DNA of 64,000 nt from Desulfarculus sp. (lineage in GTDB: Bacteria > Desulfobacterota > Desulfarculia > Desulfarculales > Desulfarculaceae), in assembly GCA_003605055.1 (NCBI GenBank), contig QZKP01000072.1:1-64000 (forward strand), in the 5' to 3' direction. The notes under the pieces are model-generated. The model searched no databases and was not told the origin of the DNA. It worked only from the letters and a program-made list of their open reading frames with translations. Position numbers and translations under genes: made by a program. Shown one piece after another: positions 1 through 64,000 of the stretch; within the stretch, counting starts at the first letter, position 1, and every line of letters starts with the position of its first letter.

Positions 1-456
1 CTGCCCGCCGGCCCGGCGCCGGCGGCGCCAGAGCCGGCCAGGCCGCCGGCGGGCCGCCCCGCGCCCGGCGGTCAGGAGACCATCTTGGTGGTGGACGACG
101 AGGACGCCCTGCGGGAGTTGAGCCAGCGGCTGCTGGCCAGCGCCGGCTACACCGTGCTCACCGCCGGCAGCGGGGAGGAGGCCTTGGAGCAGTACCGGGC
201 CCGCCAGAAGGACATCAGCCTGGTGATCCTGGACCTGAACATGCCGGGCATGGGCGGGCTCAAATGCCTGCAGGGGATATTGGCCCAGGATGCGGGGGCC
301 AAGGTGCTCATCTCCAGCGGCTACGCGGCCGGCGGCCTGGCCAAGGCCGCCCTGGCGGCCGGCGCGGCGGGGTTCGTGGCCAAGCCCTACCGCGGGACCG
401 ACCTGCTGGCCGAGGTGCGCCAGAGGCTGGACCAGGAGGGGACGCCGCCGGCCTGA
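1..456 (+). CDS. C-terminal receiver (REC) domain, probably the tail of a hybrid sensor histidine kinase; 5' end outside window
   Basis: ILVVDDEDALRELSQRLL...VILDLNMPGMGGL...KPY REC signature; frame stays open to base 1 with a Pro/Ala-rich linker. Confidence 0.8.
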   Translation: MPAGPAPAAPEPARPPAGRPAPGGQETILVVDDEDALRELSQRLLASAGYTVLTAGSGEEALEQYRARQKDISLVILDLNMPGMGGLKCLQGILAQDAGAKVLISSGYAAGGLAKAALAAGAAGFVAKPYRGTDLLAEVRQRLDQEGTPPA

Positions 457-534
457 GCCGCCAGAGAAAAAACAGCCCCCTCCCTTTGAAACTGGGCGGG
501 GGCCGGTGTTTAGGCGTTCTAAAGCGGCTGGGGC

Positions 535-990
535 CTAGTCCTCGGCCAGGATGAATTCGTCGTACTGCACCTCCACCCACAGCTTGTGCCGGGCCTCCTC
601 CTGGGCCAGGGCCAGGAAGGTCTGGCGCAGGCGGCGGTTGTTGGTGCTGCCGGCCAGGTCCGTGTAGAGCATGAACGACTTCTTCTCGCGCTGCATGGCC
701 ACGCTCAGGGCGTCCTGATAGGACATCTTGTTAGTGATGCGCGCCTTGACCACATAGTCGGCCAGCTTCAGGTCCATGACTTTCTCGGCCGAAGGCTTGA
801 GCTGGCCGCCGGCCTTGACCGCCAGCAGCTTGTTCTTGTGGCGCAGCTCCTGTTCGGCGAACTCTTTGAACACCTGGCTCATCCAAGGCTTTTCCATGCG
901 CTGGGCCAGCTTCAGGTAAAAGACGTTCGCCTCCTCCTCGCGGGAGATGGCGAAGTCCAGGGCGTCATCCACCGAGCGGAAGTTCTTCAT
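535..990 (-). CDS. Ferritin-like / rubrerythrin-type di-iron domain protein
   Basis: Repeated E..E/H helices (AISREEEANVFYLKLAQRM, EFAEQELRHKNKL, LAQEEARHKLWVE); start probably at MKNFRSVDDAL. Confidence 0.75.
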   Translation of the reverse strand: MKNFRSVDDALDFAISREEEANVFYLKLAQRMEKPWMSQVFKEFAEQELRHKNKLLAVKAGGQLKPSAEKVMDLKLADYVVKARITNKMSYQDALSVAMQREKKSFMLYTDLAGSTNNRRLRQTFLALAQEEARHKLWVEVQYDEFILAED

Positions 991-1089
991 CTTGCGCATC
1001 CTCCTTGGGGCGTTGAGCGTGGGGCGGTCTGCCGGGGCAAAGTCTACCACAAGGGCGGTCTCCGGGACACGCGTCCGCCGCGGTCCGGC

Positions 1090-1932
1090 TCAGGCCCGGC
1101 GGAAGAGCCAGCGCCCGGCGCTCACCAGCAGATAGGCCGCCCCGGCCAGCACGATGATCACCGCCCCGGCCGGCAGGTCCGGGCCGTAGCTCAGGGCCAG
1201 GCCGCCAGTGGTGAAGGCCATGCTGATCAACACCGCCAGGGCCATGATCTGCCACAGGCGGCGGGCGTAGTTGGCCGCGATGGCCGCGGGCAGGGTCAAC
1301 AGGGCGATGACCAGGATGATGCCCACCACCGTGGACAAGAGCACCACGGTCAGGGCGGTGAGGGCCAGCAGCAGCAGGAAATACAGGTTGGAGTTGACCC
1401 CGCGCAGCCGGGCGAACTCCTCGTCGAAGCACACGGCCAGGAGCTGGTTGTGGAACACGAAGGCCACGGCCAGGGCCAGCAGGTCCAGGCCCAGCATGAG
1501 CCAGAGGTTGGCCGGGGTGACCATGAGGATGTTGCCGAACAGGTAGCTCATCAGCTCCACGTCGTAGCCCGGGGTGGCGGCGATGAACAAGACGCCCACG
1601 GCCATGCCCACCGCCCAGATGGCGCCGATGATGGTGTCCTCCCGCTGGCGGGCCTTGAGCGTCACCAGCCCCACCACCAGCGCGGCGGCCAGGGCCGCGG
1701 CCACGGCGCCGTACAGGGGGTGCAGCCAGGCCCAGCCCTGGGTCACGGCCAGATAGCGGGCCAGGCCCATGCCCCCCAGCACGCTGTGGGCGATGGCCCC
1801 GGCTAGGTAGCTGATGCGCCGCACCACCACGTAGGCGCCGATCACCCCGCAGGCCAGGCTGGCCAACAGGCCGGCCAACAGGGCCTGCTGCAAAAAGGCG
1901 TGCTGGCTAAGGGCGGCCAGGAACTCAGCCAT
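1090..1932 (-). CDS. znuB: Zn/Mn-type metal ABC transporter permease (ABC-3 family)
   Basis: Multi-TM protein with AYVVVRRISYLAGAIAHSVLGGMGLARYL motif; overlaps ATPase gene. Confidence 0.85.
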   Translation of the reverse strand: MAEFLAALSQHAFLQQALLAGLLASLACGVIGAYVVVRRISYLAGAIAHSVLGGMGLARYLAVTQGWAWLHPLYGAVAAALAAALVVGLVTLKARQREDTIIGAIWAVGMAVGVLFIAATPGYDVELMSYLFGNILMVTPANLWLMLGLDLLALAVAFVFHNQLLAVCFDEEFARLRGVNSNLYFLLLLALTALTVVLLSTVVGIILVIALLTLPAAIAANYARRLWQIMALAVLISMAFTTGGLALSYGPDLPAGAVIIVLAGAAYLLVSAGRWLFRRA

Positions 1933-2686
1933 GGAAGCACTCCCCGCCCTCCAGGTGCTGGTCGTGGCGCACCATGCGCATGGGCCGGCCGTAGAGGTCG
2001 GCGATGAGCTGGTCGTCCACCTCCTGGGTGGGGTGCAGCGCCACCCGCCGGTTCACGCAGACCACCTGGTTGACGTAGGCCGAGACGAAGTGCAGGTCGT
2101 GGGTGACCATCAAGACCGTCACCCGCGGCTGCAGGGCCGCCAGCAGCCCCAGCACGTCCTCCTCGCCGCGGGGGTCCACCCCGGCGGTGGGCTCGTCCAA
2201 CAGTAGCAGCTCCGGACTCGCGGCCAGGGCCCGGGCGATGAGCACCCGCTGGCGCTGGCCGCCGGAAAGCTCGGCGAAGCCGCGGCCGGCCAGGTGGGCC
2301 GCCTGCACCTGCTCCAGGGCCTGCAGGGCCGCCTGACGGTCCCCCCGGGACCAAAGGCCCAGGCCGGCGCGGGGGCCCAGCCGGCCCATGAGCACCACCT
2401 CCAGCACCGTCACCGGGAAGCTGGGATCCAGGTAGGCGTGCTGAGGCAGGTAGCCCATGCGGCCCCGGGCCTTGGCCGGCGGCCGGCCGAAGACCAGCAC
2501 CCGCCCCTGCTGGGGCATGAGCAGCCCCAGGATCAGCTTTAGCAGGGTGGTCTTGCCGCCGCCGTTGGGCCCCACCAGGGCCAGGAACTCGCCGGCGGCC
2601 ACCTCCAGGCTGACCTCGCTCAGCACCGGATGGCCGTTGTAGCCGAAGCTGACCCGGTCCAGCGCGATGAGGGCCACGGCCGCCAC
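1925..2686 (-). CDS. znuC: Metal ABC transporter ATP-binding protein
   Basis: Walker [10 protein letters not shown], signature LSGGQRQR, Walker B LLLLDEP. Confidence 0.85.
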
Positions 2687-2693
2687 CGCGGGC

Positions 2694-2975
2694 CTAGTGT
2701 TCCCGCCGGAGGGCGGTCCCGGCCTCCAGGCAGACCAGGTGGGTGGCTTCGCAGGTGGCGCAGCGGTCCACCCGGTGCCGCCGGGAAAACTTCTCCCAGT
2801 GCTGGCGTTGGGCCGGGGTGAGGATGCCGGTGCCCTGGCACAGGGGGCAGACCCCGTCCAGGGCCGCCAGGATGGCCGCGCGGATGAACTCCGAGCGGTT
2901 CTTGATGCCCTCCATGGCCTTGACCAGGGCCGGGTCGGCCTTGAAGCTGACCACTTCCGGTCGGTTCTTTTTCAT
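2694..2975 (-). CDS. Ribbon-helix-helix (CopG-like) regulator with C-terminal Cys cluster
   Basis: EVVSFKADPALVKAMEGIKNRSEFIRAAILAAL RHH N-terminus, then CPLCQGTG...CATCEATHLVC; upstream of znuCB. Confidence 0.7.
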   Translation of the reverse strand: MKKNRPEVVSFKADPALVKAMEGIKNRSEFIRAAILAALDGVCPLCQGTGILTPAQRQHWEKFSRRHRVDRCATCEATHLVCLEAGTALRREH

Positions 2976-3009
2976 GGGCTTGCCTGCTCCGTGACTCAGG
3001 TTGCCAGCG

Positions 3010-3027
3010 TTACTTCAGTATAAGTAA
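3010..3027. promoter_or_regulatory. Candidate operator, TTACTT-N6-AAGTAA inverted repeat upstream of the RHH regulator/znuCB
   Basis: Perfect 6-bp inverted repeat, about 35-52 bp upstream of the regulator start at 2975. Confidence 0.5.
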
Positions 3028-3085
3028 TACGCTTTAATACGGCAACCAGCGCCGCGGCGCCCGGCCGGGGAAGGACGATGTGGGC

Positions 3086-3298
3086 TTAGGCGCGGATCAC
3101 TAGCAGCGCCAACAGGCCCAGCAGCAGCAGGCCGCCGCCCTTGAGCGCCAACTGCACCTGCCAGTCGCGCTGCACATCGGCGGGCTTGCCTCGGGCGGCG
3201 CGTCGGCGCAGCCGCCAGCGGCTGAAGGCGATCAGGCCCCACGCCCACAACACCGTCAGCAGCAGCAACAGGGCCGATTGATAACCCAGACCGGACAT
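3086..3298 (-). CDS. Small membrane protein, two predicted TM helices
   Basis: Hydrophobic segments at both ends of a 70-aa ORF. Confidence 0.45.
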   Translation of the reverse strand: MSGLGYQSALLLLLTVLWAWGLIAFSRWRLRRRAARGKPADVQRDWQVQLALKGGGLLLLGLLALLVIRA

Positions 3299-3414
3299 GC
3301 CTCTCTCCCGGCGACCGCCCGCCGGGCGGACCGCCTGGTAAAAGAGACTACCGGCCCCGTGTTACGCGGCCGTGACCAGAGGGTTAAGCTTGGGTGAAGG
3401 GGCCGGCCCCGGCC

Positions 3415-3843
3415 TCAGCCCCGGCGGGCCGGCAGCGGCAGCAGCCGCCGGCGCAGATAGCTCAGCCAGCCCATGTAGGCGGCCAAAAGAGCCAGCGGGG
3501 GCCACTGCCCGGCCAGATCCAGGCCCGGCGCGGCCGGACCGGCGGCCAGGGCCACGTTGCCCAGGCTCATGGCCACCACCGCCGCCGCGCCGCCCAGCAG
3601 CACGCAGCGCAGCACCGGCTGGGTTGGATGGCGCAGAGAGGCCAGGGCGGCCAGCAGGGCCAGGGCCCAGGCCAGGTTGATCAGCGACAGCAGCGCGCCC
3701 TGGTGGGCCAGGGGCTCACTGATCTGGCCGGAGAAGGCCATGGGCAGGCGCAGCCCGATCAGGGGCGAGCAAGCGGTGAACAGGAAATAGCCGGCGCCGG
3801 CCACCAGGGACCAGCGCAAAAGTTCGCGTGCCTTGCCGGACAT
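3415..3843 (-). CDS. Hypothetical integral membrane protein
   Basis: Several hydrophobic helices; start likely MSGKARELLRW. Confidence 0.5.
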   Translation of the reverse strand: MSGKARELLRWSLVAGAGYFLFTACSPLIGLRLPMAFSGQISEPLAHQGALLSLINLAWALALLAALASLRHPTQPVLRCVLLGGAAAVVAMSLGNVALAAGPAAPGLDLAGQWPPLALLAAYMGWLSYLRRRLLPLPARRG

Positions 3844-3923
3844 GTCTCCTCCTGGGCTGGGGGCCATGATTGAATTTTACTCCTGTCCTCATCGGCCGCC
3901 TAGGGCGATTCTGAATAAAATAA

Positions 3924-3956
3924 GGCCCCGCGCGGCGGCTGGCGGCCGGCGGGGCC
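3924..3956. terminator. Rho-independent terminator downstream of phoU (possibly bidirectional)
   Basis: GGCCCCGC...GCGGGGCC stem flanked by ATTTTTT on one side and AAAATAA on the other. Confidence 0.7.
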
Positions 3957-3981
3957 ATTTTTTATAACCGCGGGCGGCGTC

Positions 3982-4665
3982 CTACAGGGGCCCCACCGCC
4001 ACCTCATCGTCACTGTGGCGGATGATGCGGCCCTCCACCAGATAGATCACCTCCTCGGCGATGTTGGTGCACTCGTCGCCGATGCGTTCCAGGTGGCGGC
4101 TGCACAGGATCAGGTCCACCCCCCGCCGCAGGTAGCGCTCCTCGCAGGACATGGACTGGATCATCTCCTCCAGGAAGTCGCGGTTGAACTCGTCCAGCTC
4201 GTCGTCGCGCCGCCACACCGCCGTGGCCAACTGCACGTTCTGGTGGGCGAAGGCGTCCAGGCACTCCTTGTTCATCTCGCGGGCGATCTTGCACATGAGC
4301 ATGAGCACCGGCGGCAGGTCGCCGCCGCCGATCTGGGCCAGGGACTTGACGCGGTCGCAGAGGTTCACCGCCTGGTCGCCGATGCGCTCCACGTGGCCGG
4401 TGATCTTGATCACCGCCGAAAGGAAGCGCAGGTCCACGGCCACCGGCTGCTGGGTGGCCAACAGGGTGATGCAGCGCTCCTCGATCTCGTTCTGCATCAG
4501 GTCTATGCGCCGGTCGGCGGTGATGACCTTCTCGGCCAGCTCGGTGTCCAGGCGGGCCAGGGCCTCGCTGGCCTCGTACACCGCACGTTCCACCAGGCCG
4601 GCCATCTTGAGCAGGTCCTGCTTGACCTGCTGCATCTGACGTTGAAAATGCGACTGTCCGGGCAT
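3982..4665 (-). CDS. phoU: Phosphate transport system regulator PhoU
   Basis: FQRQMQQVKQDLLKMAGLVERAV...; next to pstB. Confidence 0.93.
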   Translation of the reverse strand: MPGQSHFQRQMQQVKQDLLKMAGLVERAVYEASEALARLDTELAEKVITADRRIDLMQNEIEERCITLLATQQPVAVDLRFLSAVIKITGHVERIGDQAVNLCDRVKSLAQIGGGDLPPVLMLMCKIAREMNKECLDAFAHQNVQLATAVWRRDDELDEFNRDFLEEMIQSMSCEERYLRRGVDLILCSRHLERIGDECTNIAEEVIYLVEGRIIRHSDDEVAVGPL

Positions 4666-4680
4666 GTTTTGGTTCTCCGC

Positions 4681-5498
<818 letters not shown>

Positions 5499-5505
<7 letters not shown>

Positions 5506-6356
5506 TTCTTATGCCTGCGCATGCGGCTGCGGATGACGATGGCGATCAGGCTCAGCCCCAGCACCAGGCTGATCAGGACCAGCACCGTGCCGTACTGCAG
5601 AGGCCGCGTCTGGGCGATGTGCGTGCCGGCGGTGGCCAACACGTAGATATGATAAGGCAGGGCCATGACTTGGTCCAGGGGCGAGCTGGGCAGGCGCAGG
5701 GTGAAGAAGGTGGCCGCGGTGAACATGATGGGCGCCGTTTCTCCGGCCGCCCGGCCCACGCCCAAAATGGAGCCGGTGAGGATGCCGGGCAGGGCCGCGG
5801 GCAGCACCACCTTGCGGATGGTCTGCCAGCGAGTGGCGCCCAGGCCCAGGGAGGCCTCTCGGAAGGTGCCCGGCACCTGCCTGAGCGCCTCCTCGGCCGC
5901 GCCGATCACCGTGGGCAGGATCAAAAGCCCCAGGGTCAATGAGCCGGCGGCCAGGCTGATGCCCAGCTTGAAGTAGCCCACGAACAGGGCCAGGCCGAAC
6001 AGGCCGAAGACCACGCTGGGCACTCCGGCCAGGTTGGCTATGCCCAGGCGCACCAGGCGCAGCACCCGCCCCTCGGTGGCGTACTCGCTCAGGTACACGG
6101 CCGCGGCCACTCCCAGGGGCAGGGCCACCAGGACCGCCCCCAGGGTGAGATAAAGGGTGCCCATCAGGGCCGGGAAGATGCCGCCCTTGGTCATGGAGTC
6201 CCGCGGGGCGGCGGTCAAGAACTCCCAACTTATGGCCCCGGCCCCCTGAATCAGCACGTAGAGCAGGATGCCGCCCAGGGCCCCCAGCACCACCAGCACG
6301 GCCAGGCGGAAAACCAGGAAGGCCATCTCCTGCCGGGCCCGCCGCCAAAAGAGCAT
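5499..6356 (-). CDS. pstA: Phosphate ABC transporter permease PstA
   Basis: [18 protein letters not shown]... with [31 protein letters not shown]; position in pst cluster. Confidence 0.9.
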
Positions 6357-6370
6357 GCGCCGGTCCTGGC

Positions 6371-7342
6371 TCACAGGGTGGCCGCTCCCTTCTGCTGGAA
6401 GCGGCGGCTGAACCAGGCCGCCACCAGGTTGAAGGCCAGGGTCATCAAAAACAGCACCATGCCGATGGCGAACAGGGCGTGATAGTGCTCGCTGCCAAAG
6501 GGGGTCTCGCCCATCTCCGCGGCGATGCTGGCCGGCAGGGGCCGCACCGAGTCGAAGATGGAGCCGGGTATCTGGGCCGCGCCGCCGGCCACCATCAACA
6601 CCACCATGGTCTCGCCCATGGCCCGGCTCATGCCCAGGATCACCCCGGTGCCGATGCCCGACAGGGCGCCGGGAAGCTGCACCCGGGTCAGGGTCTCCCA
6701 GCGGGTGGCGCCCAGGGCCAGGGAGGCCTCGTTTAGTTCGCGGGGCACCGCGTGCAGGGCGTCCTCGCTGATGCTGGCGATGGTGGGAATGGCCATCAGG
6801 GCCAGCATCAGGGAGGCGTTGAACACGTTCAGGCCGGTGGGGATGTCCCACCACTGCTGCATCAGCGGGGCCAGCACCACCATGCCCACGAAGCCCAGCA
6901 CCACCGAGGGCAGGCTGGCCAACAGCTCCACGGCCGGCTTGAGTATCTCCCGGGTGCGGTCGCCGGCCACCTCGGCCAGGTACAAGGCCGTGCCCACGCC
7001 CAGGGGCACGGCGATGAGCGAGGAAAGCAGGGTGACCGCCGCCGAGCCCACGATCAGGGGCAGGACGCCGAAATCCGGCGGGTCGTAGGTGGGGTACCAG
7101 GCGGTGCCCAGCAGGAAGTCGCTAACGCTGACCGTGCGGAACAGGCCGATCCCCTCGGCGAACAGGAACAGCACGATCAAGGTCATGACCACCAGCGAAA
7201 ACAGGCCCGCGGCCACGAAGAAGCGGCGGATGATCACCTCGCGCTCGGTGCTGGTCCTCTTGCGCCGGTTCATGATGCCAGCGCTCGTCAGGCGCCCCAG
7301 GCCCTTGTGGGCCAGGGCCTGGCCGCTAAACGGATTCAGCAT
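6371..7342 (-). CDS. pstC: Phosphate ABC transporter permease PstC
   Basis: LAEVAGDRTREILKPAVELLASLPSVVLGFVG; start may be the internal MNRRKR. Confidence 0.9.
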   Translation of the reverse strand: MLNPFSGQALAHKGLGRLTSAGIMNRRKRTSTEREVIIRRFFVAAGLFSLVVMTLIVLFLFAEGIGLFRTVSVSDFLLGTAWYPTYDPPDFGVLPLIVGSAAVTLLSSLIAVPLGVGTALYLAEVAGDRTREILKPAVELLASLPSVVLGFVGMVVLAPLMQQWWDIPTGLNVFNASLMLALMAIPTIASISEDALHAVPRELNEASLALGATRWETLTRVQLPGALSGIGTGVILGMSRAMGETMVVLMVAGGAAQIPGSIFDSVRPLPASIAAEMGETPFGSEHYHALFAIGMVLFLMTLAFNLVAAWFSRRFQQKGAATL

Positions 7343-7420
7343 GGTTTCTGCCCGCTGGGGGTTGCCTTGAACTCACGATCGTAAGTTAAGCGAGGCAGAT
7401 TTCAGCGCCGTGTCTTATTT

Positions 7421-7438
7421 GTTACAAATAGGTGACAA
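7421..7438 (-). promoter_or_regulatory. Candidate Pho box upstream of pstC
   Basis: Minus strand TTGTCAC-CTAT-TTGTAAC: two 7-bp half sites with 4-bp spacer, about 80 bp upstream of pstC. Confidence 0.5.
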
Positions 7439-7499
7439 AAGCCCCGGGGCTTGGTGGCCCTGGGTCTTCTGGTAATCGGTCTGTCGGGCTAAGCACGCG

Positions 7500-7622
7500 T
7501 TAGAATTGGAAAATGGTGTTGACGAAGAAGGTCTGAGATTTGTTGATGGCCCCGGGTACGCTAGCGTCCTCGGGCTCGGTGTTGTAGTAGGTCAACTGCA
7601 AGCGCCCGTACTGCCACAAGGC
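7500..7622 (-). pseudogene. Remnant (C-terminal 40 codons plus stop) of a second porin paralogous to 7719..9017
   Basis: ALWQYGRLQLTYYNTEPEDASVPGAINKSQTFFVNTIFQF* aligns ungapped with porin C-terminus KMWKYGTVELSYYNMEPEAPSISSASNKYQTFFVDFVFKF*; 21/40 identical by hand count. Confidence 0.8.
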
Positions 7623-7633
7623 CGTAGCCGGCC

Positions 7634-7665
7634 AAAAAAAGCCCGGGGCCGCAGGGGGCCCCGGG
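7634..7665 (-). terminator. Rho-independent terminator of the porin gene
   Basis: Minus strand CCCGGGGCC-CCCTGC-GGCCCCGGG-C-TTTTTTT. Confidence 0.75.
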
Positions 7666-7718
7666 GCCGGGCAGGTCCCGCGGCTAGGAAGGTGGGGCCG
7701 CGGTCCCTTGGGGTGGGC

Positions 7719-9017
7719 TTAGAACTTAAAAACGAAGTCCACGAAGAAGGTCTGGTACTTGTTGCTGGCCGAGGAGATGGAGGGGGCCTCGGGCTCCATG
7801 TTGTAGTAGGACAGCTCCACGGTGCCGTACTTCCACATCTTGTAGGAGACGTTGGCTATCCAGCCCTTTATGTTCACGAAGCCCGAGTCGCTGTCAGCGA
7901 TGAATCCAGGCGTGGCGTTGGCCTCCACGTTCTTGTACCAGAGGTTGAAGCCGAACTTGTCGTACTTGACGAACACGCCCGCGCCGTAGCCCTGGTCCTT
8001 GTCCTGGTAGGGTCCCTCGGAGTCGTTGTTCTTCACATAGTGGCCCCACAGGCCCAGGGAGCCCTTGGGACTGAAGGCGTAGGAGGCCTTGGCATAGGCG
8101 TCGAACACCGCGTAGTTGGTGGTGCGGGTGCCGCCACCCTCGGTGTAGGAGGGGGTGCCGCGCAGGCTGGGGGGCAGCTTGCCCACGTCGCCCAAATCGC
8201 CCCAGGAGGTGTAGCCCACCTCGCCCTGCAGCCGGAAGGCGCCCAGCTTGGCCTTGGCGCCGGCCTGCAGGGCCGGGGCCAGCACGTTGTCACCGAACTC
8301 ACCGCTCTGGTTGACGGTCATATAGGCCGCGGTCACAAAGGGTTGCACCGCGCCGCCCTTGTTGAAGGTGAAGTTGATGAAGCCGCCCTCAGGCACCACG
8401 TCCCCGTCCCAGATCACCTTGCTGGTCATGAAGGGCTGGGGCACCTTGCCGAAGCTGAAGGTGGCGGCCTTGTTGGGCACGAAGCTGGGCGTCCACTTCA
8501 CGTAGGCCTGGTCAATGCCCCAGGAACTGTACTCGCCGAAGTAGTTGCCCATGGTCTGGTTGGTGCTGGTGCCGTCGTTGTCGGCCCCGCTGGCCATGCG
8601 CAGGCCCAGCTCCACGTCCTGGTGAATCTGGCTGCGCACCCCGAAGCGCAGGCGCACCCGGAAGCGGTCCACGCCGTTCTTGCTCTTGGTCTTGCCGGCG
8701 ATCACCGTGTCGTCAAAGTTGGTGTGCTCGTAGCGGAAGCGGGTGTCGCCGAAGAAGGTCATGCGCTCCACCCAACTGGGCAGCTTGGCCTGGGCGGCCT
8801 TGGTCGCGGCCACCTCCACCGCCTGCCCCTGCCGGGCCTGCTCCTGCCTGACCTGCTCCAGTTGACCTTTCATGGACTGCAGGGCCTGCTCCATGGCCTT
8901 GATCTTGGCCTCCAGCTCCGACTGGCCGGCCGCCTGCGCCGGCGCCGCCAGCCATGAGCTGAGGGCCAGGGCCAGGGCCAGGCTCAGAGCCCCGGCTGTC
9001 TTGCCAATCGCTTTCAT
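7719..9017 (-). CDS. Outer-membrane porin (putative-porin family), probably phosphate-regulated
   Basis: Signal peptide, coiled-coil N-terminus, alternating beta strands, terminal aromatic F; between pstC and pstS. Confidence 0.75.
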   Translation of the reverse strand: MKAIGKTAGALSLALALALSSWLAAPAQAAGQSELEAKIKAMEQALQSMKGQLEQVRQEQARQGQAVEVAATKAAQAKLPSWVERMTFFGDTRFRYEHTNFDDTVIAGKTKSKNGVDRFRVRLRFGVRSQIHQDVELGLRMASGADNDGTSTNQTMGNYFGEYSSWGIDQAYVKWTPSFVPNKAATFSFGKVPQPFMTSKVIWDGDVVPEGGFINFTFNKGGAVQPFVTAAYMTVNQSGEFGDNVLAPALQAGAKAKLGAFRLQGEVGYTSWGDLGDVGKLPPSLRGTPSYTEGGGTRTTNYAVFDAYAKASYAFSPKGSLGLWGHYVKNNDSEGPYQDKDQGYGAGVFVKYDKFGFNLWYKNVEANATPGFIADSDSGFVNIKGWIANVSYKMWKYGTVELSYYNMEPEAPSISSASNKYQTFFVDFVFKF

Positions 9018-9095
9018 TCAGCCTCTCCTTCTCTCCTTTGGCGCGGTTTTCTCCTGTGCCGGTCGGCCGGAAGGGCCGCCAGCGGTTTAGGCCGG

Positions 9096-9121
9096 CCCGC
9101 GGCCCCGGACGGGGCCGCGGG
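9096..9121. other. Perfect 11-bp GC hairpin between pstS and porin genes
   Basis: CCCGCGGCCCC-GGAC-GGGGCCGCGGG; no T-tract, so an attenuator or mRNA-stability hairpin is possible. Confidence 0.5.
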
Positions 9122-9137
9122 TTATGTTCGGGGGTGC

Positions 9138-9968
9138 TTACTTGATCGGGACGAAGTGCTCCTGGGCCACGATCTTCTGGCCCGAGGGCCCCATGACAAA
9201 GTCCAGGAAGGCCTTGACCTCGCCCTGGGGCTGTCCGTTGGTGAACATGTACAGGCCGCGGGCGATGGGGTAGGTCTTGTCCAGGGCCGTCTTGGGGCTG
9301 GCCTGGACGCCGTTCACGGTCAGGGCCTTGAGCTTGGGGTTCAGGTAGCCGATGCCCACGTAGCCGATGGCGTACTTGTTGCCGGCCACGGCCTGGCCCA
9401 CGGCGCCGTTGCTGGCCTGCATCTGGGCGTCGGGCCGCACGCGGGACTTCTTGCCCAGCACGTGCTCGTTCCAGACCTCGAAGGTGCCGGAGCTGGAGTC
9501 GCGGCTCACCACCACGACCACCTTGTCCACGCCGCCCACCTGCTTCCAGTTTTTGATCTTGCCGGCGTAGATGTCATGGAGCTGGGCCAGGGTCAGGTTG
9601 CTGACCGGGTTGCTGGGGTTCACCACGGGCACGATGCAGTCCAGGGCCACCGTGTGCTTGACCGGCTTGACGCCCTTGGACTGGGCCAGCTTGATCTCCT
9701 TGGCCTTCATGTCGCGGCTGGAGTCGCCGATGTGGGCGGTGCCGTCAATCACGGCCTTGATGCCGTCGCCGCTGCCGCTGCCGGCCACGCTGATGTTAAG
9801 CCCGGGGTTCTGCTTCATGAACACCTCGGCCGCCTTCTGGGCGATGGGCAGCACGGTAGTGGAGCCGGTGATGTTTATCTTGCCCGCCGCCACGCTCAGG
9901 GTGGGGACCATGAGCATCCCCGCCAGGGCTGCGGCCAACAGGCCTTTGGTCAACATGCTCTTGCGCAT
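9138..9968 (-). CDS. pstS: Phosphate ABC transporter substrate-binding protein
   Basis: Signal peptide; INITGSTTVLPIAQKAAEVFM...VAGSGSGDGIKAVIDGTAHIGDSSRDMK. Confidence 0.92.
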   Translation of the reverse strand: MRKSMLTKGLLAAALAGMLMVPTLSVAAGKINITGSTTVLPIAQKAAEVFMKQNPGLNISVAGSGSGDGIKAVIDGTAHIGDSSRDMKAKEIKLAQSKGVKPVKHTVALDCIVPVVNPSNPVSNLTLAQLHDIYAGKIKNWKQVGGVDKVVVVVSRDSSSGTFEVWNEHVLGKKSRVRPDAQMQASNGAVGQAVAGNKYAIGYVGIGYLNPKLKALTVNGVQASPKTALDKTYPIARGLYMFTNGQPQGEVKAFLDFVMGPSGQKIVAQEHFVPIK

Positions 9969-10048
9969 TTGCACTCTCCTGTTACTGGGTATCTTGGGTC
10001 CGCAGAGGCGGACCTTGCTAATCTCTGGGGCCATAGTGGCCCGGCATT

Positions 10049-10088
10049 GTTACAGGGTGGTGACGCCCAACCGACAATTGACCGACAA
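10049..10088 (-). promoter_or_regulatory. Candidate double Pho box upstream of pstS
   Basis: Minus strand TTGTCGG-TCAA-TTGTCGG-TTGG-GCGTCAC-CACC-CTGTAAC: four half sites with 11-bp period. Confidence 0.65.
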
Positions 10089-10159
10089 CCCCGGGCCAGG
10101 CCGGGCTTGCCCCGGGGCGGCCGGTTTGCCTATCCTGGGCCGGGGGAAGGAGGCTGCGC

Positions 10160-10537
10160 ATGTCCCTGGCCGTTAAGCTTATTTTGCAGGAGGTCGAGCT
10201 GGTTGGCGAGTTGGATGATTCGCCGGCCGGCAAGGCCCTGGCCCCGGCCCTGCCCCTCAGCATGAGCCTGTCCCGCTGGGGCCAGGAGTACTACGGCGAC
10301 CTGGGGGTTTCCCTGGGGCCCCTGGCCGGCGAGCAGGTGGAGGTGCTGGAGAAGGGCGCGCTGGCCTTCTGGCAGCCGGGCAACGCCCTGTGCCTGTTCT
10401 TCGGCCCCACCCCGGCCAGCCAGGGCCAGGAGTGCCGGGCCGCCTCGCCGGTGTATCCCCTGGGCCGGGTGACGGGCGACTGGGCCGCGGTCAAGGCCCT
10501 GGGGCCGCAGGTGAAGGCGACCCTGACCGCGGCCTGA
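10160..10537 (+). CDS. Cyclophilin-like fold protein (TM1367-like)
   Basis: WGQEYYGDLGVSLGP...VEVLEKGALAFWQPGNALCLFFGPTP pattern. Confidence 0.6.
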   Translation: MSLAVKLILQEVELVGELDDSPAGKALAPALPLSMSLSRWGQEYYGDLGVSLGPLAGEQVEVLEKGALAFWQPGNALCLFFGPTPASQGQECRAASPVYPLGRVTGDWAAVKALGPQVKATLTAA

Positions 10538-10540
10538 ACG

Positions 10541-10572
10541 GCCGCGGGCCCGGCAAGGGCCGGGCCCGCGGC
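10541..10572. terminator. GC hairpin between convergent genes
   Basis: GCCGCGGGCCCGGC-AAGG-GCCGGGCCCGCGGC, perfect 14-bp stem, no T-tract. Confidence 0.4.
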
Positions 10573-10596
10573 GGCTCCAACCCGCTGCGTAGCGGG

Positions 10597-11472
10597 CTAT
10601 TTGTCCTCGCCGTAGTCGTACCAGCCCTTGCCAACCTTCTGGCCGTAGCGGCCCTGCAGGTAGCGCTCCACCACGCTGGGCGCGGGCAGGTCGGCCGGGT
10701 CGCCGCTGGCCCGGAACTTCTCCATGCACATGGTGTAGTGCAGATCAATGCCCGTGAGGTCCATCAGGCGGAAGGTGCCCATGGGGTGGCCGGCGCCGTA
10801 CATCTGGGCCTTGTCAATGTCCTCGAAGCTGGCCACGCCCATCTCCAGCATCCATAAGGCCTCCCGGGTGATGGCCGCGAAGATGCGGTTGAGCAAAAAA
10901 CCCTCCACCTCCTTCTTCACGTGCACACTCACCTTGTCCAGGCGCTGGCACAGCTCCATGGAGACGCGGGCCGTCTCGTCGGAGACGTGCGGCCCCTGCA
11001 CCACCTCCACCAGCTTCATCACCAGGGCCGGGTTGAAGAAGTGCAGGTTGAGCACCTTGTCCGGCCGCTGAGTGACGTCGGCGAACTTGGAACTGACGAT
11101 GGCCGAGCTGTTGCTGGCCAGGATGGCGTGCTTAGGCACCAGGCGGTCCAGATCGGCGAATATCTTGCGCTTGAGGGCCAGCACCTCCAAGACCGCCTCG
11201 ATCACGTAGTCCGCGCCCTGCACCGCCTCCTCCAGGCTGGGGGTGAAGCGCAGGCGGGCCCGGGCCACCTCGGCCTGGGCCTGGGTGAGCTTTTCCTTCT
11301 CCACCCGGCCGGGCAGGTACTTGTCGGCAAAGGCCTCGGCCCTGGCCAGTATCTCGGGCTTCACGTCCGTGCAGGTGGTCTCGTAGCCGTGGATGGCGCA
11401 GAGTAGGGCGATCTGATGGCCCATGTTGCCCGCGCCGATCACCGCGATCTTCTTAACGTCGTCTATGGTCAT
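10597..11472 (-). CDS. 3-hydroxyacyl-CoA dehydrogenase
   Basis: IAVIGAGNMGHQIALLCAIHGYETTCTD Rossmann motif; FLLNRIFAAITREA; GHPMGTFRLMDLTGID. Confidence 0.9.
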   Translation of the reverse strand: MTIDDVKKIAVIGAGNMGHQIALLCAIHGYETTCTDVKPEILARAEAFADKYLPGRVEKEKLTQAQAEVARARLRFTPSLEEAVQGADYVIEAVLEVLALKRKIFADLDRLVPKHAILASNSSAIVSSKFADVTQRPDKVLNLHFFNPALVMKLVEVVQGPHVSDETARVSMELCQRLDKVSVHVKKEVEGFLLNRIFAAITREALWMLEMGVASFEDIDKAQMYGAGHPMGTFRLMDLTGIDLHYTMCMEKFRASGDPADLPAPSVVERYLQGRYGQKVGKGWYDYGEDK

Positions 11473-11532
11473 CTCGTTTGACTCCTTATCTGGCCGCCGG
11501 GCCTTGCCGCCCGCGTGGTTTGGTTCTGGCCT

Positions 11533-12321
11533 CTAGCGCCCCTTCCATTGGGGCTTGCGCTTGGCGGCGAAGGCCTTGGGCCCCTCCACCGCGTCCTCGG
11601 ACTGGAACAGGGTTTTCTGGGACGGGAACACCTTGGACAGGGCCTCGGACAGGGGCAGGTCCAGGCTCTGGCTGGCCACCTCCTTGCTGGCCCGGATGGC
11701 CAGGGGCGCGCACTCCAGTATCTGCGCGGCCCAGCGCCGGGCCGCCGTCATCACCTGGCCCTGGGGCACCACCTCGGCCACCAGGCCCAGGCCGGCGGCC
11801 TCGGCCGCGCTGATGCGCCGGCCGGTGAGCAGGATGGACATGGCCGCGTAAAAGGGGATGCGCCGGGGCAGGCGCACCGCCCCGCCGGCCCCGGCCATGA
11901 TGCCCACCTTGGGCTCGGGCAGGGCGAAGGTGGCGTGCTCGGCGGCGAGGATGATGTCGCAGGACAGGGCCATCTCAAAGCCGCCGCCATAGGCCAGGCC
12001 GTTGACCGCCGCGATCAGGGGCTTGTTGCAGTCCAGGCGCTGGGTGATGCCGCCCAGCCCCTGCAAGGGGGCCATGATCCGGCGGTACTCCTCCACCCCG
12101 TGCTCGGCGAACCATTTCAGGTCCATGCCCGCGGAGAAGGCCTTGTCGCCGGCGCCGGTGAGGATGCACAGCCAGGCCTCCGGGTCCTGCTGAAACTCAT
12201 TGAGAGCCCGGTCCATCTCCACGCTGGTGGGCGCGCTGATGCAGTTGAGCACCTCGGGCCGGTTGACGGTCAGGACGGTAAGATGTCCCTCTTTTTCCAC
12301 CTTGATGAATTCATAGCTCAT
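11533..12321 (-). CDS. Enoyl-CoA hydratase/isomerase family protein
   Basis: AFSAGMDLKWF, AVNGLAYGGGFEMALSCDIILAAEHATFALPE. Confidence 0.9.
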   Translation of the reverse strand: MSYEFIKVEKEGHLTVLTVNRPEVLNCISAPTSVEMDRALNEFQQDPEAWLCILTGAGDKAFSAGMDLKWFAEHGVEEYRRIMAPLQGLGGITQRLDCNKPLIAAVNGLAYGGGFEMALSCDIILAAEHATFALPEPKVGIMAGAGGAVRLPRRIPFYAAMSILLTGRRISAAEAAGLGLVAEVVPQGQVMTAARRWAAQILECAPLAIRASKEVASQSLDLPLSEALSKVFPSQKTLFQSEDAVEGPKAFAAKRKPQWKGR

Positions 12322-12386
12322 GAGTGTCTCTCCCAAACCGTATGCGGCCACTGCCGACCAAAAGACAACCGCTGCGTTGTGGGGAT

Positions 12387-12875
12387 TTATCTGACCGGTT
12401 CAAAGGCATAGCAAACCCGCTTAATCTGCACAACCTCCCGGCCTATTTCCTGGGGAACCGGGTCCACCGCAAAGACCGCCAGCTTGAGCTGGTCGCCGCA
12501 GGCGAGCTCCCCTTCTCGGCAATTGACAATGCGGGTAAACAAGGTCTTTTTCCCCGGCAGCTCCACCAGGGCGTGGATCAGCGGCGGCTCGCCAAACCCC
12601 AGGGGAATGCCCATGGCCTCCTCGGTGAACTCCACCACGGTTCCGGTGGTGGGCCAATCCACCCATTCCAAATTGCTCTGGTGGCAGTTGGGGCAAAGAA
12701 TCCGGGGCGGGAAGGGCTCCATGCCGCAATCCCGGCACCTGGTGGTGGTCAGGCGCCCCTCTTGCAGATTCTCATAGAACTGGTGGACCTGAGTAAACTC
12801 CTTGGACTGCTGGGGGTACTGGTCCATGGTCACCATGTATTTGCCTTCCAGTATGGAGATGCCCGGATTGCTCAC
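12387..12875 (-). CDS. Zn-ribbon/OB-fold (DUF35) acyl-CoA-associated protein
   Basis: CRDCGMEPFPPRILCPNCHQSNLEW; adjacent to a thiolase-like gene. Confidence 0.85.
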   Translation of the reverse strand: MSNPGISILEGKYMVTMDQYPQQSKEFTQVHQFYENLQEGRLTTTRCRDCGMEPFPPRILCPNCHQSNLEWVDWPTTGTVVEFTEEAMGIPLGFGEPPLIHALVELPGKKTLFTRIVNCREGELACGDQLKLAVFAVDPVPQEIGREVVQIKRVCYAFEPVR

Positions 12876-14056
12876 GCTGCTTCCTTTCCATAGACCACAA
12901 GGGTGTGGGCGGCGATCAGGCCGCTTAGGTTGTGGGTCAGGCCGATGCTGGCGTCCGGCACCTGCTGTACGGCGTCCCCTCGCAGTTGCTTCATTACCTC
13001 CAGGCCCTGCCTGATCCCGGTGCCCCCAAAGGGGTGGCCGCAGCCCAAAAGACCGCCGTCGGTATTGGTGGGGACCTGGCCGCCCAAGTCATTCTGCCCC
13101 TCGAACACGAAGCGGCCGCCTTCCCCCTTTTCACAAAAGCCCAGGTCTTCCATCTCGATTATCTCTGAGATGGTGAAGCAGTCATGGGTCATGGCCACAT
13201 CCACGTCCTGGGGGCCTATGCCCGCCTTGCCATAGGCCTGTTTGGCAGCGATTCGCAGGGAATCCCAGGTGGTCAGGTTGGGGATGTTGGCCGACATGTT
13301 GCTCAGGCTGGCCTGGGCGGTGCCTCGGATATAAACCAGAGGCTTGTCAGTGAGGTCCTTGGCGATTTCCTTTCCCGCCAATATAACCGCGGCCGCGCCG
13401 TCAGTGATCGGACAACAGTCGTAGAGGGTCAGGGGAGGCACCACCATGCGGCCTTCCAAGGCCTCCTGCAGGCTGACCGGGGTCTGGAACTGGGCCTTTG
13501 GGTTGCGGGAGGCGTTGCGGCGGTTTTTAACCGTCACCGCAGCCAGGTGCTCCTTCCGGGTGCCGTATTTTTTCATGTGCAGCTTGGCCATCATGGCAAA
13601 GGCCGGCGGGGGCAGCCCGATGCCCTGGGGGCCGTCCCAGTCATGGTCCACCGAGGCCAACTGGCTGTAAAAAGTCTCCCATTTTTGCGGGGTGTTGAGC
13701 TTCTCACCTCCCACCACCATGACCACATCCGCCTGCCCCGCCTTGATCATGGCGAAAGCCAGGATTATGGCTGAGCTGCCGCTGCCGCAGAGCAGCTCGA
13801 CCCGGGCGCAGAGGTTTTTGGGCTGCACCCCCACATTCTCCGCCACCAGGGGAGCCAAGTGGGTCTGATAGGAGGTGCGTTCGGTCATGGCCGAAGCCAC
13901 CAGCAGGCCGTCGATATCCTTGGGATTGAGGCCTGGTATGTCCTCATAGCACGCCTTGGCCGCCTCCTGGAAAAAGTCGCGCTGGCTGCCCTCCCTGGCA
14001 CCCCAGCGGGACATCCCGCCGGCGATGATGCACACTTTCCGTTCCATATCAATCAC
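12872..14056 (-). CDS. Thiolase / SCP2-type acetyl-CoA acetyltransferase
   Basis: CARVELLCGSGSSAIILAFAMI, MTHDCFTISEIIEMEDLGFCEKGEGG, NTDGGLLGCGHPFGGTG. Confidence 0.88.
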   Translation of the reverse strand: MIDMERKVCIIAGGMSRWGAREGSQRDFFQEAAKACYEDIPGLNPKDIDGLLVASAMTERTSYQTHLAPLVAENVGVQPKNLCARVELLCGSGSSAIILAFAMIKAGQADVVMVVGGEKLNTPQKWETFYSQLASVDHDWDGPQGIGLPPPAFAMMAKLHMKKYGTRKEHLAAVTVKNRRNASRNPKAQFQTPVSLQEALEGRMVVPPLTLYDCCPITDGAAAVILAGKEIAKDLTDKPLVYIRGTAQASLSNMSANIPNLTTWDSLRIAAKQAYGKAGIGPQDVDVAMTHDCFTISEIIEMEDLGFCEKGEGGRFVFEGQNDLGGQVPTNTDGGLLGCGHPFGGTGIRQGLEVMKQLRGDAVQQVPDASIGLTHNLSGLIAAHTLVVYGKEAA

Positions 14057-14121
14057 CTCCCAGCCTATATCGCCATAAAGGCCTCAGCGGCTGCTTAAGT
14101 CCGACCCCAGGCGATTATGGT

Positions 14122-15996
14122 TCAGATGAACTCCACACGGTACATGGTGGTGTAACGCCCCAGGGCCTCAGCCACCCTGGACTGAATGACCTCAAGATCA
14201 GCTCCGGGCGAGGTGGTTATTTTGATGGTCGCCAGGCAACCATGTACCTTGTCCTCGCCGACCTCCACGGTAAGCGAGCGGACCACGCCGGCAAGCGGCT
14301 GCAGCTCGTCCTCATACACCCGCTTGATCGCGGCCCAGCGCAGGGCGGGCTTGTAGATCTTGCCCACTGCGGTGAGGGGGATGTGGTCAAGGATGATGAC
14401 CTCCTTGGGCACCGCCGCCCGCTCGCCGATGGACTTTTTGGCGCTATCTAGGATCTTGTCCGCAGTGATCCCAGCCCCGGCCTCCAACTCCACATAGGCG
14501 ATGGGCAGCTCTCCACTGTGCGGATCGGGCCTTCCCACGGCTGCGGCTGCCTTCACCCCCGGCAACGCGTGCAGGGCATCCTCGATAACGCTGGGGTCGA
14601 TGTTATGGCCCCCGCGTATGATCAAATCCTTTTTGCGGCCGGTGAGCCAAAAATAGCCGTCCCCATCCCGGCGGGCCAAATCCCCGGTGTTGAACCAGCC
14701 CGGCAGGGGGCGGGTGCCCTGGTTGTGGGACTCGTCCAGATAACCCGGAAAGACATTGGGCCCCTTGATGCATAGGGCACCGATCTCATCAACCTCCGCA
14801 TCTCTGACAAAGTCCCCCTTTTCATCCACGATCAGCGTCTGGATGTAGTGATAGGGAATCCGCATGCCGATGGAGCCGATCTTGCGCTCGCCAAAGGAGG
14901 GATTGAGGGAGGTCACGCAGTTGCCTTCGGTCAGACCGTAGCCCTCGATGATCTTCATGCCGGTCTTTTGCTCGAAACGCCTGAAAAGCTCCACGGACAA
15001 GGGCGCGGCCCCGCACAGGGCGTAGCGCAGCGATGATATGTCCGCACCTTCCATATCAGTATCCAGCAAAGCGGAAAGGACCGTGGGCACCGATGAGAAG
15101 GTGACCGCTCGGTAGTGCTCCACGATCTGGGGGAATTTGGCTATCATGGCCCGGTCCCGGAACCCCTGAGGCCCGAGAATGACCACCCGCGCCCCGATGG
15201 AAAAGGGCCAGGATCCGTTGAAGGTGGTGGCATTGACATGGAACAAGGGCAGTCCGCTCAGAATGGTTTCCCCGGCGTCCACCTCGATTGAGCAGGCGAT
15301 CATAAAGGCCATGGTAGCCACGTTGTAATGCTTGCTGGGGGCCAGCTTGGGGGTGCCGGTGGTTCCGCCGGTATGAAAAAGCGAGGCAGTGTCATCGGGA
15401 TCAAAGACCCGTTTCGAATCCAGGGCATCCGGATTATAGCGGCCCAGGATATCCTCGAATCCGTATATATCCTCCTTCTGGTCGCTGGGTCCGTTTACCC
15501 GAATTAGGGCCTTCAGGCGGGGAAGCTGACCGCGGATGGCCATGACCTTTTGCCATATGTCAGAATCAGGGTCCTCACCCCAGGCCACCAATACCTGTGT
15601 ATCGGCCTGCCGGCAGATATCTGCGATTACCGAAGGCTCCAGCATGGGATTGACGGGATTGGCGATGCCGGCAGCCTGGGCCCCCCAGAGGACAAAATGG
15701 GCCTGGGGCGCATTGGGCAACAGGTAGGAAACCACCTTGCCGGGGGTGATGCCCAGGTCGTGGAACAGGTTGGCGCTGCGGGTGATCTGGGCGAACAGTT
15801 CCCCATAGCTGATGCGCACGGGATACTGGTAACGCTCGGCCGCGGGAATGAAGCAGAGCGCGTCCGCCTCCGGAGCGAGCTTGACCCCCTGCTCGATCAT
15901 CTCATAGGTGTTGGTGTAGGGGAGGCGCTCGTCGATGGGGATGCGCTCAAAGGCCTCCACATCAACCAGGGTGGCTATTTTTGCTCTTTGCACCAT
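14122..15996 (-). CDS. AMP-dependent acyl-CoA synthetase/ligase
   Basis: FHTGGTTGTPK, GYGLTEGNC, GWFNTGDLARRDGDGYFWLTGRKKDLIIRGGHNI. Confidence 0.92.
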   Translation of the reverse strand: MVQRAKIATLVDVEAFERIPIDERLPYTNTYEMIEQGVKLAPEADALCFIPAAERYQYPVRISYGELFAQITRSANLFHDLGITPGKVVSYLLPNAPQAHFVLWGAQAAGIANPVNPMLEPSVIADICRQADTQVLVAWGEDPDSDIWQKVMAIRGQLPRLKALIRVNGPSDQKEDIYGFEDILGRYNPDALDSKRVFDPDDTASLFHTGGTTGTPKLAPSKHYNVATMAFMIACSIEVDAGETILSGLPLFHVNATTFNGSWPFSIGARVVILGPQGFRDRAMIAKFPQIVEHYRAVTFSSVPTVLSALLDTDMEGADISSLRYALCGAAPLSVELFRRFEQKTGMKIIEGYGLTEGNCVTSLNPSFGERKIGSIGMRIPYHYIQTLIVDEKGDFVRDAEVDEIGALCIKGPNVFPGYLDESHNQGTRPLPGWFNTGDLARRDGDGYFWLTGRKKDLIIRGGHNIDPSVIEDALHALPGVKAAAAVGRPDPHSGELPIAYVELEAGAGITADKILDSAKKSIGERAAVPKEVIILDHIPLTAVGKIYKPALRWAAIKRVYEDELQPLAGVVRSLTVEVGEDKVHGCLATIKITTSPGADLEVIQSRVAEALGRYTTMYRVEFI

Positions 15997-16064
15997 GTTC
16001 TGACGCTCGCTTGTTGGTTGTGAGTCATGCCGGGCAGGCCGGCTTGCATCCCATCCCGCCGCGG

Positions 16065-16943
16065 TCAGGTGCGGTCGCTTAGCAGCCAGCCCCTGCCCGC
16101 CTTGCTGCCCAGGTGCCCGGCGTCCACCTTCTGCTTCAGGTTCGGCCGGGGTCGGAAGCGCTCGCCATATTCCCGGAAGAGGATATCCTGAACCCGCGCC
16201 GTGAGATCGTTTCCCAACAGGTCCATGAGGTGGAAGGGCCCCACCGGATGCCCCAGACCCAGCCGGCAGGCGATGTCCACATCCTCAGGCGAAGCCACGC
16301 CTTCTTCCACCAACCGGCAGGCCTCGATTATCATTACGTGGAATATGCGGTTCACCGCGAATCCGGGCACGTCCTTGACCTTGATCGGGGTCTTGCCGAT
16401 GGCCCGGCAGATCTCCAGCACCCACTCCACAGTCCCCTCGCCGGTCTCCAGACCGGGGATCACCTCCACCAGGGCCATGATCGAGGCAGGAGAAAAGAAA
16501 TGCGCCCCCAGAAAAAGGCCCCGGCGCTGGGCATCCACCTGGGATGCCAGTTGGGTGATGGGGATGCTAGAGGTGTTGGTCAGAAGGAGGCATTCGGGTT
16601 TGCAAGCCTTATTCAGCTCTGCAAATACCTCTTGTTTGACGGAGAACTTCTCAAATACCGCCTCGATCACCAGGTCCGCCTCAGCGAATGGCCGCCAGTC
16701 ATCGCTGGGGCTGATGCGTTGCAAGGCCGCGGCATTGGCCTCGGCTGGCACCTTGCCTCTTTTAAGCAGCTTATCCAATACGCCCTCCAGGCGGGCCTTG
16801 CCCTTTTCAGCCAAATCCAGGCTGGCGTCCTTCAATACCACCCGGCTGCCGGCCAGGGCGAAGAGCAGAGCGATCTCCGCGCCCATCCTGCCCGCGCCCA
16901 CTACCCCCACACTCTCTATGCTTTCCAAGTTCCCACCTCTCAC
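16065..16943 (-). CDS. 3-hydroxyacyl-CoA dehydrogenase (second copy)
   Basis: VGVVGAGRMGAEIALLFALAGSRVVLKD; TNTSSIPITQLAS; GLGHPVGPFHLMDLLGND. Confidence 0.9.
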   Translation of the reverse strand: MRGGNLESIESVGVVGAGRMGAEIALLFALAGSRVVLKDASLDLAEKGKARLEGVLDKLLKRGKVPAEANAAALQRISPSDDWRPFAEADLVIEAVFEKFSVKQEVFAELNKACKPECLLLTNTSSIPITQLASQVDAQRRGLFLGAHFFSPASIMALVEVIPGLETGEGTVEWVLEICRAIGKTPIKVKDVPGFAVNRIFHVMIIEACRLVEEGVASPEDVDIACRLGLGHPVGPFHLMDLLGNDLTARVQDILFREYGERFRPRPNLKQKVDAGHLGSKAGRGWLLSDRT

Positions 16944-16992
16944 TCAGCGAAGTTCTGGGGCATGCTCCCACAAGCGCAGTATGGAGCCCGCT

Positions 16993-18258
16993 TTAAACCT
17001 TAATCAGGCAGGCGTCGGCCTGGGCCAATCCGCCGCAGATGGCGCCCATGGCATACCCGCCCCCCCCGCGCCTAAGCTCGTACATGAGGTTCATCATGAT
17101 GCGGGCGCCGCTGGCGGTGTTGGCGTGTCCTATGGCAATGGCGCTGCCGTTCACATTGGTGCGGGACTTGAGCCGTTGGGCCTTTTGTTTGTCCCCGTCG
17201 CACAGCCTGACCAGGCTGACCAGGGGCACCGCGGCAAAGGCCTCGTTGATCTCAAGGTAATCGACCTGCTCCAGAGAGATGTCCGCCATGGCCAGAACCT
17301 TTTGCATGGCCAGGCCGGGCGCTTCCGCCATGCGGTCGGTCTTGGTGGCGATGGAAGTCATGGCCACGATGCTGGCCAGTGGTTCCAGGCCCAGTTCATC
17401 GGCCGTGTCAGCGGACATGATAAGGATGGCGGCAGCGCCGTCATTCAGGCCCGGAGCGTTGCCGGGGGTGATGGCCCTGGTGCCGTAGATCGGTTTCAGG
17501 CGGCCAAGCTTTTCCTGCGAGGCGTCTGAGCGGTATTGCTCGTCGATGTCGAGCTGGTAGGGCTCCTGGCGGGGCAGCTTAATCTCCAGGGGCATTATTT
17601 CATCGCGGAACTTGCCGGCGGTCCAGGCCTCGCCGTACTTGCGGTGACTGGCGGCGGCCCATTCGTCCTGCTCCTCCCGGCTGATGCCATATTCAAAGGC
17701 CACATTGTCGGTGTCCACTGAAACCGGGTTGAAATCCTTGTAGCCCAGGGCATAGAGGGGGTCTTCCATGGTCACATCCCCCCGGCGGAAGCCGGAATGC
17801 CGCAGATCCCGCACCACCAAGGGCACCCGGCTGAAGGAAGTGGCTCCCCCGCCGATGGCCACCTTGATTTCACCGAGGCGGATGGCGCCACAGCCCATCT
17901 TCACGGCGGACATGGCGGAGACGCAGGCCTTGTCAAAGGACACCGAGGCCGTCTCCGGCGGCAATCCCGCCCCGATCAGGCTCTGCCGCGCGGCTACCGG
18001 AGTATACACGTCTCGGCAGACGCTGGTGTCGCCCACCCCCCAGAACACCTCGCCCACCAGGCCCGGCTCCAGATCAACCCGCTTGATTACTTCGGCCATG
18101 GGAATGGCGCCGAGTTCGTAATAATCCATTTCTTTCAAGGAGCCGCCATAACGACCGAAGGGAGTCCGGGCCGCGCTAACCATTACAATATTCTGCTCCA
18201 ATTCCTTCTCCTTCTCTGCCTGGTTTTTCACACCGTGGCTTGGCCGTTTATATGGCAT
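16993..18258 (-). CDS. Thiolase (acetyl-CoA acyltransferase)
   Basis: SAARTPFGRYGGSL; DKACVSAMSAVKMG; GLNDGAAAILIMS; NVNGSAIAIGHANTASGARI; start may be internal. Confidence 0.9.
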   Translation of the reverse strand: MPYKRPSHGVKNQAEKEKELEQNIVMVSAARTPFGRYGGSLKEMDYYELGAIPMAEVIKRVDLEPGLVGEVFWGVGDTSVCRDVYTPVAARQSLIGAGLPPETASVSFDKACVSAMSAVKMGCGAIRLGEIKVAIGGGATSFSRVPLVVRDLRHSGFRRGDVTMEDPLYALGYKDFNPVSVDTDNVAFEYGISREEQDEWAAASHRKYGEAWTAGKFRDEIMPLEIKLPRQEPYQLDIDEQYRSDASQEKLGRLKPIYGTRAITPGNAPGLNDGAAAILIMSADTADELGLEPLASIVAMTSIATKTDRMAEAPGLAMQKVLAMADISLEQVDYLEINEAFAAVPLVSLVRLCDGDKQKAQRLKSRTNVNGSAIAIGHANTASGARIMMNLMYELRRGGGGYAMGAICGGLAQADACLIKV

Positions 18259-18430
18259 TCATGCTCCATAATCGATTAAGCGGCCCACATTTAACGTTTA
18301 AGCAATCAATACTTTTCCCCAAAATCTGCTTCCAGCATAGCTAAACCGCGTGTCTAGTCCTTTGGCTGGTTATTAATATTCATCTGTCATCATGGGGGAG
18401 ACGCAAACCGCCTCCCCCCATTGCGATAGG

Positions 18431-19648
18431 TTACTTCTTAGATAGCCAGGGAGGCAGAATATACTCGCTGGTCTTCATCTCCTCCGGCCAGACCACTTCC
18501 CGGCTGCCGTCTTTCCGCCACTGCACCATGGGGGTGACCCGGTACCCGCTGCCGTACTTGGCATTGTGCAGGTCGGTGAACACCCATCGGCCGGAAACCC
18601 CGATCAGGTCGGTATTCTCAAGCGCCGGCACCAATTTGTCCGGATCGGTGGACTGGGCGTTTTCCACCGCGTTCTTATAGATATACAAGGCGTCATAGGT
18701 GTAGCCGGAGGTGTATCCCGGGGCCTCGTTGAAGCGCTTTACATATTCATCATAAAAGGCAGTGGATTTAGGGGTGAGGGCGACCCGGAAGGAGCCCATG
18801 GGCATGATGGTCTCAGAAGTCGCCTTGCCTCCGCAGTCCTTCCAATAGCGGTCGGACACGCCGGAACCCGAGACCCCGCCTATCATGGGCCCTTGGAGGT
18901 CATACCACTGCTTGATGTATATGGCCCCGTCCACATGGGATGAAATCTCATAAATAAAGTCCGCCTTGGCGTCCATGATTTTGGTCAGGATGGGGGTGAA
19001 GTCCTTGGTCTCGGTGTCAAAGAATTCGACACAGACCACTTCCAGGCCGTTTTTCTTGAAAAACTCTTCGGCCGCCTTCACCATGCCCTGAGTCCAAAGG
19101 GCCTTTTCCGCCATTATGGCTATTCGTTTAGCCCCGTACTTTTTGACTGGCAAGTCCATAACGAACTTGTGTAATGCCTCGGATAATTCGTGGGCTTGAT
19201 GCGTAACACGGAACCAATACTTAAATTTCGATTTATCCGAACCGAGTTTCTTGCTAAGGGCTTCCGATGAGGCGCCCGTGGAAATGAAGGGCACTTTGTA
19301 GCGCGCCATCTGATCCATCACCGCCGAGGCAACCCCCGAGGAAGAGGTGCCTATTATCAGGTTGCATTTGTCTTGCAATGCCAACTTCTTATAGGCAGTT
19401 GCCCCCACCTGGGGCTTGTATTCCGTGTTGGCCTCAATCAACTCGATCTGTTTCCCCATTATCCCGCCCTTGGCGTTAATCTGGTCCGCCGCCAATTTGG
19501 CCGCCTTCAAAAGGCTCTCGCCGGGAGAGGTTTTAAAGGGCGCTAAGACCCCAATTTTGATTGTATCCGCGGCCAGGCCCACTCCGGACCACATCACAGT
19601 CATAAGGGCCATAGTGACCAGCAAAACCTTCCAAACCTCTTTTGTCAT
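18431..19648 (-). CDS. Branched-chain-amino-acid-type ABC transporter substrate-binding protein
   Basis: Signal peptide; IKIGVLAPFKTSPGESLLKAAKLAADQINAKGGIMGKQIELI. Confidence 0.88.
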   Translation of the reverse strand: MTKEVWKVLLVTMALMTVMWSGVGLAADTIKIGVLAPFKTSPGESLLKAAKLAADQINAKGGIMGKQIELIEANTEYKPQVGATAYKKLALQDKCNLIIGTSSSGVASAVMDQMARYKVPFISTGASSEALSKKLGSDKSKFKYWFRVTHQAHELSEALHKFVMDLPVKKYGAKRIAIMAEKALWTQGMVKAAEEFFKKNGLEVVCVEFFDTETKDFTPILTKIMDAKADFIYEISSHVDGAIYIKQWYDLQGPMIGGVSGSGVSDRYWKDCGGKATSETIMPMGSFRVALTPKSTAFYDEYVKRFNEAPGYTSGYTYDALYIYKNAVENAQSTDPDKLVPALENTDLIGVSGRWVFTDLHNAKYGSGYRVTPMVQWRKDGSREVVWPEEMKTSEYILPPWLSKK

Positions 19649-19708
19649 GGCACCCTCCTTATTAGGATTCCGGTTTTGTGACTGCGGTTGCAGACACCGC
19701 CCATGCGT

Positions 19709-20419
19709 TTAAGCCATCCCCAGATAGGCCTCCAATATGGATTTTTTGCTCAGCATCTCCTGGCTCGGCCCCGCATCCACCACCTTTCCCTCTTCCAAAA
19801 CATAGGCGAAGCGGCTTCTTTCCAGGGCTAGAGCGGCGTTTTGCTCCACTAAGAGAACCGTCACCCCCTCCTGGTTGAGCATGTCGATTACATCGAAGAG
19901 GGTAGCCACCACCATGGGGGCAAGGCCGAATGAGGGCTCATCCAGAGTCAGCAGCCGCGGTCGCCCCATGATGGCCCGGCCAAAGGTCAGCATCTGCTGC
20001 TCCCCGCCTGACAGGGTCCTGGCTAATTGATTGATACGTTCGGACAAAACTGGAAAATAGTTTAAAACACGATCTAAATCCCGATTGATCTCCTGCCGGT
20101 CTTTCCTAAGATAAGCACCCATACGCAGATTCTGCAGGACAGTCATGTCCGGGAAAAGCAGCCTTTCTTCCGGGCAATGAATCACTCCGCGTTCAACGCA
20201 TCCTTTAGGATTCAGCTTGGAAATTTCTTGGCCGCAGAAGTGAATGCTACCTTTGGTCATTACCATTCTGGAAATAGCACATAAAATGGTGGTTTTCCCT
20301 GCGCCATTACTGCCGATCACCGACACATAGTCATGCTCTGTGACCTCCAAGCTTACATTGTGTAAGACAGGAGTTCCATGGTAGAAAGCCTGCAAATTTT
20401 CGAGCTTAAGGAATTTCAA
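19709..20419 (-). CDS. livF: LivF-type ABC transporter ATP-binding protein
   Basis: GSNGAGKTTILCAISRM; LSGGEQQMLTFGRAIMGRPRLLTLDEPSFGLAP. Confidence 0.9.
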   Translation of the reverse strand: MKFLKLENLQAFYHGTPVLHNVSLEVTEHDYVSVIGSNGAGKTTILCAISRMVMTKGSIHFCGQEISKLNPKGCVERGVIHCPEERLLFPDMTVLQNLRMGAYLRKDRQEINRDLDRVLNYFPVLSERINQLARTLSGGEQQMLTFGRAIMGRPRLLTLDEPSFGLAPMVVATLFDVIDMLNQEGVTVLLVEQNAALALERSRFAYVLEEGKVVDAGPSQEMLSKKSILEAYLGMA

Positions 20420-21155
20420 TTTTTTCGCCTTCCTTGCCTAAATAGGCTTTGGTAACCTCAGGATTTTGCACTACTTCCTGTGGTGTGCCTTCAGCAATTT
20501 TCTGCCCGAAATTCACGACCACCACTTTTTGAACCAGCTTCATCAACTCTCTGAGGCGGTGCTCAATAATCACTACGGTAAGGCCATCTTGGTTGAGATT
20601 TTTAACTGTGGCTGAGATTTTGTTTATCTCAAAATGAGAAAGGCCTGAAAAAGGTTCATCCAGTAGCAATACTTTGGGATAAACCATCAAGGCCCTGGCG
20701 ATGTCGAGCAGCCTTAACTGTCCCTGATTCAAGTTATCGACTGTGTCTTGCAGTTTGTCCGCAAGGCTCAATTGGCCCGCAACTTTATAAATTCTCTCCT
20801 GCACCTCGGTTTGGTCGAATGAATTATTTTTCACCCGGCGGCAAAAGGTTGGAATCTGCAGGGCTTCGATCACTTTCATGCCAAAGAAAGGCCGGACAAG
20901 CTGCCAGGTTCGGCTCAAGCCCAGATTTACAATCTGGTATGGTTTTTTCCGGCCCAGATTTTGACCGTCAAGTAATACAGACCCACCATCAAGCCTGGTG
21001 AAACCGGTCAAACAGTTGAATGCGGTTGTTTTGCCTGCGCCGTTGGGGCCAATAATGCCTAGTATTTCTGCGGAATGAACCTCAAAGCTCAATCCGGAAA
21101 GAGCCAGCAATCCGTCAAAGCGTTTCTTCATCTCTATTGCTTGCAGTTGGATCAT
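20406..21155 (-). CDS. livG: LivG-type ABC transporter ATP-binding protein
   Basis: GPNGAGKTTAFNCLTGF; LNQGQLRLLDIARALMVYPKVLLLDEPFSGLS. Confidence 0.9.
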   Translation of the reverse strand: MIQLQAIEMKKRFDGLLALSGLSFEVHSAEILGIIGPNGAGKTTAFNCLTGFTRLDGGSVLLDGQNLGRKKPYQIVNLGLSRTWQLVRPFFGMKVIEALQIPTFCRRVKNNSFDQTEVQERIYKVAGQLSLADKLQDTVDNLNQGQLRLLDIARALMVYPKVLLLDEPFSGLSHFEINKISATVKNLNQDGLTVVIIEHRLRELMKLVQKVVVVNFGQKIAEGTPQEVVQNPEVTKAYLGKEGEKIEIP

Positions 21156-22126
21156 CCGGTTCTCCTCCGGCCAAGCAAAAGAAATGAGAGGGTTTTTGAT
21201 TTTTTCAGGATCTGGAGATTAAAAATGCCATGAGGAGCCAGGTAGACAAGCAGGATCAGAATGCCGCTGTATATGACGATCCGGTACCCTTCAACCACCC
21301 TTAGGTAATCATTTAAAAGGTGCAAGCTGATGGCGCCAATCAACGGACCCACTATGGTACCCATGCCCCCGATGATGGCCAAAAGAACGATAATGACCGA
21401 GATATACCCGGATAACATGGTAGGACCGATCTGCATCTGAGTATGCGCGAACAGACCGCCCCCTATGCCGCCCAAAAATCCGCTGAGCGCGAAAGTCTCG
21501 ATCTTGTGATATGCGGTGTTGATCCCGCAGCATTGGGCAACGTTCTCGTCTGCCCGGATGGCCTTGAGAATGTGGCCATGCCGGGAACCTGCATACCCCC
21601 TGAGTAACAGGTAGACTATGGTGGTAATTCCCCAAACAATCAGAAAATCATAGCGGGGGTCCGGGGTAAGGTTTCCTAATCCGGAGATCCCTTCTTCGCC
21701 GCCTGTGTACTGGTGTAGCAGGTAAGAGGTCTTATACAGGATTGCAGCCACGGCCATAGTGACCATTGCAAAATATGGTCCTTTTAGACGCAGCGTTAGA
21801 TATCCGATTAAAATGCCGACCAACCCGGTCACCAAGGCACCAATGGTTATGGTCAGATATGGCGGGAGTCCCAGATGGAGGTTTGCGAGCCCTGAAATAT
21901 ATCCGGCCCCACCCACGAAAAGGGCAAAGCCAAAATTCAACTCATGGGTGTAGCCGGTCAGGATGTCCCAGCTCATGGTAAAAATTGCGTAAATGGCCGC
22001 TAACATCATGACTTCTATGTAGAAATAGTTGTCAGACATCAAACCGAAGAGGAATCCCGCAGCCAATATCGACAAAGCGGCCGGCGATTCATTTCGGAAA
22101 AGCACCAAAACCTGTCTCTTCATCAT
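21152..22126 (-). CDS. livM: LivM-type ABC transporter permease
   Basis: Multi-TM; IRADENVAQCCGINTAYHKIETFALSGFLGGIGGGLFAH. Confidence 0.88.
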   Translation of the reverse strand: MMKRQVLVLFRNESPAALSILAAGFLFGLMSDNYFYIEVMMLAAIYAIFTMSWDILTGYTHELNFGFALFVGGAGYISGLANLHLGLPPYLTITIGALVTGLVGILIGYLTLRLKGPYFAMVTMAVAAILYKTSYLLHQYTGGEEGISGLGNLTPDPRYDFLIVWGITTIVYLLLRGYAGSRHGHILKAIRADENVAQCCGINTAYHKIETFALSGFLGGIGGGLFAHTQMQIGPTMLSGYISVIIVLLAIIGGMGTIVGPLIGAISLHLLNDYLRVVEGYRIVIYSGILILLVYLAPHGIFNLQILKKSKTLSFLLLGRRRTG

Positions 22127-22995
22127 CGATTCATCCTGTCCTTTTTGCCAAGGATCCCAGAGGGTCTGAAGACTAGGACCAATACAATCAATACGAGTGC
22201 AACCATTTCACTTAGGTGTTCGCTGAACATGAAGCAGGTGAAAACCTCGGCATAACCCAGGAGAAAAGACGCTATGACCGCCCCCAGGATTGAACCCATT
22301 CCGCCGAGAATGGCGATGGCAAAGGCTTTGATTAATGGGAAGAGCCACATTTCAGGGACCACAGAAGATATGGGCGCAACCATTACCCCCGCGGTTGCAG
22401 CCATGGAAGCGCTGAGGCCGTAAGTGACGATGAGTGCCCGGTCCGCATTGACCCCCATCAAAATGGCACCGTCTCTCTGTTGGGCGACAGCGTCAATCCC
22501 CTGTCCCATCCTGGTCTTTTTTAAAAAGAACCATAGAGAGGGCAAAATAACCAAGGCCATGGGTAGCAGGAGCAGTTGTTGATTCAGCACCTTGACGCTT
22601 AAAATGGATGCAGATCCTTCAATGAGGCTGGGGACGGACGAGCCGGACACGCCAAACAACAAGGCCATGATTTCGCTGACGAACAACGCCAGAGCCAGGG
22701 TCATTACCATTACATAAGTTAAGGACTCAACATGCTTACGGAGCAGAATGGAGTAGACAAGGCAGGAAAAAAGGGCCACCACACCGATTGCGCATATTAT
22801 GGAGAGCAAAAGCCAGGCCGTGGAGCTGCCTTGAAATACCAAGGAATAAAAAATGTAGGTCATGTATGCGCCCAGCATGTAGTAGGTCCCATGGGCCAGG
22901 TTCAAGATACCTCCCACGCTGAACACCAGCACGAATCCAACGGCAATGACTGAATAAAGGGCTCCGCGCGTTGCACCTAAGATTATTATTTCCAT
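22123..22995 (-). CDS. livH: LivH-type ABC transporter permease
   Basis: GATRGALYSVIAVGFVLVFSVGGILNLAHGTYYMLGAY; start probably MEIIILGATRG. Confidence 0.9.
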   Translation of the reverse strand: MEIIILGATRGALYSVIAVGFVLVFSVGGILNLAHGTYYMLGAYMTYIFYSLVFQGSSTAWLLLSIICAIGVVALFSCLVYSILLRKHVESLTYVMVMTLALALFVSEIMALLFGVSGSSVPSLIEGSASILSVKVLNQQLLLLPMALVILPSLWFFLKKTRMGQGIDAVAQQRDGAILMGVNADRALIVTYGLSASMAATAGVMVAPISSVVPEMWLFPLIKAFAIAILGGMGSILGAVIASFLLGYAEVFTCFMFSEHLSEMVALVLIVLVLVFRPSGILGKKDRMNR

Positions 22996-23117
22996 ACAGG
23001 CTTTCCGTAGTGTTCCGCTTGAGTTGCTAACCTGAATATTGGTTTTTTGTTTGTTTGGAGAGTCGATCGAATATAGAATTATACTCAAATTATTGTCATA
23101 ATGTATCTGATTTCTAG

Positions 23118-23145
23118 TCTATAAAAAAGTCTTTACGGCAGTCAA
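23118..23145 (-). promoter_or_regulatory. Candidate sigma70-type promoter for the liv/catabolic cluster
   Basis: Minus strand TTGACT-N16-TATAGA about 120 bp upstream of livH. Confidence 0.45.
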
Positions 23146-23316
23146 GTGTTTTTTTACCGCTTTTCCGTCACGAAGCCGCATCAATCAACATATTGATATA
23201 TAACTGTTTATTTAATATTGCTAGGTTATGGTTGCTAGGCCGCCTTTCAGACTCGCACTTGACAATCTAGCCGGTACGGTGTTTGCTGTAAGAACATAGT
23301 TCGATATCAACCACAT

Positions 23317-24513
23317 GTGAAAGTAGATCAGGCAGTGGCGCAAACTGGAACGAGAGAATCAATCCTGAAAAATGCCGAGGTGCTTGTTTCAGATAATGGG
23401 ATTCAAAACGTCACCATTTCCGAAATAGCAAAACGAACCGGTGTGGCCGATTCGGTGATTTACCATTACTTCAAGAACAAGGAGGACTTGGTATTCTCCA
23501 TTGCTAAAAGCCATTTTAGAAATGCTTACAATGAGTTACATGATCAGCTAGAAGGAATTCTGGAGCCTGTCAGCAAGCTCAGCAAAATGATCTGGTACCA
23601 CTTAAGGTATGGTCAAACCCACTACAATTACCCCCGCATCTGGTTGTTCGAGTGCCGGGCTAACCGGAGTTTTTACAAGCACAGCGCCTACCAGGCCGTG
23701 CGCAAATATGCCGAAGTTCTTCTGAGCATCCTGCAGGAAGGCGTGAAACAGGGCAGCTTTCGCAACGATGTCACCATGCGGTTGGTCAGAGAGCTGATCT
23801 TCGGCGCCATGGATTGGGAAATACTGCAAGGGCTGGCAACTCCATCGGAGCCTTACCAACTATCTCATATTCAGGAAATTATGGCGCTGATCCTGCCCAT
23901 GATCGAGACTCCCCCTCGAAAGCTGGCCGAGAACAATGACAAGGCGAGCCGGATAGTGGAGGCTGCCGAGCAAATGTTCTCCCAGTGCGGCTATAAAAAC
24001 TCCGGGATCAAGAAAATCGCAAGGTTAGCCAACGTGGCGGAAGGCACCGTGTACGAGCACTTCAAAAACAAAGAGGAACTACTATTTTATATACCCAAGC
24101 TGAGATGGACCGAGCATTTCAATTCGATCACCGAGGTTTTTGAGGTCAAAACGCCCATAAAAAAACTGGCTCGTTTTATTCAGCACCATTTCATGCTGAT
24201 CCTCACCCAGCCCATGTTCATAAAAACCTTCCTGCTGGATTTACAATTAAATCCAAGATTTTACGAAACAGAAGCCTTTGCAATCTTTCAAGATTACTGC
24301 TGTATTGTAGACCAAATTCTGGAAGCGGGAAAAATCGATGGAAGCGTGCGTGAATCCGTGGATACGGATAAGTTCAAAAATCTACTATTCGGGGGATTCA
24401 ACCACCTTGCGCTGCGATGGCTAATCCTGAAACCCGGTCAAAAAACCGACCGCTTGGCTGAAATGGATGAAACCATAAAGCTACTAACCCGAGCAGTTAT
24501 CTATAACCCTTGA
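23317..24513 (+). CDS. Double TetR-family transcriptional regulator (two DNA-binding domains in one chain)
   Basis: TetR HTH-like segments in both halves: VTISEIAKRTGVADSVIYHYFKNKEDLVFSIAKS and SGIKKIARLANVAEGTVYEHFKNKEELLFYIPKL; GTG start. Confidence 0.88.
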   Translation: MKVDQAVAQTGTRESILKNAEVLVSDNGIQNVTISEIAKRTGVADSVIYHYFKNKEDLVFSIAKSHFRNAYNELHDQLEGILEPVSKLSKMIWYHLRYGQTHYNYPRIWLFECRANRSFYKHSAYQAVRKYAEVLLSILQEGVKQGSFRNDVTMRLVRELIFGAMDWEILQGLATPSEPYQLSHIQEIMALILPMIETPPRKLAENNDKASRIVEAAEQMFSQCGYKNSGIKKIARLANVAEGTVYEHFKNKEELLFYIPKLRWTEHFNSITEVFEVKTPIKKLARFIQHHFMLILTQPMFIKTFLLDLQLNPRFYETEAFAIFQDYCCIVDQILEAGKIDGSVRESVDTDKFKNLLFGGFNHLALRWLILKPGQKTDRLAEMDETIKLLTRAVIYNP

Positions 24514-24832
24514 GGTCAGAATTGACCTGCCCCCAGCTAGTGTGTCAGCAGATTCGGGGGCTTTGGCAACTGGCCAAGCATGGTGAAATTTAATTAATTT
24601 ATAATTACAGATTGTTACGATTAATAATTCGTCCAGGTTATGAACAACGCCTATCCAAAAGTGAAGCGCAGCGCGCTTTTGCTGTTGACAGCCTCAACAA
24701 AAAAATAGAATATAACTCATTTCGTCATTACAATAATATTCCATTCAGCTATGCTCGAATGAGCTTAAGAGTCTCACCCCCTTGTAAATTAACCCCGTTG
24801 GATCATCACCGGCTGATTGGAGGATCCCAGTC

Positions 24833-24952
24833 ATGACCAAGCACACCGTATCGATTGTGCGCTATAACACGCCGGGAGAATCACTGCGCCGCGTCGTAGA
24901 ATCGGCTGGTGGATTCGGCGCAGCTAATGTCAAAAGTTGTGTTTCGGATTAG
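24833..24952 (+). pseudogene. 5' fragment of a DUF362-like gene truncated at the IS256 end
   Basis: GGAGG RBS then MTKHTVSIVRYNTPGESLRRVVESAGGFGAA, running into the IS terminal repeat and a stop. Confidence 0.6.
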
Positions 24953-26202
24953 GCGGCCTTCCGTTCTTCCCTGACACCATCCACGAATCTGATCCCTTCG
25001 ATTACCTCCGCCAAGCGTTGTGATCCGTCCAGGCGGCGCCATTTCTTCTGGGCGCTCAGGCAGAGCCTGAAAACCATGGTCAGGATGGTCTGCCTGGAGC
25101 AGCAGTTCTTGGTCCTGTAGGTCCGCTGGCGCACCGTGGCAAAGGTGGACTCGATGGGGTTGCTGGTCCGGATGTGCTTCCAATGCTCAGCCGGAAAATC
25201 ATAGAAGGCCAAGAGGTCCTCCCGGTCCTTGTCCAGGCAGCCGGCGGCCTTGGGGTATTTGGCACCGTAGGCATCCAGGAAAAAATCAAAGGCCCTCTCG
25301 GCTTCGGCCCTGGTCTCGGCCATCCATATCTGGTGGAGGTGAGCCTTGGCTCTTTCCTGCGTTCCCTTGGGCAGCTTGTTGAGCACGTTGGCTGTCTTGT
25401 GCACCCAGCAGCGTTGGCGGCGGACATTGGAATATACCTGGGGCAGGGCCTTCCAGAATCCCAAGGCGCCGTCACCTACTGCCAGCTTGGGAGAAATCAC
25501 CACGCCCCGGCGTTTGAGGTCTAAAAGAAGTTCCTTCCAGGACTGCTCACTCTCCCGGTAGCCATCCCATAGGCCCACCAGCTCTTTCCTGCCCCGCTCA
25601 TCGGCCCCGATGATCACCAGGATGCATTGTTTGTCTTCTTCCAGGCGCACGTTGAAATAAACCCCGTCAGCCCAGAAGTACACATAACGTTTCTTGGAAA
25701 GATCCCGGCCCTGCCAGGCCCGAAGCTCATCTTTCCATATATCCTTGAGACGGCCGATGGTCGCAGGTGACAAGCCGGGAGCATCGGGATCCAGCAGCGC
25801 GGCCAGGGCCTCGCTGAAATCCCCGCTGGAAATCCCCTTGAGATACAGCCAGGGGATCAGCTCCTCCAGGCTCTTGGTGCGCCGAAGGTACGGGGGCAGT
25901 ATCTTGGAGGAGAAGCGAATCCGTCCACCGGCCCCACCGCCCGTATCGCGCACCCGGGGCATCTTAACCTTCACTGGCCCCATCCCGGTTTGAATCTCTC
26001 GCTGGGGCAAGTGCCCGTTGCGGACCAGGCGCTGAAGACCGGCCGAATTGCGGGCGTCGGCGTGGCCGGCCAAGAAAGCCTCGACCTCCGCCTCCACCGC
26101 CGTGGCCAACATCCGCTGCGCACCATCCCTGAGCAACAAGGTCAATTGATCCTCGAAACTCTGCCGTGACTTCTGTAGCTCGACTACGTTAACATTGCTC
26201 AT
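24949..26202 (-). CDS. IS256-family transposase
   Basis: YVYFWADGVYFNVR, CWVHKTANVLNKLPK, HIRTSNPIESTFATVRQRT. Confidence 0.93.
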   Translation of the reverse strand: MSNVNVVELQKSRQSFEDQLTLLLRDGAQRMLATAVEAEVEAFLAGHADARNSAGLQRLVRNGHLPQREIQTGMGPVKVKMPRVRDTGGGAGGRIRFSSKILPPYLRRTKSLEELIPWLYLKGISSGDFSEALAALLDPDAPGLSPATIGRLKDIWKDELRAWQGRDLSKKRYVYFWADGVYFNVRLEEDKQCILVIIGADERGRKELVGLWDGYRESEQSWKELLLDLKRRGVVISPKLAVGDGALGFWKALPQVYSNVRRQRCWVHKTANVLNKLPKGTQERAKAHLHQIWMAETRAEAERAFDFFLDAYGAKYPKAAGCLDKDREDLLAFYDFPAEHWKHIRTSNPIESTFATVRQRTYRTKNCCSRQTILTMVFRLCLSAQKKWRRLDGSQRLAEVIEGIRFVDGVREERKAA

Positions 26203-26262
26203 GGCGTATCCTCCGCTTCCTCTGGGAAGTTGGTGAGCCTCTTCAACTCACCAGGATACGCC
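26203..26262 (-). other. Stem-loop overlapping the transposase ribosome-binding region
   Basis: GGCGTATCCT (26203-26212) pairs with AGGATACGCC (26253-26262); inner TGGTGAG/CTCACCA; SD GGAGG partly inside stem. Confidence 0.65.
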
Positions 26263-26429
26263 GCCTTTTTTCAAACCCTCAAACACAACTTTCGGTTATA
26301 GCCTGGGCAACATCTCCGAGGCCTTGACGTCCCCCCTGAACAAGGCCAAATCCTCACCTACTGGCCGGAACCATTTCGGGGTGACCTTCAAATCCCTGGG
26401 AGTTTCTACTGTCGACTGGCGCTAAGACC

Positions 26430-26545
26430 GGGAGGTTTACACCGGCGCCCACGCCCAGGGCGTAGAGCACCACCTCCTTGAAGGTGTAGTCATAGGTCAC
26501 CGGCGGGTTCCAGCGGCCCACCACGCTCAGGTCCACCCCAGGCAT
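26430..26545 (-). pseudogene. N-terminal fragment of a MaoC-family (2-enoyl-CoA hydratase 2) dehydratase
   Basis: MPGVDLSVVGRWNPPVTYDYTFKEVVLYALGVGAGV matches the MaoC-like N-terminus, then similarity stops; 3' boundary approximate. Confidence 0.65.
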
Positions 26546-26568
26546 CTCTCTCCTCCCGCGGCCGGCGC

Positions 26569-27444
26569 TCAGCACAGCCGCCACAGCCCGTCCTCCACGC
26601 GCACCCGGCCCAGGGCGGCCAGGCGATGCAGGTGCTTTTCCACGTGTACCCGCTCGAAGAAGTCCTGCAGGCCGAAATCCTCGATATAGGTGCGGTAGAT
26701 CACCCCGCTGCGCCGGAAGTCGTTCAGGCGGCGGGGCCGCTGCAGGAAATCCAGCACCCGCTGGTCCCGCTGGTAGATGACCTGCTCGTAGGCCTCCAGG
26801 CGCTGGGCCACGTCGCCCATGAAGGGCCCGGCGTGGCCGGTGGCCGCGCGGGCCGCGCCCAGGGCCTTCAGGCGCCGGATGGAGGCGATGAAGTCCTCCA
26901 GGTCCGCGAAGTAGTGGCCGTAGTAGGGGCCGAAGCCGGTCAGGTCCACGTCCGCGCTGAACAGGAAGTTGTGCTGGGGCAGATAAAAGGCCAGGTGGCC
27001 CGGGGTGTGGCCCGGCGTGTGCAGGACTTCCAGGCTTAGGTCCCCCAGGTCCAGCACTTCTCCGTCGGCCAGGACCCGGCTGACCTGGTAGTCGAAGAGG
27101 CCCGGCACCGCGTCCAACAGCGCGCTGAGGTCCACCCCGCTATCGGCTATGCCCGTGGCCTGCAGATACCTCTCCCGGCTGCCCACGTAGGGCAGCTCGG
27201 CCGCGTGCGCCCAGATGGGCACGCCCCTCAGCTCGCGCTTGGTCAGGTGGTGGTCTATGTGGCTGTGGCTGAGCAGCAGCACGTCCACCCCCATCTGTTT
27301 GACCGGCCCCACCTGGCCCGCGCCCATGCCCGCGTCTATGAGCAGGCGCAGGTCGCGGCCCTTCAGGTACAGGCAGGCGCAGTAGGGGAAGCGCGAGGCG
27401 TTCTTGCCCGGCACATAGTACACGTTGGGGAAAAGCTCGATCAT
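26569..27444 (-). CDS. Metallo-beta-lactamase-fold hydrolase
   Basis: LLSHSHIDHHLTK; HTPGHTPGHLAFY. Confidence 0.85.
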   Translation of the reverse strand: MIELFPNVYYVPGKNASRFPYCACLYLKGRDLRLLIDAGMGAGQVGPVKQMGVDVLLLSHSHIDHHLTKRELRGVPIWAHAAELPYVGSRERYLQATGIADSGVDLSALLDAVPGLFDYQVSRVLADGEVLDLGDLSLEVLHTPGHTPGHLAFYLPQHNFLFSADVDLTGFGPYYGHYFADLEDFIASIRRLKALGAARAATGHAGPFMGDVAQRLEAYEQVIYQRDQRVLDFLQRPRRLNDFRRSGVIYRTYIEDFGLQDFFERVHVEKHLHRLAALGRVRVEDGLWRLC

Positions 27445-27463
27445 GACGCGGCCGGCCGGACGC

Positions 27464-28648
27464 TCAGTCCGCCGCCTCCTTGTCCTTGACCTCCAGGGCG
27501 CAGGCCAGGGGCTTGTGTTCGCGCAGGCGCAGCAGGCAGCCGTTGCAGGACACGCAGCGCGGGTGGTAGTCGGGGTTGAGTCGCCAGCGGTTCACCAGGT
27601 CCGGCTCGCGGATCAGGGGCCGCGACAGGGAGACCAAGTCCGCCTCCCCCTTGGCCACCACCTCCTGCATCAGGCTCAGGCTGCGCAGCCCGCCCACCAT
27701 CATCACCGGCACGCTGACCCGCTTTTTCACCTGGCGGGTCCAGTCCCGGAAATAGGCCTCCTTGTCCGGGCGGTCTATGCCCCTGCGGAACTCGCTGTTC
27801 TTGAAGCCGGCTCCGCGCAGGCCCTGGCTCACCTCCAGGCAGTCGTAGCCCAGTCCGGCCAGGCGGGCGGCGGCCTCCAGGCCCTCGGCCAGGGTCAACC
27901 CGCCGGGCACGGCGTCGGCCACTCCCAGCTTGATCAACAGCGGGTAATCCGGGCCCACCTGCTCCCGGATGGCGCGGTAGATCTCCCGGTGCAGGCGCAG
28001 GCGGTTGTCCAGGGAGCCGCCCCAGCGGTCTTGGCGGCGATTGGTGTAGGGCGAAAGGAACTGGCTGGGCAGATAGGCGTGGGCTGCGTGCACCTGCACC
28101 GCGTCCACCCCCGCCTCCTGGCAGCGGCGGGCGGCCTGGCCGTAGGCGGCCACCGTCTGCTGTATCTCCTCCTCGCTCATGGCCCGGTGGGGGAAGTCGT
28201 ATATCTCGTCGCCGGGGATCAGCGAGGGCGCCGGAGCCGGCCCCTCGCCGGGCATGAAGCGCGAGCGCTCCCGGCCGGCGTGGAAGAGCTGCACGGCCAA
28301 CCGGCCGCCGTGGGCCTGCGCCGCCTGGGCCAGCCGGCGCAGGCCGGGGACCGCGCTGTCCTGGTGCAGGCCCATTTGCGGCCTCCACAGGCGGCCGGAC
28401 AGGTGCACGTAGCTGATGCCGCTGATGACCAACCCCACGCCCCCCGCGGCCAGGTCCACGAAGATCCTCTCCAGGGCCGCGGTCGCCTCGTCCTGCGGGC
28501 CGGCGGCGCCCTCGTTGGTGGCCGAGCGCACGAAGCGGTTGGCCAGCTCCATGGTCTTGATGGACACGGGGTCGAACAAAAGGCTCACCGCAATACTCCT
28601 GTCGTGCTCTTGGCGGGCGCCTGGCCGGGGCAAGGGGCGGAAAAGCAC
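27464..28648 (-). CDS. NADH:flavin oxidoreductase (old yellow enzyme family); true start probably near VSLLFDPVSIKTMELANRF
   Basis: NRFVRSATNEG, GVDAVQVHAAHAYLPSQFLSPYTNRRQDRWGGSLDNR. Confidence 0.9.
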   Translation of the reverse strand: MLFRPLPRPGARQEHDRSIAVSLLFDPVSIKTMELANRFVRSATNEGAAGPQDEATAALERIFVDLAAGGVGLVISGISYVHLSGRLWRPQMGLHQDSAVPGLRRLAQAAQAHGGRLAVQLFHAGRERSRFMPGEGPAPAPSLIPGDEIYDFPHRAMSEEEIQQTVAAYGQAARRCQEAGVDAVQVHAAHAYLPSQFLSPYTNRRQDRWGGSLDNRLRLHREIYRAIREQVGPDYPLLIKLGVADAVPGGLTLAEGLEAAARLAGLGYDCLEVSQGLRGAGFKNSEFRRGIDRPDKEAYFRDWTRQVKKRVSVPVMMVGGLRSLSLMQEVVAKGEADLVSLSRPLIREPDLVNRWRLNPDYHPRCVSCNGCLLRLREHKPLACALEVKDKEAAD

Positions 28649-28787
28649 CTGCCATGCTACTGTGGGTTGCCGGGAGGGTCAAGAAAATCCCCCGGGCGGC
28701 AAAGACGTTGCCCCGCCGGCGCCCGGCCCGTAGAATGACCACAGACAAGCGCGTGACCGGCGCTATCGCCACGCGAGGAGGCCTGCC

Positions 28788-29483
28788 ATGACCCGCCCTA
28801 AGATCGCCTGCATTCTGGTGGCCCTGCTGACCCTGACCCTGGCCGCGGGCCCGGCCCTGGCCGCCGGCAAGGCCGAGGCCGAGCTGGAGGTCCTGGCCGC
28901 GGCGGTGGTGCTGGACAAGATGATGCAGCAGGGCGACAAGTCCGTGCCCCAGGACCTGCTGAAGCGCTGCCGGGCGGTGGCCATCTTCCCGGGGGTGATC
29001 AAGGCCGGATTCATCATCGGCGGCCAGGGCGGCAGCGGGGTGGTGCTGGCCCGCCGCAACGACGGCTCCTGGAGCCCGCCGGCCTTCTTCAACCTGGCCG
29101 GGGCCAGCCTGGGGCTGCAGATCGGGGCCCAGTCCACGGACCTGATGCTCTTGATCATGACCCGGCAGGGCCTGGACGGCCTGCTCAAGAACCAGGTGCA
29201 GTTGGGCGCCGACGCCTCGGTGGCCCTGGGGCCCGTGGGGCGGCGGGTCCTGGCCGGCACCACCGGCGGGGGCGCGGCCTCGGACGTGTACGCCTACTCC
29301 ATGAGCAAGGGGCTGTTCATGGGCGTCTCCCTGGACGGGGCCGGTCTGGAGTACGACCCGGAGACCACCGGAAGCTATTACGGCTTCGCGGAGACGGTGC
29401 GGGGCATCCTGCTGGAGGACAAGGCCCGGCAGCAGTCCTCCTCCCGCCAGTTGATCAAGCTGCTCAACAAGTACTCCCGCTGA
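28788..29483 (+). CDS. SYLF (Ysc84/DUF500) lipid-binding-type domain protein, exported
   Basis: Signal peptide; AIFPGVIKAGFIIGGQGGSGVVLARR; SKGLFMGVSLDGAGL. Confidence 0.85.
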   Translation: MTRPKIACILVALLTLTLAAGPALAAGKAEAELEVLAAAVVLDKMMQQGDKSVPQDLLKRCRAVAIFPGVIKAGFIIGGQGGSGVVLARRNDGSWSPPAFFNLAGASLGLQIGAQSTDLMLLIMTRQGLDGLLKNQVQLGADASVALGPVGRRVLAGTTGGGAASDVYAYSMSKGLFMGVSLDGAGLEYDPETTGSYYGFAETVRGILLEDKARQQSSSRQLIKLLNKYSR

Positions 29484-29639
29484 AGCATGCCCAGCGCCCC
29501 GGGGCCCGGGTAAGAAGCATTGCCGCGCCGGCCCTCCCTTGACAAGCCCCCCGGTCTCTGCACAAATTGGTGTTTGATCCGCCCCGGCGCCGGGCCGGCG
29601 GCGTCCGTTGTCCCCAACATTACAGCGAGGTAAAGAGAC

Positions 29640-30101
29640 GTGGAGCGAACCCTGATCCTGATCAAGCCCGACGCCCTGACCCGCGGCCTGGCCGGCACCG
29701 TGCTGGCCCGCTTCGAGCAAAAGGGGCTGAAGATAGCCGGCATCAAGATGATCCAACTGGACGACGCCCTGCTCCGAGAGCACTATTCCCACCTGGCGGC
29801 CAAGCCCTTCTTCCCCACCATCTGCGAGTTCATGAGCCGCACGCCGGTCATCGCTCTGTGCCTGGAGGGGCTGGAGGCGGTGGAGGTCTGCCGCCGCCTG
29901 TGCGGAGTGACCAACTCCCGCCAGGCCGCGCCGGGCACCATCCGCGGCGACCTGGGCATGTCCATGCAGGCCAACTTGGTCCACGCCAGCGATTCTCCGG
30001 AAACCGCTCAGGCCGAGGTGGCCCGCTTTTTCAAGCCCCAGGAGCTGTTCGACTACCAGCCAGCGCTGATCAGCTACCAGTACGCCTCGGACGAAAGGTA
30101 G
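29640..30101 (+). CDS. ndk: Nucleoside diphosphate kinase
   Basis: ERTLILIKPDAL; GTIRGDLGMSMQANLVHASDSPETAQAEVARFF; GTG start. Confidence 0.9.
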   Translation: MERTLILIKPDALTRGLAGTVLARFEQKGLKIAGIKMIQLDDALLREHYSHLAAKPFFPTICEFMSRTPVIALCLEGLEAVEVCRRLCGVTNSRQAAPGTIRGDLGMSMQANLVHASDSPETAQAEVARFFKPQELFDYQPALISYQYASDER

Positions 30102-30113
30102 GCACCAGCGTCC

Positions 30114-31139
30114 ATGCCCGGCCAGCCCCCGCCGCCCGCCCCCTATCTCAGCGAGGAGGAGGTGGTGCGGCTGATCCAGTCCCTGGCCGGCAAGGCCGAG
30201 GGCGAGCTGATCGTGGGCATCGGCGACGACGCGGCGGTGCTGGCCAGCCAGGCCCGCAACTTGGTGGTGACCACGGACCTGTTGGTGGAGGGGGTGCACT
30301 TCGACCTGGGGTTGATTAGCCCCTATGACCTGGGCGGCCGGGCCATGGCCGCCAACCTCAGCGACCTGGCGGCCATGGGCGCCCAGCCCAGCTGGGGTTT
30401 CCTTTCCCTGGGCCTGCCGCCCAGGCCCCAGGCCAGCTTCGTGGAGGAGCTGGTGCGGGGGCTGGTGGAGTTCGGCCGGCGCTACGGCCTGAGCCTGGCC
30501 GGCGGCGACACGGTGCGCGCGCCCCAGGTCTTGATCAACCTCTGCCTGATCGGCCAGGCCGACCCGGTCAAGCCGGTGCTGCGCTCCGGCGGCCGGGCCG
30601 GCGACGCGGTCTGCGTAAGCGGCCGCCTGGGCCGCTCGGCCGCGGGCCTGGCCTGGCTCAAGGGCGGCGGCGACCCCGCGGCCCCGGAGGCCGCGGCCGC
30701 GGTGGAAGCCCACCTGCGCCCGCGGCCCCGGGTGGCCGCGGGCCGGGCCCTGGCCGAGTCGGGCCGGGTGCACGCCATGATGGACCTCTCCGACGGCCTG
30801 GCCACGGACCTCTACCGTCTGTGCCGGGCCAGCGGCCTGGGGGCCCGGGTGCAGGCCCAGCGCCTGCCCCTGGACGGGGCCACCCGCCGCCTGGCCGCCA
30901 AGCTGGGGGCCGACCCCCTGGACTGGGCCCTCAGGGGCGGCGAGGACTTCGAGCTGTTGTTCACCTGCGACCCCGGCGACCTGGAGCTGCTCAGCCAACT
31001 CCTGGCCGAGGCCGAGCCGGGCCTGGAGACGGCCCGGGTGGGCAGCCTGGTGCGCGAGCCCGGGGTGCGCCTGGAGGACGGGGAGCGGGTGGCGGAGATA
31101 GGCCTGAGCGGTTACGACCATTTTCGGGAGGAGGCCTGA
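30114..31139 (+). CDS. thiL: Thiamine-monophosphate kinase
   Basis: GIGDDAAVL; LVEGVHFDL; AANLSDLAAMGAQP; MMDLSDGLATDLYRL; GEDFELLFT. Confidence 0.92.
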   Translation: MPGQPPPPAPYLSEEEVVRLIQSLAGKAEGELIVGIGDDAAVLASQARNLVVTTDLLVEGVHFDLGLISPYDLGGRAMAANLSDLAAMGAQPSWGFLSLGLPPRPQASFVEELVRGLVEFGRRYGLSLAGGDTVRAPQVLINLCLIGQADPVKPVLRSGGRAGDAVCVSGRLGRSAAGLAWLKGGGDPAAPEAAAAVEAHLRPRPRVAAGRALAESGRVHAMMDLSDGLATDLYRLCRASGLGARVQAQRLPLDGATRRLAAKLGADPLDWALRGGEDFELLFTCDPGDLELLSQLLAEAEPGLETARVGSLVREPGVRLEDGERVAEIGLSGYDHFREEA

Positions 31140-32284
31140 TGCGCGTCCTGTGGTTGCTGGTCCTGGCCGGCGCCATGCTGGTGGGCCTGGCCGCCGAAGG
31201 CCTCGCCGCGCCGGCGGCAAAGTCAGCTACGCCGGCGGCGCCGCCTGCCGCTGCCCAAACCGCCGCATCGCCGGCCGCTACGCCTGCCGCCCCGCCCCAG
31301 TATCTGGTGCCGCGAGTGCCCAAGCAGCTCACCCTCTGCGGGGCCGCCGTGCCCTTGGAGCTGCCCCTGGTGGCCGAGCAACTTGACCGGGAGCTGGTGA
31401 TCTCGGTGCACGACCCGGCCCGAGTGATCATGTGGCTCAAGCGGGCCGGGCGCTACTTCCCCTACATCAGCCAGCGCCTAAAAGAGGCCGGCCTGCCCCA
31501 GGACCTGAAGTACCTGGCCGTGGCCGAAAGCTCGCTCATCCACTACATCCGCTCCGTGGCCGGCGCGGTGGGCCCCTGGCAGTTCATGGCCGCCACCGGC
31601 CGGCGCTACGGCCTGCGCGTCGACCACTGGTTCGACGACCGGCGCAGCCTGCCCAAGTCCACTCAGGCCGCCCTGGCCTACCTGAAGGACCTGCAAAAGG
31701 AGTTCGGCTCCTGGCCCCTGGCCATGGCCGCCTACAACTGCGGGGAAAAGCGGGTGCGCCAGGAGCTCAAGGAGCAGGCGGTAAAGGACTACTTCAACTT
31801 GGCCCTGCCCAATGAGACCCAGCGCTACGTCTACCGCATCCTGGCGGTTAAGATCATCCTGAGCGACCCCAAGCGCTTCGGCTTCGACATGCCGCCGGAC
31901 AGCCTGTGGCGGCCCCTGCCCAGCGAGAAGGCCAGCCTGGAGCTCAAGCGGCCCCTGCACCTGACCGTGCTGGCCCAGGCCGCGGGCACCACCTTCCGCG
32001 GCCTCAAGGAACTCAACCCCGAGTTGCGCGAACGCCACCTGCCCCGGGGCAAGCACCAGATAATGGTGCCGCCGGGCCAGGCCGCAGGGCTGGCCGCCCG
32101 CCTGGGCAAGGCCGGCCCCGGCCCCCGCCCGGCAGGGGAGGTGTACGTGGTGCAGCGCGGCGACAACCTATCGGGCATCGCCCTCCGCCACGGCATAAGC
32201 CTCAAGGATCTGCGCCAGGCCAACCGCCTGTCACGCGACCGGCTCCTCCAGCCGGGCGAACGCCTGATTATTCCGGAGAAATAG
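31139..32284 (+). CDS. MltD-like lytic transglycosylase with LysM domain
   Basis: LAVAESSLIHYIRSVAGAVGPWQFMAATGRRYGL; AMAAYNCGEKRV; C-terminal LysM YVVQRGDNLSGIALRHGIS. Confidence 0.88.
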   Translation: MRVLWLLVLAGAMLVGLAAEGLAAPAAKSATPAAPPAAAQTAASPAATPAAPPQYLVPRVPKQLTLCGAAVPLELPLVAEQLDRELVISVHDPARVIMWLKRAGRYFPYISQRLKEAGLPQDLKYLAVAESSLIHYIRSVAGAVGPWQFMAATGRRYGLRVDHWFDDRRSLPKSTQAALAYLKDLQKEFGSWPLAMAAYNCGEKRVRQELKEQAVKDYFNLALPNETQRYVYRILAVKIILSDPKRFGFDMPPDSLWRPLPSEKASLELKRPLHLTVLAQAAGTTFRGLKELNPELRERHLPRGKHQIMVPPGQAAGLAARLGKAGPGPRPAGEVYVVQRGDNLSGIALRHGISLKDLRQANRLSRDRLLQPGERLIIPEK

Positions 32285-32339
32285 CCTGCGGGGCCCCGGG
32301 GGCAGGTCCGGGGCCATGCGCCGCAGACAGGTCGTATAA

Positions 32340-32366
32340 TGCGGCGGCGGGAGAACCGCCGCCGCA
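32340..32366 (+). terminator. Hairpin downstream of mltD-like gene
   Basis: TGCGGCGGCG-GGAGAAC-CGCCGCCGCA perfect stem; no T-tract. Confidence 0.4.
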
Positions 32367-32427
32367 CCCCCCCCCTCCCCTAAGAGGTCCGCGTTTCGTG
32401 GCGGACCCGGCAACACCTGAAAATTCT

Positions 32428-32520
32428 ATGCCCCCAAAAAATTATGTTCCCAAAAAACAACGGGATTGGCTGCGCGATCAAGGCGAGATAATCAGACCCG
32501 GCCCAATTAAGAATGATTGA
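32428..32520 (+). CDS. Possible 30-aa small protein MPPKNYVPKKQRDWLRDQGEIIRPGPIKND
   Basis: ATG-to-TGA small ORF; no clear SD. Confidence 0.2.
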   Translation: MPPKNYVPKKQRDWLRDQGEIIRPGPIKND

Positions 32521-32545
32521 TGATATAAAAACGTCCCCAGGCGTG

Positions 32546-33202
32546 TCAAGCGCTGAGTAGCGGTATCAACTGATCCAGGCGGGTGACGAAGCCTTGCACG
32601 CCGGCGATGGCCGGGAAGCGGTCGTGGCCGCGGGGGGCCATGATCCAGGTGGGGATGCCCGCGCCAATGGCCGAGATGGCCCCGTTGGGCGCGTCTTCCA
32701 CCGCGATGACCTCCTCCGGGGGCAGGCCCGATAGATTCAGAGCCTTAACAAAGGGTTCAGGGTCGGGCTTGCCCCGGGTGATGTCGTCAGCGGCCACCAG
32801 GCCCTGGATTAAATCCTGCAGGCCCCGGTGGCTCAAAAACCCCTCGGCCACCGAGCGGCGGGTGGAGGTGACCACCACCGTGAACACGCCCTTGGCCTGG
32901 GCCACAGTGAGCAGCTCCCGGCCCCCGGGCATCACCCCGGCCTGCTCCCAATAGGTCTCCTCCACCAGGGCGTAGTAGCCCTCCACCAGGTCCTGCAAGG
33001 ACTCCTTGAGGCCGTGGCGCTCTTTGATGACCTGCATGATGTCATGGGAGGTGCGGCCGGCGAACTCGCGGAAGTCGCCCTTGAGCTGGTTTATCCCGTG
33101 CTGGGCCATGAACTGGATGGTAGCCGCGCGCAACACCCGCATGCTGTCGGCCAGGGTGCCGTCCAGGTCCAAAAACAGCCCTCTCGTCCTCATTCCCCGC
33201 AA
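32546..33202 (-). CDS. HAD-superfamily hydrolase (phosphoglycolate-phosphatase-like)
   Basis: GLFLDLDGTLADS; VVVTSTRRS; ITRGKPDPEPFVKAL; AVEDAPNG. Confidence 0.88.
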   Translation of the reverse strand: MRGMRTRGLFLDLDGTLADSMRVLRAATIQFMAQHGINQLKGDFREFAGRTSHDIMQVIKERHGLKESLQDLVEGYYALVEETYWEQAGVMPGGRELLTVAQAKGVFTVVVTSTRRSVAEGFLSHRGLQDLIQGLVAADDITRGKPDPEPFVKALNLSGLPPEEVIAVEDAPNGAISAIGAGIPTWIMAPRGHDRFPAIAGVQGFVTRLDQLIPLLSA

Positions 33203-33399
33203 AAAACCTACCTTTTTTTAAAATCAGGGCCTCAGCCCTGGCAGGAAACACAAGGTTGCAGTATAAACCATGCCAGGGTCCGCGGCCACCCGAGTTAGAG
33301 GGGCTAAATTCCCAAAAAGTGACCGAATTTTCACCCTCGCCGCCTTGACTTATCCGGCCACCAAAGCTATCATGCCCCAATATAATGGATAGCGGGACG

Positions 33400-34191
33400 A
33401 TGGCCAACTATATCTTGAGATTTTTGACTGATTTTGGCCCGCTGCCCGCCTATGCGAGCCCTTTGGGCGGCCGGGGCACCGACGTGTGGGACATGGTGCT
33501 CTCCGCGGGCGGCGTGGTGCAGTTTGTCTTATTGATTCTGGTGGCGTTTTCAGTAATTAGCTGGGCCCTGATCCTGGCCAAGCTCCAGGCCCTGCGCCGG
33601 GCCCGCCGCCAGAACGAGGAGTTCGACCACATCTTCTGGCACGCCGGCAGCCTCAGCCAGGCCTACACCCAGACCAAGCACCTGGACGCCAGCACCCTGG
33701 CCACCGTGTTTCGCCACGGCTACAGCGAGATGGGCAAGGTGTTGCGCCTGTCCCAGGGAGAGCCCACCCTGCCCGCGGGGGTGATGCAGAACCTGCGCCG
33801 CTCCCTGGACCGGGCCCAGGCCGCGGAGAACACCCGCCTGGGACGGGCGGTGACCTTCCTGGCCACCACCGCCAACACTGCCCCCTTCATCGGCCTGTTC
33901 GGCACGGTGTGGGGCATCATGGACGCCTTCCGGAGCATCGGGGCCACCGGCGCGGCCAACCTGGCCACCGTGGCCCCGGGCATCGCCGAGGCCCTGGTGG
34001 CCACCGCCACCGGCCTGTTCGCGGCCATCCCGGCGGTGGTTTTCTTCAACCACTTCAATCGCCGGCTGCAGGTGATGGAGGCCGAGTCGGACTCCTTCAG
34101 TCAGGACTTCTTGAATCTGGTGGAGCGCGACCTTATGCGCCGCCACGGCCCGGCGGTGGAGGCGGTGCGCCCCTCGGAACAGACCGTCTGA
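33400..34191 (+). CDS. tolQ: TolQ (MotA/TolQ/ExbB proton channel)
   Basis: [63 protein letters not shown]; start at 33385 also possible. Confidence 0.9.
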
Positions 34192-34198
34192 GGCGGCC

Positions 34199-34636
34199 AT
34201 GGCTGGCGTAGGCAATAAAGGCCGCTTCCTGGGGGAGATCAACGTGGTCCCCCTGGTGGACGTGGTCTTGGTGCTGTTGATCATCTTCATGGTCACGGCG
34301 CCCATGATGGTGCAGGGTCTGGACGTGAAGCTGCCCCAGACCACCACCAGTGCCCTGAAGACCTCTGATGAGCTCTTGGTCCTCACGGTGACCAAGGAGG
34401 GCAAGGTCTTCCTGGACGAGTTCGCCGTGGGGGTGGAGGGCCTGGCCGAGAAACTCTCGGGCATCAAGGCCCGCAAGCCCGGCACCCGCGTGTATCTGCG
34501 GGCGGACAAGGACGTGCCCTACGGCGTGGTGGTGCAGGTGCTGGCCCAGGCCCAGAAGGCCGGGGTGAGCAACCTGGGCATGGTGACCGAACCCGAGCGG
34601 GTGGCTCCGCCACCCAAAAAAAAGAAGCGCTCTTGA
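34199..34636 (+). CDS. tolR: TolR (ExbD/TolR)
   Basis: [35 protein letters not shown]. Confidence 0.9.
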
Positions 34637-35445
34637 GCGTCACCGCCCTGAAAACCTTTCATCTGCCCGGCAGCGAACAGGTCGGCCTGGCCGTGGCCCT
34701 GAGCCTGGGCCTGCACCTGGTTATGATCGCGGTGCTGGCCTTCTGGCCCGGCTGGGGCCCCAGCCGCCGCCAAATCTTCGCCCCGGCCTACAACGTCTCC
34801 CTGGTCAGCCCCCAGGTCTTTACCCGGCCGGCGCCCGCGGCCCCGGCCGCCAAACCCGCGGCCAAGCCGGCCCCCGCGGCCCGGCCCCGGCCGGCGCCCA
34901 AGCCGGCTCCCAAGGAGGCGGTGGGGCTAAAGAAAGAAGTCAAGCCCCAGCGCGTGCAGCCCAAGGCCCAGGAAAAGCAGCCCGACCCCAGCAAGGAGCT
35001 GAACCAGCGCCTGGCCCGGCTGCAGAGTCAGGTGGCCCAGGAGCGCAACCTGGACCGGACCCTGAGCCGGCTGCAGCAGCGGGTGGCCACCCGGGCCGCG
35101 GCCTCGGGGGCCTTCGCCGCCGGCCCCTCCCAGGCCGACACCACCAGCCTGCGCTTCCAGGTGTACTACACCGAGATCTGGGAGCGGGTGCGGCGCCACT
35201 GGGTGCTGCCCGAGGCCCTGCTGGGGCGGCAAAAGGGACTGGAGGCCATCGTGGTGGCGCGCATCAACCGCAACGGCAGCCTGGACAAGGTCTGGCTGGA
35301 GAGGGGCTCGGGCAACCGCCGCCTGGACCAGTCGGCGCTCCGGGCGGTGGAGCGTGCGGCGCCCTTCCCGGCCCTGCCCAGCATCGTGCGCGGCCGCTCC
35401 CACGAGGTGGGCATCCGCTTCCGGCCCGAGGACATTAACGGCTAA
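34633..35445 (+). CDS. tolA: TolA/TonB-like energy transducer
   Basis: One TM, Pro/Ala/Lys-rich linker, C-terminal TonB-type domain VARINRNGSLDKVWLERGSGNRRLDQSALRAVERAAPFPALP. Confidence 0.85.
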   Translation: MSVTALKTFHLPGSEQVGLAVALSLGLHLVMIAVLAFWPGWGPSRRQIFAPAYNVSLVSPQVFTRPAPAAPAAKPAAKPAPAARPRPAPKPAPKEAVGLKKEVKPQRVQPKAQEKQPDPSKELNQRLARLQSQVAQERNLDRTLSRLQQRVATRAAASGAFAAGPSQADTTSLRFQVYYTEIWERVRRHWVLPEALLGRQKGLEAIVVARINRNGSLDKVWLERGSGNRRLDQSALRAVERAAPFPALPSIVRGRSHEVGIRFRPEDING

Positions 35446-35454
35446 GGCAAAAAT

Positions 35455-36765
35455 ATGACCACCCGCCGCATCCTGATCTCCCTGCTGGCTCTCTTTTTGG
35501 CCCTGGGCCTGGCCGCCCCCGCCGCGGCCCGGGTCTACATCGACATCACCAGCCCCTTCTCGCGCAAGCTGCCCCTGGCCCTGCCCGAGTTCCAGGCCCT
35601 GGACGGCGCGGCCGCCGACCCCTTCGGAGCCCAGGCCAGCGGCCTGCTCAAGCGCTACCTGGGCTACACCGGCCTGTTCGACTTCATGGACCCCAAGACC
35701 TTCCTGGGGCCGCCCGAGGGCGAGAAGATCAACTACCGCCGCTGGTCGCGCGTCGGGGCCGAGCTTTTGATCACCGGCGAATACAAGCGCGAGGGCAACG
35801 TCTTCGCGCTCAAGCTGCGGCTGTTCGACGTCACCGGCGCCAAGCAGTTGGTGGGCCGCGGCTACGACGGCACCCTGGACAAGCTGGGTGCGGCCATCGC
35901 CCGCTTCTGCGACGAGGTGATGCTGGCCCTGACCGGCGAGCGCTCCATCTATTCCACCATGATCGCCTTCGTGGGGGCTCGCGACGGCAAAAAAGAAATC
36001 TATTTGATGCGCTTCGACGGCACCGGCGTGCAGCAGCTCACCCACCGCCAGGACATCTCCCTGTACCCCGCCTGGAGCCCGGACGGCGCCCTTTTGTCCT
36101 ACTCGGCCTACGTCAACCGGCGGCCGGCCATCATGGTGCACGCCCTGGCCGGAGGCAGCGGCAAGGTGGTGCTCAACAAGCCCGGCGTGAACCTGACCCC
36201 GGCCTTCCGGCCCCAGCACCAGGGGCAGTTGGCCGCCGCCCTGTCCTATACCGGCAAGAACAACATCTTCCTCATCGACCTGGCCGGCAAGGTGCTCAAG
36301 CAGCTCACCAACGGCTGGGGCATCGAGGTGGACCCGGCCTTCTCCCCCGACGGCAAAAAGATGGCCTTCGTCTCCGACCGGGGTGGCTCACCCCAGATCT
36401 ACGTGCTGGACCTGGCCAGCGGCAGCCTGCGCCGCCTGACCTTCGAGCACAAATACAGCGCCGCTCCGGCCTGGTCGCCGCGCGGGGACCGTATCGCCTA
36501 CCAGGCCGAGGTCAACCGCACCTTCCAGGTGGCCACCATCCGGCCCGACGGCAGCGACCTGCGCATTCTCACCAACGGCTTGGGCGGGGGCGAGAACCCC
36601 ACCTGGTCCCCGGACGGCCGGCTGATCGCCTACGCCGGCCGCAAGACCGGCCGCTACCAGATTTACCTTATGACCGCCGGCGGCGAACCCATCACCCAAC
36701 TGACCAAACTCCCCGGTGACCAGTCCGACCCGGCTTGGTCTCCCCGGGGAATCATGGTTAAATGA
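35455..36765 (+). CDS. tolB: Tol-Pal system beta-propeller protein TolB
   Basis: Repeated WSPDG/FSPDGKKMAFVSDRGGSPQIY blades after signal peptide. Confidence 0.93.
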   Translation: MTTRRILISLLALFLALGLAAPAAARVYIDITSPFSRKLPLALPEFQALDGAAADPFGAQASGLLKRYLGYTGLFDFMDPKTFLGPPEGEKINYRRWSRVGAELLITGEYKREGNVFALKLRLFDVTGAKQLVGRGYDGTLDKLGAAIARFCDEVMLALTGERSIYSTMIAFVGARDGKKEIYLMRFDGTGVQQLTHRQDISLYPAWSPDGALLSYSAYVNRRPAIMVHALAGGSGKVVLNKPGVNLTPAFRPQHQGQLAAALSYTGKNNIFLIDLAGKVLKQLTNGWGIEVDPAFSPDGKKMAFVSDRGGSPQIYVLDLASGSLRRLTFEHKYSAAPAWSPRGDRIAYQAEVNRTFQVATIRPDGSDLRILTNGLGGGENPTWSPDGRLIAYAGRKTGRYQIYLMTAGGEPITQLTKLPGDQSDPAWSPRGIMVK

Positions 36766-37346
36766 GGAATAGACACTTCACAGCGGGAGGCAAAACCGTG
36801 AACAAGCGCATGATCTGGATTATTGCGGCGGCCTTGATGCTGGCCCTGGCCCTGCCCCTGGGCTGCGCCAAGGAAAAGGTGGGTCCCACCACTGGCCTGA
36901 CCGAGGCGGAAAAGGCCCGCGCCGAGCAGGAGCGGCGGGTGCGCGAACAGCGCCTGCGCGAGGCCCGGCTCAAGGAGCAGCAGGCCCGCGACGCCGAGAC
37001 CAAGCTGCGGGACGTGTTCGTCAACCAGGACATCCACTTCGAGTACGACCGCTACGACCTGACGCCCGAGGCCAAACAGATTCTCAACGACAAGGCCGGC
37101 TTCATGCAGCAGCACCCGCAGATCAAGGTGATCGTCGAGGGGCACTGCGACGAGCGGGGCAGCAACGCCTATAACATGGCCCTGGGCGAGAGGCGGGCCA
37201 AGGCCGCGGCGGCCTATCTGGAGGCCATGGGCGTTTCCGGCGCGCGCATAGAAACCGTGAGCTACGGCGAGGAGCGGCCGTTGGTCATGGGCCATACCGA
37301 ACAGGCCTACGCCGCCAACCGCCGGGCCCACTTCGTGATCAAGTAG
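36762..37346 (+). CDS. pal: Peptidoglycan-associated lipoprotein Pal (OmpA family)
   Basis: Lipobox LPLGC; IHFEYDRYDLTPEAKQIL; VEGHCDERGSNAYNMALGERRAKAAAAYL. Confidence 0.93.
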   Translation: MRNRHFTAGGKTVNKRMIWIIAAALMLALALPLGCAKEKVGPTTGLTEAEKARAEQERRVREQRLREARLKEQQARDAETKLRDVFVNQDIHFEYDRYDLTPEAKQILNDKAGFMQQHPQIKVIVEGHCDERGSNAYNMALGERRAKAAAAYLEAMGVSGARIETVSYGEERPLVMGHTEQAYAANRRAHFVIK

Positions 37347-37401
37347 GCCCTGCGGCCGCCGGACCCGGCCCCGGCAGCCGCGCAGACCCAGGGAGGAGCA
37401 G

Positions 37402-38220
37402 ATGAACAGGAGGCTTCTGGCCTGTGTGGCCGCGGCCGGCGCCCTGATCCTGGCGTCCGGCTGCGCCACGGTGGAGCCCAGGGACTTCACGGCCCTGCAG
37501 AGTCAGGTGACCAACCAGCAGCGCCAGATCACCCAGCTTCGCCAGAAGGTGGACGAGATGGCCCGGCAGGTGGAGTCCGGCCGCCGGCCGCGGGCCGAGC
37601 TCACTACGGACGTGGCCGCCCTGCGCCAGGAGATCATGCGCCTGTCCGGCCGCCTTGATGAGGCCGACCACCGCCTGGGCCAGGCCCCCAATGCCAGCGC
37701 CATCCAGGCGGCCACCAAGGAGCTGAGCGCCAAAAACGACAAAACCTGGGGCGAGATGGACCGGCGCTTGGCCCGCCTGGAGGCCTATCTGGGCCTGCAG
37801 GGCAAGTCCAAGACGGCCCCGGCCGCCGGCGCGGCCGCCCCGGCGGCGGCCAAGGCCCAGGGCAACTACGAGCTGGGCCAGCGCCTGTACAAGCAAAAAT
37901 CCTATGAGGCCGCCCGGGACCGCTTCAGCGCCTACCTCAACGAGAACCCCAAATCCTCGCGGGCGGCCAGCGCCCAATACTGGGTCGGCGAGACCTACTA
38001 CGCCCAGAACAAGTACGAAGAGGCCATCCTGGCCTACAACCAGGTGGTCAAGCGCTTCCCCAAGAGCAGCCTGGTGCCCAGCTCCCTGCTGAAGCAGGGC
38101 CTGGCCTTCCGGGCCCTGGGGGACAAGCGCACCGCCAAGATCGTGCTCAACAAGCTGGTCAAGAGCTACCCCAAGAGCAGCCAGGCCCAGACCGCCAAGA
38201 AGGTGCTGGCCAAGCTGTGA
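37402..38220 (+). CDS. cpoB: Tol-Pal system protein YbgF/CpoB
   Basis: Lipobox ASGC; coiled coil; TPR tail YNQVVKRFPKSSLVPSSLLKQGLAF. Confidence 0.88.
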   Translation: MNRRLLACVAAAGALILASGCATVEPRDFTALQSQVTNQQRQITQLRQKVDEMARQVESGRRPRAELTTDVAALRQEIMRLSGRLDEADHRLGQAPNASAIQAATKELSAKNDKTWGEMDRRLARLEAYLGLQGKSKTAPAAGAAAPAAAKAQGNYELGQRLYKQKSYEAARDRFSAYLNENPKSSRAASAQYWVGETYYAQNKYEEAILAYNQVVKRFPKSSLVPSSLLKQGLAFRALGDKRTAKIVLNKLVKSYPKSSQAQTAKKVLAKL

Positions 38221-38263
38221 CCTGGAAAGCGCGCCAGCAGCAGACAGGCCTGTCCTAGCCGCA

Positions 38264-38287
38264 GGGGCCCTTCGGGGCCCCAGTTTT
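38264..38287 (+). terminator. Rho-independent terminator of the Tol-Pal operon with TTCG tetraloop
   Basis: GGGGCCC-TTCG-GGGCCCC-AG-TTTT. Confidence 0.75.
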
Positions 38288-38321
38288 ATTGCCGGCCGCC
38301 GGCCGGGCGAGGGGGTTGAGT

Positions 38322-40727
38322 ATGCAGCGGTTGCTCAAGTGGCTGGCCATAGTCCTGGGCGGGTTGCTCTTGTTGGCCCTGGGGCTGTGGCTGTACCTGC
38401 CCCATCTCAACTCCTACCAGGCCAGCGGCGAGCTGATTCTGCCCGGGCTCACGGCGCCGGTGAAAGTGCTGCGCGACGAAAAGGGCATGGCCTACATCCA
38501 CGCCGCCTCCCTGGCCGACGCCAACCGGGCCCACGGCTTCCTCACCGCTCAGGACCGCCTGTTCCAGATGGAGGTGATCCGCCGCCTGGCCACCGGCCGC
38601 ATCTGCGAGCTGGCCGGGGAGCGGGCCCGGCCCCTGGCCATGTACTACCTGACCTTGGGCTTCTACCGCCACGGCCAGCGCCTGGCCGCCAAGCTGGGCC
38701 CCCAGGCCCAGCGCTTTTTGCAGGACTACCTGGACGGGGTCAACTACTACATCGCCCAGCGGGCCGGCGAGCACCCCCTGGAGTTCAAGCTGGCCGGCAT
38801 CGAGCCCACCCCCTGGACCATGGCCGACAGCATGGCCATACAGCTTTTCATGAGCTGGGGCTCCTCGGCCAACCTGAACACCGAGGTGGTGGCCCAGATG
38901 ATCGTGGACCGGGTGGGGCCGGGCAAGGCGCGGGAGATCCTGCCCCTGAACGTCAACCCGGACGAGGAGGGCCCGCCAAAGCGGCGAGGCGCCCCGCCCG
39001 CCGCCCGCCTGAACCTGGCCGCCGACCCCGCCCTGCCCCTGCTGCTCACGGGCAACCCCCTGGCCCTGGGCAGCAACAACTGGGTCGCCGGGCCCCGTCT
39101 CTCGGCCGGGGGCAAGCCCATGGTGGCCAACGACCCCCACCTGGACGCCCGCATCCTGCCCGGCCCCTGGTACCCCTGCGCCCTGATCACGCCCCAGCTG
39201 CGCGTGGTGGGGGTGGGCGTCCCCGGCATCCCGGGCATCGTGGTGGGCCGCAACCAGCACGTAGCCTGGGGCGTGACCAACGCCTACGGCGACTGCCAGG
39301 ACCTGTACGTGGAGACCCTGGACCCCCAGGACCCCAGGCGCTACCTGGAGGGCGGCCGCTCCATCCCCTTCGAGGTGGTGGAGGAGACCCTGAGCATCAA
39401 GGACGCCAGCGCGCCGGGCGGCATCCGTCAAGAGAAGGTCAAGGTGCGCCTGAGCCAGCGGGGGCCGGTGGTCAGCGGCGTGCTCAAGGGGCTCAAGACC
39501 GACAAGGTGCTCACCCTGCGCTGGGCGCCCCTGGAGGCCCTGGGCGAGGGCCTGGGCCTGGACCAGGCCATGCAGGCCAAGACCGCCGCGCAGTTCCGCG
39601 ACGGCATCCAGCACATGCGCCACTTCGTGCTCAACTACGTCTTCGCCGACGCGAGCGGCAACATCGGCTGGGTGGTGATCGGCGGCCTGCCCATCCGCGG
39701 CCCGGACCAGGGCACCATCCCCTACGTGGTCAAGGACGGCCGGGACAACTGGCAGGGCTGGATACCCGACCGCCAGATGCCCCAGGCCATGAACCCGCCC
39801 CGGGGCTGGCTGGGCACCTGCAACCACCTGACCGTGACCAAGGATTATCCCTACTATTACACCTCCCGCGCCGCGCCCTCCTGGCGCTACCGCCGGCTGA
39901 AGGAGCTCTTGTCCGCGCCGGGGGCCAAGACCACCGCGGACCACTGGCGCTTCCAGCGCGACGAGCTGAACCTCATGGCCCGGCAACTGGCCCCGGTGCT
40001 GGCCCAGGCCCTCCTGGCCGAGCCGGGCACCCGCCGGCTGGGCCGGCTCCTGGCCGCCTGGGACCACCGCGACCGCGCTGATGCCGCCGCGCCCCTGATC
40101 TTCCAGGCCGTGTACAACCGCTTCGCCCTACTGGTCTTCCGCGATGACCTGGGCGAGGACCTGGCCCGGCTGATGCTGGACAACTATTACTTCTGGAAGG
40201 AGCGCCTGGCCCGCCAGGTGCTGGCCGGTCAGTGGTCCTGGTTCGACGACGCGACCACCCCGGCCCGGGAGACCCGCGATCAGTTGATCGTGCGGGCCGG
40301 CCGCGAGGTGCTGGCCGAGCTGGGCCAGAAGCTGGGGCCGGACCCGGCCGGCTGGCGCTGGGGCCGGGTGCACACCCTGAACCTGGTGAGCCCGGTGGCC
40401 CGCCAGGGGCCGCTGGCCGGCTGGCTGGGGGCCGGCGCGCGGCCCCTGGGCGGCTCGGAATCCACGTTGTTGCGGGGCATCTACGACTTCAACCGGCCTT
40501 ACGCCACCACCATCTTCGCCTCGCTGCGCATGGTGGCCGACCTGGCCGACCCGGACAAGGTCATGGCCGTGCTGCCCGGCGGCGTGGCCGGCCGCCTGTT
40601 CCACCCCCATGCCCAGGACCAGGTGGACGCCTACATGAACGGGACACCGCTGTACTGGTGGTTCAGCGACCGGGCCATCAAGGAGCACGCGAAGAGCAGC
40701 CTGACCCTGAAGCCGGGGGCCAAGTAA
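38322..40727 (+). CDS. Penicillin acylase-family (Ntn) hydrolase
   Basis: AHGFLTAQDRLFQMEVIRRLATGR; LALGSNNWVAGP (nucleophile Ser after the pro-segment); MVANDPHL. Confidence 0.9.
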   Translation: MQRLLKWLAIVLGGLLLLALGLWLYLPHLNSYQASGELILPGLTAPVKVLRDEKGMAYIHAASLADANRAHGFLTAQDRLFQMEVIRRLATGRICELAGERARPLAMYYLTLGFYRHGQRLAAKLGPQAQRFLQDYLDGVNYYIAQRAGEHPLEFKLAGIEPTPWTMADSMAIQLFMSWGSSANLNTEVVAQMIVDRVGPGKAREILPLNVNPDEEGPPKRRGAPPAARLNLAADPALPLLLTGNPLALGSNNWVAGPRLSAGGKPMVANDPHLDARILPGPWYPCALITPQLRVVGVGVPGIPGIVVGRNQHVAWGVTNAYGDCQDLYVETLDPQDPRRYLEGGRSIPFEVVEETLSIKDASAPGGIRQEKVKVRLSQRGPVVSGVLKGLKTDKVLTLRWAPLEALGEGLGLDQAMQAKTAAQFRDGIQHMRHFVLNYVFADASGNIGWVVIGGLPIRGPDQGTIPYVVKDGRDNWQGWIPDRQMPQAMNPPRGWLGTCNHLTVTKDYPYYYTSRAAPSWRYRRLKELLSAPGAKTTADHWRFQRDELNLMARQLAPVLAQALLAEPGTRRLGRLLAAWDHRDRADAAAPLIFQAVYNRFALLVFRDDLGEDLARLMLDNYYFWKERLARQVLAGQWSWFDDATTPARETRDQLIVRAGREVLAELGQKLGPDPAGWRWGRVHTLNLVSPVARQGPLAGWLGAGARPLGGSESTLLRGIYDFNRPYATTIFASLRMVADLADPDKVMAVLPGGVAGRLFHPHAQDQVDAYMNGTPLYWWFSDRAIKEHAKSSLTLKPGAK

Positions 40728-40737
40728 CGGGCGAGGC

Positions 40738-41130
40738 TCACTCCAGGGGCCACTGGCCGCGCTCCATGAGCACCTCTTTGAGCACGGTCAGGGCCTGGTT
40801 CACCACCGGCATGCCGGCGTAGACCCCCACCTGGAAGATGGCCTCGGCCACGTCCTGGGGCGCGCAGCCCACGTTGAGCGCGCCCCAGATGTGCAGGCGC
40901 AGCTCGTCCGTGCGCTCCAGGGCCGTGAGCGCGGCCACGGCCACCAACTGCCGGGTGGGGTGCGGCAGCTTTTCGCGGGCGTACATCTGGCCGGTGATGA
41001 ACAGGCTTAGGTCCAGGGCCAGGTCCTTGTCAAAGCTCTTCCACAGGTCGTAGGGGCGGTCCCAGGGGTAGCCGTCGAAGTAGAGCTTGGCCGTGGCGCC
41101 GGTCTTTTTCTTCAGGTCGTTGGTGTCCAT
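40738..41130 (-). CDS. Carboxymuconolactone decarboxylase (AhpD-like) family protein
   Basis: TRQLVAVAALTALERTDELRLHIWGALNVGCAPQDVAEAIFQVGVYAGMP. Confidence 0.85.
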   Translation of the reverse strand: MDTNDLKKKTGATAKLYFDGYPWDRPYDLWKSFDKDLALDLSLFITGQMYAREKLPHPTRQLVAVAALTALERTDELRLHIWGALNVGCAPQDVAEAIFQVGVYAGMPVVNQALTVLKEVLMERGQWPLE

Positions 41131-41145
41131 GAGTTTCCTTTGGTG

Positions 41146-43035
41146 CTATTTGCCCTGACAATTCTTACAGCTATAGACGATAGAACCGTAGGGGTTGCTA
41201 GGGTTGCCGATAATGATGCTGCTGAAAGGTACAAGCTCGTGGCAAGAGCTACAGCGAATGGTTACTGGCTCCCCGGCCACTGACGGCAAAGTGAACAATA
41301 ATCCCAAGTCCGCGGGGATTATTTTTTTATTCTTTCCTACATCTTCCATACTCAATAACTGTGCGACCTGAAAACGGAAGTCCCCTATCTCGGCACTCCA
41401 CTCTGCCAGTATGAACAATTGAGCTTTAGTATCCTTAATAATTTGATGGGCCCCCCGATATCCGAGGTGATGTGTATTTTCTAACGGATGCTCATAAGAA
41501 AAAATGTCATTTTTATCCGTTTTACTGAAGTGGGCGATAATAGCTTGGCAATCACGCAGTTCCTCTGCTAGATAGCTAGTCCATCCGGTATCCGATGTTA
41601 TCCCTAGCTTGAAGATTGTTTCAGCACAGCTATCATCATTAAGGAATTCCATGGCCAACCCAACAGAACCCTTACAGTTATGCTGCGTTGCAAAAGGATG
41701 GACTTTAATATGAATGCCCACATCCCTGAGTTTATTGTTAATGGAATCTTTATACATTTTTTTTAACAAAAAACAATTGTCTTCCCCAACTACCTTGGCT
41801 ATTTCATCTTCCTTAGCGAAATGTGTTTGTTGATCCATCATTATAATAACTTGTTTTTTCACTCGCAACTTATTTTGGGATTGCAGAATCGACTTGTTTT
41901 CTCTAAGCATATCCACAATAGCGTCAAGATCATGAGCGTGATCTATGTGGCAATGGGTGACAATAATTGCATCAATATCGTCTAAGTGTCTATTATAGTC
42001 ATGAAAGTTGTTCCGAAAATCAATGCCGGGATCGATAACAATCCCCTTCTCTTTCCACCATATAAAATAACCACCGCCCACAATATGCTGTATATTCTTT
42101 AACTTGGAGTCTTTTTTTGACATCAGCGGCAGATTGGAACTCCATGCCTTTAGACTTAGAAAATAATTTGTTGGGGGTGGGGGAGGCAGTGATAGTGTAA
42201 GCCGTTCTCGCTCGGGTGGCCGATCACTTGCAGGAACAACGTGTATTGCATACTCTTTTGCCGCTTCTAATTTTGCTTCTAATATTTGCCCAACTTGAGT
42301 AGCCAAACTAACAATTTTTATTTGCTGATCCTCATCCCATACGGCTTGTCTGATCAGGCGATTTACCACCCTAAAAAGAAGCTCAGTTTCAATTAGGCTT
42401 TCCTTAAGGCTGTCGGTTCCTTTACCTTTCTGCTTCTCTTTACTTATAAGACGCTCTAGTAGCTGCAGAAAAGGGACCCCGTTAGCTGCTTGGAAAAAAG
42501 CCTTTGCTTCTTTGAAACTCTCTCCTGCTGCTTTGTGGTCGCCACTATGAGAATATGCTTCCCCCAAATTAATTTTTGCTATCCCTGGGTTACTAAGGGT
42601 ATTTTCATTTAAAGCTTTTTTAAAGTAATCTATAGCATCGCTATATTTTCCCATTTTCATATAAACAAGACCAACCTGGTTGTAAGCATCCCCTAACCTG
42701 TGATACTTTTCATTCCTGCAGGCGGCTAGACAACTTTCAAGTGCTTGCCAGGGACGATCTATCATTAAATGACAACTACCTATGTTGACGTCACAATCCT
42801 CAGGCCTCTCATAGCCTGCTTCCTTGGCATTTTTGAAGCATGTTATTGCATCCTCGAAATTTCCTAGTTTGACTTGGATTTTCCCCTGGAGAAAATAAGT
42901 TTTCCCAAGAATTTTAGGACGCTTGCAACTCAAGGCTTTTCGTGCGTACTTCTGAGCCTCTTTAAAGTGATTTTTGTTGAAGGCTAATTCGGCACAACTA
43001 TATAGTGCTCTTTCCGTTGGTGTTTTTTTGGGCAT
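41146..43035 (-). CDS. TPR-repeat / metallo-beta-lactamase-fold / C-terminal zinc-ribbon protein of unknown function
   Basis: N-terminal TPR helices; IIVTHCHIDHAHDLDAIVDML; GITSDTGWTS; ILAEWS; C-terminal CSSC...CKNC; distinctly AT-rich. Confidence 0.85.
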   Translation of the reverse strand: MPKKTPTERALYSCAELAFNKNHFKEAQKYARKALSCKRPKILGKTYFLQGKIQVKLGNFEDAITCFKNAKEAGYERPEDCDVNIGSCHLMIDRPWQALESCLAACRNEKYHRLGDAYNQVGLVYMKMGKYSDAIDYFKKALNENTLSNPGIAKINLGEAYSHSGDHKAAGESFKEAKAFFQAANGVPFLQLLERLISKEKQKGKGTDSLKESLIETELLFRVVNRLIRQAVWDEDQQIKIVSLATQVGQILEAKLEAAKEYAIHVVPASDRPPERERLTLSLPPPPPTNYFLSLKAWSSNLPLMSKKDSKLKNIQHIVGGGYFIWWKEKGIVIDPGIDFRNNFHDYNRHLDDIDAIIVTHCHIDHAHDLDAIVDMLRENKSILQSQNKLRVKKQVIIMMDQQTHFAKEDEIAKVVGEDNCFLLKKMYKDSINNKLRDVGIHIKVHPFATQHNCKGSVGLAMEFLNDDSCAETIFKLGITSDTGWTSYLAEELRDCQAIIAHFSKTDKNDIFSYEHPLENTHHLGYRGAHQIIKDTKAQLFILAEWSAEIGDFRFQVAQLLSMEDVGKNKKIIPADLGLLFTLPSVAGEPVTIRCSSCHELVPFSSIIIGNPSNPYGSIVYSCKNCQGK

Positions 43036-43059
43036 CTTTCCCCCCCTTTCTTTTCTCCT

Positions 43060-43470
43060 CTACCGCGCGGAATCTTCCACCGCCGCCAGCGCCGCCTGCA
43101 CCTGCTCCAGCTCGGTCTCGTGATCCAAATCGAGCAGGCAGCGCACCTGCTCGGCGTCGCAGGCCAGGCAGGCGGCCAGCTCGCTATGGCTCAGGCCCCG
43201 CGCGCGCATGGCCTGGTACAGGCCCAGCTTGAGGCACAGGCGCTGGGGCAGCTCCACCAGCCGCTGGCCCGGTTTGCAGGCCGAGGGCCGGGGCACCTCC
43301 AGGCCGTGGTCCATCAGCCCCGACAGCGCCACCAGCAGGGCGTCCTGCATCCAGTGCAGGGCTGCGGCCTCGTCGCGGCCCAGGGTCAGGGCGCTGGGCA
43401 CGTCCGGGGCCCTGGCTATGACGCCGCCCTGGCCGTCCGGCGTCAGGTCCACGGGATAGGCCAGCCGCAT
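43060..43470 (-). CDS. hicB: HicB-like antitoxin with C-terminal HTH
   Basis: MRLAYPVDLTPDGQGGVIARAPDVPSALTLGRDEAAALHWMQDALLVAL; directly follows hicA. Confidence 0.8.
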   Translation of the reverse strand: MRLAYPVDLTPDGQGGVIARAPDVPSALTLGRDEAAALHWMQDALLVALSGLMDHGLEVPRPSACKPGQRLVELPQRLCLKLGLYQAMRARGLSHSELAACLACDAEQVRCLLDLDHETELEQVQAALAAVEDSAR

Positions 43471-43472
43471 GG

Positions 43473-43676
43473 CTAGAGCACCTGCGCCAACTCGAGCCCC
43501 AGTTGCTTGACCACCAGGGTCTTCAGGAAATCGGGGCTGAGTTCGTGATCGGAGTGGATGGGTATGGTGGTCTGGCGGCCGTGGTATTTGGCCAGCACGT
43601 GCCCCCCCTTGCCGCGGTCGGTGATGATGCTGACCCCGGCCCTCCTGAGCAGGTGCACAAACTGCCTTTCCTTCAC
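43473..43676 (-). CDS. hicA: HicA-like mRNA interferase toxin
   Basis: KERQFVHLLRRAGVSIITDRGKGGHVLAKYHGRQTTIPIHSDHELSPDFLKTLVVKQLGL. Confidence 0.78.
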   Translation of the reverse strand: MKERQFVHLLRRAGVSIITDRGKGGHVLAKYHGRQTTIPIHSDHELSPDFLKTLVVKQLGLELAQVL

Positions 43677-43731
43677 TGGCCACCCCCTCGGGCGCGGACT
43701 GCAACCGCGCTGAAGGCCTAAGCCGCCGCCC

Positions 43732-43920
43732 CTACAGCGAGCTCTGTATCTTGCACTCGTGACACCCGCAGTGTGGGCAGGCCACGTCCTCGAGCATCTG
43801 GCGTCCGTGGCCGCTGTGCTCCTCGGGCAGGATGCGCTGCACGTAGGCCTTGAAGCCCCGGCCGCAGTCCGGGCACAGGGCGTCCACCTCCACCTTTTCC
43901 TCGTCGTCGCGCTGGGCCAT
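43732..43920 (-). CDS. Small double zinc-knuckle protein
   Basis: CPDCGRGFKAY...CPHCGCHECKIQSSL. Confidence 0.55.
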   Translation of the reverse strand: MAQRDDEEKVEVDALCPDCGRGFKAYVQRILPEEHSGHGRQMLEDVACPHCGCHECKIQSSL

Positions 43921-43980
43921 GTCCCCTCCTACACGTCCGCCGTTTTGGTTGCCCGCCTGCCAGGGAAGAGCATACCACGG

Positions 43981-44019
43981 AAAAAGGCCGGGCCGCGAGG
44001 CGTGCGCCCCGCGGCCCGG
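43981..44019 (-). terminator. Rho-independent terminator downstream of gcdA-like gene
   Basis: Plus strand AAAAA-GG-CCGGGCCGCG (43988-43997)...CGCGGCCCGG (44010-44019); minus strand ends in TTTTT. Confidence 0.65.
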
Positions 44020-44039
44020 GTGTGCGGCCTAAGGCCTAC

Positions 44040-45779
44040 CTAGCCCTTGATGATGCGCGGGAGCATCATGTGGTGGTGCGGGCACAGGGAGGTGGGGTTC
44101 TGGTAGCAGGCCTCGGCAAAGGCCTTCAGGTAGTCCCGGATGTCGGTGAGCTTGACCACCTCGTCCACGAAGCCCCGGAAGGCGCAGTACCAGGGCCGGG
44201 ACTTGTCGTAGTACTCCTGGGCCAGCTCGTTCATCTTCTCGATCACCGGGTCCAGGGGCCGGCCGGCGTCCTTTTCCTTGACCAGGCGGCGGGAGAAGGA
44301 GGCGGCGGCCGCGGTCTCGCCGTGCATCACGTATATCTCGCTGGTGCCGGTGCCCAGGGTGAAGGCGTTGTGATTGTTGGCGGTGGGGCCGCCCATGATG
44401 TAGTGCGCGGCGGCGGTGCCCTTGCGCAGCAGCACCAGCATCTGAGGCACGTCGGTCTGCTCGATGGAGTAGATCAGGCTCTGGCCCAGGCCCAAGAGCT
44501 CGGCCTTCTCGGCGATGTCGCCCACGTCAATGCCGGAGGTGTCCTGGAACCAGATGATGGGCACCCGGTCGCGGCCGCAGAGGGTGACGAACTCGTTCAT
44601 CTTGATCAGACCCTGGCGGTAGAGCTTGCCGCCGATGCCCATGTACTCGCCGCCCGCGTACTCGGGGTAGCCGGGGGGCATGAAGCCCTGGCGGTTGCCT
44701 ATGATCCCCACCGCCAGGCCGCTGATCTTGACCAGGCCGGTGTACACCTCCGGGCCGTAGCCGGGCTTGAACTCCATGTGCCCGGAGCCGTCCACCAGGC
44801 GGGCCAGGCACTGGTCGAAGTCATAGGACATCTTCTGGTTGAAGGCCAAGAGGTAGTACAGGTCCTCGCCCGGGAACAGGGGCTCCTTGGGCTCGTCCAC
44901 CCGGAAGAAGTCCAGGTCATAGGCCGGCATCTGCAGCATGTGCTTTTTGATGGCCTCCAGCACGCCCTCCTCGGTGTCGTGCACCTCCTTGAAGAAGCCG
45001 GTCTGGTCGTAGTGGATGGGCACGGACCCTGGCGGCACCTGCTTGAAATGGCGGGTGGCCTCGATGAGCTGCTCGGCGCCCTCCAGGTCGAAGTGCCCCT
45101 TGGGGCTCATGCCGCCCACGATGCCGCCGCCGCCCACGGCGATGTTGCAGTCCTTGTGGGCGATCAGGTAGGTGGGGCTGATGCCCTGGTAGCCGCCGCC
45201 GGCGGGGTTGGTGCCGTAGATGCCGGCCAGGATGGGCACGCCCAGCTTCTCCAGTTCGGCGTGGCGGAAGAAGGTGGTGCCATTGCCCCGGCGGTCGGCG
45301 TACACCTCTTCCTGCTCGGTGAGCTTGACCCCGCTGCAGTTGACCAGCCAGACCAGGGGCACGTGCAGGCGCTTGGCCATGTCGGTGATGCGCAGTTGGT
45401 TCTCGGCCTGACCGGCGATCCAGGCCCCGGCCATGACCTTGTTGTCAAAGCCGGCCAGCACGCACCAGCGGCCGCTGATTTTGGCCAGGCCGTCCACCAC
45501 GCCGGTGGTGCCCTCTTCATTGTTGCGGGGGTTGTAGAGGATGTGCAGGGGTCGGAAGCTGCCCGGGTCCACCAGGTAGTCTATGCGGTCCCAGACCGTG
45601 AGCTGGCCGCGCTCGCGGATCTTGCCCGCCGGCAGGCCGGCGTTCTTGACCCGCTCCACCTCCTGGGCGACGCGGGCCTCGACTTCCTCTATCTGCCGGC
45701 GGTTGTCGGCCGCCTTTTGCTTCTTCTTGTCGCTAAGCGGCTTGCCGAAGCTCGGCATGTCCTTGAAATAGGGGTGCAT
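44040..45779 (-). CDS. gcdA: Biotin-dependent acyl-CoA carboxyltransferase; probably glutaconyl-CoA decarboxylase alpha subunit
   Basis: GTNPAGGGYQGISPTYLIAHKDCNIAVGGGGIVGGMSPKG; PIIWFQDTSGIDVGDIAEKAELLGLGQSLI. Confidence 0.8.
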   Translation of the reverse strand: MHPYFKDMPSFGKPLSDKKKQKAADNRRQIEEVEARVAQEVERVKNAGLPAGKIRERGQLTVWDRIDYLVDPGSFRPLHILYNPRNNEEGTTGVVDGLAKISGRWCVLAGFDNKVMAGAWIAGQAENQLRITDMAKRLHVPLVWLVNCSGVKLTEQEEVYADRRGNGTTFFRHAELEKLGVPILAGIYGTNPAGGGYQGISPTYLIAHKDCNIAVGGGGIVGGMSPKGHFDLEGAEQLIEATRHFKQVPPGSVPIHYDQTGFFKEVHDTEEGVLEAIKKHMLQMPAYDLDFFRVDEPKEPLFPGEDLYYLLAFNQKMSYDFDQCLARLVDGSGHMEFKPGYGPEVYTGLVKISGLAVGIIGNRQGFMPPGYPEYAGGEYMGIGGKLYRQGLIKMNEFVTLCGRDRVPIIWFQDTSGIDVGDIAEKAELLGLGQSLIYSIEQTDVPQMLVLLRKGTAAAHYIMGGPTANNHNAFTLGTGTSEIYVMHGETAAAASFSRRLVKEKDAGRPLDPVIEKMNELAQEYYDKSRPWYCAFRGFVDEVVKLTDIRDYLKAFAEACYQNPTSLCPHHHMMLPRIIKG

Positions 45780-45842
45780 GATTCATGTCTCCTTGTGGAG
45801 ATGGTTTTCATTGTGCCAGCGGTTGATAAAAGAAAAACTTCT

Positions 45843-45871
45843 CGTCGTTGCGAGCGCAGCGCAGCAATCTC
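45843..45871. repeat. Possible dispersed intergenic repeat related to CGTCATTGCGAGCG(A/C)AGCG(A/C)AGCAATCTC
   Basis: CGTCGTTGCGAGCGCAGCGCAGCAATCTC in the gcdA/acyl-CoA dehydrogenase gap; resembles a repeat recalled from proteobacteria. Confidence 0.45.
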
Positions 45872-45928
45872 TGCCATCAACATGGCGCCCTCGCCGACCC
45901 GGGCTCCGCTTGGCCGGCCCGGCCCGCC

Positions 45929-47104
45929 TTAGCGGTTGGCCTTGCGCAGGCCCAAGGCGTCCAGGGCCACGATCCACTTACAGATGTTGGCGCTGCCCTC
46001 CACCATGAAGTAGGTGGGCGCGTCGCGGTAGAAGCGGCCCACCGGGTACTCGGTGCTGTAGCCGTAGGCTCCCAGGATACGCATGGCGGTGGTGGCGCAC
46101 ATGGTGGCCACCTCGCCGGCCTTGTACTTGGCCATGGCCACCTCCAGGGTGTTGCCCAGCATGCCCTGGTCCTTCTGCACCGCGGCCTTATAGACCAGCA
46201 GCCGCGCGCACTCGATCTCGATGGCCATCTGGGCCACCTGGTCCTGGATCATCTGGAACTCGGCGATGGGCTTGCCGAACTGCTCGCGCTCCTTGGCGTA
46301 GCGTATGGATTCGTCCAGGCAGGCCTGGGCCAGGCCCACGCCGCCGGCCGCGGCCGAAAGGCGGGTCTGGTTGAGGCTGCTGAAGACGATCTTGGCCCCG
46401 TCGCCGATCTGACCCAGCAGATTCTCCTTGGGCACCTTCACGTTGTCCAGGAAGAGGGAGCCGGTGGGGCTGGAGCGGTTGCCGATCTTGTCCAGGTCCG
46501 AGACGCTCACGCCCTCGGCGGGCGAGCCGTCGGCCTGGCGCAGATCCACCACCAAGGCCGAGAGCTTGCGCTTGTCGCCCACGGGCACGTAGGCGTAGAT
46601 GATAAGGCAGTGGGCCAGGGAGGCGTTGCTGATCCAGATCTTGGAGCCGTTGAGCAGGAAGTGGTCGCCCTGGTCCTGGGCGGTGGTGGTCAGGCTCATC
46701 ACGTCGCTGCCCGCGTTGGGCTCGGTGATGCCGAAGCCGCCCATGTACTCGGCGCTGACCAGCTTGGCCACGTACTTGTCCTTGGCCGCCTGGGTGCCGT
46801 AGCGGAAGATGGTGAAGGCGCAGCCCAGGGTGTTCATGTTCACCTGCACCCGCAGGCTGGAGGAGGCGCGAGATATCTCCTCGGTGATGATCATCGCCGC
46901 CAGCCAGCCCATCTCGTTGCCCCCGTACTCCTCGGGCAGCACGGTGCCGAACAGGCCCAGCTCGCCCATGGGCCTGATCACCTCCTCGTAGGGGAAGTAG
47001 TGCTTCTCGTCCCACTCGTCGGCAAAGGGGGCTATCTTCTCGGCCGCGAAGTCCCGGACCATGTCCCGGAGCATCGTCAGCTCTTCGCTGAGGTTGAACT
47101 CCAT
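45929..47104 (-). CDS. Acyl-CoA dehydrogenase, probably glutaryl-CoA dehydrogenase type
   Basis: GFGITEPNAGSD; RASSSLRVQVNMNTLGCAFTI; YGYSTEYPVGRFYRDAPTYFMVEGSANICKWIVALDALGL; next to gcdA. Confidence 0.85.
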   Translation of the reverse strand: MEFNLSEELTMLRDMVRDFAAEKIAPFADEWDEKHYFPYEEVIRPMGELGLFGTVLPEEYGGNEMGWLAAMIITEEISRASSSLRVQVNMNTLGCAFTIFRYGTQAAKDKYVAKLVSAEYMGGFGITEPNAGSDVMSLTTTAQDQGDHFLLNGSKIWISNASLAHCLIIYAYVPVGDKRKLSALVVDLRQADGSPAEGVSVSDLDKIGNRSSPTGSLFLDNVKVPKENLLGQIGDGAKIVFSSLNQTRLSAAAGGVGLAQACLDESIRYAKEREQFGKPIAEFQMIQDQVAQMAIEIECARLLVYKAAVQKDQGMLGNTLEVAMAKYKAGEVATMCATTAMRILGAYGYSTEYPVGRFYRDAPTYFMVEGSANICKWIVALDALGLRKANR

Positions 47105-47185
47105 CAGAATCTCCTCCGTGTCTGGTGAGGGGAAGCGCGTTCCCCCGTTTCTTGCTGGTTAAAGGCCCTGGGCCTGGCCGGCGCT

Positions 47186-48337
47186 TTAGTATTTCTCCTT
47201 TTCCGGGTTGGCCAGATTGCGGGCGATGATCAGGCGCTGGATTTGGTTGGAGCCGTCGAATATCTGTATGCCCTTGGCCACCTTGAAAAGCTGGGCCACC
47301 GGGTGCTCGGCCCGGGCCATTTCGGTGCCCAGCACCGTGGAGGCCAGGTCGGCCACCTTCATGGCCGTGTCGCTGGCAAAGCACTTGGCCATGGAGACCA
47401 TGGACTCGATCTGGCGGGCCGAGGCCGCGTGTTCGTCCACCAGGCCGCAGACCCGGTAGATGAGGCTGCGGCAGGCCTCGGTCTGCATCTCCATTTCCGC
47501 CAGGGCGAAGGCCACCGCCTGCTGGGAGAACAGACGTCGGGCCGCGGCGTGGCGCAGGCAGGCCTGCAGCACCCCCTGGGCCGTGCCCAGGGCCATGGCC
47601 GCCGCGCCCCAGACCCGCATGGGGTTGGCCACGTCGGCCAACACCCGCCAGCCCTCGCCCTCGCCCCACAGGCGCATCTCCACGGGCACGAAGACCTTGT
47701 CCAGGAACATCTGGCTGGTGATGGAGCCGTGCAGGCCCATCTTCTTTTCCATGTGGCCGAAGGAGAGCCCCGGCGCCTGGCGGTCCACCAGAAAGGCGCT
47801 GATGCCGCCGGCCTTGGGGCCGGGTCCGGTGCGGGCGAAGGTCAGGTAGTAGCGGGCATGGGGGCCCAGGGTGATGAAGACCTTGCTGCCGGTGAGCGCG
47901 TAGCCGCCCTCCGCGGGCTCGGCCTTGGTCTGGATGCTGGCCGCGTCCGAGCCGTAGTCCGGCTCGGTCAGGCAGAAGGCCAGGGGCTTGTCCCCGTTCT
48001 TTAGCTCGCCGAACAGGCGCTTCTTCTGCTCCCGGCTGCCGGTGATGGCGATGGTCCTGAGCACCGCGTTGGAGGGGAACACCAACAGCGCCGCGCTGGG
48101 GCTGGCCGTGGCGATGGTCTCCACCATCAGGGCCAGGGTGGTGGCGTCGGCCCCGCGCCCGCCGTACTCCTTGGGCATGGCCAGGCAGAAAAGCTTCTCG
48201 CGGGCAAAGGCCTCATAAGCCGCCTGGGGAAAGGCGCTCTGGGCCTCGATCTCCTGGGCAATGGGGGCGATCTCCCGGGCCACCAGCTCCCGCATGCGCT
48301 GTCGGAACTCGCTCTGGGTCTGGCTCAAAAAAAGCAT
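47186..48337 (-). CDS. Acyl-CoA dehydrogenase
   Basis: MPKEYGGRGADATTLALMVETIA; CLTEPDYGSDAASIQ; IFDGSNQIQRLIIARNL. Confidence 0.9.
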   Translation of the reverse strand: MLFLSQTQSEFRQRMRELVAREIAPIAQEIEAQSAFPQAAYEAFAREKLFCLAMPKEYGGRGADATTLALMVETIATASPSAALLVFPSNAVLRTIAITGSREQKKRLFGELKNGDKPLAFCLTEPDYGSDAASIQTKAEPAEGGYALTGSKVFITLGPHARYYLTFARTGPGPKAGGISAFLVDRQAPGLSFGHMEKKMGLHGSITSQMFLDKVFVPVEMRLWGEGEGWRVLADVANPMRVWGAAAMALGTAQGVLQACLRHAAARRLFSQQAVAFALAEMEMQTEACRSLIYRVCGLVDEHAASARQIESMVSMAKCFASDTAMKVADLASTVLGTEMARAEHPVAQLFKVAKGIQIFDGSNQIQRLIIARNLANPEKEKY

Positions 48338-48563
48338 GTCCCCTCCTGGCCAAGACAGGCTCATACCAAGGGCGGACCGTTGGTCGAGTCCTTATAGCCC
48401 ATTTGCCCGGGGTTTACAAGAATCCGCCGTTACAATGTAGCTATAACCCAGTGAAGCCGCAAACAATATTTTAGAAAACCGGGCCGCCGCGCCAGGGCCC
48501 GGCCTGTTAGGGCCGTGGCAAAAAAGACTTCGCCCCCCAAGACTCGCGCATTAGACTCTTATT

Positions 48564-49160
48564 ATGTGCCGGTTGCTGATTGCCATGTTCCTGGCGGCCC
48601 TGTTGGCCGCCGCCGCGCTGGCCCCGGCCCAGGACCAGGCCCCGGGCCAGGGCCCCCCGCCCATCGCCGGAGAGCAGGAGCTCAGCGACGGGGTGCGCGC
48701 CGGCCGCCTGCGGCGGGACGCCCTGGTGCGCCAGGGCCGCAGTCTTTCTTACCTGCAGAGGCTTCGGCTATACTATTACGCCCAGGAGTTGGAGCCCTAT
48801 TTCCTGGGCGTGGAGGAGGCCATCCGGGACCTGGCCCGCACGTCAATCTCCGACGCCGAGGGCCTGGCCCAGGGCCGGCGGCGGCTGTATGAGGCCCTGC
48901 AGCAGGCCCGGGCCCGCCTGGCCGCGGCCCAGCGGCCGGGGCTGGAGATCGAGTGGCGGCGGGGGCTCACCGGCCTGATCTACCTGGATTTCGACTGGCG
49001 GGACCGGGTGGCGGAGCAGAAAAAGAACGAGATCAAAAACCCCTATGACCTGGCGGCCCTGCTGGACTGCCTGGACGCGCGCCTGCGGGGCCTGGAGAAG
49101 GGGGCCCTAGAGGGCTGCCCGGCGGCCGCCGGTGGGGTGGTCGAGGACGTGAGACCGTGA
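48564..49160 (+). CDS. Hypothetical exported protein
   Basis: Signal-peptide-like N-terminus; overlaps the next ORF. Confidence 0.5.
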   Translation: MCRLLIAMFLAALLAAAALAPAQDQAPGQGPPPIAGEQELSDGVRAGRLRRDALVRQGRSLSYLQRLRLYYYAQELEPYFLGVEEAIRDLARTSISDAEGLAQGRRRLYEALQQARARLAAAQRPGLEIEWRRGLTGLIYLDFDWRDRVAEQKKNEIKNPYDLAALLDCLDARLRGLEKGALEGCPAAAGGVVEDVRP

Positions 49161-49393
49161 CGCAGAGCGACCCCATGTTGGAGGCGGCCCGCCTGGAGCG
49201 GGAGCTAGCCGATCTGGCCCAGGAGCGGGCCGCCTGCCAGGCGCTCGTACGCGAACTCCTGGATAAGGAGGCCGACGGCCAGGCCGGCCTGGCCGCGGCC
49301 ATACACCAAGCCAAGCAGCGCAGGATGATGTTGGCCACCCAGACTCAGCACCTTAAGGCGCGCCTTAACGCGCTGTTGCTGAACGTGGACTGA
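49157..49393 (+). CDS. Hypothetical coiled-coil protein
   Basis: Overlaps previous stop (GTGA); heptad-rich sequence. Confidence 0.45.
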   Translation: MTQSDPMLEAARLERELADLAQERAACQALVRELLDKEADGQAGLAAAIHQAKQRRMMLATQTQHLKARLNALLLNVD

Positions 49394-49410
49394 AGCGAGG
49401 GAGAGCGGGC

Positions 49411-50349
49411 ATGGACAAGAAAATCCTTATCTCGGTGGACGGCTCCCAGGCGGCGGACCGGGCCGTGGACTACGTGGGGCTCATGGAGGGGGCCATGATC
49501 CGGGAGCTCAGAGTCACCCTGTTCCACGTCATGAACCCACTGCCGCCCTTCCTGCGCCGGGAAAGCCAGCGCGACACGGCCTCCTTCAAGCGCCTGCAGG
49601 AGCTGGAGCGCAAAAACCGCCAGGGGGCCCAGCAGGTGCTGGAGCACTGCGCCCAGCGCCTGTACCGGCACGGCCTGGAGGTGGAGCAGGTGGAGCAGAA
49701 GGCTGGCCCGCGCACCAGCGACGCGGCCCGGGACATCCTCTTCGAGGCCGAGCACGGCATGTACGACGCGGTGGTGCTGGGCCGCCGGGGGCTGTCCAAG
49801 GCCCAGGAGCTGTTCGTGGGCAGCGTGACCAACAAGGTCTTACAGCACGCCGAGCGCCTGCCGGTGTGGGTGGTGGGCGGCCAGGTGACCAGCCTCAAGG
49901 TGCTCTGCGCCGTGGACGGCTCCGAGGGCTCGCTCAAGGCCGTGGACCATATGGCTTTCATGCTGGGCGAGAACCCCGAGTGCCGCATCACCCTGTTCCA
50001 CGTCGGCGCCACCCTGGGCGACTACTGCACCCTGGAGTTCGAGAACAAGGAGTTGGCCGCGGGCATCGAGAAGGACATCATGCACGCCCAGGCCCGCTGC
50101 ATGGACGACTTCTACGCCCGGGCCCACAAGATCCTCATGGACAGCGGCTTCACCCCCGAGCAGATAGAGACCAAGACCAAAGAGGGCGGCCTGGGAGTGG
50201 CCGGGGCCATCCTGGACGAGGTGCGCCGGGGCGACTACGGCACCGTGGTCCTGGGCCGGCGCGGCGAGAACGCCTCCTTCTTCCTGGGCCACGTCAGCGA
50301 CCGGGTGGTCTCCCGCGGCAGCGACGCGGCGGTGTGGATCGTGGGTTAG
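49411..50349 (+). CDS. Tandem-domain universal stress protein
   Basis: Two UspA halves: KILISVDGSQAADRAVDYVG...VVLGRRG and KVLCAVDGSEGSLKAVDHM...VVLGRRGENASFFLGHVSDRVV. Confidence 0.9.
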   Translation: MDKKILISVDGSQAADRAVDYVGLMEGAMIRELRVTLFHVMNPLPPFLRRESQRDTASFKRLQELERKNRQGAQQVLEHCAQRLYRHGLEVEQVEQKAGPRTSDAARDILFEAEHGMYDAVVLGRRGLSKAQELFVGSVTNKVLQHAERLPVWVVGGQVTSLKVLCAVDGSEGSLKAVDHMAFMLGENPECRITLFHVGATLGDYCTLEFENKELAAGIEKDIMHAQARCMDDFYARAHKILMDSGFTPEQIETKTKEGGLGVAGAILDEVRRGDYGTVVLGRRGENASFFLGHVSDRVVSRGSDAAVWIVG

Positions 50350-50449
50350 CCGCGGAGGCGGCAGAAGGGCCTCTGTGATGCGCTTTCCTGAATTGCTTGC
50401 GATTGCTGAGAGTTAAACCTTAGCGTCTCATCCATTAGAAGCTAGCCAG

Positions 50450-50490
50450 TTTGTGTCTCATTTTTTGTAGAATATGATACACAAAGCTTT
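50450..50490 (+). terminator. AT-rich hairpin downstream of usp
   Basis: TTTGTGTCTCAT (50450-50461) pairs with ATGATACACAAA (50474-50485), one mismatch, then GCTTTTT. Confidence 0.45.
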
Positions 50491-50540
50491 TTGCGTCTCA
50501 CCGGTGAGACACGAGCCGCCCTGCCCCGCGCCCCGGCCGC

Positions 50541-51056
50541 CTACTGCCCGGCAATGGTGAAGCGCCAGCGGCAGTGCAGATCCGGCGGGTGGGGATCGGG
50601 CGGGGCGAAGAGGCACTCCACCCTTATGCGCGGGTCTATCTCCTGGGCGAAGCCCTCGAACTCGGCCCGGTGCATGTCCTGGCAGGGGTACTCGCCCAGG
50701 CCGCGCCGGAGCCGGCCTTCCTGGGCCGCGCAGGAGGGCACCTGGATGAACAGCTCGCCCTGGCCCTGGCTGAACTGGTAGCCCACCAGCATGGACCAGG
50801 GGAAAAGGCGCAGGGCCTGCCCAAAGCCCTCCAGGCCGCCCTGGCTGAGGCCGAAGCGCTGCTTAAGGTCCCGGGCGGCCAGCCGGCCCACCTTGCCCCA
50901 GACCTGTTCGTTGATCCGGCAGGCCTCCTCCAGGCCGTACTTCCCCTCGATGTTGATGAACCAGAAGGCGTCCATGACCCGGTAGTTGTGCAGCAGGAAC
51001 TCCAGGTAGCTGAGGAGCCGCTCCCGGGGCCAGTCCTTGAGTCCGCCCAGGTCCAT
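50541..51056 (-). CDS. DUF6125-like hypothetical protein
   Basis: LSYLEFLLHNYRVMDAFWFINIEGKYGLEEACRINEQVWGKVGRLAARDL pattern. Confidence 0.6.
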   Translation of the reverse strand: MDLGGLKDWPRERLLSYLEFLLHNYRVMDAFWFINIEGKYGLEEACRINEQVWGKVGRLAARDLKQRFGLSQGGLEGFGQALRLFPWSMLVGYQFSQGQGELFIQVPSCAAQEGRLRRGLGEYPCQDMHRAEFEGFAQEIDPRIRVECLFAPPDPHPPDLHCRWRFTIAGQ

Positions 51057-51058
51057 GC

Positions 51059-51901
51059 TCAGGCCTCCTCGCCCCAGGCGCGGGCCGAGCGGGCGATCTT
51101 CTTGTGCACCGTGGCCCAGGTCTTGGTGGTCAGAAAGGATTGGGGCCAGCGCTCAAGCATCCGCTGGAACATGTCCCAGGGCAGGCTGAGGCTCATCTCG
51201 TCGGTTTTGAAAAACTTGCGCGCCGAGGGGTCCCAGCCGCCCAGCACCGCCTTCTGCTCGCCCTGCACCAGGTAACGGTAGGGCCAGGCGATGAGGTTGC
51301 TGCAGGCCGCGCCCATGGGCGAGCGCACCGCCTCCAGGTCCCCGGTGGCGAAGGTGGCCAACTGGTGCAGGCCGCAGAGGGTCTCCGGCCGGCAGAAAAA
51401 GGCCACCAGGTCCGGCTCCTCCGCGGGCCCGAACTGCTCAATGGGCTTGAGGATGCAGTAGCGGGCCGGGGCTGGCAGGGGGTCTATGGTCTCAAAGAAG
51501 CAGCGGCAGGCCTCGGGCGAGTCAAAGTAGCGCTCGCCCTCCAGGCGGCCGGGCACGCCGGTGGAGACGTAATACACGATGGTGTCGGTCTGGGGCCCCA
51601 GAAAGCCCAGGTAAAAGGCCCCGCCCGGACAGCCGAAGCGCTCCACGTCGAAGTAGGCCGCGGCCTGCTTGCGCCGCGCCCGCCAGATGGTGCCCATGAC
51701 GCAGGAGAAGCTTTCGAACACCTGGGGCCAGTCCACCTGGCCCCTCTGCTCCTTCTCCCGGGTGGGCAGCAGGCCGGGCATGGGCGCCGGCGAGAGCCCC
51801 TGGGCCGGCGGCTGGTCGCTGTAGAAGATGCCCAGGGGGCTTTCGGCGCAGCCGATGGTCTTGAGAAACTCCGGCAGGCCCGCGATGTGGGATGGCTCCA
51901 T
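51059..51901 (-). CDS. DUF169-family protein
   Basis: ESPLGIFYSDQPP...KPIEQFGPAEEPDLVAFFCRPETLCGLHQLATFATGDLEAVRSPMGAACSNLIAWP. Confidence 0.75.
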   Translation of the reverse strand: MEPSHIAGLPEFLKTIGCAESPLGIFYSDQPPAQGLSPAPMPGLLPTREKEQRGQVDWPQVFESFSCVMGTIWRARRKQAAAYFDVERFGCPGGAFYLGFLGPQTDTIVYYVSTGVPGRLEGERYFDSPEACRCFFETIDPLPAPARYCILKPIEQFGPAEEPDLVAFFCRPETLCGLHQLATFATGDLEAVRSPMGAACSNLIAWPYRYLVQGEQKAVLGGWDPSARKFFKTDEMSLSLPWDMFQRMLERWPQSFLTTKTWATVHKKIARSARAWGEEA

Positions 51902-51961
51902 AGCCTCCTCCTTGCTGGGTGGGCGTTGGGTCCATTATATGCGGCGGCCGCGGCGGGCGCA

Positions 51962-51998
51962 AAAAAAGGCCGGCCCCCCTTTCGGGAAGGCCGGCCCG
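51962..51998 (-). terminator. Rho-independent terminator of dnaK
   Basis: Plus strand AAAAAAA-GGCCGGCC...GGCCGGCC; minus strand stem followed by TTTTTTT. Confidence 0.75.
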
Positions 51999-52033
51999 CG
52001 GGCTTGCAAGGGAGGGGAGGAGTGTTTGCAGCC

Positions 52034-53950
<1,917 letters not shown>

Positions 53951-54245
53951 TAGCCTGTCCCTCCTGACGTTATAAACTCTGCCGCCTTGGCAGGCGGACG
54001 CGATCTGGTTGTTTTCTCTAGCTAAAAAAGCCCAGCCCAGGGCCGGGTCCAGCTTCACATCTAAAGTTAAGTCCTCACCCGGCCATGTCAAGCGTCCAAG
54101 TACACCATTTGCATGCTTTTTTATGGGTTACGCCCCAGGTGGATTTTGCGTATATTAAAAAAAGACTTAACTTAAATGGGCACGGGGCAGGCGGCCCGAG
54201 GCGGCCAGCCCCTCAGTAGTTAGTCATTCTAGGAGCTTAGCAGTC

Positions 54246-54671
54246 ATGGACCGAGATTTTCCCCTGGGCGGCCGCCTGTTCAGCGCACGCCTACGCCAGA
54301 TGTTGGACAACCTGCAGCGGCCGGGGCCCTCTGAGGAGGGCGGGGCCTGGTCGCCGGCGGTGGACATCGTGGAGACGCCCCAGGCGGTGGTGATCGTGGC
54401 CGAGCTGGCCGGGGTGCGGCGCGAGGACATCAAGGTATTGGTGGACGGCGAGGTGGTGCGCATTTACGGCCGCCGCGAGCCCAGCCTGCACCAGCCCGGC
54501 GCCCGCTACCACCGCCTGGAGATCGAGTCCGGCGACTTCGTGCGCTCCTTCCGCATCGGGGTGCCCTTCGACCCTCAGGGGGTGGAAGCCACCACCTCCA
54601 TGGGGCTGCTGAAAATCACGCTGCCCAAGCGCGAGGCCTCCCGGCGCAAGATAGACGTTGAGGCCGTCTGA
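54246..54671 (+). CDS. Small heat-shock protein (Hsp20/alpha-crystallin)
   Basis: [52 protein letters not shown]. Confidence 0.9.
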
Positions 54672-57214
54672 TGACGGACGGGAAAAAGATCATGAGTGAA
54701 CAAGATCTGCGGTCCGACGAGCCGGTGTCCGTGAGCCTGGCCGACGCAGACCCCGACCAGCGCCCCTCGCCGGGGCGGCTGGTGCGGCTGCCCGTGGTGC
54801 TGCCCATCCTGGCGGTGAAGGACCAGAGCATGTTCCCGCGTATGGTCCTGCCCATGCTCATCTCCGATTCCCGGCACCAGCGCCTGGTGGACGAGGTGCT
54901 CGCCGGCGACAAGATCGTGGGCCTGGTGGCCCTCCGGGGCGAGACCAGCGCCGAGGAGGTGAAAAGCGCCGCGGACCTCTATGACGTGGGCGTGGCCGCC
55001 CAGGTCCTGCAGATGGCCAAGAGCGAGAGCGAGGGCGTGCGCCTGGTGGCCCAGGGCCTGACCCGTTTCCGGCTCCAGGAGCTGATCCACACCGAGCCCT
55101 TCCTGCTGGCCCGGGTGGAGGCGGTGAGCGACATCCTCAGCGAGGACCTGGAGAGCAAGGCCCTGGTCAGCAACCTGCGCGGCCTGTTCCGGCGGGTGCT
55201 GGATCTGTCCCCCCACCTGCCCAGCGAGCTCACCTCCCTGGTGGCCAGCGTGGACCACCCCGGCGCCCTGTGCGACATGGTGGCCAGCGCCCTGAACCTG
55301 AACCCCGAGGAGCGCCAGAGCATCGTGGAGGCCCTGGACGTCGCCGAGCGCCTGCGCCGGGTGGTGACCCTGCTCAACCGCGAGATACAGGTGCTGGAGC
55401 TGGGCAGCAAGATTCAGAACCAGGTCAAGGAGGGGCTGGACAAGACCCAGCGCGAGTACTACCTGCGCCAGCAGCTGAAGGCCATCCAGGCCGAGCTGGG
55501 CGAACAGGAGCCCGGCGAAAGCGAGACCGCCGAACTGCGCCGCAAGCTGGAGGAGAAGCTCCTGAGCGATGAGGTGCGCGCCGAGGCCGAGCGCGAGTTG
55601 AAGCGCCTGGAGGCCATGCACCCCTCCAGCGCCGAGTACCACGTGATCACCACCTACCTGGATTGGATACTGCACCTGCCCTGGCAGGAGCAGACCGAGG
55701 ACCACCTGGACATCAAGCAGGCCCGGGCCGTCCTGGAGGCGGACCACTACGACCTGGACAAGGTCAAGCGCCGCATCCTGGAGTATCTGGCGGTGCGCAA
55801 GCTCAACCCGGAGATGAAAGGCCCCATCCTGTGCCTGGTGGGCCCGCCGGGGGTTGGCAAGACCTCCCTGGGCCGCTCCATCGCCCGGGCCCTGGGGCGC
55901 AAGTTCGCCCGCATCAGCCTGGGGGGCGTGCGCGACGAGGCCGAGATACGCGGCCACCGCCGCACCTACGTGGGCGCCCTGCCCGGCCGCATCATCCAGA
56001 GCGTGCGCCGGGCCGGCAGCCGCAACCCGGTGTTCATGCTCGACGAGGTGGACAAGGTGGGCGCCGACTTCCGGGGCGACCCCAGCAGCGCCCTCTTAGA
56101 GGTGCTGGACCCGGAGCAGAACTTCTCTTTCTCCGACCACTACCTGGACCTGCCCTTTGACCTGAGCAAGGTGATGTTCATCACCACGGCCAACGTGCTG
56201 GACACCATACCCCCGCCGCTCAGGGACCGCATGGAGGTGCTGGAGATACCCGGCTACACCGCCGAGGACAAGCTGGCCATCGCCAAGCGCTACCTGGTGC
56301 CCCGCCAGCGCAAGGAGCACGGCCTGAGCGCCAAGCAACTGACCATCGCCGACGCGGCCATCAAGCTGCTCATTTCCGGCTACACTCGCGAGGCGGGCCT
56401 GCGCAACCTGGAGCGGGAGATCGGCGCCCTGTGCCGCTGGGCCGCCCGGACCATCGCCGAGGGCGAAACGAAGAAGGTGGCCGTCAGCAAGGGCGACGTG
56501 GCCGAGGTGCTGGGGCCCCAGCGCATCCTGCCCGACACCGCGCTGCGCACCGCGGTGCCCGGCGTGGCCACCGGCCTGGCCTGGACCCCCTCCGGCGGCG
56601 ACATCCTGTTCGTGGAGGCCTCGCGCATGCCCGGCAAGGGCAACCTCTCCCTCACCGGCCAGTTGGGCGAGGTGATGAAGGAGTCGGCCCAGGCCGCGGT
56701 GAGCTATCTGCGGGCCAACGCCGAAAACTTCGGCCTGGAGCCGGACTTCGCGGCCCACACCGACATCCACGTGCACGTGCCGGCCGGGGCCATTCCCAAG
56801 GACGGCCCCAGCGCCGGGGTGACCATGTTCACGGCCCTCTTGTCGCTGCTCTCGGGCCGGCCGGTGCGCTCGGACGTGGCCATGACCGGCGAGATCACCC
56901 TGCGGGGCATGGTGCTGCCCGTGGGGGGCATCAAGGAGAAAGTGCTGGCCGCCCACCGGGCGGGCATCAGGACCCTGATCCTGCCCGCGGCCAATGAGCG
57001 CGACCTGGTGGACGTGCCGGACAAGGTAAAGAAGCAGCTCGGCTTCCACTTCGCCGAGCGCATGGACCAGGTGGCCGCCTGGGCCCTGGCGGCCAAGCCG
57101 GGCCGGGCCAAGAAGGCCAAGGCCGGCGCCAAGAAGGCCCGGCCCCGTAAGACCGCCGCCAAGGCCAAGCCTCGCCAGGCGGCCGAGAGAAAGGCGGCCC
57201 GGGGCAAGGGCTAG
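54671..57214 (+). CDS. lon: ATP-dependent protease Lon with basic Ala/Lys-rich C-terminal extension
   Basis: [51 protein letters not shown]; catalytic [14 protein letters not shown]; start may be 54692. Confidence 0.96.
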
Positions 57215-57270
57215 ACAGGCTCCAGCGAGGTTAGAGGCAAGGACGGCCGCTCTGCATATAATAGAGTAAA

Positions 57271-57301
57271 GGCGCTCCGCCGAGAGGCGGGGCGCTTTTT
57301 A
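57271..57301 (+). terminator. Rho-independent terminator of lon
   Basis: GGCGCTCCGCC-GAGA-GGCGGGGCGC-TTTTT. Confidence 0.7.
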
Positions 57302-57527
57302 TGGGCGGCTGATCCAGGGAGGCCCCTTGCCAGTGGTTGCCCTGGCCCGAACCAAACAAAAAACGACCGTAGATGACTTGAACAGCCGCCGGTGGTTTTC
57401 CGGGCGCCGCGGGTACAGGAGGGCCTGACCGTACCTAGCGGCCGAGCCTGACCCGCCGGCCCAGGCCACCTCCTTCTTCTTACTCTCGACCTACCGGCTT
57501 TATTCTTTGCGCATCCCCCCGCCCCAA

Positions 57528-57556
57528 ATAAAAACCGCCGCCCGGCGGGCGGCGGT
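57528..57556 (-). terminator. Rho-independent terminator of mltD
   Basis: Minus strand CCGCCGCCCGCCGGGCGGCGG-TTTTTATTT. Confidence 0.7.
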
Positions 57557-57575
57557 GGGTTTGTCGAGGCTAAGC

Positions 57576-59216
57576 CTAGGAGTCGTCCCGCTTGACCATC
57601 AGGCGGTCGCCGGGGGTGATGTCGTTGGAGGTCAGGCCGTTCCAGCGCTTGAGCTGAGCCGGGGTCACCTTGAAGCGCCGGCCGATGTTCCACAGGTTGT
57701 CCCCCCGCTTGACCACATACACCACGCGGTCGGACTTGGAGGCGGGCCCGGTGACCAGCTTGCCCTCGGCCTTGGCGCTGGGCACGTACAGCACCAGCTT
57801 CTGGCCGGACTTGATGCGTCCGTTGCGCTGGTCGTTCCAGCGCACGATCTGCCGCCAGTCTATGTTGTAGGAGCGGGCGATGTGCCACAGGGTGTCGCCC
57901 GGCCGCACCGTGTGCACGATCTTCTGCACGCCGCGGGGTTTGCTGGCCAGGCGGGGCAGGCTCTTCTCGCTGCGCCTGGCCTGGGCGTAGACCTTGACCT
58001 TCTCGTTGGAGGGGATGACCACCTTCTGGCCCAAGCGCAGGCGCCGCGGGTCCAGGCCGGGGTTGGCGGCCAGCAGGTCGTTGAGTTTCACGCCGTGGGC
58101 CCGGGCCAGGCGGCCCAGGGTGTCGCCCTTGCTCACCCGCACGGTCACCGCGCCGATGCGGGCCAGGCGCTTGGGCGGGGGCAACTGGGCATAGGCCGTA
58201 TCGAAGACGATCTTGCGGCCCTGGGGTATGCGCAGGGAGTATTTGCCTTCCACGGGCGGGGTGGCCCAGCGCCGCAACTCCGGGTTGATCTCGCTGAGCT
58301 GGCTGGTGCTGATGCCCGCCAGCTTGGCGGCCACGCCCAGGGCGGTGCCCGGATGCACCTGCACCGTGTCAAAGGTCATGGGCGGCTGGTAGGCGATGTT
58401 GGTGAAGCCGTATTTCTCGGGCTCCTTGGCGATCAAGGCCGCGGCGATCATCTTGGGCACGTACTGCTTGGTCTCGCGCTTGATGTAGTTGCCCCGAGCC
58501 TTGCTGATGGACCAGAAGTCGTCGGCGTTGTAGCGCTTGAGGGCCTTGCGGATCTTGGCCTCGCCGGCGTTGTAGGCCGCCGCGGCCAGGTACCAGGAGC
58601 CGAACTCGTCGTGCAGGTCCTTCAGGTAGCGCGCGGCGGCGTGGGTGGATTTCACAGGGTCGCGGCGCTCGTCCACCCAGTAGTTGATCTTGAGGTTGTA
58701 GCGCCGGCCGGTGCCCTGTATGAACTGCCAGGGCCCCACCGCGTGCGCCCGGGAATAGGCCTGGCAGGAGAAGCCGCTCTCGATCATGGCCAGATACGCC
58801 AGGTCCTCGGGCAGGCCGTACTGCCGGAGGATGCCGCGCATCATGGGCAGGTAGCGCCCCGAGCGCGACAGCCACAGGGCGAAACGCTTGGGCACCTGGG
58901 ACTGGAAATAGTCGATGGACTCCTGCACCTCTTTGTTGATCACGATGGGAATATCGTAGGTGACCTTGGAGGGCTGATCCGAGGCCCCGGGCTCGGTCTT
59001 TTCGGTGACCACATCCTTCTCGCCCAGGGACTTGAGCTCCTGGGCCACCCGGGCCGAGAGCTCCTCCGGGGTGGGCTGGGGTCGCTTGGCAGAGAGCAGG
59101 GAGCGCTCCGGACCCTCGACCCTCTGGGGGGAGGAAGAAAAGGTGGAGCAGCCAGCGGCCACCAGGGCGCACATGACCACAGGGAGCAGGAGGCGGTGCT
59201 TCATAAAACCTTCCAT
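57576..59216 (-). CDS. mltD: MltD-type membrane-bound lytic transglycosylase with multiple LysM domains
   Basis: Lipobox AAGC; AMIESGFSCQAYSRAHAVGPWQFIQGTGRRYNLKINYWVDERRDPVKSTHAAARYLKDL; LysM VRPGDTLWHIARSYNI, VKRGDNLWNIGRRFKV. Confidence 0.93.
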   Translation of the reverse strand: MEGFMKHRLLLPVVMCALVAAGCSTFSSSPQRVEGPERSLLSAKRPQPTPEELSARVAQELKSLGEKDVVTEKTEPGASDQPSKVTYDIPIVINKEVQESIDYFQSQVPKRFALWLSRSGRYLPMMRGILRQYGLPEDLAYLAMIESGFSCQAYSRAHAVGPWQFIQGTGRRYNLKINYWVDERRDPVKSTHAAARYLKDLHDEFGSWYLAAAAYNAGEAKIRKALKRYNADDFWSISKARGNYIKRETKQYVPKMIAAALIAKEPEKYGFTNIAYQPPMTFDTVQVHPGTALGVAAKLAGISTSQLSEINPELRRWATPPVEGKYSLRIPQGRKIVFDTAYAQLPPPKRLARIGAVTVRVSKGDTLGRLARAHGVKLNDLLAANPGLDPRRLRLGQKVVIPSNEKVKVYAQARRSEKSLPRLASKPRGVQKIVHTVRPGDTLWHIARSYNIDWRQIVRWNDQRNGRIKSGQKLVLYVPSAKAEGKLVTGPASKSDRVVYVVKRGDNLWNIGRRFKVTPAQLKRWNGLTSNDITPGDRLMVKRDDS

Positions 59217-59437
59217 GACAAACCCGACTTGCCCACTGAACGCACTTGCATCAAAATATCAGAAGGAAACAGGCATGTAAAGGATAAGCGGCTTATAAAA
59301 TATAAACGTTTGTATGGTATTTAAATCCCTGTTCGGGGCTGCGGCCTGGTTTATATTTGACCGGCCCCGTGAGCTGGGGTAGATTCTAAGCCACCGTTTT
59401 ATTTGACTCGCTACGGCCAAGGTCTTAGTTTAATAAC

Positions 59438-60754
59438 ATGAAGCCCCATCGCGTATCCCGCCTGAGCTTCAGCGCGCCGTCCGTGGCGGCGCTGGCTCTG
59501 TTGTTGCTCTGGCCCTCGGCCGCCGGGGCCGCCGGGGCGGACCCCTTCAACGATCAGTCGGTGTGGTGGGTGCTGATGCTGGTCTTCGCCGGCGGGCTGG
59601 GGCTGAACCTGACCCCTTGCGTCTATCCCCTGATCCCCATCACCGTGGGCTACTTCGGGGGCCGGGCCGAGCGCCGGCGCAGCCTGGTGATGACCGCCGC
59701 CGCCTACTGGACGGGCATGGCCCTGATGTACTCGGCCTTGGGCGGCTTCGTTTCGGTCAGCGGCGGGTTCCTGGGCCAGACCCTGGCCCACCCGGCGGTG
59801 CTCTTGTTCCTGGTGGCGGTCATGCTGGCCCTGGCCGCCAGCATGTTCGGCCTGTGGGAGCTGCGCCTGCCGGCGGCCCTGAACCGGGCCGCAGCGGTCA
59901 ACCGCGGCGGCGCGCTGGGCGCCTTCCTCATGGGCCTGACCGTGGGGCTCTTGGCCGCGCCCTGCGTGGGGCCCTTCGTGGTGGGCCTGATGACCCACGT
60001 GGCCAAGGTGGGCGACCTGGGCTACGGCCTGCTGGTCTTCTTCCTCCTGGCCGCCGGCCTAGGCCTGCCCCTGGCGGTGCTGGCCGTGTTCTCCGGGGCC
60101 CTCTCCCGCCTGCCCGGCTCCGGCGAGTGGATGCTGTGGGTGCGCAAGTTCTTCGGCATGGTCCTGGTGATCATGGCCGCCAACCTGGCCGAGCCCCTGC
60201 TCGGCAGCCGGCTCTCCTACTGGCTCATGGCCCTGGCCGGAGCCGCCGGAGGCGTTTACCTGGGCTTTTGGGAAAAGAGCGGAAAGGATCGTTTCGTGAC
60301 CTTCAAGCGCGTGGCAGGGCTGGTCTTGCTGGCCGCCGCGGTGGCCTTCTGGTGGTTCTTCAGCCAGCCCTTCGGCGCGGACAAGATACCTTGGACCCCC
60401 TACTCCCCCCAGGCCTTGGCCCAGGCCCAGCAGGAGCATAAGACGGCGGTGATCTACTTCACGGCCGACTGGTGCCCGCCCTGCAAGCAGCTCAAGGTCG
60501 AGACCTTCCCCGACTCCACGGTGCAGGAGCTGTTCAAGAGCTTCGCCCCCCTGACGGTGGACCTGAGCAAGGGCCCCGGCCCGCAGGAGCAGCGCCTGAT
60601 GCGCCTCTACGGGGTGCAGGGCGTGCCCACCCTGGTCTTCCTGGACCCCCAAGGCGCGGAGATCAAAGAGAGCCGGGTGGTGGGCTTCGTGCCGCCCAGC
60701 CGGCTGGTGCCCCGCCTGAAGATGGCCCTGGCCCGCAGCAAGTCGGGGAGCTAG
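59438..60754 (+). CDS. DsbD-like thiol:disulfide interchange protein (TM domain plus C-terminal thioredoxin)
   Basis: LGLNLTPCVYPLIPITVGYFGG; GLLAAPCVGPFVVG; FTADWCPPCKQLKVETF. Confidence 0.88.
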   Translation: MKPHRVSRLSFSAPSVAALALLLLWPSAAGAAGADPFNDQSVWWVLMLVFAGGLGLNLTPCVYPLIPITVGYFGGRAERRRSLVMTAAAYWTGMALMYSALGGFVSVSGGFLGQTLAHPAVLLFLVAVMLALAASMFGLWELRLPAALNRAAAVNRGGALGAFLMGLTVGLLAAPCVGPFVVGLMTHVAKVGDLGYGLLVFFLLAAGLGLPLAVLAVFSGALSRLPGSGEWMLWVRKFFGMVLVIMAANLAEPLLGSRLSYWLMALAGAAGGVYLGFWEKSGKDRFVTFKRVAGLVLLAAAVAFWWFFSQPFGADKIPWTPYSPQALAQAQQEHKTAVIYFTADWCPPCKQLKVETFPDSTVQELFKSFAPLTVDLSKGPGPQEQRLMRLYGVQGVPTLVFLDPQGAEIKESRVVGFVPPSRLVPRLKMALARSKSGS

Positions 60755-60756
60755 GC

Positions 60757-62523
60757 TTGGCCGGCCGGCCGCGACCCCTAGCGGCCCGTGGCCTGCGGAC
60801 CCTGGTGCGGGTGGCCCTGGGCCGCGCCCCGGCCGAGGCCCTGATCACTCACGCCCGGGTGGTCAACGTCTTCAATCACCAGATAAGCGCGCCCACTAGC
60901 GTGGCCCTGGCCCAGGGCCGGGTGGCGGCCATCGGCCCCGAGGCCCCGGCCTGGCGCGGGCCGGACACCCAGGTCTGGGAGGCCGGGGGCGCCTATCTGC
61001 TGCCCGGCCTCATAGACGCCCACACCCACCTGGATTCCATGTTCCAGCTGGGCCCTTACAGCGAGCTGGCCCTGGCCCGGGGCAACACCAGCGCCGTGAC
61101 CGAGCTGGCCATGATGGCCGGGGCCTGGGGCATCAACGGCCTGCGCCTGCTCTTGGCCGAGGCCGCGGCCGCGCCCCTGCGCGTCTTCAGCCTGGCCCCG
61201 CCCCTGGTGCCGCCCTTCCCGGAGTGGGAGACCAGCGCCGGCCTGAGCTTTGAGAACTTTAAGGAAATCCTGGCCCACCCGGACTGCCTGGGCGTGGGCG
61301 AGACCTACTGGCCGGCCATCATTGACGGCGAGGAGCGCGCGGCGATGAACTACGCCGCGGCCCAGGCTCTGGGCAAGACCTTGGAGGGCCACGGGGCCGG
61401 CGCCCGCGGCGCCCGCCTCATGGCCTACGCCGCGGCCGGCACCACCTCCTGCCACGAGTCGGTGAGCGCCGCCGACGCGGCCGAGCGCCTGGCCCTGGGC
61501 CTGGCGGTGATGGTGCGCGAGGGCTTCGTGCGCCGGGAGATGGCCGCGGTGGTCCCGGCCCTCCGGGACCTGCCCGAGAGCGGCCAGGCCATGCTGGTCA
61601 CGGACTTGGCCGACTTCGAGGACCTCATCGCGGCCGGGGCCCTGAACCCGCTCTTGGCCAAGGCCGCGGCCCTGGGCGTGGCGCCGGCCCGGGCCGTGGC
61701 CTGGTGCAGCCTCAACCCGGCCCGCTACTTCGGCCTGCGCTATATGGGGGCCGTGGCCCCGGGATACGTGGCCGACCTGGCGCTGGTGGAGGACCTGCAG
61801 GAGTTCCGCGCCCGCTGGGTCTGGCTGGAGGGCCGCCTGAAGGCCCAGCAGGGCCGGCTGCTCCAGCCGCCGCAAGCCTTTGTCTATCCGCCCTCGGCCT
61901 CGGCCACCCTGCGTTGTCCACCCCTGCCGCCCGAGGCCTTTTGCCTGGCCGCGCCGGGCGGCCGTGCCCGGGTGCGGGTGGTGGAGGCGGCCGGCGACAC
62001 CATCACCAAGGAGGCCCAGGCCGAACTCAAGGTGGCCCAGGGCAACGTGCTGGCCGACCCCGGCCAGGACGTGCTCAAGATGGCCCACGTGAACCGCCAC
62101 AGCGCAGAGCTTAAGATGGCCCTGGGCTTTGCCAAGGGCTGGGGCCTGAGGCAGGGGGCCCTGGCCACCAACCTCATCTGGGACACCACCAACCTGTTCG
62201 TGGCCGGCTGCAGCGAGGCGGAGATGTCCCTGGCCGCCGAGACGGTGCGGGCCATGGGCGGCGGCCTGGCCGTGGCCGCCGGCCAGCGGGTCCTGGCCCG
62301 CCTGCCCCTGCCCATCGGGGGCATCATCTCGCCGGAGCCGGTGCCGGAGGTGCACCGTATGGCCGAGGATTGCCGCCGGGCCCTGGCCGGGCTGGGCTGC
62401 CCCCTGCCCCGGCCCTTTTTGAGGGCCCAGACCTTCTGCTTCACCGGCCTGCCCTTCCTGCGCCTGACCGACAAGGGCCTGGTGGACGTGCGGGCGCGCA
62501 AGTTCGTGGAGGTGCTGCTGTGA
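60757..62523 (+). CDS. Adenine-deaminase-like amidohydrolase (divergent active-site motifs)
   Basis: LLPGLIDAHTHLDSMFQLG; LNPARYFGLRYMGAVAPGYVADLALVEDL; start uncertain (TTG 60757 or GTG 60808). Confidence 0.75.
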   Translation: MAGRPRPLAARGLRTLVRVALGRAPAEALITHARVVNVFNHQISAPTSVALAQGRVAAIGPEAPAWRGPDTQVWEAGGAYLLPGLIDAHTHLDSMFQLGPYSELALARGNTSAVTELAMMAGAWGINGLRLLLAEAAAAPLRVFSLAPPLVPPFPEWETSAGLSFENFKEILAHPDCLGVGETYWPAIIDGEERAAMNYAAAQALGKTLEGHGAGARGARLMAYAAAGTTSCHESVSAADAAERLALGLAVMVREGFVRREMAAVVPALRDLPESGQAMLVTDLADFEDLIAAGALNPLLAKAAALGVAPARAVAWCSLNPARYFGLRYMGAVAPGYVADLALVEDLQEFRARWVWLEGRLKAQQGRLLQPPQAFVYPPSASATLRCPPLPPEAFCLAAPGGRARVRVVEAAGDTITKEAQAELKVAQGNVLADPGQDVLKMAHVNRHSAELKMALGFAKGWGLRQGALATNLIWDTTNLFVAGCSEAEMSLAAETVRAMGGGLAVAAGQRVLARLPLPIGGIISPEPVPEVHRMAEDCRRALAGLGCPLPRPFLRAQTFCFTGLPFLRLTDKGLVDVRARKFVEVLL

Positions 62524-63758
62524 ACCGGCTGCGGAACCTGATCTGCTCCCTGGTGCTCTGTCTCCTCCTGGCCGCCCCGGCCGCGGCCCTGACCGTGGCC
62601 GGCCGCGCCCTGGGGCCCGAGGGCCAGCCCCTGGCCGGCGTGCTGGTCAGCGACGGCGTGGGCGTCGTGGCCAGCGACCATGAAGGCCGCTACCGCCTGC
62701 AGAGCGCGCCGGGGCGGGTGGTGGCCATCACCGCGCCGGCCGGCCTGCGGGTGAAGGGGCCCTGGTGGCTGCCGGCCGCGGCCGCGGCCGCGCAGCAGGT
62801 CTTCCGCCTGGCCCCGGCCCGGCCCCTGGAGGCCCGGCTGCGCCTGGTCATCATCTCCGACCCGCACCTGTTCGACGCCTCCAGCCCGCAACAGGGCCGC
62901 TACCGCGGCCAGGTGGACCCCGGCCTGCCCCTGCGGGCCTGGCAGGCGGCCCTGCCGGGCATCAAGGAATTCAATCCCCACCTGAGCCTCATGGCCGGCG
63001 ACCTGTGCATGGACGCGGACCGGGGCCCCCTGGCTCATGCCCGGGCTCAGTTTAGGGTGGCGGCCCGGGCCTGGGACCAGATGCCCGGTCCCAAGCGGGC
63101 GGTGCCCGGCAACCACGACCTGCGCTACGACGGCGGCCGGGTGGACCGGGCCCTGTGGCATGAGTTCCTGGGCCCGGCCCGGCACGTCTATATACTGGGG
63201 CCGCTGGCCGTGCTGCTGTTGGACAACCCCGGCCTGGGCCAGCGGCCCGACGGACGGCCCCGGTCCACGGGCCAGCTCCCGGCCGAGGCCCTGGCCTGGC
63301 TGGACCGGGCCCTGGCCCTGCTGCCGCCCCAGACGCCGCTGGTGGTGGTCAGCCACTACCCTTTGGCCTCGCCCCTGGCTGGGATCAATCCCCTGTACCG
63401 GGGAGCGGTGGTCAAGGCGCCCGGGCCGGCCGGCCTGGCCCTGCGCGACGTGGACCAGTCCGCGGCCTTGGTCATGGGCCTGCTCCTGCGCCGGCCCCTG
63501 GTGGGGCTGATCAGCGGGCACCAGCACGCCCTATACCAGGCCCGGTTGCGGTCCCTGCCCCAGGCCGTGCATCTGCTGGGCGCGCCGGCCCTCTGCGGCC
63601 GCTGGTGGCAGGGGGACATGGCTTACGGCCCCCTCAGGTTCCCGCCGGGCTATCTGCAGGCCTGGCTGAGCCAGGATCAGGAGGGCTGGCACCTGGCCAC
63701 CCAACTGGTGCGCGGAAAATGGGCCCCGCCGGGCGGGGCCCGGAAGAATCAACCCTAG
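62520..63758 (+). CDS. Exported calcineurin-like metallophosphoesterase
   Basis: Signal peptide; LVIISDPHLFD; MAGDLCMDAD; VPGNHDLRYDGG; VVVSHYPLASP; SGHQH; GTG start overlaps previous stop. Confidence 0.88.
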   Translation: MNRLRNLICSLVLCLLLAAPAAALTVAGRALGPEGQPLAGVLVSDGVGVVASDHEGRYRLQSAPGRVVAITAPAGLRVKGPWWLPAAAAAAQQVFRLAPARPLEARLRLVIISDPHLFDASSPQQGRYRGQVDPGLPLRAWQAALPGIKEFNPHLSLMAGDLCMDADRGPLAHARAQFRVAARAWDQMPGPKRAVPGNHDLRYDGGRVDRALWHEFLGPARHVYILGPLAVLLLDNPGLGQRPDGRPRSTGQLPAEALAWLDRALALLPPQTPLVVVSHYPLASPLAGINPLYRGAVVKAPGPAGLALRDVDQSAALVMGLLLRRPLVGLISGHQHALYQARLRSLPQAVHLLGAPALCGRWWQGDMAYGPLRFPPGYLQAWLSQDQEGWHLATQLVRGKWAPPGGARKNQP

Positions 63759-63803
63759 CCTGCCTCCAAGACATCTTGCTAGACTGAGCCCCATGGAGGG
63801 ACC

Positions 63804-64000
63804 GTGAGCGGAACCAACGACTACGCGGTGCGGCGGCGGCGCATGGTGCAGGAGCAGATCGCCGCCCGGGGCATCCGCGACCAGCGCCTGCTGGCGGCCA
63901 TGAGCGACATCCCGCGCCACCTGTTCATGGACCAGGCCCTGTGGCCCCGGGCCTACGAGGACCACCCCCTGCCCATCGGCAGCGGCCAGACCATCAGCCA
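63804..64000 (+). CDS. pcm: Protein-L-isoaspartate O-methyltransferase, 3' end outside window
   Basis: [57 protein letters not shown]. Confidence 0.9.

Follow-up and report, generated by a model that had tools for sequence, protein, structure and literature searches.

Introduction

RNase Z, an enzyme with the metallo-beta-lactamase (MBL) fold, has tRNA precursors as its substrate. Other phosphodiesterases of this fold act on cyclic nucleotides: YhfI prefers cAMP and cGMP, and Apyc1, an anti-Pycsar phosphodiesterase, degrades cCMP and cUMP (PMC9117128). Several bacterial immune systems have recently been found to share MBL-fold nucleases as effectors, always encoded by a separate gene beside a protease (PMC12799240). 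These gated MBL pro-nucleases occur in Hachiman, AVAST, Lamassu, DRT and canu loci, and a defence role is proven for MBL effectors that are paired with trypsin-like or caspase-like proteases (PMC12799240). Precedents also exist for single-protein defence systems located outside islands and for a phosphodiesterase-type effector, DS-8 (PMC13092281).

Here we analyse a gene that joins TPR repeats to an MBL domain in one polypeptide, found in a 64,000-nucleotide stretch of Desulfarculus DNA (the whole stretch is called the window below). TPRs are found in many non-defence proteins, and one family of TPR sensors, TPR-S (PF20308), owes its name to conflict systems. A TPR-MBL single-gene system was not found described in the open-access literature. 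The gene belongs to a rare, distinct and mobile family that is known from the one bacterial phylum scanned and is apparently undescribed.

Results

Gene, composition and neighbours

The gene occupies window positions 41146-43035 on the minus strand and encodes 629 amino acids from an ATG start without internal stops, and a polypurine, ribosome-binding-like stretch precedes the ATG. Its GC content is 41%, compared with ~67% in the surroundings, and its GC at third codon positions (GC3) is 40%, compared with 93% for hicB, 88% for hicA, 95% for the AhpD-like gene and 95% for a carboxyltransferase gene nearby. The shift in composition coincides sharply with both ends of the gene. The hicA, hicB-like, zinc-ribbon and AhpD-like genes lie on the same strand. 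A hicB-like antitoxin gene of native GC (43060-43470) ends 24 bp before the ATG and is preceded by hicA (43473-43676) and a small zinc-ribbon gene (43732-43920), and an AhpD-like gene (carboxymuconolactone decarboxylase, CMD; PF02627, E 7.7e-17; 40738-41130) begins 15 bp 3′ of the TPR-MBL gene. The earlier note on this DNA, made from its letters, had described an AT-rich gene in GC-rich surroundings at these two short spacings, and both descriptions are borne out. It had also spoken of a HicAB-like pair. This label is fair, as hicA is a genuine HicA (PF07927, E 2.9e-7) and hicB is a weak match to HicB, for which PF15919 gives 16.5 bits where its cut-off is 27, but both genes are neighbours only, and a partnership was not supported (see below).

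Domain structure of the window protein

Both main parts of the protein exceed Pfam cut-offs, with E 3.2e-19 for TPR_1 and E 9e-12 for Lactamase_B_2 (PF12706). In an AlphaFold2 model built from the family alignment, five TPRs and the MBL core are modelled with confidence, a small beta ribbon spans residues 592-623, and helices of low confidence connect these parts. When the MBL-plus-ribbon half was modelled alone, the pTM was 0.88. The N-terminal TPR array (residues 8-183, 42487-43014, minus strand like all features of this gene) matches Pfam TPR_1, TPR_2 and TPR_8 and the structures of CTPR and MamA, has a pLDDT mostly >90, and is presumed to be the sensor or protein-binding part. It is followed by the low-confidence linker helices (residues 189-264, 42244-42471) and by the MBL core (residues 290-582, 41290-42168), which has the family motif W-S-S...P...GGGY...DPG. 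The core carries the HCHIDH metal motif (residues 361-366, 41938-41955), TSDTG (residues 480-484, 41584-41598) and the segment from H523-L-G to E545 (41401-41469). The C-terminal ribbon (residues 595-626, 41158-41253) has the cysteine motifs CSSC (595-598) and CKNC (623-626). Open reading frame, Pfam and model thus confirm the architecture of TPR, MBL and CSSC/CKNC parts first read from the letters. The zinc ribbon, which the note had included in its layout, is not a defining part: its CxxC pairs are intact in the window protein, its sister L043 and L047, and are reduced or lost in most other relatives. A Pfam scan found no NTPase domain in the window protein, and hence not the STAND NTPase that marks AVAST/STAND defence.

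The MBL core resembles RNase Z-class phosphodiesterases

In Foldseek searches with both models, the MBL core matched the Bacillus anthracis ELAC homologue 1zkp, YhfI, Apyc1 and an MBL arylsulfatase, with YhfI and Apyc1 at the top and PNGM-1, PhnP and RNase Z/ELAC2 among further matches. Matches to the RNase Z/ELAC/YhfI/PhnP class reached E ~1e-12 and TM 0.77-0.80 on the target. The protein has the features that mark the RNase Z or class II phosphodiesterase fold, namely an MBL fold, HxHxDH, the motif III His and the motif IV Asp. RNase J comes no higher than ranks 48-50, where its rmsd is 11-15, and Pfam found no beta-CASP domain in the window protein, so an RNase J or beta-CASP identity was rejected. 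RNase Z proper was also rejected, because TIGR02651 gave 24 bits against a cut-off of 293 and a Glu stands at motif V throughout the family. Judging from the models, the core has an RNase Z/YhfI/Apyc1-like phosphodiesterase fold that is neither RNase J-like nor ComEC-like. The question about the MBL core that the earlier note had left to structure prediction and Foldseek is therefore settled for the RNase Z/class II phosphodiesterase branch, and its term "MBL nuclease" stands at the level of this fold class only. By profile search, the closest solved sequence is the MBL-type arylsulfatase 8gyg (E 1.7e-13). Foldseek against viral structures matched only the TPR part.

Residues H361, H363, D365, H366, H452, D482, H523 and E545 are unchanged in all 20 family members, and this invariance of every catalytic position shows that the enzyme is under selection. 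H523 and E545 were assigned by hhalign of the family to L001, an ordinary MBL hydrolase. In this alignment, H523 falls on the His at the start of the "GHxx" helix, which is the RNase Z HST motif, and E545 falls on the His that is the final metal ligand of motif V, a change from His to Glu in 20/20 members. By this alignment, the family appears to retain an RNase Z-type site in which the last ligand His is replaced by Glu, with E545 as a putative metal ligand. Such an altered metal site yields a sharp biochemical prediction. S300, G320-322, D335-P336-G337 and E545 are invariants specific to the family, W298 is present in all but one member, and an N-terminal W-N-S motif is common to its members. 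The family therefore shares with RNase Z, ELAC, YhfI and PhnP (PF12706) the fold, HxHxDH, the motif III His, the motif IV Asp and the HST-type His, but differs from them in the motif V Glu, the extra W-N-S...GGGY motif, the large N-terminal TPR or other domains and the C-terminal ribbon.

A small and discrete family

A protein search followed by a profile search of 396 genomes of the phylum found five relatives beyond the window gene (6/396, 1.5%). In a Desulfovibrio-like class, 14 of 297 genomes were positive (~5%), 13 of these being new. One further member lies on a viral contig (a provirus) and is the sole true member among the viral contigs scanned. Neither the plasmid records nor 50,697 phage records contained a match to the TPR-MBL protein. 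The family thus comprises 19 relatives and the window protein, 20 in total, with lengths of 414-1197 aa. In a second scan of the phylum, made with a 20-row family profile, its members score 315-462 bits, whereas the best proteins outside the family reach ~50-55 bits and are ordinary MBLs of 250-320 aa; this gap separates the family sharply. The family tree has long branches and was used only for close groups within the Desulfovibrio-like class and for the sister pair of the window protein and L043 (support 98/95).

One MBL module is joined to exchangeable N-termini across the family. TPR repeats were found in 11 of the 19 members scanned, L047 and L081-L084 have N-termini that are of other kinds or unassigned, and L044 and L046 are short. 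The sister protein L043/L004 also matches the conflict-type TPR-S (PF20308, E 5.1e-12), whereas the window protein does not match it at E 0.001 and matches ordinary TPR models instead.

Genomic settings of the members

In 13 of 20 loci every other called gene is richer in GC than the family gene, and in 16 of 20 at most one is poorer. Most members are lone AT-rich genes, and many stand co-directionally inside housekeeping operons (liv, cobalamin, trp, RND efflux). The surroundings of most members are of the housekeeping kind and lack defence genes up to 10 kb away. No neighbours recur across the 20 loci except between close species, and HicAB, whose recurrence among homologues the earlier note had proposed to survey, was found in only two.

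Conflict-type neighbours occur in a minority of loci, which we give as a list of cases and not as an enrichment. L048, on the viral contig, adjoins a tyrosine integrase. L076 adjoins DarTG and prophage-type genes. In L044 (12341-17292), the MBL gene is part of an AT-rich cluster together with genes for an HSP90-like ATPase, an Mrr-type nuclease and a DpdB homologue (E 1.5e-37); this cluster is possibly a multi-gene defence locus that employs a family MBL without TPR. L081 adjoins integrases and two large genes, and L082 adjoins a 770-aa gene, with a candidate defence gene of the SIR2 type (PDC-S25, E 1.7e-159) farther off.

We also observed that large AT-rich genes without Pfam matches precede the family members in L081 (5474-8943) and L082 (11371-13680). 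The L082 gene bears, by eye, an HEVSH (HExxH-like) motif and could encode a protease partner.

A recently acquired gene in a variable slot

The TPR-MBL gene is present in one of the 64 genomes of the window's class and is absent from all eight genomes of the same genus. The flanking gene order is retained in seven of these eight (loci L107-L113), so that the contents of the slot bordered by the zinc-ribbon and AhpD-like genes (41131-43731 in the window) can be read directly. Six of the seven have both border genes, and G049 has no zinc-ribbon gene. The slot is empty (~130 bp) in G045 and G051; in G047 and G052 it holds a nucleotidyltransferase gene (PF01909) whose partner looks like HEPN, and there is a single AT-rich gene in G046 (355 aa), G049 (232 aa) and G050 (248 aa, opposite strand). 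In the window genome, the slot contains hicAB and the TPR-MBL gene. Integrases or clear repeats were not found at the slot borders, where direct repeats are just short and weak. Composition, absence from the 63 other genomes of the class, two empty sites and five alternative insertions together strongly support the TPR-MBL gene being a recently acquired foreign insertion at a small hotspot, in line with the recent acquisition proposed earlier from codon usage.

The three AT-rich slot genes (L111 2339-3403, L108 1868-2563 and L110 11549-12292) have no PADLOC hits and no Pfam matches above cut-off; they are candidates for conflict genes.

hicB read as a feature of sites of gene turnover

Using tblastn over the loci, no HicAB was detected beside 18 of the 20 family genes. 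The second case is the unrelated locus L045, where the family gene has trpA on one side and, 12 bp away on the other, a hicB gene (PF15919, E 2.7e-26), in the order opposite to that in the window. In G439, a genome from the genus of the L045 host, the same interval contains two AT-rich genes, one of them encoding 361 aa, together with a decayed hicB and a partial second copy of the 3′ end of trpA. The hicB remnant there adjoins a different AT-rich gene, which indicates that hicB marks the site, and given its opposite order and native composition hicB is read as a feature of the sites and not as a partner. In both the window slot and the L045 slot, the TPR-MBL gene is one among alternative AT-rich single genes at sites of turnover. 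A conserved HicAB linkage was accordingly rejected, with only 2/20 loci and opposite orders.

Around the trpA 3′ end hotspot itself (L118 of G439, 4450-6530, compared with L045, 8609-12600), the AT-rich single genes are 361 and 252 aa long.

Discussion

We regard a horizontally moving, single-gene defence protein that combines sensor and effector as the likeliest function of the TPR-MBL protein, and we hold this reading with middling confidence. The family has a defined domain make-up, an intact metal site, exchangeable N-termini, lone-gene mobility, hotspot insertions and an occurrence in a provirus. A discrete and patchy family, an invariant active site, swapped N-termini, low-GC lone genes, slots with alternative contents and conflict-type company argue for defence. 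The reading is weakened by the housekeeping surroundings of most members, by the frequency of TPRs in non-defence proteins, and by the PADLOC scan of the window protein, in which no defence model matched apart from TPR models of a generic kind and MBL signatures that were very weak. The suggestion of a defence or stress effector is plausible, its basis being the mobility of the gene, the exchange of N-termini and defence-type genes beside some members.

In such a protein, the TPR superhelix would bind a trigger, probably a phage or mobile-element protein or peptide, or a host protein altered by infection. Binding would alter the oligomeric state (clustering) or release the C-terminal MBL domain. 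This domain, a presumptive two-metal phosphodiesterase of the RNase Z/YhfI/Apyc1 class, would then cleave nucleic acid or a nucleotide and thereby halt the cell or the invader. We infer the anti-phage role, the trigger binding by the TPR part and nucleic acid as the substrate. By analogy, the family may work broadly like the gated nucleases, as a restrained MBL hydrolase freed upon infection.

The main rival is a TPR-regulated phosphodiesterase of cyclic or modified nucleotides, acting in signalling or as counter-defence on mobile elements that blunts host cyclic-nucleotide immunity. It is possible because the best structural matches include cyclic-nucleotide phosphodiesterases: YhfI and Apyc1, which lead the fold matches, both hydrolyse cyclic nucleotides (PMC9117128), and the L048 gene sits beside an integrase on a viral contig. 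Apyc1 shares with the family the fold class, HxHxDH and an occurrence on mobile elements, but it is small, single-domain and without TPR, whereas family members are 414-1197 aa long with large N-terminal parts; its motif V also differs, and the family's Glu in place of His speaks against this rival. Members are, moreover, mostly chromosomal, with none in the phage records, and we consider this rival unlikely. Ranked after it, and slightly less probable, is an acquired accessory hydrolase, of sulfatase or phosphatase type for example, that would serve in stress or nutrition outside genetic conflict. The arylsulfatase 8gyg as closest solved sequence and the many co-directional members in or next to housekeeping operons are consistent with this. 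Metabolic neighbours do not recur across loci, however, and genes that spread very patchily, as lone AT-rich insertions and with exchangeable N-termini, look more like conflict genes than like a metabolic trait.

That the protein is a HamM/Avs1a/CanC-type gated pro-nuclease, which a partner protease would activate, is improbable. Pairs of MBL effector and protease are proven in defence (PMC12799240), an ill-modelled and probably disordered loop (residues 302-319, pLDDT <50) lies inside the MBL domain, and the HEVSH motif occurs in the gene beside L082. The protein bearing this motif has no Pfam peptidase match, though, and next to the window gene we found hicAB and the AhpD-like gene but no protease gene. 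HamM, Avs1a, LmuA-linked and CanC proteins also are MBL effector modules with varied partners in conflict loci (PMC12799240), but they are ComEC-like, encoded by separate genes and paired with proteases, whereas the family MBL is fused to its own N-terminal domain and usually has no partner. The PADLOC MBL models PDC-M48B, RTasMBL and LmuA do not match the window protein. A member of PDC-M48B (ComEC-type) aligns to the family over just 52 columns around the metal motif (hhalign), and a genome scan with PDC-M48B found mostly ComEC-like proteins of 800-1000 aa and did not mark the TPR-MBL family. Judged through these related PADLOC families, and with an RNase Z/YhfI/Apyc1-like rather than ComEC-like fold, a known gated nuclease was rejected. 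Least probable of all, and very much so, is that the MBL protein is a third component of a HicAB toxin-antitoxin locus. The close spacing to hicB in the window and in L045 favours it, but the other 18 loci are without HicAB, the gene order is reversed between the two, the window hicAB is native in GC while the MBL gene is not, and G439 has another gene beside its hicB remnant.

Returning to the single-gene defence reading, a more specific form of it can be proposed tentatively: a new Desulfobacterota-type mobile immune family in which interchangeable sensors are combined with a Glu-variant RNase Z-like phosphodiesterase that is switched on by infection, with neither a partner protease nor a nucleotide signal. 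If true, a one-gene form derived from another MBL branch would represent a second route by which MBL enzymes entered immunity. It would also be lone cargo with swappable sensors, located outside defence islands and overlooked by island-based surveys.

A second and larger AT-rich stretch is found in the window at 18434-26202 (GC 46-54%). It contains genes for a branched-chain amino-acid ABC transporter and a TetR-type regulator, with an adjoining transposase-like gene (24952-26202), and is likely another acquired block.
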